Positions 1 through 64,000 of a stretch of DNA of 64,000 nt are shown one piece after another. The stretch is from Sipunculus nudus (taxonomy: Eukaryota; Annelida; Sipuncula; Golfingiida; Sipunculidae): positions 110,558,142 through 110,622,141 of the forward strand of contig CM049306.1 in the NCBI GenBank assembly GCA_026874595.1. Direction: 5' to 3'. A program made the translations under genes and the position numbers. The notes beneath the pieces were generated by a model. That model was not told where the DNA came from and did no database searches. It saw nothing but the letters and a program-made list of their open reading frames with translations. Numbering within the stretch: the stretch's first letter is position 1; each line of letters starts with the position of its first letter.

Positions 1-547
1 TACTTTCACAATGATTAGTTGATCGAGATTACAGGCTTTTCATCAAACAACAGAACGTGAACAACCACAGGAAGTTTTTTATTCAATTTCATTTCTAAGA
101 GTAACATTGTTTTTGCTATAATCCCAGTTAACCCTTCGAATTATCATAAATTAATTTCATAGATATAAGCATGTCTATTGGCAAGAATTTAGTATACTTT
201 GTTACGAAGACAAATTGCTCAAGGGAGATTACTGAACCAGTATTTTTTTAAACATATTGTCCATCCCACCGCACAACCCCTATTCCTCTCTTTAACCTGT
301 TTTTCCATTTATTTGTTTTTCCCTCATTTCTCACATATTTGTCTTTATTTACCTTTCCATTGTTCATCAGTAACACACAAAATTCTCTTTGCTCAATTAC
401 ATGGTCATGTTACTTTAAATTAATGAAAAAAATAAGGAAAAAGCTACCAAAGAGCTATGTTTATGCTTGGGTCTCGGCTAGTTGAAACAGTGATGTGTTT
501 TGTACCAATAGAAATGTAAGTTAAAATATTATAAATCTTCCTGAACG
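1..547. other. no gene recognised
   Basis: AT-rich sequence before the minisatellite. The short plus-strand open frame at 199-423 has no recognisable domain and is probably chance. I see no repeat boundary or RNA gene here. Confidence 0.5.
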
Positions 548-559
548 CTAGTAGGTAAC

Positions 560-2012
560 TGTCAGTCCTTCAAGTGGCTGATTTGCATTCTCTAGTTCAT
601 TTTTCAGGTCATTTTTTTCACTGTTGGTCTTCCCCAGTTCCCGTGTTAACTCTTTATTGGTGGAGTCCAGTGGATCAGTTCTTGCGTTATTAATATTTCT
701 AGCTATTTTACTGTTGGTCTTCCCCAGTTTCCTAGTTAACTCTTCATTGGTTGATTCCAGTGGATCAGTTTCTGTGTTATCTTCCTCCTTCATTTATATT
801 TCTAGCTATTTTACTGTTGGTCTTCCCCAGTTCCCTGGTTAACTCTTCATTGGCTGATTCTTGTGGATCAGTTCTTGTGTTATCTTTCCCCTTTATTTAT
901 ATTTCTAGCTATTTTACTGTTGGTCTTCCCCAGTTTCCTAGTAAACTCTTCATTGGCTGATTCCAGTGGATCAGTTCCTGTGTTATCTTTCTCCTTTATT
1001 TATATTTCTAGCTATTTTACTGTTGGTCTTCCCCAGTTCCCTGGTTAACTCTTCATTGGCTGATTCTTGTGGATCAGTTCTTGTGTTATCTTCCTCCTTC
1101 ATTTATATTTCTAGCTATTTTACTGTTGGTCTTCCCCAGTTCCCTGGTTAACTCTTCATTGGCTGATTCTTGTGGATCAGTTCTTGTGTTATCTTTCCCC
1201 TTTATTTATATTTCTAGCTATTTTACTGTTGGTCTTCCCCAGTTTCCTAGTAAACTCTTCATTGGCTGATTCCAGTGGATCAGTTCCTGTGTTATCTTCC
1301 TCCTTCATTTATATTTCTAGCTATTTTACTGTTGGTCTTCCCCAGTTCCCTGGTTAACTCTTCATTGGCTGATTCTTGTGGATCAGTTATTGTGTTATCT
1401 TTCCCCTTTATTTATATTTCTAGCTATTTTACTGTTGGTCTTCCCCAGTTTCCTAGTAAACTCTTCATTGGCTGATTCCAGTGGATCAGTTCCTGTGTTA
1501 TCTTTCTCCTTTATTTATATTTCTAGCTATTTTACTGTTGGTCTTCCCCAGTTCCCTAGTTAACTCTTTATTTGTGGAGTCCAGTGGATCAGTTCTTGCG
1601 TTATTAATATTTCTAGCTATTTTACTGTCGGTCTTCCCCAGTTTCCTAGTTATCTCTTCATTGGCTGATTCCAGTGGATCAGTTCCTGTGTTATCTTTCT
1701 CCTTTATTTATGTTTCTAGCTATTTTACTGTTGGTCTTCCCCAGTTCCCTGGTTTAACTCTTCATTGGCTGATTCCAGTGGATCAGTTCTTGTGTTATCT
1801 TTCTCCTTTATTTATATTTCTAGCTATTTTACTGTTGGTCTTCCCCAGTTCCCTTGTTAACTCTTTATTGGTGGAGTCCAGTGGATCAGTTCTTGTGTTA
1901 TCTTTCTCCTTTATTAATATTTCTAGCTATTTTACTGTTGGTCTTCCCCAGTTTCCTAGTTAGCTCTTCATTGGCTGATTCCAGTGGATAAGTTTCTGTG
2001 TTATCTTTCTCC
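560..2012 (-). repeat. 90/103-bp minisatellite, left half; coiled-coil-like on the minus strand
   Basis: About 14 tandem units. Most are 103 bp, and two (near 640-700 and 1565-1650) are 90 bp. Read on the minus strand, a unit encodes a charged segment containing TDPLES, NEELTRELGKTNSK and IARNIN, which looks like a coiled coil. The 90-bp units stay in frame from one unit to the next (30 codons). The 103-bp units carry 13 extra bases and a TAA, so they cannot be translated through. The lowest-coordinate end leaves the repeat into a Lys/Glu/Asn-rich tail that stops at 548. The many plus-strand frames with hydrophobic translations (PSSLVNSSLADS) are shadows of this repeat. The array resumes at 9211 after the inserted element. 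Confidence 0.85.
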
Positions 2013-2099
2013 TTTTTAGCTCAGCTGACTGTGTCATCTGAGCTATAGCGATCACCCTTTTTCCGTCGTCCGTCTGTCTGTCTGTCCGTCTGTCTGTCC

Positions 2100-3248
2100 A
2101 TCCGTTAACCTGGCACAAATCGTAACAGTTGGATCTAGAAACTTGTAACTTGACATTCTGAGAGACCTATGAAAAATCTCCTTGGAAATCAGAAATCAGG
2201 TCTCTGTTACCCATATCCTTTAAGCTATGGGGCCCCAAAGTACCCCCTTAAGAATAGCCAAAAATTTCATACAAAAACTTCAATATCTCATTAACTACAT
2301 CACTGATGGTCATGATTTTTAGCATACGTATTAATCATGAGATTTTACATCAGTTCCTGCAGACTAGTGGTGCCACCTGTATTTTTCCATTTTTTACGAA
2401 TTGTTTTCTCTATTTTTTAGACCTTTAAAAATATGAACATCTGTTAACAGGTCACAAATCGTAAAGACTGGACCTAGAATCTTCTTTCTTGACACAGTGA
2501 GAGACCTATGAAAAGTCTCCATGGAAACCAGAAATAAGGTCTCTGTTACCCATATCCTTTGAGCTGTGGGGCTCCCAATTACCCCCCCCCCCCCCCCAGA
2601 ATAATGGAAAATTTGATAAAAAAAAACCCTGCAATATCTCAATAACTACAACACCGATGGTCAGGATTTTTAGCATACATATTGATCAAGAGGTGTTTTA
2701 TCAGTTCCTGCAGACTGGGTGCGCCACCTCTATTTTTTTTCAAATTTTTACGAATTTTTTCTCTGTTTTTTTAGACCTTTAAAGATGTTATCTGTCAACA
2801 GGGTACAAATAGTAACAACTGGGCCTAGATTCTTCATTCTTGTAATGCAAGGAGGCCCATGAAAAGTGTCTGTGGAAACCTGAAATTAGGTCTCTGTTAC
2901 ACATATCCTTTGAGCAATGGCACTCCAAAGTACAATTCAGAATAATGGAAATTTGATACACAAGCTGAAGTATCTGATTAACTAATGCAGAGATAACAAA
3001 AATTGTTTGCATGGATATTGATCATTGAGTGTTTCATCAGTTTCTGCAGACTGGTGGCACCATCTGTATTTGTTCGGGTGTTTTTTCGAATGTTTTTCTC
3101 AATTTTTAAGACCTTTAAAGATATGAACATCTGTTAACAGGGCACAAATCATAACCACTGGACCAAGAATCTTCATTCTTGACACACAGGGAGACCCATG
3201 AAAAGTCTCCATGGAAATCTGAAATTAGGTCTCTGTTACCCATATCTT
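2100..3248 (+). repeat. about 345-bp tandem repeat, roughly four units, core of H1 copy a
   Basis: Landmarks recur at about 2104, 2444, 2794 and 3134: a (GT)TAAC...CACAAATCGTAA block, then GAGACCTATGAAAAGTCTCC, then GGTCTCTGTTACCCATATCC. The fourth unit is interrupted at a TTAA at 3249 and resumes at 8860. One unit contains a C tract at about 2582-2598. Confidence 0.8.
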
Positions 3249-6200
3249 TTAAGGCTTTAAACTCCAATAACGCCCGCCAGGGCGCGCGGTTTGTCACGGA
3301 CCTGGTGTTCAAAAACGCCCGCCCGGGCGCGCTAAAGCCCATTTTACATACCCGTAATTGGGGCAAGTTTTGGGGGTGAAATGTTTATTGTCATCCATCA
3401 TATTTGTACTTAAATCAAAGAGAAAAACGTCAAGTGTTGTTCTAACATGTGACCAAGATCCAAACTGGCGCGAACGCAGACTTGTTGGAAAAAATATAAA
3501 AATGATTGACTTTCACTCACGTGGCCTTGTTACGTGGGCCCTGGTAACATGTCGGCTGCGAGAGTAAAATCAGACACCTACGCTAAATTCATCAGAAATC
3601 GGTAAACTACCAAATGTTGGCAATCAATCCTGGTGACAAAATCAAATGCAGTGTGTTTACAGATTTAACTTCCGTTAAACATTTCCAAGATCATATATTA
3701 TCCCCTTTTTTATTGGTTTAACTTGTGACCAATGATCGCCGTCCGACTGACTGACGCGTCTGACAGACACCACGCACGTGATCTGCGTGACCTCCTTACT
3801 GTGTCATGTACTGGCACTTGAAAACCATTTTTAACTGATATCATATAATAAAATGAGTATTTATTTTAAATATTAACATATTTTCTTAACTAAAAATCGA
3901 AGATACTGTCATATATCATGTCGTATATATATGTGATGTCTGATTGTTTACTAGTGATCATTTCTGTGCCAAACATTCTATGTACAATCGTAATCGGGCA
4001 CAATCGGCCGTGCACAAGAACTGTCAATCATTCTAAGAGGCTTTTTGGATTGAAAATAAAATTAATACCGTCTTAAATTAGAAACAGCCAGATATTATAT
4101 GGATATAGTTAATTTTCCAGTGTAAAATATAAAGATAACTTTATACTCCATGAAATATTGAAGTAATTATTTTACGACGTACGTGGATCGAACTGTACGC
4201 CTATACACCCAGATCCTTGAATATGTAAAACAAGACAGTAAGTGACTTATACGCTTGAACAAATATGTATTAATACGGTTTTAACACATACTGAACAGAT
4301 TTTACAAATTTTTATACTTCCTGTATATGTATAGGCTACATGTGTACGTGCACGTGTGCGCGCTTTTGTGTGTGTGTGTATATATATAGGCCTATGTGCG
4401 TATTATAATTTTCATTAGTGATTGAAAAAAGCACCAGGAGTTGTCACTGCCAGTGAAACAGATTTTCGGCGGAGCTGCAAAACATCCTTAAATATATATG
4501 GCACATAGCAAACTAAATTTTAAAAATATAACCTATTATATTATGAATTGAAGTAAATAATTTTTTTTTTGTAATACGTTTGCCTATAACAGGCTATTGA
4601 TTGTTGTAAGGAACAGTTATAAATGTTTGTACCTTTTAAACATAAAATCTGATCACTAATACCAGAACTTATAACTCCTTTTTATATTTCATCCATGAAA
4701 GTTTCTCAAATCGGGTTCATTCGCCGCCTATATTCATAAAAAATACATAACGTATACCGCAGACTGCATATATATCGCATATACCGTACGTGCACCCGGT
4801 ATAAACGCCGCTTTATATTGATATCGCTCTCAAAACCCAGTCAACGCTTGCATGCATGGCCCAGGGATTAAATATGGAAAATGTGTCGTGGTCATGATAA
4901 TCCTTTAAAGTCATACGGCGGAGTCAGTCTCAGTCATGATACATGCAAGAAAATGAATAAAATGCATTTGCCAATCTTAAATTAGAAGCTATAGCGTATA
5001 TATATATAGTGACGGTGACACAGTGAAAGTAAAATATAAAGACCAAAGATGCAGACTTTCGATATGCATGCGCATGGTGTATTCAAAATGACGATCGAGA
5101 AATCATGCAGGTGGACAAATTAGACTGAAATATAATTGTACCTTTCCATTGCTGTATGATAAGATTTAAAAGACGCAGGTATACAAATATATCTATATTG
5201 CAAAATGTTTGATGGCTTTGTCTCAAACTTGCCCCTTTGGAAGACCTAAAATACCACAGGGTGTCGGCTTCTATTTTTACCCACCGACCTTGTCATTTTC
5301 ACGTTTGATTGACAGTTTTATTAGCACAAGGAAATTTTCCTATCACACAGAAGATTTTAGCGGAAAGACAGCACACAACATGTGGCCAACCAGACGGGGA
5401 TTCGGAGTGAAAATTACTACTTTAAATTGGCATCTATAACATTAATCATCAAAGGATAATGACATCATTTACAATGTTCGGGAACCGAACGACATGTTTA
5501 ATTGCCAGGTGTAGGTCATGGTCCGCGTCTCTACAGCTGACGGGACTGGTGAATACAAAATAAATAAATAAACAAACACCCAAGAGATCATAACTTATTA
5601 GAAGTTTTTGGAACATTCCAGGTGCTTCTTAAGAATTATTGAATCGTTGCTGCATATTGTTTTATAATTAACTGGAACTCTGCCTCTCCGTGAAATCACC
5701 ACCTTGCAGCCTGGGGAGACCGCATGCTTTCCTGCTGAAGCTGAAGTTTTATCAGCAGTGCATGATTTCTGACTATATGAGGGCTTAAATGTACAAAGTT
5801 GCATACGGAGGTTACCAGATTAGCTAAATGATTTGAAGTTAGGTCTCGTGTATACAGCTAGTTAACCAAGGAATTGCATGTGCATCTCAAAATTATTAAA
5901 TAAATTTTCTACTTTTCTTCAAGTGAAGTTGAATTGAATAAATGTAATTATATATTATATTTCCATTTTATATTTATTTCATATGACGTAATTATGCTTC
6001 ATTTAAATGTCACTGAAATAAAGTGCAAATTGAAGACCTGGATAAGTAAGTGCATGAAGATATGTAGGCCTACGTGCAATTGTCCTCTAAGATACCAGAA
6101 TGTACTGCTATGAAATCATAGTAACTAGGCATGATTTTAATAAGCATTGTTGGACTTACGTGGGCCTATATATTTGAATAACATAACCTACATTAAAATG

Positions 6201-6501
6201 TACTGTGAAAATATGTTTCTTTGGTGTTACTTCACAGTTTAGTATCGTTTTCCCACGTTTATAAACTTTGGTATTATGTGCATTATCCCCAATAGCACAT
6301 TTTAAAAACACCTTTCCAACAATAAAAAATATTGATTTTCCGTTATTTTATATTCTTTATTCTTGTTAATAACGATTTGTTTACATTAATGTGCATAGGC
6401 CTATTTATTATATATGTAATAAATTATTGTTCCACTAGTACTACCAGTGTTCTCATTGTTTCTGATCCCTGCGGGAAAAAATCGATTCTAATGCATACAT
6501 A

Positions 6502-6740
6502 TTGCATGACGTGAGAGGATGTTTCCAGGTAACTCTTGCATGACGTGAGAGGATGTTTCCAGGTAACTCCCCCCCCCCCCCCCCCCCCCCCACAAAAAAA
6601 AAGAATAATTCGACCGCCAGTCGGCACAGCATCTCATGACGCTTCTTATAATAAACACGCCAGACTCAGTCACGTGAACCATGTCCATTTAAAAGACTTT
6701 ACAAAATAAACACGCCAGACCCAGTCACGTGAACCTTGCT
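6502..6740. repeat. short tandem duplications and a C tract
   Basis: A 34-bp unit beginning TTGCATGACGTGAGAGG is repeated at 6502 and 6536 and is followed by a C tract of about 24 bases. Next, a 55-bp unit containing ATAAACACGCCAGAC and CAGTCACGTGAACC is repeated at 6651 and 6706. Confidence 0.75.
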
Positions 6741-7418
6741 GATGTAAAAGTAGATACGATTGGGTGAGAAAAGTTTACAGCGTCAGTGCGTCACCGCTGG
6801 CTGAGGGATGACGCGGTAAAATTGGACCGTTCAGGAAAAAAAACCCAAACAGACGTGTCGTCTTGCATCTTAATTCCCCGGTAAATGTTTTATTTATTTT
6901 TATTTTTCCGTTATATTGACTAGATAGTATAATTCTGCGACTAAAGTCTGCAAAACCGCCTCGTTAATGTACCTTGTGTGCTACATATTGCTAAATTCAC
7001 TCATTATCGCTCAATCACCGTCAGCCGCGGAGGGGCAGGTACTACAAAAGAAATTGCATGGATACCCTCAATTAAGAAAAAAAGAGTTTTCACAAGTGTA
7101 AGACATTTTGGTTTTGATTTTCTATTTCAAATTTTAGTACCATCGCACTGTTTCGAATGGGAAAGATTTGGATATATCAACGTTTATTTAGGCTAATCGT
7201 TGATCGAACCAAGTGCACACCTGTTTACCTGTCGCACCTGGATTTTTACCTGTGCAGATAAACGCGACAGACCAACTAAACAGCAATTTTATTATTGCAT
7301 GAAATGTTAACAAACAGGGTAGACACATTTTTCCAGATTTTATTTTAAAATCAGTCAGCGATTTGTTTTTGCCTGCACATGTAAAAATATATTAATTTGA
7401 CATAAAAAGGTATATTAC

Positions 7419-8500
7419 AGGTAACCAGATAATTAGTGCATTTCACACCCATAAATTATATATTTTGCACATTGGAACAAAGTAAATAGTTTTTATTGCA
7501 ATGTCCCTTATAACAAGTATAATATATAATTTAAATTAAAAAAAAATGAGAATTTACCTTTATTTACCTGATCTTACCTGTGCAGGTGAGTAAACTTTTA
7601 CAGGTAGAAATTGGCAAAATTGAAATCCACAAGTCTCGTCGCTGTGCAGTTAATTAAAAGATAGCTTCTGCATATTGTTTTAACTCCTTCAAAATTTTCC
7701 TCTCCACTTTTAAAATGAAAAGTTGTCTTTATATTCTGTACTTACAAAGGTAATTTAATCTGTTTAAGATCAAAGGTATCATTTCAGGTAACCCAATAAA
7801 TAGTGCAGTTAGTACCTATAATTCATAAATTTTACACATGGCACTCAAAATTAAGTTGTATGTTTTTTTTTCTCCCTTATTACATGTATAAAATATATAC
7901 TTCATGAAAAAAATAATTTACCTGTATTTACCTGAACTCACCTGTACAGGTGAGTATGTTTTTATGTGTAACCATAACCAAAATTATCAATTTATGTTTT
8001 ACATGTCTGAAAAATCAAAATATAATGGTTTTACACAGTTGACACTTGTTTATCCATATTCTTCTCAGCCACTTTTCAGCATGATTTTGTCACTGCCACA
8101 GGTAATTAGATCAGTTGAAGAACAAAGGTACTATTCACATAGGTAACTTAATTACTGTATTAAAAGCACCTGTTCTTATATCAAAATGAATTATACAGTC
8201 CATAAATAGAGAAGGTATTAATTTATAGTAACTATATTGATGAACAAGGTGTTTGCTAACATATTCAGAAAAAAAAATAATTTACCTTTACTTACCTGTA
8301 CAGGTAAACATATGTGTTATATGTTAATAATCATAGAATGTGCTCTTTTGGTCAGCAAGCTTTTCAGGTGAAAAATATTTGATTTCCACAGAAAAATCCA
8401 ATTTTACTTGCACATTCTGGTTCGTTGGTGGTTCCCTTTCCAGTATTAAACCAAATCATTTACCTTTTTCTTACCTTTAATTAATAATTACCTTAGAGTG
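7419..8500. repeat. about 365-bp tandem repeat rich in ACCTG/CAGGT
   Basis: Three diverged units begin with AGGTAAC at about 7419, 7786 and 8140. Each contains the cluster TTTACCTNNNNTTACCTG followed by the palindrome ACCTGTACAGGT or a variant. Similar ACCTG motifs extend to about 8640. Confidence 0.65.
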
Positions 8501-9210
8501 AAAAAAAATCCTTAAATTTCCCTGTTTTTATCAAATGGTTAATGGGTTACCTGAACAGGATGAAAGGGGTCATTTTGGTGATATTCCAGTGAGTGGAAAT
8601 ACAGTTAGTACAGATTTACCTGTTTTTACCTGTATATACCTTAGCTACATACATATCAAACCAGGTATGTAGAAAATAAATAAAATAACATGATGGACAT
8701 ATACCTGACAGTAAAAGCTGAAAATTTCACAAAGATACCTTTAACGGTTACTGAGTTAATGTCTCTTATATAGATTCATGTCAAAATGTGGAAAAAATGC
8801 AAAATAAATCTGAACAGTAGGAGTGTGACAATCCACAGGCTAATCTGAACAGTAAAGGGTTAAGCTAAAGGACTCCGAAGTATCCCTTAGAATAATGGAA
8901 AATTTGATACAAAAGCTGAAGTAACTGAACAACTAATGCAGAGATCAGCATGATTCTTTGCATGCATATTGACCATTAAGTGTTTTTATTGGTTTCTGCA
9001 GACTGGTGCAGCCACCTTTATTTTTTTTAAAGTTTACACATTTTTCTCTATTTTTGAAATATATATAAATACAGACACAATCTTGGCCTGTTGGTTAATC
9101 TGTTTGATGCTTCAGTTGAATGGGTATATACTACCATTCAGATGATAAAATTTTCTTTTGCGAATCTCTTCCCAGTCAGCTGAGCGTCATGACCCATGGG
9201 TCACTTGTTT

Positions 9211-10130
9211 TATATTTCTAGCTATTTTACTGTTGGTCTTCCCCAGTTCCCTGGTTAACCCTTCATTGGCTGATTCTTGTGGATCAGTTCTTGCGTTATC
9301 TTTCTCCTTTATTTATATTTCTAGCTATTTTACTGTTGGTCTTCCCCAGTTCCCTAGTTAACTCTTCATTGGCTGATTCTTGTGGATCAGTTCCTGTGTT
9401 ATCTTTCTCCTTTATTTATATTTCTAGCTATTTAACTGTTGGTTTTCCCCAGTTCCCTGGTTAACTCTTCATTGGCTGATTCTTGTGGATCAGTTCCTGT
9501 GTTATCTTTCTCCTTTATTTATATTTCTAGCTATTTTACTGTTGGTCTTCCCCAGTTCCCTAGTTAACTCTTCATTGGCTTATTCTTGTGGATCAGTTCC
9601 TGTGTTATCTTTCTCCTTCATTTATATTTCTAGCTATTTTACTGTTGGTCTTCCCCAGTTCCCTGGTTAACTCTTCATTGGCTAATTCTTGTGGATCAGT
9701 TCCTGTACGTGTTATTTTTCTCCTTTATTTATATTTCTAGCTATTTTACTGTTGGTCTTCCCCAGCTCCCTAGTTAACTCTTCATTGGCTGATTCCAGTG
9801 GATCAGTTCCTTTGTTATCTTTCTCCTTTATTAATATTTCTAGCTATTTTACTGTTGGTCTTCCCCAGTTTCCTAGTTAACTCTTCATTGGCTGATTCTT
9901 GTGGATCAGTTCCTGTGTTATCTTTCTCCTTTATTAATATTTCTAGCTATTTTACTGTTGGTCTTCCCCAGTTCCCTAGTTAACTCTTCATTGGCTGATT
10001 CCAGTGGATCAGTTCTTGTGTTATCTTTCTCCTTTATTAATATTTCTAGCTATTTTACTGTTGGTCTTCCCCAGTTCCCTAGTTAACTCTTCATTGGCTG
10101 ATTCTTTTGGATCAGTTCTTGTTTTTTCTT
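9211..10130 (-). repeat. 103-bp minisatellite, right half
   Basis: Nine or so units of the same array as 560-2012, in the same orientation. It starts mid-unit (TATATTTCTAGC) exactly where the left half broke off, so the two halves were one array before copy a of H1 inserted. Units ending in CCTTTATTAATATTTC dominate the right side. Confidence 0.85.
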
Positions 10131-10479
10131 TCTCTGTTATTAATGTGTTGACGGAAACAAACCTCTTTTCCACTTTGTTCTAATTTCTTATGCAAAGCAT
10201 CTTTTTATACATTTATTTTGTTTTTCAAAGTGAAAGCTTTAATGACTTTACTGTTTGAATTTGTAACTTTGAAACATCCATAAAAGAGACATGTACCCAG
10301 GCTGGAGTCAACTTCTGATGTCTCTCCTTTGTTCAGTTATTGGGTGAAACTGAAGCAAGTGCAATGACCCATTCGGTGACACAAGTTTATAACATTGCTT
10401 TACATTTGCTGGACAGAAGCATATCTAAAACTACACTTGTAGCAGAAGCCCTTTTTCTCAAAATAAAGCATGCAAAGAG

Positions 10480-10770
10480 CTAGCATCTTCTTTTGTTGTT
10501 GACATTTTTTACCACATCATTTATCTTCTTCCTCAATGTACAGATTGTATTTCCCAGTTCCACAATATTTTCTTTCTTCTCTCCTTTTTTCCTCGTGCTT
10601 TTTTTATTTTTTTCTGGTATTGCTCGTCCAAGGTCTCCATCATTGCCTGAGCTTTTCTTTAAAAAATACCCCAACTTCTTTTTAAGCTGCTTCCACCAGT
10701 TGCCTCTGACTGGGGTGAGCTCATTTTCCAGAGTATCGCTGACACATCTGATATTCGAAGTGAAACGTCA
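10480..10770 (-). CDS. candidate terminal exon, Lys-rich protein
   Basis: A minus-strand frame of about 96 codons is open from a TGA near 10771 to a TAG at 10480. It includes TLENELTPV, NWWKQLKKKLGYF and a Lys/Glu-rich stretch, then IVELGNTICTLRKKIND. A possible acceptor, TTCGAATATCAG, precedes the VSDTLENE part. The reading is charged and coiled-coil-like, as is the minisatellite downstream on the same strand, so both may be remains of one gene. No family is recognised. It could be a chance frame in low-complexity DNA. Confidence 0.35.
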
Positions 10771-10859
10771 GGTTTGGGTAATCTCCCGGATAGTTGAGGT
10801 TCAATCTTATGTTGGTTCCCCTTTACACTAAGACCTGATTGACTTCCAGTAAAATACAT

Positions 10860-12040
10860 AAACAGACATTTTAAAATAAAAATTATTATTACAAATTATG
10901 TTTAACTAAAATGATGCCCCCAGTTTGACATGGTGATGGTATTCTACTGCTCTCCTTAAGTTAGCCAGAGTTTCAGGGTTTACTCTCTATGGATGTTGCT
11001 TTATTGGCTTTGCATTGCCTACACAGCAGGACACCTTCCCACCCTGTTTGTTATGAAAACAGGTCTTTATCATGGTTTTCAGGGTGAGTGGAATCTTTCT
11101 AAAGCACCTTGAGACTTGGGGGGGGGGGATATGCACTCAAAATAATTTGCTGCACAGCCAACTCATTAGTCAACTGTAGGAATATAATCCAGAGGTTAAA
11201 TTTTGAATTTCTTAAGGCATAAGCCACATTCCAAACAATGTAAAGAATCCGATTAAAGCTTTGACGATATGGTTTGCTTTTTACTTCTAAGAGTGAAGTG
11301 GTGTTCTCACTCACACATACATTCTGAAGAGGGGCTTAAGCAAAACTGTAAAATGATGTTTATTCAGCCCTGGCTTGTGTATCAACTAACTAGATAGTAT
11401 CACAGAGTATCACAGAAAAACTGACTAACCACCTGCATGTGCCCTGCCTCCTTTACATAATAATAAAAACATGCAACATTTAATCCCGTTGTTTTCCTAC
11501 CAGTTTGCTGAACACCGTCAAAAAATACATAAAAGGTCCTTTACTCATCCTATAGGTGTTGCTACTATTGGAATATACACTAGGTTAAGCAGTAGTACTA
11601 TTACCCATGCTAGATGACACTACAAGCACTGCAAGGGTCCTATTATTGTCTCAATAGACCTTGACCCTGTACAGAGGTTGCATAGTGGAATGCTCATTGC
11701 TGGTTTTTTTCATTGGTGCCTTAGGTCCAGGCGGGCCAGGATTCAGCTCTGTCTACTAGTATCAGCACGACAAGGCAGGTGGCAAAAAGTTCAAGGCCTC
11801 TACTGTTAGTTTGATGGCTGCTCCCTAGAACTTTTCTTTGAACTTTGTATAACACGGCCAGTAGGAATGCATTTGTGTCTTAGGTTACAGTCCCCCTATC
11901 TTTTGGTCTGTAATTTTACTTCTGTGGCCGGAAGAAGTTAAAAATGTTTTTAACTGTTTGTTTTTAAGGCGACCTGTGTGGACCCTATAACATGCTCAAC
12001 TTGATGGTTCAAATGTCATGTGACAAGTTAAATAATTACT
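10860..12040. other. no gene recognised
   Basis: Non-repetitive sequence with a G tract near 11130. No convincing exon, element end or RNA gene is visible. Confidence 0.5.
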
Positions 12041-12043
12041 TAC

Positions 12044-12286
12044 TGAGGAAGCCTTTGTATTTGGTATATGTATTTTAGGGATTGGCACTGATGTTGTCAT
12101 TTGCTGTTTTGAGCTCGGCAAACGTTGTCCTCTTGGTTGTTGTTGAGACTTAGTCAGTCGTGCATGAGCTGTAAGTCTTTTGCATCTATCTGCATGAAGA
12201 TTGCTTAGAAGTCGACTGAGAATTGCAGCTGGCTCTCTGGAACGAGACTGTTTAGTGACAGAGCTATGACTGATTGCTGAGATGTA
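12044..12286 (-). CDS. candidate internal exon of an unknown minus-strand gene
   Basis: A minus-strand frame ends at a strong donor (CTCA|GTAAGTAA, plus-strand 12038-12043). Possible acceptors are AAATTAAG or TACATCTCAG near 12277-12290. The translation is Arg/Ser/Gln-rich and includes SHSSVTKQSRSREP, ILSRLLSNLHADRC and SQQQPRGQRLP. The composition looks coding, but no domain is recognised and no partner exon is proven. Confidence 0.4.
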
Positions 12287-12363
12287 CTTAATTTGTTTTG
12301 AAAAATCTGAATCAATCACTATCATGCCTAATTTGTCATTTATTAGATACAAATAGCACATCA

Positions 12364-12817
12364 TTAATTTAAAACTGTTAAAACACAAAGATTCATTTAA
12401 CAACCCTCCTCACTTAAACACTATTAATTAAACACCTAATAATGTAATACAATAAAGATACCCATTATAATACAAATGGGGAGAACTACAGAACCTGGGC
12501 TGCAGTCTAAATGACATAAAAGATATTTGAAGGGATATTTATGGACGGTCATCAAGGTTTTACTTCCTGGGTTCCATGAAAGTACATTAATTAATTTAAA
12601 ACTGTTAAAACACAAAGATTCATTTAACAACCCTCCTCACTTAAACACTATTAATTAAACACCTAATAATGTAATACAATAAAGATACCCATTATAATAC
12701 AAATGGGGAGAACTACAGAACCTGGGCTGCAGTCTAAATGACATAAAAGATATTTGAAGGGATATTTATGGACGGCCATCAAGGTTTTACTTCCTGGGTT
12801 CCATGAAAGTACATTCA
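12364..12817. repeat. 227-bp tandem duplication at the end of the Ngaro element
   Basis: 12364-12590 and 12591-12817 are nearly identical. Each copy has flanking DNA and then about 56 bp of the element's B repeat starting ATATTTATGGACGG. The duplication joint lies in ATTAATTT. It therefore formed after the element inserted. Confidence 0.85.
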
Positions 12818-13024
12818 GGCAAACAGTCTCAAGCTCGTTTGGCATTCATACCTTATCATACTGCAATCACACCTTGTCATATCCCATACCTATTCAAGTA
12901 ACAAGACGATTTCTTATGGGAAAATATTGGACCACCACTGGTGGTCCTCCCGGAATTTTAATTCCGATTCTTCATAAAATCCAAAATAAGGTATGTATGC
13001 AATATGGGGGGACTTAATTCCGCC
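12762..13024 (-). repeat. Ngaro split direct repeat B2
   Basis: Matches B1 at a constant offset of 679 bp, with only a few mismatches. Identity begins at ATATTTATGG and ends at TTAATTCCGCC. Confidence 0.85.
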
Positions 13025-13194
13025 CCCATGAACAACAAATCTCAACATCAATTTTAAAATGTCCTTACATGTTTCCTATCAACTATGATAGGCAAAGTAA
13101 AGTCCAAGTGTTACACTGAAATATCAAACCCCAATTTATTTTATATGATGAAAGTTCAATTAGTTTTGGATGGTGCAGGGGTGGTGGAGGGATT

Positions 13195-13440
13195 TCACAA
13201 GTGGTCGTAGTGGTGTAATCGCAACAATTCTGCTGGATGATGCCTGCACCATGTTTTAATAGGTGTAATGCTGTTTGTGCTGCGGTCACGGAAGACAATG
13301 AAGTCCCTCCTTCTGATTGGGCCTCCTGGCCCTACTTCCAGCATATTAATTACTACGCGAACTTTAATTACTACCTGTGAAAACCAAATAACAATGTCCT
13401 GCCCTACCATAAATGTCTTATTGACCTGCGTTTACTAATA
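13195..13440 (-). repeat. Ngaro split direct repeat A2
   Basis: Direct copy of A1 (19750-20000) with a handful of substitutions. It abuts B1 at 13440/13441. A 170-bp single-copy stretch (13025-13194) separates it from B2. Confidence 0.85.
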
Positions 13441-13703
13441 ATATTTATGGACGGGCATCAAGGTTTTACTTCCTGGGTTCCATGAAAGTACATTCAGGCA
13501 AACAGTCTCAAGCTCGTTTGGCAATCATACCTTATCATACTGCAATCACACCTTGTCATATCCCATACCTATTCAAGTAACAAGACGATTTCTTATGGGA
13601 AAATATTGGACCACCACTGGTGGTCCTCTCGGAATTTTAATTCTGATTCTTTATAAAATCCAAAATAAGGTATTTATGCAATATGGGGGGACTTAATTCC
13701 GCC
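13441..13703 (-). repeat. Ngaro split direct repeat B1
   Basis: Copy of B2. It contains ACCACCACTGGTGGTCCT, a small palindrome that is also in B2. Confidence 0.85.
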
Positions 13704-13817
13704 ACAGATTGGGTGTTCCTTACAGAAAGTAAGGACCGGTCCTGCAATCTTCCCCCCATACTTGAGACTGTTTGCCTTTGTTAAAGTCCATAAAATTAAT
13801 TTTCGTAGATGAGAAAG

Positions 13818-14025
13818 TTCTTGTACAATAAAAATGAAATACATGTATATGAGGAGACTCGTATCAGGCATCAGTTATCACCATTAAAAGTCCTTGTACA
13901 ACAAAATGAAATACATGTATATGAGGAGACTCATATCAGGCATTAGTTATCACCATTAAAAGTCCTTGTACAACAAAATGAAATACATGTATATGAGGAG
14001 ACTCGCATCAGGTATCACCATTAAA
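13818..14025. repeat. 72-bp tandem repeat, three units, in the 3' untranslated part of the Ngaro element
   Basis: GAGGAGACTC recurs at 13851, 13923 and 13995, each time after AAATACATGTATAT. The rest of 14026-14340 holds diverged duplicates of a 'GGCCACTC..GGGTCC' block and no frame. Confidence 0.8.
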
Positions 14026-14344
14026 TATGTAATCTAAAAAAGATTATTCCATATTATATGGTCTAGCAATGGCCACTCTTGGGTCCACCATATCATAACT
14101 AAAACGCCTAGGGTTCCTGTATCACTATAAAAATACTGTGCTAAGACTATAGGATCCTGCTTGAGTTCTATATATAATCTAGCAAGAACTATGGAGGCCA
14201 CTCTCGGGTCCTCCCAATAACTATGACACTTAGTTATTCCTGTTCATTGCTATACAAGTACAGAGCATGAGACCTGACTGGTTATTATGGTGTCGAGACT
14301 GAGGTATAGTATAATGGTCCATTGTTGGCTTTCATAAGTTATTA

Positions 14345-15239
14345 CTTACATGACCTATGGCTTCTGGTTAACATAACTAATGAACAGAATACCTATGGCT
14401 TCTTCCATATCCCTGATCTGTGAGTCGGATATCCCCTGGCTGCTGCTTCGGTAGCAGCTCCTATCCTAAAGAAATGTCCCCGATATTTCCCATCCAGTTT
14501 TGCTGCAGACACGCATGCCCTGAGCGCTGTATCAAATTTGGATCTAATGAAGGGAGTTCCCCCAGGATATGAGAATAAGGGGCCCGTGATTGTACTGCGA
14601 GGTCGTAAAAATTGAAGGAGTGCGGTGACAGGGCAGAGTCTGTTTCTACGCTGTAAGGTGCATGACTTTCTCTATTGAACCCGCCTGAAGATTCTTGGAA
14701 CTCCTGATTAAAAGGCTAATCCTTTCTACCTTTCCATTGCTACCTTAACACCTAACATCTCCAAACTGTAAAACCGTTGTTTTGGCCTTTTCTGACTGTG
14801 GCACTAGTTCCCCTACTTGGAAAAACCCATGAAAACATGTTAGATACAGTGCTTTAAGTAGGGCTCTGTCATAGTAATCATAGTTTTCTAGAGAATCTAC
14901 CAGTTTTTGTAGAACTTCTGATGTGATAGGAAGTCTAGTGTCCAAAGTGGGTGTTTGTCTTTTTGCAGCCCAAACCAATTTTCTGATGGCAGGAGATTCT
15001 GTGGGGTCTGTTAGGGAATGCATCTTGTGCAAGTAAGAAATTGCAGAACAATGGGACAGTAGAGAGCTACCTGCCATTCCCTTTGTGTAAAGATTAGTTA
15101 AGAAGAGGAATATTGTTGCAGCACTGACTGGAGGATGTGCCTTCACCTCGAAACCTAGACTGACACAGAATTCCCTAAGCTTACGCCATACGTTGGTATA
15201 GGCTCCTCTTGTGGATGTTGCCAGCGACTTCTTCAGCAA
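14345..15239 (-). pseudogene. tyrosine recombinase (YR) domain of Ngaro pol, degenerate
   Basis: This domain would integrate the circular DNA copy by site-specific recombination. The part at 14745-15239 is open and in the same frame as RT-RNase H, with no independent ATG; it starts at LLKKSLATSTRGAYTNVW, the usual N-terminal SAM-like fold. Box I reads CFHGFFQVGELV, where the catalytic Arg is replaced by Gln (codon 14817-14819). Frames then shift and stops appear around 14650-14745. CPVTALLQFLRPR and the box II HFFRIGAATEAA (His-x-x-Arg kept) follow. Another frameshift leads to SDSQIRDM, after which the usual GRW/Tyr motif is not recognisable. The copy cannot be active. Confidence 0.8.
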
Positions 15240-16620
15240 ATGAAATGCCTGCCAACTTCAGTTCAGCGATGCGGGAAGTGGAGGATATGGGGTCGGGACA
15301 GAGGCCATTGTCGGTCCTTCTTGTCGGAACAGCTGCATCTGAAAGCGCGAAAGGGAGTCTGCCAGGACATTTTTACACCCTGCTATGTGTCACGCTTTAA
15401 AGAAGATGTTATGTTTCAAGCAGCTGAATACCAGCCGCCTTACTAGAATCATGACTTGTTTATCTTTGGAAGTCTGGTTGTTTAATATGAATACAAGGGC
15501 CATGTTATCAGTATGGATACATACTTGCTTATTTTGTAAGATATGCCCCCACACCTCTATCGCCAAAACAATGGGCGTCATTTCTAAAATTACAATATTG
15601 TAGGTTTTCCAATCCTTTGGCCAAGGGCCACAAAACCAACTGGTACCTAGTATTGCTGCAAATCCTAATTGTTGTGCAGCATCAGTGTAAAGGTCTAAGC
15701 TTTCCGATGAAAATATTCCCACTGACCGGAAAAAACTTTTCCCATTATACTGTTCAAGAAATGCTAACCATGTTCGCAAGTCCTCCTTAACATTCCTAGT
15801 TAGATTAGCTTTATGGAATGGTTTTGCAAGCCCCATGGTGATGTCAATAAGTCTACGCAGAAATGGGCGCCCTGGGACCACCCCGGTGGCAAAGTTTAAC
15901 AAACCTAACAATGACTGCAAGCTTTTTAGTGTAGCCTTTTTCTTTACAAGTGCTGTTTTTATCATATCCCTGCATTTACTCAATTTTTCTTCTGGAAGAC
16001 GGGCTATTTGGGCAACAGTATCTAGCTCTATTCCTAGAAACGTCAGTGTTGTTGAGGGACCTACAGTTTTTTCGTCAGCAATGGGTACTCCTAATTTCTG
16101 GCAGATCTGTAAGAATACATCAAGTGCCCTCTGGCATTCACTCTTTGTTTTGCCTATGAATAAAAAATTGTCCAGCACATGAATCACTTCAGAGCCTGTC
16201 TTTTGCCTAACAATGAATTCTATTGCTGTCGAGAACTTCTCAAACAAATTGCAACTAGCTGAGCATCCCATGGGCAGGCAGCGGTCATAGTGATATAGAC
16301 CATCCCAAGAAAAACCCAGCAGATAATATTCATTAGGATGAATTGGGATAAGTCTGAAAGCTGACTGTATGTCCGATTTTGCCAAATATGCTCGTTTACC
16401 TGTACTGTTTATTATATCGATGGCTTGAGAAATTGAAGTGTAATTTACTGTAGCATGTACCTGAGAAATTCTGTCATTTACTGAGTCACCCTCAGGGAAA
16501 GATGAATGGTGAATTAATCTAAATTCTCCGGGGTTTTTTTTGGGACAAACCCCAAGCGGGGAACAAACCAAAGATGTAAAAGGAGGTGCGATGAAGGGAC
16601 CCGCTATTTGGCCTGCATCT
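15240..16620 (-). pseudogene. reverse transcriptase and RNase H of Ngaro pol, degenerate
   Basis: Copies element RNA into DNA and removes the RNA. The open part (16571-15390) has SPLGVCPKKNPGEFRLIHH, then DIQSAFRLIP with the first catalytic Asp. The polymerase motif reads VLDNFLF, so the second Asp of the usual DD pair is Asn (codon 16167-16169). RNase H follows with LYTDAA, an acidic EMTPIVLAIE and IHTDNMALV. The frame stops at TGA (15390-15392) inside the usual 'HIxG' segment, continues in the same frame through NVLADSLSRFQ, meets a second TGA (15258-15260), then runs into the recombinase. Upstream near 16610-16630 a frameshift separates it from its N-terminal part, which is read in the gag frame. 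Confidence 0.85.
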
Positions 16621-17958
16621 AGCTCTTTTTAATTTTTCTGATACTACTTGAGGGAACTGTCTTGCTGATTGCAAATTTTGTGGGACCCTAGGGCAAGGAG
16701 GAACTGAGCAACTTATACTAAAACCATGTCTAAAACCTTCCACTAGAAATTTTGTCATTTTGCTATCAAAACCCACCTCAGTGAGCATTGTTTCTAGTTC
16801 TTGCACTTTTACCGGCGTTTGCACGAAAGGGCCAGTTCTCTCTGGCTCTGTTCGACTGGTAAGGGCAGTCTTTAACTGGGTGCTGGCCTTTGCATTTGGC
16901 GCAAACATGTTGGTAATTGCACCCGCTGCAAAACTGGCCTTTGTTGAACTTAAGCATGCCCCATCTTGAGCTGCTTTTGTGAGCCCCTCCCTGGTTCTGA
17001 AAGGCCCCCCTTTTGCTGCCGTTACCTTCTGCCCTGGATTTCTGTGATGCTTTACGTAAGGACAGGATACCCTGTCTATGCTTGCCATGCGAGCCTCCTG
17101 TTCTTGCTGTACCTCCTCCCATCCTAACCTCATTTCAGCCCTTCTCTTCCTAAATTCCCTGTCGTAATATGACCAATCCCCCCCTTTGGCTGCAATCTTA
17201 CGAACTGTCGACATATATTTCATAAGGTGGGGGGCTTTAGATGCCCACTTCTCAGTATACACAGCCGTGAATACAATAAAGGCATCTGTCCACATGTTGA
17301 TAGATGTGATGGGAGAAGGTTTCTGTTTTGCCCACCTAATAGACACCTGATCCCCAGGAGAACCTATTTCGTCGCATTCTAGGTAGAACTTATCCTGCTG
17401 TTCCTGGTTTAACACGGAGCGTAATTCTATGAATTTGTCTGCCCATATATCCTCTCTTAGACCCTGCCTAACAGATGAGCTAAGTTTTACATGAGCTGTG
17501 CCTCCACAAGCCTCACCAGAACTAACATTTCTGCCTGACATGCGAGTCTCCTCACCTGTTATAGAAGAAACTGCTTCATGTGTGATGTCTTCTAGTAAGA
17601 TGTCATCCTCAGAGTCGTCATCTGTCTCCACATCAATCCCTGTTTCATCTGGTTGGTTTCCGTTGGTACTTTCGCATGACTGAGCTTGATTTGCTCTACC
17701 CTTTCTCAGCTCCTGCATCTCCTTCTGGAGTGATGACACTGACGATACCAGCTGCGCCAACAGTGCTGATGAACTTTGCTCCTCGGCCTGAGTGCCTTTT
17801 CTGTTTTTACCATTCCTTGTAGTTTTGCTGGATGAACACCCGTTAGAAGATGATGTTGATGGCTGTTCCTCAATCTGGCGAAGCCTCTTTTGTGGCTGAG
17901 ATACATCTTGCGAGAAACGCGCTGGCGTCTTACGAATCCTTGCTCCCCTGCCTGTCAT
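16519..17958 (-). pseudogene. Gag of the Ngaro element, joined by frameshifts to the pol N-terminus
   Basis: Structural protein that packages element RNA. The 479-codon frame starts MTGRGARIRKTPARF. A Ser-rich linker, a short coiled coil (SVSSLQKEMQELRK) and an acidic stretch follow, then the core with NMWTDAFIVFTAVY and YYDREFRKRRAEMRLGW. The Cys/His zinc-binding segment (CSGCNYQHVCAKCKGQHPV) lies in a different minus-strand frame (16778-17122), so a frameshift near 17040 is likely. The last part of the long frame (ETMLTEVGF, FRHGFSI) is the start of pol. SPLGVCPKK is then read correctly only after a further shift. The start codon is the first ATG after the spacer. Confidence 0.75.
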
Positions 17959-18169
17959 CCTGAAACATAAAATAGCACAGCAGCAGTTCGGTTACAAAAC
18001 TGGTAACCGATCATGTATCTTATATGATCTTATATATCATGTATATGACCAGCAGGTGCAAGCTTGAATGTGTTGCGCTATTTATCTATATACATATATA
18101 TACAAGGCCAATTCTTTAGCTATGCCAAATTAGCATACTGCATTTTTTAAGTATATAATTAAAATATAT

Positions 18170-18480
18170 ATTCAAGTAGCCCACTGGGCATTTTTATTTT
18201 TTATTTTTACGCCATGTATAAGGATGTATGACAAGCAAGTCGACACTCTTTGTAGTACAAATATAGAGCAGCCCCTTGGGCATTTTTTTTTTTTTTTTTT
18301 TGTTTACACAAATAAAAGTGCAATATACAGTAGCCCACCAGGCATTTTTTTTTTTTTTTTTGCATATATACATGTGCGATATATACCAATTTTTTTTTTT
18401 TTTTTTAATAGTTTTGCATCTTTTTTTTTTTTTTTGAGAAAATATATACAAGCCCCTAAGGCAATCTCTTTATACCTATG
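18170..18480 (-). repeat. poly-T tracts with a repeated GCCCAxxxGGCA motif, between gag and SGNH
   Basis: Four T runs of 13-20 bases alternate with AGCCCACTGGGCA, AGCCCCTTGGGCA and AGCCCACCAGGCA. On the element's coding strand these are A tracts punctuated by small palindromes. No frame is present. It may be spacer or regulatory sequence. Confidence 0.7.
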
Positions 18481-18794
18481 AGAAAATGAACATAAGTCCC
18501 TTTTCTTATAAATAAAAAAAAAAGAAAAGGCCTCATAGCAATTGTATACAGGATATACATAAACCCAATTGGCACCTCTGAATATTCATAAACCCATGCC
18601 TATATATAGGAAGCTGTGTGTCAGCTTAACACATAAGTTTGTATAGCTTACTTATTGTAAACGAACACGGGAAAGTTGTCATCAGGTTACTCATTTATAG
18701 TAATCCATGCCTGTTGACAATTTCAGCAATTCTGATGTAAATCCAACCACTGGTGGAAATCCAAATGGTAAGTACAGATAGATGTTTGATCCCT

Positions 18795-19415
18795 TCATAC
18801 TTGACCCCGCAGAGCCCTTACAAGACCTCCCCTCAAACTTTTATACCAACACTTGGTACCGGTTGTATTAAAATGCACACCATCATAATCAAACAAGTGG
18901 GGACCCCATGTAAAATTTTTAGTGTTATCCCAGAATGTGGAAAAATCAGTGTCCTCTAATACTGCCTCCAAATACTGGTTTGTAACGCTGACCTTGCTTA
19001 AGTAATTGTCTGGATATTCCCTCCCACAATAAGGGGGATAGCGGGGGCCCAGGGAGGATACCAACACCCGTGAAACGCCAAATTCCTGGTACAAGAGCTC
19101 TGCCAACTGAAATATGCGGAAACCCACTACCTCAGGTCTACCCTCAAAGCCTTTTTCCGAGAGGTCATTCCCCCCGATGGCGAGCAAAACGATCTGTGGG
19201 TTTAAACTTTTTACCACGTCCATGTCGTACTGTCTAATTGTGCGGACGCAACGACCGCCTACACCATGAATATTCATGTTGACAGCAGATTCGTCAAACC
19301 CAAAGTTAGGTTTTAGGGCCGTGATACTGGGCGGAAGTGCCGACAGGGCATGTTTCAGCCGGCGGGTCTCGGATGCCCCTAGTATTAACACCAAATCGTA
19401 AACAAACGCCGCCAT
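18795..19415 (-). CDS. SGNH/GDSL-type hydrolase encoded 5' of gag in the Ngaro element
   Basis: A 206-residue open frame with no internal stop. The ATG sits in AAAATGGCGGCG, a good start context. Block I is LILGASE (Ser15 in the nucleophile position, G-A-S in place of G-D-S). Block II has HGVGGR (residues 50-55), block III is AIGGNDL (80-85, with the Asn), and block V is YDGVHFN (Asp178 and His181). Length and motif order fit a single SGNH esterase domain, with no signal peptide. SGNH domains are known from some retroelements and may hydrolyse lipid or acyl esters; the substrate here is unknown. A related frame begins at 63849 in the same relative place in a second element, which supports it as an element gene rather than a captured neighbour. 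Confidence 0.85.
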   Translation of the reverse strand: MAAFVYDLVLILGASETRRLKHALSALPPSITALKPNFGFDESAVNMNIHGVGGRCVRTIRQYDMDVVKSLNPQIVLLAIGGNDLSEKGFEGRPEVVGFRIFQLAELLYQEFGVSRVLVSSLGPRYPPYCGREYPDNYLSKVSVTNQYLEAVLEDTDFSTFWDNTKNFTWGPHLFDYDGVHFNTTGTKCWYKSLRGGLVRALRGQV

Positions 19416-19749
19416 TTTGGTTTGACCCGGCGAGGTCAGAGTTCAAACTATCGCCTGGAAATGCGTCTTTAAGATGGGATGTTTTAGAGAATTAGCAGTC
19501 AAGTTCGACACTGGCATAAATGTGAGCCCTCCTACATGGGGGAAAATATTCAAGAAACTTTTACCTCAACTCTCCGTGTGTTCGGCACGATCGTCCGTGC
19601 CTTCGCTGTTCAGCAAGATCCAGGTCAACCGGGCCAGGTCAGGGGTCGCCATGATCCCTTGTCTTGGTCGCGTATTGGTTGTGCTGGTCGTGAAGCTTTG
19701 TGGGTTGTCGTCTTGAGGTAATCTATTCTTTCGTATCCGAGGTAGTAGA

Positions 19750-20000
19750 TTTCGCAAGTGGTCGTAGTTGTGTAATCGCAACAATTCTGCTGGATGATGC
19801 CTGCACCATGTTTTAATAGGTGTAATGCTGTTTGTGCTGCGGTCGCGGAAGACAATGAAGTCCCTCCTTCTGATTGGGCCTCCTGGCCCTACTTCCAGCA
19901 TATTAATTACTACGCGAACTTTAATTACTACCTGTGAAAACCAAATAACGATATCCTGCCCTACCATAAATGTCTTATTGACCTGCGTTCACTAATAATA
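19750..20000 (-). repeat. Ngaro split direct repeat A1 (5' terminus)
   Basis: Direct copy of A2. It starts, in the minus direction, with TATTAGTGAACGCAGGTCAATAAG. A minus-strand frame through it (19566-19967) is the 5' leader and I do not call it a gene, because the same frame in A2 runs into unrelated sequence. Confidence 0.85.
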
Positions 20001-21500
20001 TATATTAATGAAATATGTCATAAGCAAATTACATATATATTGTAATTCATGTGTTCTTGTAATTTATCAAGTAATTCTTTAGACAAATGCAACTGTTACC
20101 TTGACTGTAACTCAGATTTTAAATATCACATACGCTTATAAAGCAAACATGACACACCAAGTCCAATAGAAGACATCTGAATATTAATCGAACATGATGT
20201 TCAAGCAGCCATTCACATAATATTGGCCAAACATGAATGTACATTTATCTGGAAATCCCCTTTTCAATTTATTTATAGATCACCCGCCTAATGACAGGGA
20301 TTAGCTGTAACTATTACGTTATTGCACTAGTTGACACGACCATTTTGGAAAGTCCCTTTTCCGCAACTAGTAAATGTATACATGACAAATGATGTTGTTG
20401 CAGCTGAAATAGACTTGCTGGAATTTACGGTTAGTGTGGAGAACTTTAATTTTTGGAAGTTTAATCTTGTAAATAAAGAAGTTTTCAACAAAAAAGGTGC
20501 AATCATGCTTGTGAAGCGGATAATTCTCCGTAATTCGGACTTGTGAAAAAAAGTTGTCCTGCCCACGTAGCGGTGGAGTTCATTACCTTGTTCTTTTTTT
20601 TATTATAACCAGGATAACTGGAAGATCTCACATACCGTAATGTCTACATCAGTTTGTATCCTTCATTAGTTCCCACACTATAAATTTCCTGAATCATATT
20701 TTTCTACATTACATATATGAATTCATACACCAACATACTGTGCCGATATTAGCTATTGCCTGGCGGTCCGTATGAACAGTAATTGTAGCTGTGATTAAAA
20801 CGGTTTTGCATGCGGAGATGAATCAAATGTCTACGCTGTTCACCTGATAACAACACATCGTTATGTCTTAGTGCATGGCAGTAACATGATAATTTATCGG
20901 AACAATTATATCAGATTTGCCACTTCATGTATGTAAATAGGCAAAACTGTCGCTTAACTGATACCGATGGGCCATCTTTGCTTCAGACTTGTTACAGCAT
21001 GGATGTGATTTGAACAATATAACTTGAGGTAAAAAATGTTTTTTAATCGATAATATTTTGTTTACTTAATAATTGAATAAGAAGGTTTTGTAAATGGGAC
21101 AAAAATCACATTAGCTGATGATCATATACTAGTAATCCACTTTGGACAAACCTTGCACGGACCACTGATCACTGGCATGACCTGGTGCTACAAGACATCA
21201 AAGGTTAAATGGAGATCGTCAGAGTGCTTTGAACTGCAGCTACAAAGGATATACTGCTGTCTTCAAGAGTTTTTATTTGATAAATCCTGGTAATGTCCGT
21301 GAAATAATTTTTTCCCGCTGTAAAAATCTTATTAGAATCTCCCAAATAAAAACTTCCGCGTAATTTGTTGGTTACTGTGGCCATTTGGTTAGAGGCATGA
21401 ACAGTTATATTGTGAACTATGTGCCCCTAGTTCAAACCTATCAGTTTTTCCCCCTTTAATGTTATTCCCCCATCCCAGTTTAAAAATATGATAAACATAT
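20001..21500. other. no gene recognised
   Basis: AT-rich intergenic sequence. The 71-codon plus frame at 20331-20546 (VVAAEIDLLEF, NFNFWKF) has no recognised domain or splice context. Confidence 0.45.
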
Positions 21501-21504
21501 AATT

Positions 21505-22135
21505 TTTATGCCCCCGCCACAAAGTGGCCGGGGCATACCCTTACGAAATGACAAGCAAGATTTATGCCAGAAATTATGAAGGAAATTATGCCAGATCTTG
21601 CTTAAATTTTATGCAAGATTTATGTCAGAAATAGAGGCGAATTATGTAAATGAGCTTAAGCAAGATCTTGCTTAATACAAAATCTTGCCTAAATATTTAA
21701 GCAAGAAAAGGTCATTAAGCAAGATTTATGTCAGAAATAGAGGCGAATTATTTAAATGAGCTAAGCAAGATCTTGCTTAATAAAATCTTGCTTAAAAAAT
21801 AAGCAAGAAATGGTCATTAAGCAAGATTTATGTCAGAAATAGAGGCGAATTATTTAAATGAGCTATGCAAAATCTTGCTTAATGAAATCTTGCTTAAAAA
21901 ATAAGCAAGAAATGGTCATTAAGCAAGATTTATGTCAGAAATAGAGGCGAATTATTTAAATGAGCTAAGCAAGATCTTGCTTAATAAAATCTTGCTTAAA
22001 TAAGCAAGAAAATCTCACTATGCAAAAAAAAATCTTGCTAAATATGAAATCTTGCTTAATTTACAAAATCTTGCTTAAACACAAGATCTTGCTTAAATTA
22101 TACAAGATTTGCATTATGCAAGATCTGCAGCACGC
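21505..22135 (+). mobile_element. P-family 5' end fused to a 102-bp palindrome-rich array
   Basis: Begins TTTTATGCCCCCGCC and the hairpin CCACAAAGTGGCCGGGGCAT, the left end of the P family. The core differs: a 102-bp unit repeats at about 21711, 21813 and 21915 with a partial one before. It is built from AAGCAAGAT and its complement, often as the palindrome AAGCAAGATCTTGCTT. The right end with CTAG is not found, so the element is truncated or a different subfamily. Confidence 0.6.
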
Positions 22136-22439
22136 TTTCTTGCATAAATTTTTAGCAAATCTTCCAAAATTAATAAAAAAAATTCAGCAATAATTAATTT
22201 AGTGTAACACAAAGGGAATTATAAACTGCTCTGCACTATGAGTATTATCGGATTGCCAGCAATTGCATTCCCTAAATCCTTTTAATCTCACACACTTTTT
22301 CATAAAGCAAATAATTATCTACAGAACTTACAGTACAATTTTTCACCAAAACCAAAACAATATCAATATTCTTGACATATAACAAAGAATTTATTGAATA
22401 ATCCAAAGCATTTCATAACAAGCACATTAAACCATTCTG

Positions 22440-22890
22440 CAGGCACATACACTGTGCAAAAGTCTTTGTAGGTGGTGACACCAGTCTTGTGAACGAGAAA
22501 GCCATCAAAGACACATAGACAAGTCAAAATATCAGGTCAGTAAATCAAACTTGTTTGGTGCACTTGGCTGACCAAGCCTAGGTGAGAAAGGCAGTTGCCC
22601 TGAGACAACTGTGACGAATTGCTGGGTCAACCTACTTCACTGACTGTACTCTTGACCTGCACCTGGTTAGACTGAGTGAATTTTGACCTGTAACTGGCTT
22701 CACTGTATGAACTCTTGACCTGTTGCATAATCTGACACAGCTGGCAGTCTGCCAAAGCTATAAGTAGAATTCAGCTACTGCACTGAGTGAACCTTTGACC
22801 TAAACCTGGCTGCATTGAGTGAACTCTTGACCAGTTGCCTAATCTGATACAGTTGCCAGTCTGATACAGCAAACTGGTACAGGTAAGGTA
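22440..22890 (-). repeat. dispersed repeat, inverted relative to 51160-51720
   Basis: Shares, in inverted orientation, the blocks 'AAGACTGGTG..ACC' and 'GGTCAGCC..GTGCACC' with the sequence near 51200-51350. 22637-22870 holds two diverged units around GTGAACTCTTGACC and AATCTGATACAG. Confidence 0.55.
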
Positions 22891-22941
22891 CGGACAATGC
22901 CACACCACTGCATTAGCTCACAGGTTTGCTAAAAAAACTGT

Positions 22942-23063
22942 TTAACCAAGCAATCTGTTCAATTTCTTCCTAGCATCAGTTACGGCCGAGGTGATCTTTC
23001 TATTTAGATCCGATGTTGTGGGCAAAGGAACACTGTTCTTCTTGGCCCATGCCAATGTGTAAT
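22942..23063 (-). CDS. unknown gene, exon 12 (end)
   Basis: 122 bp, phase 1 in. Encodes YTLAWAKKNSVPLPTTSD, then NRKITSAVTDARKKLNRLLG and TAA. Acceptor TTTTTTTTCAG is strong. Basic C-terminus. Confidence 0.7.
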
Positions 23064-26000
23064 CTGAAAAAAAAATAAGCTCATGTACTATTTACCCATA
23101 TTTTTATGAAATTTTTTAACAAGTAAACAAAGGTATTCCCTGCCCCAGTTTAAAATGTGTTATAGGTAACATTACATAAAACAAGCTCCTCCAAGCAAGT
23201 TTAATGGAAAAATTTGCTTGCCTGCTCAGTCACTAGAAACTTACATGAAGTAAAACAGCAACCTTAATTATGTACTGATACTAGCCATGCTGTCATAAAT
23301 TCCCAAATACATCAATGGCAACAAACTGGGAAATAAAGATATAATTTCTTAATGAAAACAGCAAGGTCACCCCCCGTCCTCCACCCCCTTTGAAAACTGT
23401 GTTACAATACTTACTCTTGCATGCCTCCACTAAGCTTGGTCCAGTTTGTTGCCTCCATTTCGGGATTTATCCATTCTTTTGCCCATTCCTGACGAATCGG
23501 CCAATTGTTTTAATGGAAAGATCACTCTTAACAATTTGTAAAATAAGGTTGATGCACTTTTTTTTCGAAACGGAGGACAATATTGTTCGCAGCGTTTTTC
23601 CTCCAGTCATTACTAGGTGGTCCTTCAGAAGACGGACTTGTGCCTGCAACAATTATGTATGAATTCTAAATAATACATGTGAATTCACCTTTATTTTTAT
23701 ATGTAAAATATAAGAATTATACAATTTTCATAGTTGTTAACTGTATATGAAAAAGGAACATGTAAAATTTAGAAAACTTAGTATTTGAATTTTATTTTTC
23801 CAAAACTTAAAATAAAAGTGGCCATGGCACTCAGCTGAAATCAAGGCACCTTGAACAATGGGTAGAATTACTCCAAGCGTCCTAAAAAATCATGCATTTT
23901 GACAGTAGTTCATAGAAAATTAAAAAAATCAGTTAATAGTTTCTAGGCTTACCAGTTACTGTTGTGCCCTGTTAATGGTCAGAGTGGATGATTTGAATAT
24001 CAAGTATAGTATAAGAGAAAGAAAATGTTTAAAAATTCAAAATACAGGTGGTGACACCAGTCTTGAGGAACTCATGAAATGAATCATGATCAATATGCAG
24101 GAAAGAATGATGACAATCAATGCATTCCATTATTCATATACTGCAGCATCTTTATCATATTCAAATTATCCTGGGGTGTAATAATAGGCCCCCTAACCAA
24201 GAGAATATAGGTCGCTATGACCTAATTTCAGGTGTGAATGGAGATTTTTTAAGGATCTCCAGGGATGTCAACACAACAATTTGTGTTTCTGTGCCCTGTC
24301 TGGCTGCTTTAATATTAATTTGGCCAGAACCTTGCAAAATAGGTCACCATGACATAATTTCATAATGCCACAATGGATATTTGCCAAAGACTTCCAAGGA
24401 TTTTACATTACATTTTAGGGAAAGCAAATATAATCTGTGCAGTCTCACTCACTGGGTGCTTATAATCATGTTCTGGGCTCCTAGTTTGGAAGATATAGGT
24501 CAGAATGACCTAATTTCAGTTTTTCAAGGAAATTTTTTACGGATCTCAATGTAATCTCCATTGTTTCAGTTAGAAGAAATAGGCCCAGCAGTGACAATTT
24601 GTTTCCTGTTAACAGATGAACAGAAAACCATATTAGGGACAAAGAGAGATGGCTGTAGCTCAGATGACTTTCAGTCAGCTGAGCTTAAAATGGATCTTGT
24701 TATAACTTTTGTAAAATGTCAAAATCATGCTAAATACCATTTTTAATTTTATCAAGAGTCTATAAAATTGAACATATGACATACCTGAGAACCTGGTTTT
24801 AAACATGGCTGAACTGTGAAATCAGAGTCTTCCTTGAAATCCTAAGCAATAGAAAATAAAAAAAAATATATAGTATGGAAATTAAAAGGCTGGGACTAAA
24901 ACCATCTGTTTCCCTCTGGAAACACCAAAATCTTTTTGTTAGTGTTTTGGCAGAAATTACAGTATCTCAAAGCATATGTACAATGGCTTATCTATGTATG
25001 ATAGGTATATTTGACCACATATCAAAGGCCATCTAGGGACACAGGAAACATGACAGTGTTCACTTCATATGTAACAGTGACCAACTAAGCCTTGCTCAAT
25101 CTTGATAACTATCTCTGTTTATCCAATCAGCCATGTGCTGGAGGTCATTCTGAACTTAGCGTTCCCAAGCTCATCTTTGGTTTCTATGGCTTTCTCAGTG
25201 TCAGTTAATTAGCATATGTACGCTCATGTAAATTGTTATAACACTAGTGTATGTTCCAGCCAATTGATTCTTCATTTCAGTCAAAATGAAAAAAAATTTT
25301 TAAGTTGATGCAAGAGTTGTCTTAGAGTAGCTTTGTAACCGAAGTATTTAGAAAAAAATGTCCATTAGAAGTCATGCTAATTATCATGTTTATAACAAAC
25401 TGATGAACTGTTATTCAATAATTATATGTTATCCCTACCCAAGAGTAGCACTACCTCAAATACATAGTATTAGCTAGAGTATAACCAATAATAAATAATA
25501 ACCATGATTAAGCCAGTTATAATTTTAACTGAAAATTATAACAATATCACATTAGATATATATTTTTATTATTACTATAATTGAAATAAATGATTATTAA
25601 AATGATATTATAAAATGTATTCATCAATGCATCCATTTCAAATACTTTCATTTTACCTTTATTCGCATTAATATACAAATACATTCATTTTTACCTGTAT
25701 TTGTATTCCTATTCACATACAATCATTTATACATATATTTGTATTCATATTCTTGCAATAACTGAATATTTGTTTTAATATTCATATACATCTTCAAAGT
25801 ATTTTACCTAATCTCTGCCTGCATGTGTGTCTATATATCTGTTTAAAATCATACAAAATGGTCAGGCAACCATGAACTTTTTATAGTTTTCCCTGTAAAA
25901 TAGAAGAAAATAAATGAATTTCAGCAATTTGTCAAACATAATGATTCAATCCTGACCTCTCTCCTGTCCTCTTGTTGATCCATGTGTCCATTAACCAATG

Positions 26001-29000
26001 AGTTGCTGCTGATGCCCTGTCTTTCAGGCTCTTGGTTTGTTGCATCATCTTGTGATACTTGTCTCTCAAACTGGAAGTAAATCACAATTTAACTGTCAAT
26101 GTTGTCCGGCGCTCACACAGCTGTGACGGCAGAAAGCAAGTCATCAATCAACATCTGTAAATGTTTTGGTGAGTAGACAGGTTTGGCTGCATGTCTGTCT
26201 ATATATCTGCTTAAAATCATAATCATACAATTTGTTAGTGAGACCAGTCACTTTGTATATATATATATATATATAAATTCCCTGTAAAAAAGAAGAAAAT
26301 AAATAAACTTCAGCAATTCGTCAAACAGAATGATTCAAGCCTGACCTTTCTGTGACTGTCCTCTTGTTGATCCATGTGTCCATTAACCAATGAGTTGCTG
26401 CTGATGCCCTGTCTTTCAGGCTCTTGGTTTGTTGTAACATCTTGTGATACTTGTCTCTTAAACTAAAAGTAAATCACAATTTAACTGTCATTGTTTTCCA
26501 GCTTTCACTCAGCCATGATGGCAGAAACAAGTCATCTATCAACATCTGTAAATGTTTGGTGTGTGGACAGGTACATACAAAACTAGAATACGGGTAGTTG
26601 ACAAGCGTCTATGTGTATCCGCCAATATCAGAGTAGGACGGGTGAAGGGAGGCATGGATTGAGTGGCTCTGGGAAATAGACAGGATGTTTTGCATATACG
26701 CATGGATGACGTGAAAGCAGAGTGGGACAGGTGAAGTGATGCATGGATTGAGTTGCGAGGGGAAACAGAGAGAGGTGTGTTGCATATAAGCATGGATGCT
26801 GCAGCAGAAATGTGTATAAAGGTGGCGCCACCTGCCACAAAATCCAGAAAGTTATCCAAGATGTATACCATTGCAAAATTTAGGGCAGATAAGTCAAACC
26901 ACTGCCAAGATATGAGTGATTTTATCCCTCGGCAGACAAACAGAAGGATACTGTGCATTTCATTCAGAGTTAAAATGTTTTAAGTGTATCCATTAAACAG
27001 TAAAACAGCATACTGTATATAATTTCAGTTATTTTCTCTTGAGTTGGTAGGTTATTTATCAGGCTAAACAAACCGAAAATTACATGCTGACAGGGATAAA
27101 TCTTGTGAAACATATTATCTCCCCATGCAGCCTGAGATACATCACTAATAACCTAAAATTACCTTCTGTGTCACAGAATGCCCAGAGCTAAACACATGCA
27201 GAACACTTTGGAGCCACCTGACTACATCCTCTGATGGGGCTAAAATCAAAATTTGTATAAAGTATACTCATAAATAATATCCAAATTTGAAGAACTGTCA
27301 CTTAACAGAATCCTCAGCTGAGAGTCAAGAATACTAGTAATTTTTTTTTTAATATCCAAAGTTGGTAGTCACACCCAAGGAATCCTGACAAGTCTTAATA
27401 ATACTTGTCTTTACCAAATTTAATTTCAAGGCATGCTAATCCTGGAAAAACTATGGCTTCCTATGACTGTTTAAAAAAATCATGGAAGACTTGGACCACC
27501 CATACTGGCATAGCCACACATAGATTTTTTGAAGTTGCAATAAAAATACTATCCTCAGTGCTCAGGAACTAGGGCTCTGTGACTGGGGGGGGGGGGGGAG
27601 GGAGTTACAACACCTTTAAATATAAATACAGAATACGGGTATAGAAGCCCAGCAGACTTTACTTATAACTTATGAGAAAAAACGTGCCATGGTCAAATTC
27701 GTGCAAAACATAAGGTACCAATTTTATATTTTTGCTGATATTTTAGAAAAATTTAAAAGATTTTGATCTAATTTTGGGTTTACAATTAAATTTTGATTAA
27801 TTAAAGTTATATTTCTGAAAAAAAGTCCCAAGCTTTAACATTTTTCCTGATATTTTACAAAGTGCAATATGTTTGGGCCCATAACTTTTTTAAATTATAT
27901 AATACAGACCAAATTTATGGCATGTACATAGGAACTATATAGAGAAAAATTTACGGTAAATATGAGGAAAAACAGACGAGTGGTGTTGATATTAGGCAGT
28001 CCTGAAGTGTGAAAATAGGTTTTTAATAAAAAATTGAGGTTTTTCCTTAATTTCTCAAAAGAATGAAGTGGTAAAGACCCAGTTTTTGGCTTGGTAGGAG
28101 ATCTTGGGGACATCTCACAATATGCTAAATTTTGGATTCCTAGGTCTTACGGTTTCAAAACGTGCCACATCTACGGACAGACCGACCATGGACCAAGCCT
28201 ATAGCTCAGATGACTTTTATTCAGCTGAGCTAAAAAGAGAACTCTTGTTCTCTTCACTTACTGACATTATGAGATAGCTTGACCTTTGAAACAATATATT
28301 TGCTATTTAAATAAGCATGCATGCATATTTAACTTTTGGCAAAAACTGTAAGACAATAATGAACTAGATGTGTCGGAACAACACGAATGCCCCCGCCTAG
28401 GGCAAATTAGAAACATTTGTAAAATTTTGAAAAATTTTTTAAGTTCAGGAGGTGTAGTATGGTCAAAAGTAGGTCAACAAGGGCAAAATGCAAACTCTAT
28501 CTGTAACGGGTCATTATCAAGCAACACACCAAAAATCATGCCGTATATGCAGGCACTGTGAAAAAAAGACCATACATATGCATTTTCCAAAAATTTCAGT
28601 CTTTCATGCAATTTTCTATGTTTAGGAGCCGTAAATTAATCAAAAGTAGGTCAACCGGGACGAAACGCGAACTTGATCTGTAACTGTCATTATCTGCCCA
28701 CACATAAAAAATCAGGGTGGTATCTGCAGGCATTGAGGAAAAAAAGTCAGTACATATGCATTTGTTATGAAAATTTCTATTTTTCATAAACTTTTCTTTG
28801 TTTAGGAGCAGTCAAATGGTCAAAAGTAGGTCAACTGGGACAAAACAAGAACTCGATCTGTAACTGGTCATTATCTGCCTACACATAAAAAATCAGGCCC
28901 GTATCTGCAGGCACTGCGAAAAAAAGTCCATACATGTGCACTTTTTTATGAAATTATCTATGTTAGAGCACCGTCAAATGGTCAAAAGTAGGTCAACTGG

Positions 29001-32000
29001 GACATAACGCGAACTCGATCTGTAACTGGTCAATATCTGCCTACACACCAAAAATTAGGCCAATATCTGTAGGCATTGCGAAAAAAAGTCTGTACATGTG
29101 TATTTGTCATGAAATTTCATATTTTTCATGAAATTTTCTATGTTCAGAAGCCGTAAAACAGTCAGAAGTAGGTCAACTGGGACAAAACGCGAACTCGATC
29201 TGTAACTGGTCAATATCTGCCTACACACCAAAAATCAGGCCAATATCTTCAGGCATTGCGAAAAAAAAGTCGGTAAATATGTATTTGTCATGAAATTTCA
29301 TATTTTTCATGAAATTTTCTTTGTTACGGAGCTGTAAAGCGGTCAAAAGTAGGTCAACTGGGACGAAACACGAACTCGATCTGTAACTGGTCAATATCTG
29401 CCTACACACCAAAAATCAGGCCAATATCTTCAGGCATTGCAAAAAAAAGTCCGTACATGTGTATTTGTCATGAAATTTCATATTTTTCATGATATTTTCT
29501 ATGTTCAGGAGCCGTAAAACAGAAGTAGGATAACTGGGACAAAACGCGAACTCGATCTGTAACTGGTCAATATCTGCCAACACACCAAAAATCAGGCCAA
29601 TATCTTCAGGCATTGCGAAAAAAAGTCCGTACATGTGTATTTGTCATGAAATTTCATATTTTTCATGAAATTTTCTATGTTCAGGAGCCGTAAAACGGTC
29701 AAAAGTAGGTCAACCAGGACAAAACGCGAACTCGATCTGTAACTGGTCTATATCTGCCCACACACCAAAAATCAGGCAAATATCTGCAGGCATTGCGAAA
29801 AAAAGTCTGTACAACTGTTTGATTTCGGAAGGACGGAATGACGGACATGGGTAAAACTATATGCCCCGGCCACTTTGTGTCCGGGGCATAAAAATAAACT
29901 AAGCATTTGTTAGATAAAAAATTGTAAGGCCAAACATGATGTGCCAAGATGTAAATGATCTTATTCCAAAGAAATCATGGTACAAGAATTCATGGTCAAC
30001 TTGACACAAAGAAAACAAATGAATTGTTTTACCTGGACAGAAAATTCTCATTGTTGCAGCCTGCAGCTGCTGCTGCAGAGATGATATTATCTGTGCCTGC
30101 TCTGTAAACAATAAATATCCCATTTGATTTAACTTGGAATAAATTATTTTTTTATGTTTCTCTTATGTTGCGTGTAGCATAAAACATCCCCGAGTTCCAC
30201 TCACACAACGAAGATGTTAAATGAAAAACTGACTCACAAATATAGTACAAAATATGTATAATTATTTAAACAAACATTATTTACAATATATACAATACAT
30301 GAACACAAAGTCTCTAACACATAATAACTAAATCTTGGTGCGGTATAAAATGAAGAAATACTTATCTGCTGTAAATCAAAGTCACTGGTGCTGGTTCGAA
30401 GAAATAAAAATGACTCCGGGGTTGCTCTGAGGAGTCATAACGAAAGTTCAGTTCATAATCCGTGCACAGCCATAATAAAGTCCAAAACGTCCAAAATGTC
30501 TCCGCCTTATCACAAGGAAACTACACATCATTAGGCCTGGATATCCCTGGATATCAGTTCTTGTTTGCAACCCAATTCAAAATCACTAAATGAAGGGTAT
30601 TTATAGTGTCTGTGGACCTTAACGCAATATCGATCGATCCACTTTTAAATTCCAGTTCAGGTTGTTTAACAGCTGTTAATGAATGAATGAAAACGTTCTC
30701 TTTGTCCGTTTATTTGTTGTTGCCGGAGTTCATTAGATGACTGTAAGCGACACGGGTCAACGCGTTCCTGTTGTTCCTGGGTCAATGGTTCTAAGGTCCT
30801 TCCGTGAGTGCCCTGCCATCGCGTACGGACATACATCACACTTAGTTCTCAAAAATTTGCAAAACATTATTTAGAATTTGCAATTTTTTATCAAACAGGT
30901 TATAATTTTTGGAATTATATAAAAAACTTCTCATTAACTTTCACAGGTAGAAAAATCTAATTGCTAATTTTAAGCCATTTTAAGCATTTTACAGTACAGG
31001 AAAGGAAAATCATCAACGAGAATTACATGATAAATGTTTAAAGGTGACCTTGTATGTAGAAGTCTTTTTGCTGCAGTTGTTGTTGTAACACTCTCACATT
31101 TTCACGTTAATTCTGGACATCCATGGTGGAGTATGAAGTTCCTATAAACATGATATGAAATACAAGAATAGAAAAAGGTGTCAATTTAATTATAGTCTTA
31201 GTTTCGGAAATAAAAAAAATGCAAAGTGATCTTCCTTAGGAAAAATATACTTATTTTTTTGTTTTTCATATGTATTAAACTTTTGATAAGCTAAAAGGAG
31301 AGGCCCTGCTAAAATTAAACCCTGTAAACTACAGTTTTGCAGATACTTTGTTTTCAGTCCACCCCTGTGGCCACCACATAGATTTTTGGAGAACTCCTCT
31401 GTAACCCCTAGCCAGAATTTGATCTATGTCACATGAGAACTGCTGTGCCCTCATTTCTGGTTGACCTTTGACCCTTCCTCTCTCCACAGCGTCCATCTGT
31501 ACGTTTGTTTTCACACATAATTCAACATTTCTTGGGACCCTTTTGATCTATCGGGCTGAAATTTTGCACAAGTGCAGCTCTTGTATAGCTCTGTATCAAA
31601 CACAACCATTTTTGCACAGTGTCTATCTGTTTGTCTGCCTTGGGTTAAAATCATTTATATCTTGACAGTGCTTAGATTTATCAGCCTCGAGTTTGCATGT
31701 GCATACATCTTAGAATTCTCATTTAAATGAAAGGTGGGGCCACCTACAAGCATGTTTAAGCATGTATGAATCTTACACGGTCATCATACATAAAACTGGT
31801 GCTCAAACTTTCTTACGGACGCTTGGTTCTTAATGTACAAGTGTCCGATGGGACGCGCAAATTTTTAGCTTTAGCACCTTGTATCAGTGATTGATCATTA
31901 CCAGGTGCCTCAAACATGAATAAACTAGTTATGTAAACACTGCATTGATAACAAAGGCCTACATTATCATATAAGCAAATAGGCATATAATGACAAGATG

Positions 32001-35000
32001 TCTAATCATATGATTATATGATAATTACATCAAATACTGAGGAGACTCAATTTTACAATACACCTCAAATTTTTACACATAAATGGTTTCAACTTGGGAA
32101 GCTTTAAACTAAGATAGCACTCCCCAAAATGTTTGCCCGAGCATTTCAGGTTCTTCAGATTTTCTTCTTATTTAAATCTATGGATGTATTAATCAGCAGA
32201 TCTGTTTTTGGTAACAAGGGACCCATGGGTCACAGCGCTTAGTTGAAGTTTGAAATTTTTGCAAATGCAAAATATGCAAAATATTTCTATTGTAATGTAT
32301 TTCATTTATATAAGAATATGAGAAGCTAAGAGGAGCGGGGCCCTCCTACTTGGTTATAGTAAAGTTCTAAATATATGATTGCAAACTACTACTCTGATAA
32401 GACTGTCATGAAGAAAAACAGTAAACGTTTTGAGAGCTGTTCAAGAGAGCTGTCGGGGATGTATAAACCTGCAAAATTTTAGGCAGATATGTCAAACCAC
32501 TGCCGAGATGTGAGTGATTTTATCCCATGGCAGACAAATAGACGGGAGCTGTGCTAAAATGGCTGCAGGTGGCGCCATCAGTTTTGCATATGATAAAGAG
32601 ATATGTGAGATCTATACACATGCAAAATTTTGGCCAAATCGGTCAAATGGTTCCTGAGATATGAGCTTGGATGTCTGCAGTGTAAACATGAATGTAAGTG
32701 GTGCCACCTGTCATAAAATCAGATAAGCTATCCAGGATGTATACGCATGCCGAATTTCAGGTGAATTAGTCAAACCACTGCAGAGATATGAGTGATTTTA
32801 ACCCAAGGCAGACGAACAGATGGACACTGCAAACATGGTTGCAGGTGGTGCCACCATTTTTTGTGTATGTTTTAAAGCTCTCCAAGGGCTACATTTGTGC
32901 AAAAAAATTTTCCTGATCGGCAAACAGTTCCCAAGATATGTTGGTTTATGTGTGGAAACAGATGCACAAACGGATTCAGAGCGCAGAGGAAAGGTCAGAG
33001 GTCAAAACAAAATCGGGGCGCAGCAGTTCACATGTGACCGGAACATAATCCCGGGTTTCGCAAAATTCCGCCCAGCGGTTACAGAGGAGTTCTCCGGACA
33101 CCTACGCGGCGGGGGTGGGCTGAAAACATAGTATCCGCAAAACTCTGTTTTGGCGGATACAATTAAAGATAGCACCAGCAGTCTTGTTTATGGAAAAGCC
33201 TTAGAATATGCATGTACATGCAAAATTTCTGATACAATTACTATCTCAGCTTTAATTTATTACAGGAATTAATAGTCAATTTCACACCTGGTGAAGTGTT
33301 TACTCCTCTGAAGTAAGGAATTACTTTCTGATGAACATCCATACTTTCATAGCAATACACAACTTTGTGGACACAATTAAATGTGCACTTTAATCATTGT
33401 AACCCTGGTGGTACAATACAAAATCTAAAATGTAGCATATCCTAGAATAAGAATGAATCAAATGCAGAAAATAATAACATTCATCTAGTTTATGCACCAT
33501 CTGGGGGGGGGGGGGGGGGAGTGCAGGGCAGAGGGGAAGCCTGCAAGTAGTGGCCAAGCTGAGCCAAGGCAAGGTGCCTGGGGTGGGTTACATAATGCAA
33601 GTGAAAGCTCTACTACTAGGTGGGCTAGATGTAAACAACACTTGACATGGTGTATGAAAACTTGGATAAAAGCTACTCTTTCCAATCAATACCTTTGAAA
33701 TTTCAGATTTTAAAAGATTAAATCCTTATGTATATATGCAGTGAAAATAAAATCAACAGTGCTTATAGGGAAAAAAAGTCCCATTGCCAAGTTGGACAAA
33801 ATTTAAGGTATTGATTTTTTATTTATGTTAATAACTTGAAAAATTTGCAAAATTCAGATCTAATTTTGGATAAACAATTGAATCTTGATTAAATAAAGTT
33901 TTATTCCTGAAAAAAAGTCTCTAGCTTAAGTGATTCTCATGTTAGGTGAGTAAATAGATTTCCTGACTTTTTAAGAATTGCATTATATTTTGGCCCATAA
34001 CTTCAAAATAATACCCAACACTGACCTAATTTTTGGTATGTTCATAGAAAATGTATGGAAAAATATGAATACTAAATATGATCAAAAACAGATCAGTGAT
34101 TTTGATATTAGGCAGCCTTGAGGAGTAACAATGGTTTTTTTAATGGAAAACGGAGGTTTTTCCTTATTATCTCAAAGGAACGAAGTCCTCATGACCAAAT
34201 TTTAGGTATGGTAGTAGATTTTGGGGACATCTAATGGTATGCAAAATTTTGGAATCGTAGGTTCAACGGTTTCAAAATGTGCCCTGTTAACGGCCAGACA
34301 GACTGACGACGGACAATGGACCACGACTATAGCTCAGATGACTTATAGTCAGCTGAGCTAAAAACCACATATATATGAGGAGTTTGAGCCAAACCAGTGA
34401 ACTTTCGTTGAGTGGAACTTTTATACTAAACATGGTCAAAGTCTCACTAAAAATATGCAAAACTAAATAGTTAAGTGCCTGCCTTAGCAATATACTAGTA
34501 ATCCTACATAACCCAACTACCAATTATCAACTTTTTTATGTACCAAACCTATGTCTACACATACCTGTTGAGTATATGCCATCTGTAATGCAACTATCAG
34601 CCTCACTTATGAATGACCAATCCATTGATGATCCTCCCTCATTGTTGTATGTATCAGTTACCATCTGACATGATGACTCAGTGTCTGCTAAAGGTGGTGA
34701 CGGTGAGTTAACATCTTTCATGAAGTCTGTTAAAGTTTCATTGGTTGAGGTTGGTCCTTTTAACAGTGACAGGTATGGGGTTGTTTCCTTCAGCTGGGCC
34801 AACTGGTTGTCTATAGATATGACATTTGTCTGCTGTTTAGCACTCTTTTCTGAAACTATCCACAAAAAAAGGTAAAAAAAATTATAATCTGCCTATATTT
34901 AACCTTGGTCTGCTGTTCACCACTCTTTTGTTGAATATTCCTAAAAAGTCAACTCTGCATTCATACTGAAGTAGGCATTATTAAAAATCTTAAGGGGTTT

Positions 35001-38000
35001 CATGTCATGCAAAAATGTTTTTAATCAGATTTTAAACCTTTCAAAAATGGACCCTGTTCAAAACCATTTACACATTTTAATATGTCATTTTAATCATTTT
35101 AATCACATATGAAATTTAATTATAGCAGGACTATATGCCCTAGTGTTGTGGCAGGTAATTACTATTTTAAGTAGTATTTCTATACGTATAGTATTTTAGC
35201 TGTGTGAGATATATGTGCATAAAATAACTACTTCAATGGGAATATGAAACCATGTAAAATATAGTCAAGAAGAAAGTGGAGATGAGCTGTTGCATAATAA
35301 TATATATATAAAATATTATATCAAATATATGCTGTAAAAATTTAATTTTCCCATTTTCAGTTGAGCATAAATTATATTTGATAAGAATATTTTGTACTCT
35401 ATAATACATGTACACAAAGATCTGGACCTATAGGAATTAAATTAATCATGCAATAAGGGAAAAAAGTTGACTGGGTGAAGTGGAAGGGCTGAAGTCATGA
35501 TCAACCAGTGGACGTATGGGTCTCGTGTCATTGATGCAATATCATTATCAACCAAAGGTGTGTGAGTCAGGTGTCAGTAGGTTTAGCTTTCTGGGAAACT
35601 CATGCAGCAAGCACCTGTTAGTTTATACATTGTTCAGTGAAGCTCGCTCACATCAGAATTAAGGATGGACAAATGAAGATAAATTTTTATTGTAGTCGAG
35701 GAGGAAGATGCCACCCAAGCCAAGCAGAGTCGTTTCTGCCACAAGTGTGCCCATGCAGGAAAAAAAAATGTGCTATAGTAAAAGTTAGGCCAAATGTTAG
35801 GTCAAGGGGTGTTTCCATGTGTTGTTCAGTGTATATACATATATGAATGAAATAACCACAGACATGATTCTCACGCATATGGTCTGCGTTAACTCAGGGA
35901 TTCAGATTATAATGTCACTTCACAATGTTTTTGTGGAAGACCTGCTTGTTCAACTGAACAAATATATATCACCACGAGTTCACGCATATATATACGCACA
36001 TGGAAACATACCTATTTTTCCCTGCATATACACACACATGGAAACAACTCTTAATGATTTTTTTCTTTAATTAACCCTTCATGACCTATCTCGCTCACAA
36101 GATTTGTCAGCCGCACACAACAGTATCAAAACCATACTATCGCCTACTTCTCAGTCAGGGTATAAAATAAACCATTCACAAGCATTTTATTTGTTTTAAT
36201 GCATATTAGCATCACAACATATATTTTTTTGTAATCCACCCTCCTCATGGCAGAGGACCAATCACAAAATCCAAGCATCTTTTATAAACTGTGTCAACTA
36301 CTGCCACCAAAAATACCACAAATCACATACTTACCACCACAAGTTTACTGTAACAGAAAACGCTAAATATTTATAGACTAAAACTATGCAAAATAAATCC
36401 AGGCTTGTCAAAATCACATTTTAGATGTGTCCACACAGATTTACATGTTATGTTTCTCAATTTAGTGCCTTTGGTGTGATTACCATATATAAATTATGAT
36501 TTTAGGTATCTCTGCTTTTACACTCATTCATAATGGCCACTGATGCCTTCTTGAAAAAATGAAACTTAATAAGGTTGCCTTGATTTTGTTCTTTATGAAA
36601 CTTGAAATTTTCTTGTGAAAGACTAGTTTGAATGTTTGCCTAGAACTAATTTTAGAATCACATGTTTTGGGCAATTCATATGTAAATCTATAATAACAAT
36701 CCTTACCCTTCTGTTTTTTCTTGTTTGAATTAGGAAAGCCAGGTTTACCACCAGACACATCTAAACAATGAAATGCAGTACATTTGAAAATAACTATCTT
36801 TCTGTTTCAGTGCCACATGGATTTTTTCAGGCAAAATTACTGAGCAAAAATGTTAAATTTCATCCTTAACATCAATTTACACACAATATAACTCAGTGGA
36901 GCACAAAATCACCAATATAGATAATTTGTAGAATTTCCTTTCAAATCATTATGACTGAATAAGTGAACACCATCACATGGACAAATAAAAAATATTCTAA
37001 CAAATTAAAAGTGGTTACAATTGCAATTCAAACTGTTGGTATCTTGATTTTTGCTATTTCTTTCTGCTTTTTATTTTATACATCACATATATTATATATA
37101 TATGTCAGAGATGAAATGAAATCCAGGTGGATTTTAAATTTGCCTATACAAGACTGCGATTGTGATCTCGTCTAGGCAAGATTAAAATGACAAGATCAAA
37201 ATCCATCATGGAGCAGGCAAGGATTTTAACCTCGCCTAGGCGAGTATAAAATGTGTCTAGTATCATCCAGGTGAGTTTAAAATCTGCCTGATATCATTTA
37301 GGCGAGTTTAAAATCTGCCTAGGCCAGATTAAAATAGTGAGCTAATTTCCTTATGTTAATTACAATGCATAATTTATTAGGAAATTAGATCAGATCACTA
37401 TTTTTATCTTGCCTAGGCAGATTTTAAACTGGCCTAAGTGATATCAGTTAGATTTAAACTCGCCAAGTTGATACCAGATGGATTTCTGGTCTGCTCCATG
37501 ATGGATTTTAATCCTGCTTAGGTGAGATTGCGATTGTGATCTTGCCTTGGCGAGTTTAAAATCCGTCTAGGCAAGTTCACAATCACATATATATATGTTA
37601 GAGACAGATTGAAATACAGGCAGGTTTTAAATTCGCCTAGATGTGATTGTGATCTCGCCTAGGCGAATTTAAAACCTGCCTGTATTTCAATCTGTCTCTA
37701 ACATATATATATATATATATATATATTAATATATATACATATAAAGATCTTATCTCCTTTTTGTGTAGTTTCTTGTGAAAGACCAGTTTCCTTCATACTT
37801 CTAGCAAAAACAGACTGTTTGCCAAGAACTCATACGTAAATTTATAATAACAGTCCTTACCCTTTTGTTTTTCCTTTTTTGATTTTGGTACATCAGGTTC
37901 GCCACCAGACACATCTAGAAAATAACAAGAAACTCATGGGTCACAGTGCTCAGCTAAGTTTACCTTGAAGGTAAAAATATAGAATAATAAAAAATTGAGA

Positions 38001-40033
38001 AAAAAGTCCCAATATTATCTAAAAAAAAAAAGTAAATAATATAGGCCATGGCTGATATGTTTGGTTTGAATCGATGAACAAGTGATTGTTGCAAAATAAT
38101 ATTTGTGATCTGACAATGTTTTCTTATTGAACCATGTGAGCACTTTATGAACATAAGATCTAGACTATTATGATATTCACTGGTTGACTCTTTCATAAAT
38201 TGTTGACCCTTGTACAGAATTTGAAACATATCTTCAGTTTGATTCTCACTTTTTTATTTATACCATGTTATTTTCAATTTAAAAATTTTACACAGTTGCA
38301 AAACATTTTATGACATCCAGTTTTTACCTTTTCTTTTCCTATCGTTTTGTTTGATAAGCTGCTCCATGATCGCTTCGAACCTGTGAGCTTTTCTACGCTT
38401 GCCACCAGAGGAGAAATGATTCTTTGAATATTGTATTAGTTCTTTTATATCAGAGTTCTTGCTTTTCTTCTGGAGAACTTCAAGAAATTTAGAGGCTGAG
38501 GGTTTATCTGTAATTGTAAACCAAAAAGGTATGGTAAAAGGAGTGTATTTCTAAATATTTTCTCAAAATCACACCCCTGACCTTCGATATGGTACTATAT
38601 AAGCAGGGTTGGGTTTTAGGCCAGCAAAAACCTGTTTTTGGCAGGGCAGAGCCTAAATCCTGTTTTTAATTGCCTAAAATAGTCCATTATGTTCGGGCCC
38701 AAAACTTGTAAATAACAGACTTAATTTCTGGCATGTACACAGGAAATGTATATGGGAAAATAGTTCTGGTAAATATTCAGAAAAACAGATGAGTGCAGGT
38801 TTTGATATTAGGTAGTCCTGAAATCTGATTATGATTTTTAATGGAAATTTGAGGTCTTTCCTATTTCTTGAAGGAACAAAGTCATATTCACCAAATTTTT
38901 TGTATGGTAGGAGATTTTGGGACATCTTACAGTATGCCGAATTGTGAATTTGTTGGTCTAACGGTTTCAAAACGTGCCAGTCTAACCGACAATGGACCAT
39001 GATTTTAGCTCAGATGACTTAAAGTCAGCTGAGCTAATAAAATGGCTCCAGACTTTTGAAGGCTTCTGAGTTTTATTTATTGCCACAGCAACCCATCCGG
39101 GTCTTTTGAGGGCCAAAACAACATAGCAGCCAAGAAGAACAAGCGTGCAAAGTTTTGCTTCAACCTTGTCCATGATTTGCAGCGGTAAGTACCAGAAGAC
39201 TCATACTAAATCCTTAGCCCTAAGATATTTAATAAAGATATCTAATTAGTACTGGAAACACCTTGTCAAAAATCTGTGCTCTACAAATGGTTATTTGGGA
39301 CATCCTGGAGTCTTGAGTCTTGAGTCTTGAGTATTTTGGCAGTTTCAGTGACCAAAACTTGGCTGTCCATTCTTTCCAGTGATTAAGGTAGTTTAATAAT
39401 TCCTAAGAACTGATTATAAACAAGCAATTCAAACTTGTGACATCAGCAGAAGCAGATCCAAGGGGGGTCCAGGGGGTCCGGACCCCCCCCCTTTTTCATC
39501 AAAAACAACGTTTTGTAAGGGCTTCAGACAAAATTTTGCTGCCTGGACCCCCCCCCCCCCCTTTTTCAGACCTGAGGACCTTTTTTAGGGTTTTCATTTG
39601 TCCTCCTGGGTTGGACCCCCCCTTTCCTAAATCCTGGATCCGCTCCTGGTCAGTCAATTGAAGGTGACGCGACCAGTCACTGTGACGTCACTGTTGACTG
39701 TTGTCTAACAAACACCAAACACAGACATAGAAAGTGTACCAAGGAGGAAGGTACTGTCAAGCAGTGCTGGGAAGAGGCCATCCACAGTATTTCAGCATAA
39801 ATAAGGCAGTAGAGTCACAAAGTATATACGTTTTACATGACATGTTACTTCTTAAACAAAATGGGTGGAATATTTGTTTATCTACTTCAGGCCAAATGAC
39901 ATTTTTAAAGAATACTCTTTAAAATAATAATCGCAAGAAAAAACGTCAGGACACGGGTACTGGGACGGACTATAGGGGGAGTGGAAATAAGCCCTTCCAT
40001 AAAAAATATAGCATGCCAAAATTATATTAAACA

Positions 40034-40115
<82 letters not shown>

Positions 40116-40722
40116 GTATAATATGTATAATTTTTTAAAAAATTATATAAAAAGAAGTATATTATTATATTGAAAATTTTAATGAAATTTCTAATATTTA
40201 TTACTATTTTATAATACATATGGATGCAAAAACAAGGGAAAAAAACAACAGAACTTTCATTATTAAACACATCACAGGGGATCAGTTATTATCACAGATA
40301 AATGTACATGGCGGACTAACAAAGCCTCAATGGATAATAAAGTAACACGGAAAGACATTATTTGCAAGTTTGTCAGTGTCAACCACCCACTATAGTTAGT
40401 AAGTTACTATTGTATTTACCAGAAAAGAAATGGCATAAAGTCTTTTTAGTATTGTAAACGTGACTGCCAGGTTATACATACCTTCAAATTCCTTTGATAA
40501 GACCCAAGCTTTGAAGTTTTCCACTTTCGTATATTCCTCTCCCATGTCATTGATATCACTGATCCTAAAAGGGGCCTGCGCAAGGGAGCCAATCTCAAAC
40601 TCTGGTGATGTGAACTCATGATCTTCAGTGCTGACTTCACTATTTGCAAATGGCAGTAATTTGCTTGTATTAATTACAATAATAACCTTGTCACAGTCAA
40701 ATATCACGCATCTGTATGCCAT
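22942..40722 (-). CDS. 12-exon host gene of unknown function
   Basis: Twelve exons with GT-AG borders add to 1,605 nt (535 codons counting stops), and every junction phase agrees. It begins MAYRCVIFDCDKVIIVINTS. A short acidic region and TKVENFKAWVLSKEFE follow, then a basic part (KELIQYSKNHFSSGGKRRK, QNDRKRK), two near-identical 18-codon exons, a Ser/Thr/Asp-rich exon, a Gln-rich coiled coil (QIISSLQQQLQ), a further duplicated exon pair and a basic C-terminus ending DARKKLNRLLG. The basic runs suggest a nuclear protein. I do not recognise the family. The N-terminus is reminiscent of some invertebrate BEN-type proteins, but no BEN domain is evident. Codon 477 (23467-23469) is TAA, so this allele would make a 476-residue product unless the model is wrong there. 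Introns carry H1, P and foldback elements. Confidence 0.75.
23415..23643 (-). CDS. unknown gene, exon 11, with in-frame TAA
   Basis: 229 bp, phase 0 in and phase 1 out, acceptor TTGTTGCAG, donor AAGA|GTAAGT. Open for 58 codons (AQVRLLKDHLVMTGGKTLRT...GRFVRNGQKNG), then TAA at 23467-23469, then 17 more codons (IPKWRQQTGPSLVEACK) in the same frame. The phase to exon 12 fits only if the frame reads on past the TAA. Confidence 0.65.
23815..24689 (-). mobile_element. H1-family element, copy b, in intron 10
   Basis: 5' end on the minus strand: AGCTCAGCTGACTGAAAGTC at 24665-24685. The proposed 3' end near 23815-23840 (GGCACTCAGCTGA) is weak. The interior has the 'ACCTAATTTCAGG' blocks seen in other copies. 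Confidence 0.5.
24785..24841 (-). CDS. unknown gene, exon 10
   Basis: 57 bp, 19 codons, phase 0 both sides: DFKEDSDFTVQPCLKPGSQ. Acceptor TATTGCTTAG, donor CTCAG|GTATGT. Confidence 0.7.
24850..25950. other. intron 9 sequence, no feature seen
   Basis: AT-rich intron. 25570-25800 is rich in ATACAAATGTATTCAT-like motifs also found near 44400-44570 and 47830-48000. No exon is visible. Confidence 0.5.
25957..26070 (-). CDS. unknown gene, exon 9 (duplicate of exon 8)
   Basis: 114 bp, 38 codons, phase 0 both sides. Acceptor TACTTCCAG, donor AGAG|GTCAGG. FERQVSQDDATNQEPERQ...QQEDRRE. Most of the middle is identical to exon 8, so the duplication is recent or homogenised. Confidence 0.72.
26346..26462 (-). 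CDS. unknown gene, exon 8 (one of a duplicated pair)
   Basis: 117 bp, 39 codons, phase 0 both sides. Acceptor TACTTTTAG, donor AAAG|GTCAGG. Translation starts FKRQVSQDVTTNQEPERQ and ends QQEDSHRK. Closely matches exon 9. Confidence 0.72.
27163..27239 (-). CDS. unknown gene, exon 7
   Basis: 77 bp, phase 1 in and phase 0 out. Encodes PSEDVVRWLQSVLHVFSSG. Acceptor GATTTTAG, donor AGAAG|GTAATT. Confidence 0.7.
27600..28236 (-). mobile_element. H1-family element, copy c, 5' part
   Basis: The 5' end at 28200-28236 (minus strand AGCTCAGCTGAATAAAAGTC) is followed inward by the conserved block with GGCACGTTTTGAAACCGTAAG and CTCCTACCAAGCC. The 3' terminus was not found, so the left border is approximate. 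Confidence 0.6.
28363..29893 (-). mobile_element. P-family non-autonomous element, copy a, with eight ~180-bp tandem units
   Basis: Minus-strand 5' end: TTTTATGCCCCGGACACAAAG at 29893, a near palindrome. 3' end: GGCGGGGGCATTCGTGTTG...CACATCTAG at 28363. The motif ATGCCCCCGCC at the 5' end recurs inverted about 26 bases inside the 3' end, followed by a small GTGT/ACAC hairpin. The core repeats AAAGTAGGTCAAC at about 28470, 28648, 28828, 28990, 29170, 29351, 29526 and 29706. No protein. The architecture resembles Helentron-derived elements with tandem cores ('pearl'-like elements of bivalves). Confidence 0.75.
30033..30101 (-). CDS. unknown gene, exon 6
   Basis: 69 bp, phase 1 in and out, encoding QAQIISSLQQQLQAATMR, a short predicted coiled coil. 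Acceptor TTGTTTACAG, donor CCAG|GTAAAA. Confidence 0.72.
30110..31320. other. intron 5 sequence, possible decayed exon
   Basis: Mostly anonymous. At 31047-31110 a minus-strand segment reads RENVRVLQQQLQQKDFYIQ, like exon 6, and ends before a possible donor CAAG|GTCACC. The frame is preceded by a TAA and its phase does not fit, so it is not included in the gene. Confidence 0.4.
31325..33165. repeat. inverted repeat with arms of about 250 bp
   Basis: 31325-31580 and 32880-33165 are diverged inverted copies. Shared blocks include GCxGATACTxTGTTTTCAG, GGAGAACTCCTCTGTAACC and GTGAACTGCTG. Between the arms are several units with ATATGAGTGATTTTA and GGCAGACAAACAG, also seen at 26800-26990. The right arm lies inside H1 copy d, so this may be two inserts of one family rather than a foldback element. 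Confidence 0.55.
32213..34364 (-). mobile_element. H1-family element, copy d, about 2.15 kb
   Basis: 5' end at 34325-34364 (AGCTCAGCTGACTATAAGTC on the minus strand). 3' end at 32213-32250 (GTGACCCATGGGTCCCTTGTT). It corresponds along most of its length to copy g (48380-50582) in opposite orientation, including a G/C tract (33505-33520) and the block CTTCCCCTCTGCCCTGCACT. Confidence 0.75.
34565..34855 (-). CDS. unknown gene, exon 5
   Basis: 291 bp, phase 1 in and out. Acceptor TGTGGATAG, donor AACAG|GTATGTG. Polar translation with SIDNQLAQLKETTPYLSLL and ETLTDFMKDVNSPSPP. No domain recognised. Confidence 0.75.
34870..36700. other. intron 4 sequence, no feature recognised
   Basis: AT-rich intron. 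Short open frames at 35637-36070 lack domains. No element ends recognised. Confidence 0.5.
36707..36760 (-). CDS. unknown gene, exon 4 (duplicate of exon 3)
   Basis: 54 bp, phase 1 in and out, encoding DVSGGKPGFPNSNKKKQK. Acceptor TTGTTTAG, donor GG|GTAAGG. Flanking intron bases are also shared with exon 3, so the duplication included intron sequence. Confidence 0.75.
37090..37715. mobile_element. foldback palindrome in the intron between duplicated exons 3 and 4
   Basis: Large nested inverted repeat. An outer palindrome is centred near 37355: AAAATCCATCATGGAGCAG at 37199 matches CTGCTCCATGATGGATTTT at 37493. Inside the right arm is a near-perfect hairpin with 53-bp arms (37588-37640 and 37659-37711) and an 18-base loop. 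Much of it is built from GCCTAGGCGAGTTTAAAATC-like motifs. It ends in a TA repeat. No coding capacity. Confidence 0.8.
37861..37914 (-). CDS. unknown gene, exon 3 (one of a duplicated pair)
   Basis: 54 bp, phase 1 in and out, encoding DVSGGEPDVPKSKKEKQK. Acceptor TTTTCTAG, donor GG|GTAAGG. Nearly the same as exon 4. Confidence 0.75.
37923..39036 (-). mobile_element. H1-family element, copy e, about 1.1 kb
   Basis: 5' end at 39003-39036 (AGCTCAGCTGACTTTAAGTC, minus strand). 3' end at 37923-37960 (GCACTGTGACCCATGAG). It sits in intron 2, but its proposed left part touches exon 3's upstream flank (acceptor at 37915) and it spans exon 2 (38328-38507). So either the two ends belong to two separate inserts or exon 2 lies within it. 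The 5' segment 38590-39036 is certain. Confidence 0.5.
38328..38507 (-). CDS. unknown gene, exon 2
   Basis: 180 bp, phase 1 in and out. Acceptor AATTACAG, donor AAAAG|GTAAAA. Translation KPSASKFLEVLQKKSKN... ends in the basic KQNDRKRK. Confidence 0.75.
39447..39648. mobile_element. small MITE with CAGxAGCxGATCCA ends
   Basis: About 200 bp. Ends are CAGAAGCAGATCCAAGG and, inverted, CAGGAGCGGATCCAGG, with runs of G and C (GGGGGGTCC, GGACCCCCCC) just inside. Such ends are common in hAT-like MITEs of animals. No clear 8-bp target duplication. Confidence 0.6.
40041..40110. repeat. (AT)n microsatellite
   Basis: About 35 uninterrupted TA dinucleotides upstream of a T/A-rich stretch. Confidence 0.95.
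40482..40722 (-). CDS. unknown gene, exon 1 (start)
   Basis: 80 codons plus 1 nt. ATG at 40722; donor GAAG|GTATGTAT. The translation has VIFDCDKVIIVINTSKLLPF and NDMGEEYTKVENFKAWVLS. Upstream in-frame sequence is not coding-like, so this is taken as the start. Confidence 0.75.
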
Positions 40723-40799
40723 GTTTCAGCCCATTGAATAAACCAATGAATAAATGTAATATTCCGTGTATTCCGGGCAACCTACGGTCGCTGTCAAAA

Positions 40800-41760
40800 C
40801 AACCGGGCAGCTGCGGTGTTTGGCACTGTCCGGACATGTGGCGGTAAAGACAAAAATGTGGTGGTAAATATTGGTGAACAAGACTTAAAACATGAAACGG
40901 AATGGAACACGGAATGATATAAGAAACTAAAATAACGGATCGGAATATGTTTGAAAACAGTCTAATCGAAACTTTATTTTTGGTTGACATCTTTGTACAA
41001 TATTTCGTACGTATAAGAACTTCAGCACCTCTATTGAATTATATTCAAATGAATGATTAAATTTACATGTCGCGATATATTTTGTATTGACATTGCTCAA
41101 GACTGATTGTGGGTTAACAAATAAGGAATTAATTGATCAGACTTAGCCAGAATACTATGTTCCTAACATGATAAACTTAAATTGTTTAGCATTTGTATTT
41201 GTTTCATGATATTCTGAAAGGCGTATCCTGTACCGCGCTCCGTGTCGTTCCGTATTTTGGGGTAGCCGGCACATCAAAAGTACAAAGCAACCGGAGATGG
41301 CGGGATAAAAAAAATGTGGCGGTAAAAAAATGGCGCGCAGTCTTAAAACACGGAACGGAACAGAACACGGAATGATATAAGTTACTCAAAGAATGGAACG
41401 GAACACGTTTAGAAAGTGTCAGAAGTTTATATCTTGAATGACTTTTAATACCAAATTTGGTATGTATAAGATCGTTAGCACCACTATTGTATTATATTCA
41501 AATGAATGCTTAAATTGACCTATCGTGATATATTTTGCATTGGCATAGCTAGCTCAAGATTGATCTTGGTGTAATTGATAAGGACTATATTTGACCAGAC
41601 GTACCGGAAAATACTTTGTCCCTATCATGATTAGCTATAATTGTTCAAAATGTGTATTTGTTTCGTTATATTTGAAAAATTAAGACTCTGGTGACGGGCT
41701 CCGTGTTCCGTTTGGTTCCTTATTTTGGGGTGACCCACAATGCCAAGCAACATATTGTTC
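40800..41760. repeat. diverged ~455-bp tandem duplication upstream of the unknown gene's exon 1
   Basis: 41020-41220 matches 41473-41680 (ATTATATTCAAATGAATG, CGATATATTTTG, GTATTTGTTTC). ATGTGGCGGTAAA and AACACGGAATGATATAAG occur at about 40845, 40905, 41310 and 41365. Short inverted pairs such as GTTCCGT/ACGGAAC surround the junctions. It lies between the minus-strand gene and the plus-strand UGCG exon copies, where promoters could be expected. Confidence 0.65.
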
Positions 41761-41876
41761 GCGCTGTGCCAGTGAGCTTAGATGACTGTTCTTTAGCGGG
41801 AGAAGACAGCATCCTTTTTTCGACAGTCTGCAGTTGCATTTTGCTCCCAAGATTTGTTGTTACATTGGGTCTACAA
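41691..41876 (+). other. possible plus-strand first exon or leader
   Basis: An open frame ends at a good donor (CTACAA|GTAAGTTA). The translation does not match the expected UGCG N-terminus, so at most it is an untranslated exon. Confidence 0.2.
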
Positions 41877-42291
41877 GTAAGTTATTATATGTTGCAATCA
41901 AGAGTGTTTTATTAACAGTGTCATCTGATTAAATATTTGGTGAGTATGGATCAAGTCGGACAAGTGTATTCAAATGCATTTTTAGCTCCGCTGAATTATC
42001 TAATCTAGTGTCATCGGTCGATGTTTGGTTGAGATGGAACTCATTTAAGTTACAGTCCAATGTGTGATGGTATAATCTCTAATTATTTCATGTTATTATT
42101 ATAAAACTTCTGTATTACTATTAATCTTTGCTGTCAAGGCTGATCTAATTTTCTGGCAATGCCAGCCATTACAGTGCCAGTGGTATACCGGTTCCACTGC
42201 TGAAAAAGAGGTTTTTTCTCAGTAAGACGGGGATCAAGCCACATGATACAATGAAGCATAAACAGGAAAACATATTGTTCTATTGAAAATA

Positions 42292-42746
42292 GGGTCTGCC
42301 TAAACACCCAAAAACAATGGTGTTTTGGGTACTTGTGACGAAACACCACAAAACACTATTAAATTCAAACTCGAAGCAAAACACTGGTATCAGTTAATAA
42401 ATCATCATCTGTTGCATATGTTAATGTGGAATTGAGCCACTATTCTGTAAAATAAAAGAAAGCAATGATGTTTTGTACAACTGACAAGTGCGCCACTAGG
42501 GAGCAGGGTTATAGCTGGCATAAATGGCTGCAGTGGGCGCCAATGAACCGACCACGGAACGAAACATGCGGTTTTATCTTTGTCATAAATTTATGAAAAA
42601 AAATTGCAGATATATCCTATACATATGATGATTATTTATCGATTAGTGTTACGTTTTGGGTTCAGGTTTGAAGTTGAGTGGGTGTTTCGTGATCGTTTCG
42701 TGACATATAGCCAAAACACTGGTGTGTTGGGTGTTTAGGGGGACCG
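42292..42746. mobile_element. hAT-like MITE, 455 bp, with 8-bp target duplication
   Basis: Flanked on both sides by TGAAAATA (42284-42291 and 42747-42754). Ends GGGTCTGCCTAAACACCC and, inverted, CGGTCCCCCTAAACACCC; the inverted repeat extends into GTGTTTTGG. No transposase. Confidence 0.82.
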
Positions 42747-43520
42747 TGAAAATATGTTTATAAAAATGATATAAGTAATAATCTAACCTAATTGTGTTGG
42801 TGCAAGCTGAAACGTATGGAATCACAGTGTTCTGTGAAAAGCTGACCACAACATGTGAAGCGAGTTTGTAAATATAATAACTGGAGGACAGTCATATATT
42901 TAGTATTTGATTATCACCAAATGGAGTCACTTCCTCTTGGCTATTTAACAGCTGTATATAAAAACACAGGAATATAATTTTCCCATTGTCAAAAATTTTA
43001 TTTAGTTCCTTTTGAGAGCTTTGACCTCTGGGACCCTCTTTTTTCAGACACCTCTGTTTAGCTACAGCTATATGTTGAACAATATTAATTTTGAAGCTAA
43101 CGTTGATGTTTATTGTATGGTTGCTTTAAAGTTAATTTTTAATCAGTGAGAAAAAGAGAAGTGAAATTATATATATAAACTGACCCTTTTGTTGAGACTC
43201 CCTTGAAACTTTACGTGTAACAGCTATGTGTATTACAAAATAATCTGACGTTTTAATTCACACATCTTTTGTAATTATGAATAAACATTATTAAGAATTT
43301 AAGCCAGTCCTCATTAATATGACCATTACTGGTTCCTTTGGGATCACTTGGCCATTGCAGACTGTGTCAGCCTCAAGGCATTCATATATTTACTGTTTTA
43401 TTATCACCAAATGGCTGTGTCACTTCCTCTTAGCTTTTCAATAGCTGTACAAAATTTTTTTTTTCCAATTGTATGATGTTCCTGTTGAGAGCTGTGACCC
43501 ATGGGGCACTTTTTTTCCAG

Positions 43521-43661
43521 ATACCTCAGCTTTCATAGAAATGATGACCCCTTGGACTTGTGGATGAGCTGCCAGGGGTTTCAGTTATAAGACCGTTCAT
43601 GAGAGTTGATCTGCTCCCTTAGGTCAACGTAGAAAGTCTTCTCAGCATAAGTTATCCAAAG
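43521..43661 (+). pseudogene. ceramide glucosyltransferase exon copy 1, frameshifted
   Basis: 141 bp between acceptor TTTTTTCCAG and donor AAAG|GTAAGT. It is one base shorter than the open copy; the shift falls at GACTTGTGGATGAG, and the codon before GTCAAC is TAG. Sequence otherwise follows copy 2. Confidence 0.75.
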
Positions 43662-44031
43662 GTAAGTGTCTTGTCATTATTATCTCTGACAACTTATAAC
43701 AGCCACATAAAACCTTTAATTACCGAGGTTTAGCTACAGCAGTATGATGAACAATATAAATTTTGAAGCAAATGTTGATGTTTATTGTATGGTTGCCTTA
43801 GAGTTAGTAATTTTACTGCTGTTTCCTTTGGGATCACTTGGCCATAGCAAACTGTGTCAGCCTTCAGGCATTCATATATTTAGTGTTTGATTATCACCAA
43901 ATGGCTGTGTCACTTCCTCTTAGCTTTTCAATAGCTTTATAAAAAAAATCTAAATAAGTACATTTTCCATGTGCAAAAAAAAATTTATGTTCCTGTTGAG
44001 AGCTGTAACCCATGGGGCCCATTATTTTCAG

Positions 44032-44173
44032 ATACCTCAGCTTACATAGAAATGATGACTCCTTGGACTTTATGGATGAGATGCCAGGGGTTTCAGTCAT
44101 CAAACCGTTAATGAGTGTTGATCTGCTCCCTCAGGTCAACTTGGAAAGTCATGTCAGCATAAGTTATCCTAAG
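44032..44173 (+). CDS. ceramide glucosyltransferase (UGCG) exon copy 2, open
   Basis: 142 bp, phase 2 in and phase 0 out, acceptor ATTATTTTCAG, donor TAAG|GTAAGT. Translation YLSLHRNDDSLDFMDEM, then PGVSVIKPLMSVD...NLES...SYPK. This aligns with the segment of animal UGCG just after the first membrane helix (LHLNKK...LPGVSLLKPLKGVDP...NLETFF...YPK). UGCG makes glucosylceramide from ceramide and UDP-glucose on the Golgi membrane. The catalytic exons (DxD and QxxRW regions) are not in this window, and the substitution of KGVDP by MSVDL is unusual, so this may be a diverging spare exon rather than a working one. Confidence 0.7.
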
Positions 44174-44642
44174 GTAAGTCTCTGACAACTTATAACAGCC
44201 ACATAATACCTTTAATTACCAAGGTTTAGCTACAGCAGTATGGTGAACAATATTAATTTTTAAAGCTTATGTTTATTATAGTCCAAAGTGAATATTAGTT
44301 TTATTTTTTGAATATAAATAAAATAATTTGTGATATTTGTTTATTCTGGATCCTCAAGAACTTTGTTTGGCTGAAACTGAATAAATACCAGACATGGTCA
44401 GTACTTTGCAAATGTATTTGAATGCAAATATGAATATGTACTCCATAATTTCATATATAATGATAGAAATACAGGTAAAAATGTAAGTATTTGAATACAA
44501 ATGCATTCATGAATATATTCTGTAATATTATTTTAATAATCATTTATTTCGACAATATAATTAAAAAATCTTTGATAAAAAAACAGGTGATACTGTTATC
44601 ATTTTTATTTAAATTATACTTGACACAATACTTATTATTAAT

Positions 44643-45625
44643 TTTATGCCCCGCCACAAAGTGGCTGGGGCATATAGTTTTACCCATGTCCGTCATTCCG
44701 AAATCAAACAGTTGTACGGATTTTTTTCGCAATGCCTGCAGATATTGGCCTGATTTTTGGTGTGTGGGCAGATATAGACCAGATACAGATAGAGTCCGCG
44801 TTTCGTCCCAGTTGACCTACTTTTGACCGTTTTACGGCTCCTAAACTTAGAAAATTTAATGAAAAATAGAAATTTTCATGACAAATACACATGTACGGAC
44901 TTTTTTTCACAATGCCTGCAGATATTGGCCTGAATTTTGGTGTGTGGGCAGATAATGACCAGTTACAGATAGAGTTCACGTTTCGTCCTGGTTGACCTAC
45001 TTTTGACCGTTTGACAGTGCTCTAACATAGAAAATTTCATAAAAAAGTGCACATGTATGGACTTTTTTTTTGCAGTGCCTGCAGATACGGGCCTGATTTT
45101 TTATGTATAGGCAGATAATGACCAGTTACAGATCGAGTTCTTCTTTTTCCCCAGTTGACCTACTTTTGACCATTTGACTGCTCCTGAACATAGAAAGTTT
45201 CATGAAAAATAGACATTTTCATAACAAATGCATATGTACTGACTTTTTTCCTCAATGCCTGCAGATACCACCCTGATTTTTTATGTGTGGGCAGATAATG
45301 AGTTACAGATCAAGTTCGCGTTTCGTCCCGATTGACCTACTTTTGATTGTTTTACAGCTCCTAAACATAGAAAATTTCATGAAAGACAGAAATTTTTATG
45401 GAAAATGCACATGTATGGACTTTTTTTCACAGTGCCTGCATATACTGGCATGATTTTTGGTGTGTTGCTTGATAATGACCCGTTACAGATGGAGTTTGCA
45501 TTTTGCCCTGGTTGACCTACTTTTGACCATACGACACCTCCTGAACCTAAAATTTTTTCAAAATTTTACAAATGTTTCTAATTTGCCCCAGGCGGGGGCA
45601 TTCGTGTCCTTCCAACACATCTAGT
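44643..45625 (+). mobile_element. P-family element, copy b, five ~175-bp units
   Basis: Starts TTTTATGCCCCGCCACAAAG. Ends GGCGGGGGCATTCGTGTCC...CACATCTAG at 45624. GTTGACCTAC recurs at about 44811, 44991, 45156, 45331 and 45510. Opposite orientation to copy a, with the same termini and core. Confidence 0.78.
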
Positions 45626-45793
45626 TAATAAATAGTTTAACTTTTCGAATAATTCTGCTGCAATGTAGGTAAAGTTTTATGGCCAAGGGTAATAATTTAA
45701 ACTAGTTAAACACTCAACCGACTCAAGTATAGTTGATGATGAGATGATCAAACGTTCCAGAAAACGGCTGTTATACATTACGAAAATAATATG

Positions 45794-48386
45794 CTTTTTA
45801 GCTCAGCTGACTATAAGTCATCTGAGCTATAGTCGTGGTCCGTCGTCCGGATGTCCGTCCGTAAGACTGGCACGTTTCGACAACATTGGACCTAGGAATC
45901 TGAAATTCGGCATACAGTTAGATTTCCCAAAATCTCCTACCATGCCGAAAATCGGGTCAATAGGACTTCGTTCCTTCGAGATATTAATTAAGGAAAAACC
46001 TCAATTTTTATAAGAAATCTATTTTCACACTTCAGAATAGCCTAATATCAAAACCACTCATCTGGTTTTCTTCATATTTACCATAAATATTCCTCTATAT
46101 AGTTCCTATGTACATGCCAGAAATTAAGTCAGTATTATTTAATTTTAAAAAGTTATGGGCCCAAACATAATGGACTTTGTAAAAAAATCAGGAAAGTTAT
46201 TTGGTCACTTAAGACCAATAGTGTTAACGGTAGGGACTTTTTTTCAGTAATACAACTTTAATTGATCAAAATTTAATTGTATACCAAAAATTAGATCAAA
46301 ATCTGAGAATTTTTTTAAATATTGGCAAAAATATAAAAATGGTACCTCAAATTTTGCCCAAGTTTGACCATGGCACGTTTTTTCCCTGTAACTGCTGAGG
46401 ATTTAATTTTCAAGGCATGTTTTTGTTACCATTTCAACTGTTAACTGCAAAAATTTGAAACCAGTTGATCGATTTTATTCCATTTTTTAAGCACCATATC
46501 ACACATTGTTTACATCAAGCTAGTGTTATGCAGTTTGCTAGAGCTCAGCTCCCCAGCTTCAGCTCTAAGTTCCTTAAATTTGGCATACAGTTAGATGTCT
46601 CCAAAATCCCCTACCATGCCAAGAATTTGATCACTAGGACTTAATTCCTTCAAAATATTAATGAAAAACTTCATTTTTCCATTAAAAACCCATTGTTACA
46701 CTGTAAGACTGCCTAATATCAAAACCACTGATCTGACTTTGATCATGTATAATATACATGTTTTTTTATACATTCGCTATGCACATGCAAGAAATGATGT
46801 CAGTATCGCGTAATTATTTTAAGTTATGGGCCCAAACATAATGCACTTTTTAAAAAATCAAGAAATATATTAATAGGATTGCTGAAGCTAGAGATTTTTT
46901 GTCAGAGATGTAACATTATTTAATCAAGATTCCATTGAATACCAAAAATTAGTTCTGAATTTTTCAAATTTTTTAAGTTATTAGTATAAATATAAAATTA
47001 GTACCTTAAATTATGCCTAACGTTGACCATGGCATGTTTGTTTCCTGAGAGCACTGTTGATATAATTTTCATATCATGTACACATAAGGATTTCATCTTT
47101 GTAGTTCAGAAAACTAAAAGAAATTGGCCAAATATTGTAGCTTTTATTAATGTTTTTATGAGACCATGTCACACCCAGGCTCAATACAGCCCCTCTTCAG
47201 TCACCTGTATGTTGACCTTTCATCAGATTATGCACGCTTGAGCAAAGCATACACTGGGACAGCCAGGCAGCTAATGCCCAGCCACAGTTGATCCAACTCA
47301 TCGAATAGTTGTTTTGAAAAACAACATAACAATATACAATAAATTAATAATTTTTTATTGTTTTTTTTAATAACAAATTAAAGAAAAATTAATAGAAAAG
47401 GAATTGGTTAGTTGATGAGTAACAAGAAATCAACTTGCAGTTACTGATGATGTAAGAATCTTGTATGGATGGATAGAATGTCAGTGTCAATGATATTCCA
47501 AATAACACCATGCAGTCACCTATGGTATTTTTCAGTTAAATTTTAATGATAAAAAAATAAATCATATTATTCATTACTAATCATTAGGGATCATATGAAG
47601 GAAATTAATGATAGACAAAGATGCAGTTGATAATATTAATCTAGATTCCTACTGTGTCTAGTGTGTAGATTGATGTGAAAGTAGACCAAAGTGAATATAT
47701 TACATTTATTTTTTTTAATATAAATAAAAGCCATAAAACCAGCTACTTATGATCATTATTTAAATTTGTGAATTTTGTATATTCTGGATTCTCAACATCA
47801 TAGTTTGGCTAAAACTGAATAAATACTAGACATGGTGCGAATGCTTTGCAAATGTATTTGAATACGAATATGAATATATACTGCAGTAAAAAATTTTATT
47901 GCATAAGAATGGGAATTCAGGTAAAAATGAAAGTATTTGAATATCAGTGCAGAAACTTTCAAAATGTATTCATGTATGCATTCATAAATATATTCAATCA
48001 TATTATTTCAGTAATCATTTCAGTATTATATTATTTAAAAAGTCATATGATTTTCTTCTTATTTTTTTTAAAATAAAAATTACATTTGCACAATATTTGT
48101 TTTTAAATTTTAATAAATAGTTAAACTCTTTTATTATATGTGCTGCTTATAAGTTATATGGCCAAGTCAAAATCTGTGTGACAATAGCACTCCATTTATT
48201 AATAAAATAAATGAATTCATTTCTTTTCCCTGTCTCGAAAGATACTATCAAAATCATACATAAGCTAAACACCAACAACTCGTAATAAAGCTTATATTTA
48301 TTACCATACAAAACTAGCATGTGCCTCTTTCCCAAATCATATTTTTTATCATATATAACAGCTGAGCACCGTGACCCATGGGTCAT
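45794..48386 (+). mobile_element. H1-family element, copy f
   Basis: 5' end TTTTTAGCTCAGCTGACTAT. 3' end at 48360-48386 (CAGCTGAGCACCGTGACCCATGG). The interior repeats two diverged versions of the block 'CCTACCATGCC ... AATATCAAAACCACT' (45900-46480 and 46560-47060). The frame at 45744-46013 is chance translation of this block. Confidence 0.7.
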
Positions 48387-50582
48387 CTGAGCTATAGACG
48401 TGGTCCTTTGTCTGTCCGGCCGTCCGGCTGTCCGTCCGTTAACGGGGCACTTTTTTAAACCGTTAGACCTACGAATACAAAATTTTGCATACCGTTAGAT
48501 GTCCCCAAAATCTCCTACCATACAGAAAATTGGGTCATGAGGACTTCGTTCCTTTGAGATATTAAGGAAAAACCTGAGTTTTCCATAAAAAAGCCATTGT
48601 TACACTTTTAGGCTGCCTAATATCAAAACCACTGATCTGTTTTTGATCATATTTAGTATTCATATTCTTCCATACATTTTCTATCAACATACCAAAAATT
48701 AGGTCAGTATTGGGTATTTTTTTAAAGTTATGGGCCAAAATATAATGCAATATTTTAAAAATCAGGAAATATATTTACTCACCTAACATGAGAAATTGCT
48801 AAAGCTGGAGATTTTTATTCAGGAATATAACTTTATTTAATCAAGATTCAATTGTTTACCCAAAATTAGATCTGAATTTCACAAATATTTCAAGTTATTA
48901 GCATAAATAAGAAATCAATACCTTAAATTTTGTCCAACTTTGGCAATGGCATGTTTCTTCCCTGTAAATACTGTTGATTTCATTTAAACAGCATATATAC
49001 ATAAGGATTTAATCTTTTAAAATCTGAAATTTCAAAGGAATTGTTTGAAAAGAGTAGCTTTTATTCAAGTTTTCATACACCATGTCAAGTGTTGTTTACA
49101 TCTAGCCCACCTAGTAGTACAGCCTTCACTTGCATTAATTAATTAACCCTTTACTGTTTACATTTATTTTAGATTTCCGACAAATTCAGACACTATTTAT
49201 ATTTACACTAACAGTCATATCTTTTCAAGCTTTTTTTGTATCTTTATCAAATTTTCACCAGTTCTTACTAAGAGGGTTTGCTGAAGATTATTGAAAATCA
49301 TTGAAACTTAGAAATAATATGCAATATTTTTGTCCAGAAAGAATCTATACATATCATGGCATTCTAGTTGCCCGTTTAGAGTGCTCTTTAGTGGCTTGTA
49401 AAAAGTAAAGGTTTAGCAGGCTTCCCCTCTGCCCTGCACTCCCCCCCCCCCAGATGGTGCATTAACAAGATGAATGTTATAATTTTCTGTATTTTATTTT
49501 ATTCTTGGCTATGCTGCATTTTAGATTTTGTTTTATACCACCAGGGTTACAATGATTAAAGTGCACAATTAATTGTATCCACAAAGTGGTGTATTGCTAT
49601 GAAAGTGTGGATGTTCATCAGATAAGTAATTCCTTACTTCAGAAGAGTAAAAACTTCACCAGGTGTGAAATTGACTATTAATTCCAGTAATAAATTATAG
49701 CTGAGATTGTAATTAGCATAATGATATTGTTTGTCCCTTATTCAACCAACAGTGTGTATACTTAATTTGAAAAGATGTTTTTATTTATTTCGGTGAATAA
49801 AATTAAGCATGTACTGAAATCATCAATGTGCAAAACTTTTAATAGAGATTCAAGGAATAATCTGGTAGAGGCCATGTTGTGGCATTATTTTCTTTTAAAT
49901 TCTGTTTAAACATTTGTGATTTAAAAATAATAAAATATATGTGTATGCATAATATGACCCAATATGAGCTACACTCTTGATATGTAATGATTCCAACTTA
50001 GAATTCTAATATTTTAACTTATATTTTCATTTTTTTTATTACAAATTTATAAAACTTGTAAATAAAAAAATGAATCAGATAAAAACTATAAATGGAAAAA
50101 GTGGATATGCTAAAAAAATAGGCTGATATATAAACTTAAATGCATTATTCCCTTGAAAGTGAAATAAAGGTATTAGTCCATTCTGTCCACTTGCCTGTCC
50201 ATCTGTAAATTTTTTTCAGTATCTGAAAACTTTTACTGTTTTTCTTTATGATAGTCTTGTGAGAGTATTATTTTGCAATCATATATTTAAAACTACTATA
50301 ACTTAGCTTCTCATATGCTTATATAAAAGAATGATCTTAACTATTTTGACCAAATACACAATACTCTGAACTGCTGACCCTTCAGTTTAAACCCTCCTCC
50401 CCCCCCCCTTCAAAATCCAGTGTTATTCCATCACAGATGGCCAGGTGTGCCTATAGCTGCAATTTAGCTCAGTTCAAATGTAGTATTTTCCCATGCCAGT
50501 CACAATAGAATATTTTGCATATTTTGCATTTGCAAAAATTTCAAACTTAAGCTGAGCGATGTGACCCATGGGTCCCTTGTTT
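48380..50582 (+). mobile_element. H1-family element, copy g, lacking its first ~20 bases
   Basis: Starts directly at ...GGGTCATCTGAGCTATAG, where the 3' hairpin of copy f runs into the second half of a 5' hairpin. 3' end at 50550-50582 (GTGACCCATGGGTCCCTTGT). The interior matches copy d and carries a piggyBac-like MITE. Confidence 0.75.
49147..49411. mobile_element. piggyBac-like MITE, about 265 bp
   Basis: TTAA then CCCTTTACTGTTTAC on the left; AGTAAAGG then TTTA (one base off TTAA) on the right. The corresponding place in copy d (about 33545-33600) lacks this insert. The left end resembles the right end of the 3253-8859 insertion. Confidence 0.55.
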
Positions 50583-50732
50583 GTGACCTATGTATGGCCA
50601 TCATAATAAAACAATAAGAGGTACCTGCATGATAAAAGATTATAAATGTTTTTGTAGAGTGTATTATGAAGGGTGTACATACAAACTAACAAAGCTATCA
50701 CATGCATTGAAAACATGTCACATGGTCTCTCA

Positions 50733-50736
<4 letters not shown>

Positions 50737-50774
<38 letters not shown>

Positions 50775-50785
50775 TATATATATTT
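50737..50785. repeat. (AT)n microsatellite
   Basis: TA run immediately before the third UGCG exon copy's acceptor tract. Confidence 0.9.
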
Positions 50786-50808
50786 ATAGCGGGCTCTTTT
50801 TTTTCCAG

Positions 50809-50949
50809 ATTCCTCAGCTTACATAGAAATGATGACCTCTTGGACTTTATGGATGAGCTGCCAGGGGTTTCTGTCATCAAACCATAATGAGAGTTGATCT
50901 GCTCCCTTAGGTCAACTTAGAAAGTCATTTCAGCCTAAATTATGCTAAA
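50809..50949 (+). pseudogene. ceramide glucosyltransferase exon copy 3, broken
   Basis: Acceptor TTTTTTCCAG, translation FLSLHRNDDLLDFMDELPG then VSVIKP, followed by TAA because of a one-base loss. It is also TAG before GTCAAC, and the donor has slipped to CTAAA|GTAAGT. Closer to canonical UGCG at DELPGVSVIKP than copy 2. Confidence 0.75.
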
Positions 50950-51239
50950 GTAAGTGTCTGTCAGTTTTACTGTAATCACTGAAGTCACACATTACTATCT
51001 CTGACAACTTATGACAGCCACCTTAAACCTTAAATAACCAAGGTTTAGCTAAAGCAATATGGTGAACAGTATTTATTTGGGAGCTGTTGTGGATGTCTTT
51101 TGTATTGTTGCCTGAAAGTTTAATTTAAAATTTAAGAAAATAAAAGAGAAGGACAATGGTTACTGAACCTTGCGTTAGGTACGGGCAGTCAGGGAGCAAC
51201 TGCCTATCACAGCTGAGCTTGGTCAGCCCAGTGCACCCG

Positions 51240-51720
51240 ATTCAAAAGAAGTTTTATGTATTGGCCTGAAATTATGGCATTTCCATACATCTTTGATGGC
51301 TTTCATGTACACAAGACTGGTTTTGGCACCTACAGTAATTTTTGCATGGTTTATGCCACTGCTTATTTCTCAGTAGGGATTTGATTTATCAGCCTGATAT
51401 TGTGCAAATCTTTACATCTTTGATTGTGTTGTGGATTACAAGACTTGTGGCACAACCTACAATAATTTTTGCACATATCTGAAGAGTGATTTGACAGGTC
51501 AGCCTGAAATTGTGCATGTCCATACATCTTGGACTGTTTGGTTGTATACAGGCTTTGTGCCACATACAATTGTTTTTGGGTTTTATGCATCTTTGCACAA
51601 AACTCGTGGTTTAAAGTGTCTAGCCAAATTTTACAAGCCCATACAGTTTGATGTATCATACACAAGACTGGTGGTGCTACCTACAATAATATGGGTTATG
51701 TACATCCATGATAGTATTTC
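51240..51720. repeat. ~110-bp tandem repeat, about four units
   Basis: Each unit has 'CAGCCTGAAATTGTGCA..CCATACATC' and 'ACAAGACTGGTGG..CCTACAATAAT'. An inverted relative is at 22440-22600. The overlapping open frames on both strands are by-products. Confidence 0.7.
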
Positions 51721-51868
51721 AGGAGCTTGTTTCTGTAATTGGTGCTTGTACTCAGGTTTAAATTGTTGAGTAATCTTTAAATGGAGTTGATCTCCTCCCT
51801 TAGGTCAACAGAAAGTCATTTACTGTAATCACTTGAGTGACACATTTCTCTGACAAATTGTAACAGCC

Positions 51869-54547
51869 ATGAGTGAAGGAGATAAGTGTGAGCAGAGGGG
51901 GCGTAAATGTAGAGGACCTTACTGTAAGAAATACATGAAGATAGATACAAAATATGAGCAAATTGTGATTAAAGATAAAGACTTCTACTTTGAACAGACA
52001 AATAGTGGAAATTTTGAAAGAGATGCACCTAGCTGTAGTTATTACCAACAGAATAATGAGGAACCTTTCTATGATACAGTGGAAACAGTTGAGGAGCTAA
52101 AAGACCTACTGTGTGCAAGTGTCAGTGCTAATTCTGTTGAGTCAGAACAGGAAACATGGGATACTGGTAGTGTTAACATGGAGATGAGCAGTGACCAAGT
52201 GACACTGGAAGAGCTTGACATTTTGGAAGATCTGTTAGAGACCTATTATCCAGATCCACTGAAGGACACCACAGAAAGTGATGAACAGGGTCACAGTTCA
52301 CCTACAGATGGACCGTCAAATGAATTGCCTTTATATGAAGGTGCATCTGTGAGTGTAGGGGCTGTGATGCTTCTCCTTGCATTGTATGTTTCAAAATATA
52401 GTGTATCAATAGATGCTTTGCAGTACTTACTTGCCATTATTATCTGTGCCTTCCAGAATCCAACAATTTTTGTAGAAATGTCTACTCGTTTAAACAGTTC
52501 TTCACTTTCCTAAAAAACCCTCTTCTGTTTCATTACTTTTGTTCACATTGTTTTCAGCCAGTTGAAGACAAGAATGTCACAGTATGTACTAATATGTATT
52601 GTCAGAAAGATTTGAGAGCTATTGGTGCAAAATCATATTTTCTTGAATCTCACTAGTAAGTCAACTGCAAACATTATTTAACAGACCAGGCTTCTATAAT
52701 GATTTACAGTGGCGCTTCCAAAGACAAAATGGAGATACAATTAGTGATATCTATGATGGTGATGTCTACCAAAATCTGTTTTGTAATGAAGGTATTTTAA
52801 GCTCTCCTGATAATATCAGTTTCACATTCAATACTGATGCAGTGCCTGTTTTCAAGAGCAGCAAAGTGTCCATTTGGCCACTTTATGTGGTTATAAATGA
52901 ACTTCCATATAAGAGACGCATGAGTTGAGACTGCACAGTTTTAGCTGGTCTGTGGTTTGGTGAATCAAAACCAAACATGAACATTTTTCTCACACCCTTT
53001 TATTCTACTTTTACTGATCTTGAAAAGGGAATCATTGTAAAGTCACCAGAAAGAGGTGAATTTACCTGCAAAGCAGTTTTACTATGTGGTACATTTGATT
53101 TGCCTGCAAGGAGCCTTGTTTGTAATAGCAACCAATACAATGGTCAATTTTCATGTTGGAAATGTCTTCAGAAGGGAGAAACAGCTTCTTCTGGTAAAGG
53201 CTGGGCACACATATTTCCATTTGACAAAGGTGACCCAAAGGGTCCTGCATGCACCTTGACAGGTGTTGTCCAAGATGCAAAAGAAGCAGGCCAGAAACAG
53301 ATTGCTGGAATGAGGAATCATGTTACCAATGGTGTAAAGGATCCAACTTGGTTGATGATGCTTAAATACTTCGACTTTCTTAATGGGATAGGGATAGATT
53401 ACATGCATGGCGTCCTACAAGGATTGCAGAAAACTTTGCTAACCATGTGGTTTGGACAAGGCCACAAATCACAGCTCTACAGCCACTCTGAGAAAGTTGA
53501 TCTTGTTGATCAGAAACTTGCCAGTATCAAACCCCCTTCTGACATAGGTCGCCTGCCAAGAAGTGTGTCAGCTCATCTCAAGTACTGGAAGGCATCAGAG
53601 CTTCGTTCCTTCTTACTGTATTTTGGAATTCCTGTGCTCTCAGGCATTTTGCAAGAGCAGTATATGGTCCATTATGTGTTATTAGTGCAAGCAATGAACA
53701 TTTTATTGAAAAGAAATATCCACAGATCTGAGATTGATCTTGCAGAAAACCTTCTTATTAAATTCTGTGAAAGCTGGATTTCTCTATATCCAGCTAGGTT
53801 TATGACACTAAATGTCCATCAACTGGTGCATTTGGCTGATGATGTGAGAAAACTTGGTCCATTATTTACTCATAGCTGTTTTTTTTCGAGGAATTGATTC
53901 TTCCTGAAACAAATCAGTGGAACTCAGAACATTGACAGTCAAATCATTACATCTCTCATTTTTTCAGAAATTACCTGAACTTAAAAATGATTGTTTGACA
54001 CCAGACACTCTCAAATTGTATAGTGACATGTGTGCTGGTCACAGGCCTATTAGGAAATGTGCAATTGTAGATAATATTTATTTGTTTGGAGGCATCAAAA
54101 GAATATCTCTATCTGATCTTGCACCTTCTATTATAGATGCCATACAGGTACATCTTAATTGTGCTTTGCACATTCGTGAGATCGCTACCTACAAAAGGTT
54201 GGAGATAGTGAAGGGTGAGCATAAGCTCTTAGTGTATGGGTCAGAATATTCCCGTATGTTAAAGAGGAATAATTCATGTATTAAAATATCTTGACAGAGA
54301 AGGCAATATATGTTTTGCAGTTGTTGACTTCTTTGTTCAGTTCCTGCAAGACCAAGTTTACAACTTGGCGATTGGACATCCACTCCATACAAATCATGTC
54401 ATATCACTTGTATTCAGATTCCTAAGCCCAGTCAATACATTGCAGTGCCTGTGCAATATATTTCTGATATGTGCATATACTTCCAGTCCACATGAACATG
54501 ATGAAGCCTATGTCATAACATATCCTAACAAACTAGAGGGAGACTAA
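51869..54547 (+). pseudogene. tnp2-type (CACTA/EnSpm-like) transposase, decayed
   Basis: A DDE-type DNA transposase of the Transposase_21/tnp2 kind would cut and paste the element. Pieces in order: 51869-52513 (ATG; CxxRGRKCRG Cys cluster, acidic middle, LPLYEGASVSVGAVMLL); a frameshift near 52490, then YFCSHCFQP...CTNMYC; 52690-52970 with DIYDG, FTFNTDAVPVFKSS, WPLY and INELP; a TGA at about 52925; 52977-53897 with GLWFG upstream, FDLPARSLV, CWKC, KYFDFLNGIGIDYMHG and NVHQLVHLADDV; more shifts; and 53917-54294 plus a tail ending PNKLEGD at 54547. At least four frame changes and one stop. No terminal repeats identified. It starts right after a UGCG-segment remnant. Confidence 0.8.
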
Positions 54548-54613
54548 TCAGATGTGTACCTTAGCTAACTCAGTGATGTACCAGTTAATTTTCTGTCCTG
54601 GTACCCATACATG

Positions 54614-57021
54614 TTTTTTAGCTCAGCTGACCTAAAGTCATCTGAGCTATAGCGATCACTCTTTGTCCGTCTGTCTGTGCATCCGAGGTTTTTTTTTTAT
54701 TTTCAACTGAATAAAAACAAAGGCTAATATACAAAATTACAGTGACCCAGTTTTGGATTTGGAATCAGATCTTGGAAACATCCAGCTGTATGTTTAATTT
54801 TATTTTTGTAGGTTGTGGCACCACCTAGATTTTTAGCAAACCTGTGAGCTTATGCGATGGTGTTGCTTTACCGTCATCTGTACATTAACCCATACTCTCT
54901 TGAAAACGGCAAGAGTAAGCATCACAAAATTTTATGCAAAAAATCAGTCATCTAAAAAACTCTATCGGATTTTGCTTATTTTTTTGCTAACTGCATTTTC
55001 TTAGATTTTATTGGAAAAAGCTAAAAAAGCTTTAAAAATCTTCTTCTCTGAAACTGTTCAGCCAAATTGTCCAATATTTCACAGAAATGATTCCTGGAAC
55101 AAACTTTCTCAAGTTTGTTCGAATGGTTTAAGTTTGGTGATTTTTGGCCGAGTTACAGGAAGTTGAACTTAGTCATCTGTCCAAAAAAGCATAGTGAAAT
55201 TACAATGTCAGAAATGGCTGGAGTTATCATCACCAAATTTTATGCCAATGTTGGTCACATGAGTCATATCTGAAATGAGGTATTGGTGGCGCCACCTGCA
55301 TCGGCCTTTTTTGCACGGGGGTCATCAGTGCCCGAATCATACTGACAGCTACAAAAAACTTCTTCTCTGAAACCATATGGCCAAATTGTTTAATATCACA
55401 CAGAAATGATCCTAGGGTAGTGCTTTCTGAAGTTTGATCAAATGGTCTCAGTTTAGTGACTTTTGGCTGAGTTATGGGAAGCTGAATTTAGTCATATGCC
55501 ATAACATCCCATTTAAGCTAAGTAGCTACAAGGATCTTCTTCTCAAAAACCACTGGGCCAGATTCTTAAATCTCACACATTAATTATTCTTAGATGTTGA
55601 TAATTCAAGTTTGTTGAAATGGTTTTGGTTCAGTGATTTTTGGTTAAGTTATGAGAAGCTTAACTTAGCCATTTTGCTGTATTTTCCCATACGAGTTATA
55701 AACCTGTAAAACCACTTTTGACTGAGGCCACTGAGGCAAATTTGTTTAATATTTTACAAGAATAATCCACTGAATAATTCTTATAATAATTGTCTTTTAT
55801 GGTTCCAAAGAATGAATTTTGGCCGAATTATAAAGATTGAATTGGTCATTTTACCATATGTAAGCTGTGTGAAGCAGATACATCTAGCCTGGCACCTGTT
55901 TATCAGCATCCATTACATCATGCCTCTAGACATTTAGATTTCAGGTTATCTATTGTATATAATTGACAAGAATATTTTTTAAAAGCTTTTAAAAAATGTA
56001 GATTTATGATTTTAGATATTCCTCATGCCAGGCAATGTTTACAATCACAGGTATACAGCTCTCTGTAGGTATATAAAGATGGCTGTACATGGATTTTAAA
56101 TAATAGGTATCCAAACTCAACTTAATTCAAGATTTTGCCATCAGTGAGATTTATCTGTATTATAATTTTGCATTCAGTATGCATCTGTAGTAATTTTTAG
56201 CGAAGCTGTGAGCTAATGGATGGTGAGGCAGCGTCCGCAGTCTGTACGTTAACCCATACTATTTCAAAAATGACTGGAGCTAGCATCATGAAATTTAATG
56301 CAAAAAATTAGCCATCTGAAAAATTCTGCATTTTCTTAGATTTTATAAAGAAAAAGGTACAAAACCTCTAAAAATCTCCTGTGAAACGGTAAAGCAAAAT
56401 TGTTCAATATTTCACAGAAATAATGTTTTATACCATCTCTCTCAAGTTTGTTTGAATGGTTTAAGTTCGGTGAATTTTGGCCGAGTTACAGGAAGTTAAA
56501 CTTAGTCATCTGTAAAAAAAAAATAACTATATGTGAGTGTCTTAGAAATGGATTCAGCTAACATCACCAAATTTTATGCCAGTGTTGGTCACATGAGTCA
56601 TATATGTGGTGTTTGTGTAATTGTTTCTTATTTAAAATGTTTAGTACTTGCATTGTTCATATATGAGAATTGTCCAGCATTGAAGCATTATACCTGGTGT
56701 CTTTCCCAATGCACAGGTATGCATTAGGCCTGTAGGCCTTGTTCAAATTTTTACGCATTTTCTTGCGACATTCAAAAATGTGGTTGCCCGTTAACAGGGA
56801 ACAGATTGTAATCATTGCACCTAGAATCTTCTTACTTGACATCCAAGGAGGTCCATGAAAGATCTGCTTGGAAACATGAAATTAGGTCTCTGTTAACCAT
56901 ATCCTCTGAGCTGTGCTTAAGCTGAATGTGGATACCAACTACAAAATTTGGCATTGATAAAATTCCTTTTGTGAATGTTTTCCTAGTCAGCTGAGTGTCA
57001 TGACCCCTGGGTCACTTGTTT
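54614..57021 (+). mobile_element. H1-family element, copy h, about 2.4 kb
   Basis: 5' TTTTTTAGCTCAGCTGACC at 54614. 3' GTCAGCTGAGTGTCATGACC ... GGGTCACTTGTTT at 56980-57021. The core has diverged units with 'GTTAACCCATACT..' (54890, 56250) and 'GAGTTACAGGAAGTT' (55155, 56485). No protein. Confidence 0.72.
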
Positions 57022-57022
57022 C

Positions 57023-57417
57023 ATCTTGTCCTTATTGGCCAAAAAAAAATCCTTGTACATTATACTACAAATTACTGAGAGTTGTGTTCATTTGGCAACT
57101 TTTATTATCTTGTCCTTATTGGCCAAAAAATATCTTAGTACACTATTCTACAAATTATTGAGAGTTGTGTCCATTTGTCAACTTTTATCATCTTGTCCTT
57201 ATTGGCCAATAAAATCCTTGAACATTGTACTACAAATTACTGAGAGTTGTGTCCATTTTGCAACTTTTATTATCTTGTCCTTATTGGCCAAAAAAGCTCT
57301 TTGTACATAATTCTACAAATTAATTAGAGTTTTGTCCATTTGGCAACTTTATCATCTTATCCCCAGTGGCAAACAAAATTCCTTGTACATTATTCCAAAA
57401 ATTACTTGCCTAGTTCA
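57023..57417 (+). repeat. ~83-bp tandem repeat, five units
   Basis: TCTTGTCCTTATTGGCCAA recurs at about 57025, 57109, 57192 and 57274, with a diverged fifth near 57356. GAGAGTTGTGTCCATTTGG is in each. A further partial unit is at 59500-59533, across an inserted element. Confidence 0.82.
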
Positions 57418-59496
57418 CATTCAGGTGTACACTTTATGTTGCATTTAGGTGAAATTTTCAAAATAACTGCACATGTGAAAGTCTATGTTGCTTAAACAAA
57501 CCTTCCCCTCAGGAACCCAGGAACAAATTTTCAGAGCACAAACTTGAACCGCACTGGTTTAACCAGATGATGTATATTGTTGGCAAAGCTTTGTCTATGG
57601 ACACTTCATGTTTAACAGAAGTTATAAAAAACTGAATGGGTATATGTAAAACACTAATTATGTGAATAATATACTCAGTTATTCTGTTCACTGACCAACA
57701 TAATTCATGAATGGAATAAGTATTTTTACACTTTGATCCTTGGCCTGCAAATGTGATAAATATAAAAATTTTATTTTTGGTAAATAAACCCTGAAACACT
57801 TGTGAACCTTCTCTGTTTTGCTGGAGAGTTTTACCTTCTAAAATACCGGGAAACATAACACTGGCCTTAGAAAAGTAAATTTACAGGGAAAACCAATTTG
57901 ACAGGATATTAAAGTGGCATATTTTTTGTATACGGACACTTCATGAACCATAATGTAGGTATAATCAATGAATACATCATAAATAAAGTATCAGACAGAA
58001 GAGAATCACTGTTACGCAAATGTAAAAGTAATGACAGTACAGACCAGAAATAAACATAACCATAATGATCTATTTATAAGCCATATATAAGTTAGTGCAG
58101 CAGGTACTAAACAATGTCATTTTATCCTTAATGATGGTAACTGAAAGAAGTATCATATGTGAACCTCTAACACTTAGATGAAGCATCTTATTTTTTCTGA
58201 TACTTTTTCTAATAATTCCAATCATGTTTGAATAACATGATTTTATCATGTAAAATTGTAAACCTTTGCTCTTTAATGTATACGGACCTTATGCATCATA
58301 TGTCTTGATTTTGGTTGATAAAGAACATACAACTTGTTCAGATTAAAAGAAAGTTCTTCATTTGATGTCTATCCATATCCTTTCAAATAACCTGCCTTTA
58401 TAAACTTGATTATATTTTACCTAAATAACCATTGTTCAAACTTTAAAAAAAAAAAACATAAATGCATAATAATCAAATTTGTGTTAATTCTTAAGCAAAA
58501 GTGGTTTTTCAACTTCCTCTATAAACAATGGTTAGAAACCCCTTTTATAAATAAATCTTATATAAGATTCAGTGTTCAGATTGAGAAATTGACTTAAAAT
58601 GCAGCATAATCTAATGCTGTTTATTCTTAAGTGTCAAAGACACTTTGCAAGTCTGATACCAGTAGTTTAATGATTGGTTAAGAATAACAACTGATGACCT
58701 TGCTAATTCATAATAAAGAATGGATGTTCTTCATCCTACCATGTGTAATGGGCATTAAATACTTAATATGTTACACAGTATTCATACTCTGCTGATCCAC
58801 TGATGGTGGTAAAAAAACTGGGATCTTTTTATTAACTTTTGCTTTTTAAGATACCTGGGTAACAGTAAGTACTAAAATTTCCAAAGAAATGTTTCTGAAG
58901 AACATGTATATTCACTTGAATGTGTAATTGGCATCAAGTACATGAATATATTACAGGGTGCTTTGCACATAAAAACTTGAATGTTCTGATCTTCTGATAA
59001 TGGTAAAAAAATTAGGATTCATGTGTTTGCTTAAATTTTTTTTTTAATAATTCCCAGATAATTTAATGACAGTTTGGCTAATAAATATTTCTGTTTTTGC
59101 TGTAGATGGAGACAATAGCTATAAAACTGAGCCTATTACCTAGTTTGGTTTCCTCATTTAAAATGACATATAGGGTAAAGTCATTCTACATAACATTAGC
59201 ATATCAGCTGTAGTGTTGTACACTTTTTAATTCTTGACTAGCAGCTTCTAGTTTTTTTCTTTAAATTGAATGTGCATATTTCATAAAATGCATATGTGAC
59301 CACAGACATCCCCAGTCCCAGGTGTCATTTTGTATAAGGGTATTATTAATAAAATAAAAAAACAAAAACAATTGCAACACAGTGAACAACCTACATTTGA
59401 CATATTAAAAGTATAACTTTTTTTTCATTTTATATATTCAGGTCATAGTATAATAAGTTTTGTAAAACAAAAGTGTACACCTGAAATTGAACTAGG
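57416..59496. mobile_element. 2.08-kb non-autonomous DNA transposon with terminal inverted repeats
   Basis: Left end TGCCTAGTTCACATTCAGG; right end, inverted, CGCCTAGTTCAATTTCAGG; similarity continues through TGTACACTTT. It interrupts an 83-bp repeat unit, with TACT on both sides (ATTACT|TG... and ...CG|TACTGAG). The interior has several TATACGGACACTTCATG-like motifs and no transposase. Confidence 0.7.
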
Positions 59497-59551
59497 CGTA
59501 CTGAGAGTTGTGTCCATTTGGCAACTTTATCTGGTTATCTATGAACTTAAA

Positions 59552-59870
59552 CACCCGAAGGGTCCTGCACGCACCTTGACAGGTATTATCCAAGATGCTA
59601 AAGAGGCAGGCCAGAAACAGATTGCCGGAATGCGGAATCATGTTACCAGTGGTGTAAAGTGTCCAACTTGGTTGACGATGCTTAATTACTTTGACTTTCT
59701 TAATGGCTTTGGATTTTACTTTCTTAATAACATTTGAAAAGATTACATTGATGGTGTCCTACATGGTTTGCAGAAAACTTTACTAAGCATGTGGTTTGGA
59801 CAAGAACATGAATCACAGCTCTACAGCCATGCTGAGGAAAGTAGATCTTGTTGATCAGAAACTTGCCAGT
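59552..59870 (+). pseudogene. second tnp2-type transposase fragment
   Basis: Corresponds to 53238-53530 of the larger relic, with about one change in ten bases: GPARTLTGIIQDAKEAGQK, RNHVTSGVKCPTW, YFDFLNG. A short insertion follows FLNG (FGFYFLNN) before DYIDGVLHGLQK. Similarity stops abruptly after CTTGCCAGT. It is fused on its left to the 83-bp repeat. Confidence 0.8.
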
Positions 59871-61410
59871 GGTCGCATTTCACAAGGTGGTCCAAAAATG
59901 GGTCTAAATACCATTTTTCGAAAAAAAACTTGATATGGACAACCTCAACCAAAGGTCTATTGAAAAAAGTAATGTCCAAGATCAAAACCAATTTATTTAC
60001 CAAATATGGTATAAAAACCATATTTGTATACTATATAATATCATATAAAGGTACAACTTCAAACTGCTGTTTTTCCCATTTGTATTTTTTACAATAATCT
60101 GCTGTATCTTATGAATATATAAAATATTTCACTGAAATATCGGTGAAGGATTTACAGAAAACATCTTTGTCATTAACCTCTAAACTTTTGTTAGGCCACA
60201 TTGATATGTTCATAGGTATGAGAGTCACAGTTTTAGCTACATGTTTTTGTCAAACAACAAACATTGAAAGTGGTAAATAAATAATTGAAAACATGGAATC
60301 ATTCTAATTTCATATTTGGACTTTAGGTACACAAATGTACATAAACAAGGTCTAACATCAAATAATATGACCAAAGATGTACGGGCATGATATCTTGGTG
60401 GACAGTAATGTCCATAATGAGGTCTGACCTTTCAGGGTGAAGTGGCACTACTATATACTAAAGGAAACCATGGTGTAAAAATGCCTTTTGTTTTACCTGT
60501 TGATTGACCAAGATTTCATGTCTCGTTGGAAATATAAATAGTACCAAATGAAAACATTTAATACTTAAGTTTTCATATCCTTTTGTAATGCAAGTGTTGC
60601 GTCAGATGAAAAAAAATTAGAGGACCAGGCCATTAAACAAATTACTCATAAGCATAACCTTTGTGCGAGTGATCTTGACCGTCTGATGTTACTTTCTGAT
60701 TAAATTCATACAAATGAATGGGTATAAAGTTTGTTCTGAAAAACAATGTGTTCATGGGCCAACATTTTGTTCAATCGAGTTTACCGCACACAAACATTAA
60801 TTCTTTTTCTAATTTTTTCAGTAAAAATGTTTACATGCAAATGAGCACTGGATCCTTGGACCATTGTTTTTCCTCCACAGCTCTATCCTAGATTTACTAC
60901 CACTTATAATGATGATGGCTGCTCTGATAAATAAAGAGTGAATGGAGATATAATTCCTCAATCCAGTAACATGCTGATAAAAAAGTAGTTATTTAAGAAA
61001 TAAATATGGTGTTACATTTCATTCACTGATTATCAGGAGTCTGCTTTTTACACTTGCATGACAGGTAGAAGTCCATATATATATTTAATTAAAGCTGTGA
61101 GATGGACTCAAAAAGCAAAAATTACTTGACTAGTTGAAATGTTTGGGCAAAGTAGCAGCAAACCTCTCTTCAAATTTATCAATAATTGGTTGAGACAGAA
61201 ATTGAAATTGAGACAGATGGTGTAAAACAAGCAATGAGCAACAGTATTTTGTTTACTAATCCTGAAAGAACTACTTATGAGCATTGTGTAATGAAAAATT
61301 TAAAACAATATTATTACTTTTGAGCCCTCTAGCAAGAATTTGAAAAATTCATGTCATTTCTGAAAAATGAAAGGGGACAACATTACCTTCTAGGGCGATC
61401 AGGGTTGTTA
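59871..61410. other. no gene recognised
   Basis: AT-rich sequence with no clear element ends, exon or RNA gene. Confidence 0.5.
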
Positions 61411-62755
61411 TTTTTAGCTCAGCTGACTATAAGTCATCTGAGCTATAATCTTGGTCCATTGTCCGTCCGTCCATAGAAATGGCACGTTTTGAAACCGTAA
61501 GACCTAGGAATCCATAATTCGGCATAATGTTAGATGTCCCAAAGATCTCCTACAAAGCCGAAAAATGGGTCTTTGCGACTTCGATCCTTTGAGAAATTAA
61601 GGAAAGACTTCAATTTTTTATCAAAACCCTATTTTCACACTTCAGGACCGCCTAATATCAAAACCACTTATCTGTTTTTCCTCATATTTGCCATAAATAT
61701 TCCTCTATGTAGTTCCTATATACATGCCAGGAATAAGGTCTGTATTAAATAATTTAAAAAAGTTATGGGCTCAAACATTATGCATTTTGTAAAAAATCAG
61801 GAAAGATAATTGATCACTTAACACAAAACATGTTAAAGCTAAGGAATTTTTTCCAGTAATATAACTTAAATTAATCAAAATTAAATTGTATACCCAAAAT
61901 TAGATCAAAATCTTTTAAATTTTTTAAAATATTAGCAAAAATAAAAAATTGGTACCTTAAATTTTGCCAAACTTTGGCCAAGGCACGTTTTTTTCTTGTA
62001 AGCACTGTAGATTTAATTTTCACAGCATGTACACCTAAGGATTTAATCTGTTAATTCTGAAATTTGACAATACAGGCTGCATTATTAGCCTAGTTATTGA
62101 ATATTTTTGGAGGCTCTTGTTGTATTCCCTCACATTGTCAAGCAGTCCACTTTGGTCACTGCAGGTCATTCACTGCAGCTCTCTATGCTCCCCACGTTAA
62201 ATAAATTCTTTTTGATAGGACTTGGACAATTTTGATTTTTTTAAAGAAAAAAATTTCAGGAATTTAATCCTAATATTCAAATGTGATAAAATATTAGGAT
62301 CTAATGTAAGTGCTAACTGACAAGATTTAAGAAGATATAAATACTTTGTAGCATTTCATTCATATCTCTTAAAGTTGGCGGGGCCTAGTTGTGAATAACA
62401 CTGTTAACTTGGTATTAAAAATAGGAATATTGGTCAAACTTTGTGGGATTAATTTTTAACTCATATGGCCATATATTTAACTTTTGAAAACTTAATTACC
62501 TTCACACATGATTTGTTTATGAAATGTTACTTTTATATAACACTTACTGTACTTGTTCCCTTGTTGCATCACTAAATGGTTTAGCTCATGTCCATTATTC
62601 TATAATTTACAGAGTTTCATTTTAGCAGGGCCATTTTCTCATAGCTTTTCTAATGATAATATACATGAAAAACCCAAAGAAAGAAAAATATTTTGCAGTT
62701 ACTAATATTTTCCAAAATTCAGCTGAGCGATGTGACCTGTGGGTCCCTTTTTTGT
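61411..62755 (+). mobile_element. H1-family element, copy i, about 1.35 kb
   Basis: 5' TTTTTAGCTCAGCTGACTAT at 61411. 3' CAGCTGAGCGATGTGACC at 62719-62736, then GGGTCCCTTTTTTG. A compact copy with one conserved block and no tandem core. Confidence 0.75.
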
Positions 62756-63080
62756 TTTAAAGACTTTTTTTAAAGACTTTAACAAATAGCACTTAAACAT
62801 AGTCAATACTGGTACTTGTTCAACAAAAAAACTGGTAGTATATGGTTACTGCAGCATTTGACTGCTAATTAAGCTCTATGTAGGTTTTTAACGGGTCAGT
62901 ATATCACAGAGGACATTAAGAAATTATATCAACAAGTAACTTTGGGCGTGCTGCTGACTCTGGATTTTTCTACAGCTACCTGTAAATAGCAGGACTAAAA
63001 AAGGAGATTGTTCTTAGCTTTCTGTTGATGTATAGAACAGGCACATAGTCATTCAACAGAGGCAACAGCATAAGCTTTTT

Positions 63081-63244
63081 TTTTATGCCCCCGCCACAAA
63101 GTGGCCGGGGCATATAGTTTTACCCATGTCCGTCATTCCGTCATTCCATCATTCCGAAATCAAACAGTTGTACGGACTTTTTTTCGCAATGCCTGCAGAT
63201 ATTGGCCTGATATTTGGTGTGGGCAGATAATGACCAGTTATTAC
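63081..63244 (+). mobile_element. P-family element, copy c, cut short by a Ngaro-like insertion
   Basis: Starts TTTTATGCCCCCGCCACAAAG and includes the first part of the ~180-bp unit (GCCTGCAGATATTGGCCTG). It breaks at GACCAGTTA, where other copies continue ACAGATAGAG. Confidence 0.75.
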
Positions 63245-64000
63245 AATTATTGAACAGAGGTCAATAAGCTTTTTATGGGTCGACTGGTAGTCCATTTACT
63301 CCAGCGGATAATTGTTCAAATTAACCGCTTGAAGTAGTCCGGTTACATATGATGTATCCTGTTGCTACCGTCAGCCGTCTGGGCCAATCACGCTCTGGTA
63401 CTACTTTTCTTCTGCGGTCGCAGTACCGCCGTTATGCATAACAATAAATAGGGGGAGGCCGGGTGGGACGGCAACATTTTTTCCACAACTGCTGATTGAC
63501 AACTAGTTTACATTTGGATATTTACGACATCGCTACTACAGCTGCCAAGAAACGACCTCATTTGGCCTGCTATTATACAACGAAGGATGCGAGACGCCCT
63601 GATATTTCCACCGCTTGGATCGGCCCCGACGACAACACAACTGGCTCAACACCATCACACTATTCACAGGGACAAAAACAGCATCGTTCCAACAAAGCAT
63701 AGATCCGACTTAATTATAAGGTACAGTAATCAATTGCCTTCAATTTATCAACCTATAGCTTAAACCCCCCACGTCGTCTAAGGGATCGTAAGTTACTAAG
63801 AAAAGGAGCTCAGATACCGTCGATCAGGACGATCGGACACTTATCAAGATGGCGGCGTTTGTTTATAGTAGCACCCTCATTTTGGGAGCCTCAGAGTCCC
63901 GTAGGCTTAACGAGCAGTTGTTAAAGGATCCTAAACCCCCCCTCAAACAAAATTTTGGTTTCGACGAGGATACCGTCAAAATACACGTTCATGGTACGGG
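63245..64000 (+). mobile_element. second Ngaro-like element, 5' end, runs off the window
   Basis: The start ATTATTGAACAGAGGTCAATAAG resembles the A1 terminus of the first element (ATTAGTGAACGCAGGTCAATAAG). About 600 bp of leader precedes an SGNH frame at 63849, the same spacing as in the first element (about 585). The body differs enough to be another subfamily. The frame at 63496-63702 is leader sequence with no known domain. Confidence 0.75.
63849..64000 (+). CDS. SGNH/GDSL-type hydrolase, partial (N-terminal ~50 residues)
   Basis: Starts AAGATGGCGGCG. MAAFVYSSTLILGASESRRL then QNFGFDED and HVHGTG parallel the first element's protein (LILGASE, NFGFDES, NIHGVG). The block I Ser and block II Gly are kept. 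Cut by the window edge. Confidence 0.8.
   Translation, partial: MAAFVYSSTLILGASESRRLNEQLLKDPKPPLKQNFGFDEDTVKIHVHGT

Follow-up and report, generated by a model that had tools for sequence, protein, structure and literature searches.

The stretch of DNA analysed here, a window of 64,000 nucleotides from contig CM049306.1 of Sipunculus nudus, carries a broken retroelement in which a putative esterase gene lies ahead of gag and is still open. What kind of element places such a gene first, and does the survival of its reading frame reflect late decay, selection on the protein or use by the host? The three explanations come from an earlier reading of the letters alone (the sequence-only reading), which had described intact SGNH hydrolase genes as the first genes of two tyrosine recombinase (YR) retrotransposons. 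The two are called here element 1 and element 2.

Structure and classification of element 1

Element 1 is a 7.2-kb retroelement on the minus strand (20005–12762) bounded by split direct repeats. Its 5' repeat half, A1 (19748–20005), matches A2 (13191–13448) with 97.3% identity over 258 bp, while B1 (13441–13703) matches B2 (12762–13024), the 3' end of the element, with 97.7% identity over 263 bp; the A2 and B1 matches overlap by 8 bp at their junction. The resulting order A1-(genes)-B1-A2-B2 is of the Ngaro type, this being the layout given for Ngaro elements in two reports (PMC9210276, PMC8547959).

The remaining features, all on the minus strand, comprise a leader of 590 bp with six upstream ATGs (19416–20005), the SGNH/GDSL hydrolase frame (18795–19415), an A-rich spacer of 836 bp with 22 ATGs (17959–18794), a gag-like region which runs into the start of RT and whose limits were set by eye (16613–17958), RT/RNase H (15260–16612), and the remnant of a tyrosine recombinase gene (14396–15257). 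Between 15393 and 16571 the domains RVT_1 (PF00078, E 2.5e-14) and RT_RNaseH (PF17917, E 3e-6) were both found past the Pfam cut-off. The YR pieces gave weak matches to Phage_int_SAM_1 (PF02899, E 0.025) and Phage_integrase (PF00589, E 0.068), both below the cut-off; weak, piecewise matches are to be expected because the gene is broken, and the location of the remnant agrees with the Ngaro-type order. No Pfam match to a methyltransferase domain, a feature of DIRS and PAT elements, was obtained in the scanned pieces of element 1; the interval of about 130 bp that separates the RT/RNase H piece from the YR piece is too short for such a domain. NCBIfam yielded no match and Rfam none at gathering scores. 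Judged by its sequence, element 1 is best classed as a Ngaro-type YR retrotransposon, recently dead, whose first gene is a stand-alone putative SGNH esterase.

Several repeats and one frame may be recorded in passing. A 72-bp tandem repeat (13814–14017, 2.8 copies) lies between YR and B1. In the SGNH-gag spacer (18201–18450, minus strand) there are several A-runs, some of them followed by short words of the GCC...GGGC type, which to the eye resemble a decayed tandem array. A 227-bp tandem duplication (12363–12815, 99% matches, 1 difference in 223 bp) spans the tail of B2 and the adjoining flank; it therefore arose after insertion and looks younger than the insertion itself. A 133-aa frame in the leader (19967–19566) was dropped as a gene, having no Pfam match and no counterpart of 120 aa or more in the leader of element 2.

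The SGNH gene of element 1

The frame at 19415–18795 (minus strand) runs for 206 codons from ATG to TGA and possesses all of the catalytic blocks, as the sequence-only reading had it when calling the gene intact. It scores above the cut-off for Lipase_GDSL (PF00657, 24.1 bits against 23.6) and 1.2 bits below that for Lipase_GDSL_2 (PF13472, 31.7 bits against 32.9, E 2.8e-7). The blocks occur in order: GAS with Ser15, HGVGG with Gly53/54, GGND with Asn83, and DGVH with Asp178 and His181. Block I thus reads GAS, not GDS. We take Ser15, Gly53/54, Asn83, Asp178 and His181 to be the catalytic residues. The profile match, together with the Ser, Gly, Asn and Asp/His blocks in their proper order, places the predicted protein in the SGNH/GDSL superfamily. 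Since the block of the catalytic serine lies no more than 15 residues from the start, the product would be a bare domain devoid of an N-terminal extension. None of 2000 single-base shuffles of 18001–20000 contained an ATG-started frame as long as this one.

A single-sequence AlphaFold model of the protein was poor (pLDDT 39.9), and a PDB fold search with this model returned no match at E <= 0.001. Among solved structures, a sequence search with E up to 10 found four matches, the best of them a designed protein (E 0.05); the solved esterase of ZfL2-1 (4c1b) was not among them.

The frame sits between A1 and gag. As had been suggested, a YR retroelement here has SGNH as its first gene, separate from the others, and this placement merits description.

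Decay and age of element 1

A three-frame reading by eye bore out the earlier statement that pol is dead in this copy, RT/RNase H and YR both being broken by frame changes and stops. Close to its start RT shifts frame, and its catalytic aspartate motif reads LDN, which we count as altered relative to the canonical form. A stop codon interrupts the RNase H frame, and in YR several stops accompany the frame changes. The gag reading shifts frame around a zinc-finger-like segment (approximately 17075–16800), which was judged by eye and had no profile match in Pfam. Altogether at least six lesions were read by eye from gag to YR. That SGNH is the only open gene of the element, as had been claimed, is right in substance, with the qualification that a gag/pol frame of 479 aa is mechanically open; as the zinc-finger-like segment lies in another frame, the 479-aa frame appears not to be the gag reading throughout.

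How much does an unbroken frame mean in such a copy? In the BLAST alignments the two repeat pairs, A1/A2 and B1/B2, show 13 differences over 521 sites, a count in which the A2 and B1 alignments share the 8 bp at their junction; this amounts to 2.5%, or 1.27% per lineage. About eight substitutions would be expected in SGNH at that age. The probability that the frame survives under neutrality is then 0.55 to 0.21 for an assumed indel/substitution ratio of 0.05–0.2, widening to 0.08–0.74 when the age is halved or raised 1.6-fold; it is 0.17–0.35 when the rate is instead scaled from 6–10 lesions in gag-YR. A frame of this size may well outlast such an interval under neutrality, and the open SGNH frame in this copy is therefore unremarkable. 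Late decay, the first of the reasons that had been offered for its retention, suffices, and the gene would still be open on account of a young insertion and its own short length.

The same arithmetic bears on the idea that the host maintains the SGNH of this copy as a domesticated gene while the remainder of the element decays. SGNH is indeed the sole unbroken gene beside those lesions. Nevertheless, by either estimate it could quite likely have stayed open under neutrality, and the gene still lies inside an element with both ends. We rejected domestication on the decay arithmetic as highly improbable, and found nothing in favour of host use. More generally, the divergence of split repeats offers a simple yardstick for how much weight to give to an open ORF in an element that is otherwise dead.

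Element 2 at the end of the window

Only 760 bp of element 2, a distant relative of element 1 on the plus strand, fall within the window, its gag, RT and YR lying outside. Its 5' end was set with the aid of a dispersed repeat of approximately 180-bp units, which forms tandem arrays at 28681–29898 and 44642–45546 and occurs as a single unit at 63061–63240 that element 2 interrupts. All nine units inspected, of twelve other matching ones, share sequence past the point at which element 2 begins, and so represent the uninterrupted site; as the single unit gives way to element 2 past position 63240, the 5' end lies at 63241. A leader of 608 bp with five upstream ATGs follows (63241–63848), and then the first 50 codons of an SGNH gene (63849–63998; tblastn 1.2e-11, 29 of 50 residues identical), where the window ends.

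The two leaders are weakly similar (local alignment score 58, against a maximum of 35 in 60 shuffles), with a 33-bp match of 82% at their very ends. This similarity and the SGNH start are what lead us to infer that element 2 is a YR element; tblastn detected no second RT in the 64-kb window. Accordingly, the earlier claim that two YR elements have SGNH ahead of gag is shown for element 1, and is inferred for element 2 from an SGNH start. The same start and motif spacing, also claimed, can be followed through the start and block I of element 2, blocks II, III and V falling beyond the window. The leader length of 585–600 bp that had been given is nearly right, at 590 bp in element 1 and 608 bp in element 2 when counted from the break in the dispersed repeat.

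Elsewhere in the window, three frames at 51869–54294 (plus strand), one of which weakly matches DUF4218 and Transposase_21 (tnp2), both below the cut-off, are perhaps the remnant of an EnSpm/CACTA-type transposon. Two tandem arrays about 7 kb apart, at 687–2015 (13 copies) and 9209–10141 (9 copies), have similar units of 103 bp.

Selection on SGNH between the two copies

Over the 50 aligned codons the two SGNH genes differ at 62 nucleotides and yet keep the 29 identical residues. When 62 substitutions were placed at random, a mean of 16.2 residues was kept and the maximum in 20,000 trials was 26; only 29% of the simulations contained no stop. When the first six codons are left out, 23 of 44 residues are kept, against a neutral maximum of 21. 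The number kept exceeds the neutral maximum, which argues for selection on SGNH during the evolution of the element, so that the start of the protein was held by selection while the families of the two copies diverged. By the NG86 method dN is 0.40 and dS 4.3, the latter saturated, and dS is not computable without the first six codons. The test comprises two copies and 50 codons, and only for these does it answer the earlier refuting condition of a dN/dS near 1. Selection on the protein, the second of the reasons offered for retention, thus holds between the families of the two copies and not within the copy of element 1.

Searches for relatives covered viral contigs and bacterial and archaeal genomes, and have no bearing on animals. 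No related locus was obtained in the viral contigs for SGNH, RT, gag, YR or the two-copy SGNH alignment, the SGNH query flagging one stretch as encoding a relative with no locus returned; nor was any obtained in the bacterial and archaeal genomes for SGNH or the alignment.

Could SGNH be a passenger, captured from another retroelement and having no part in retrotransposition? Esterase ORFs are described in CR1, RTEX, Penelope and rotifer LTR elements (PMC3905857, PMC5408684), and the account of the rotifer elements reports extra ORFs without significant departure from neutrality (PMC5408684). The GC3 of SGNH (0.51) also differs from that of RT (0.38, p = 0.002), although not from that of gag (p = 0.14). 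The constraint between the two copies, however, requires that the protein was of use over the evolution of the element, and we regard a mere passenger as unlikely.

Start context and expression

Within the window the sequence ATGGCGGC is confined to the two SGNH starts; composition predicts 0.45 occurrences, hence two are not striking by number. A longer run of 17 bases, ATGGCGGCGTTTGTTTA, which begins with ATGGCGGC, opens both genes and is absent elsewhere in the window at up to two mismatches (0.01 expected). Synonymous identity in codons 2–6 is 4/5 against 7/23 elsewhere, a difference that is not significant (p = 0.06); the match at the start may therefore reflect only Met-Ala-Ala and a good start context. 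The context itself is TISU-like in element 2 (CAAGATGGCGGC, 63845–63856, plus strand), and the corresponding bases of element 1 are CAAAATGGCGGC (19419–19408, minus strand). Set against the 12-base TISU consensus, element 2 fits exactly and element 1 deviates at position 4. In the TISU report the motif is bound by YY1 and is associated with short 5'UTRs, of 12 nt at the median; besides its part in transcription it signals the start of translation where the leader is very short, and its positions 1–4 are said to matter for translation and are dispensable for YY1 binding (PMC2518114). A precedent for control of a non-vertebrate transposon by YY1 is the lancelet ProtoRAG (PMC7481187).

ATGs are scarcer in both leaders than in shuffled versions of them (6 against 9.3 in leader 1, 5 against 9.2 in leader 2), so that scanning to SGNH is not specially blocked. 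Given the 22 ATGs in the spacer before gag, simple scanning would be a poor route to gag and perhaps an adequate one to SGNH.

One route to gag would be splicing, SGNH lying within an intron of the gag-pol mRNA which extends from a donor in the leader to an acceptor just 5' of the gag ATG. Each leader does hold a donor-like AGGTA, 151 bp from the SGNH ATG in element 1 and 130 bp from it in element 2, and an acceptor-like site with a score of 8.7 stands directly 5' of the gag ATG. At 5.9 and 4.8 the donors do not stand out, though, sites scoring 6 or more occurring at 2.2 per kb; three other acceptors in the same stretch score higher, and the scoring matrices were not trained on this genome. 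We consider such an intron very unlikely.

Proposed role of the SGNH protein

The reading we prefer, and hold to be rather probable as a whole, is that of a recently dead Ngaro element with SGNH as an accessory esterase of the element and a possible TISU/YY1-like start. The enzyme would serve the element and not the host. As proposed for the CR1/L2 ORF1 esterase, it may attach to acidic membranes or lipids and hydrolyse an acyl ester, and this action upon lipids might allow particles or RNPs to assemble at a membrane, or to leave one. The esterase function would here reside in a separate protein and not in a domain of a larger first-ORF protein. If the SGNH ATG lies within a combined promoter and initiator (ATGGCGGC, TISU/YY1-like), the gene could have a short-leader transcript of its own, which would bypass the five or six ATGs that precede it in the leader; gag lies 836 bp downstream behind its 22 ATGs and would then need another route.

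A bolder form of this proposal, namely a Ngaro lineage in which the esterase has become an independent first gene, started from a TISU/YY1 promoter-initiator of its own and made from a separate short-leader mRNA uncoupled from gag-pol, we find doubtful. In the literature searched there was no description of such an early-gene layout, with an SGNH mRNA of its own, for YR retrotransposons.

Comparison with known systems

The closest counterparts are DIRS-53_XT and DIRS-54_XT of Xenopus tropicalis, Ngaro-like elements which, like element 1, possess gag, RT/RH, YR and an ORF with an SGNH domain; the description of DIRS-53_XT gives A1/B1/A2/B2 repeats as in element 1, whereas none were found in DIRS-54_XT (PMC9210276). 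According to the same account the hydrolase ORF follows YR, its function is unproven and the ORFs overlap, in contrast to element 1 where SGNH comes first, 836 bp before gag (PMC9210276). The Ngaro elements of Cafeteria and amphioxus are described with three ORFs (PMC8547959, PMC2632668).

Outside this group, the first-ORF esterase of ZfL2-1, a member of the CR1 clade, hydrolyses an ester slowly and binds acidic phospholipids, and membrane targeting has been proposed for it; the ORF1p esterases of CR1, L2 and RTEX share with element 1 the SGNH catalytic residues, a 5' position and being element-encoded (PMC3905857). The ZfL2-1 esterase is, however, described as one domain of a multi-domain ORF1p with a coiled coil (PMC3905857), unlike the stand-alone protein of 206 aa in element 1, which has no detectable sequence match to it; with 4c1b absent from the matches to solved structures, the functional analogy is therefore distant. 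A separate GDSL ORF within a retroelement is also reported from bdelloid rotifers, as ORF3 of the Vesta LTR elements and in Athena, but in Vesta it follows gag and pol and the class of element differs (PMC5408684). Texim, associated with fish Helitrons, is likewise an SGNH gene travelling with a mobile element; unlike the gene of element 1 it contains introns and accompanies DNA transposons (PMC4021074).

No YR element with SGNH first was found in the literature searched; one may be shown in Repbase or the founding Ngaro papers, which lay outside its scope. SGNH in Ngaro elements is thus already published, and the new part, within that literature, is its 5' placement. The position of SGNH is not fixed within Ngaro-type elements. 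Esterase genes are found time and again in retroelements that are not related to one another (CR1/L2, RTEX, Penelope, rotifer LTR and Ngaro elements), their role being unproven, and a separate 5' esterase gene would let the role of the enzyme be tested apart from gag.
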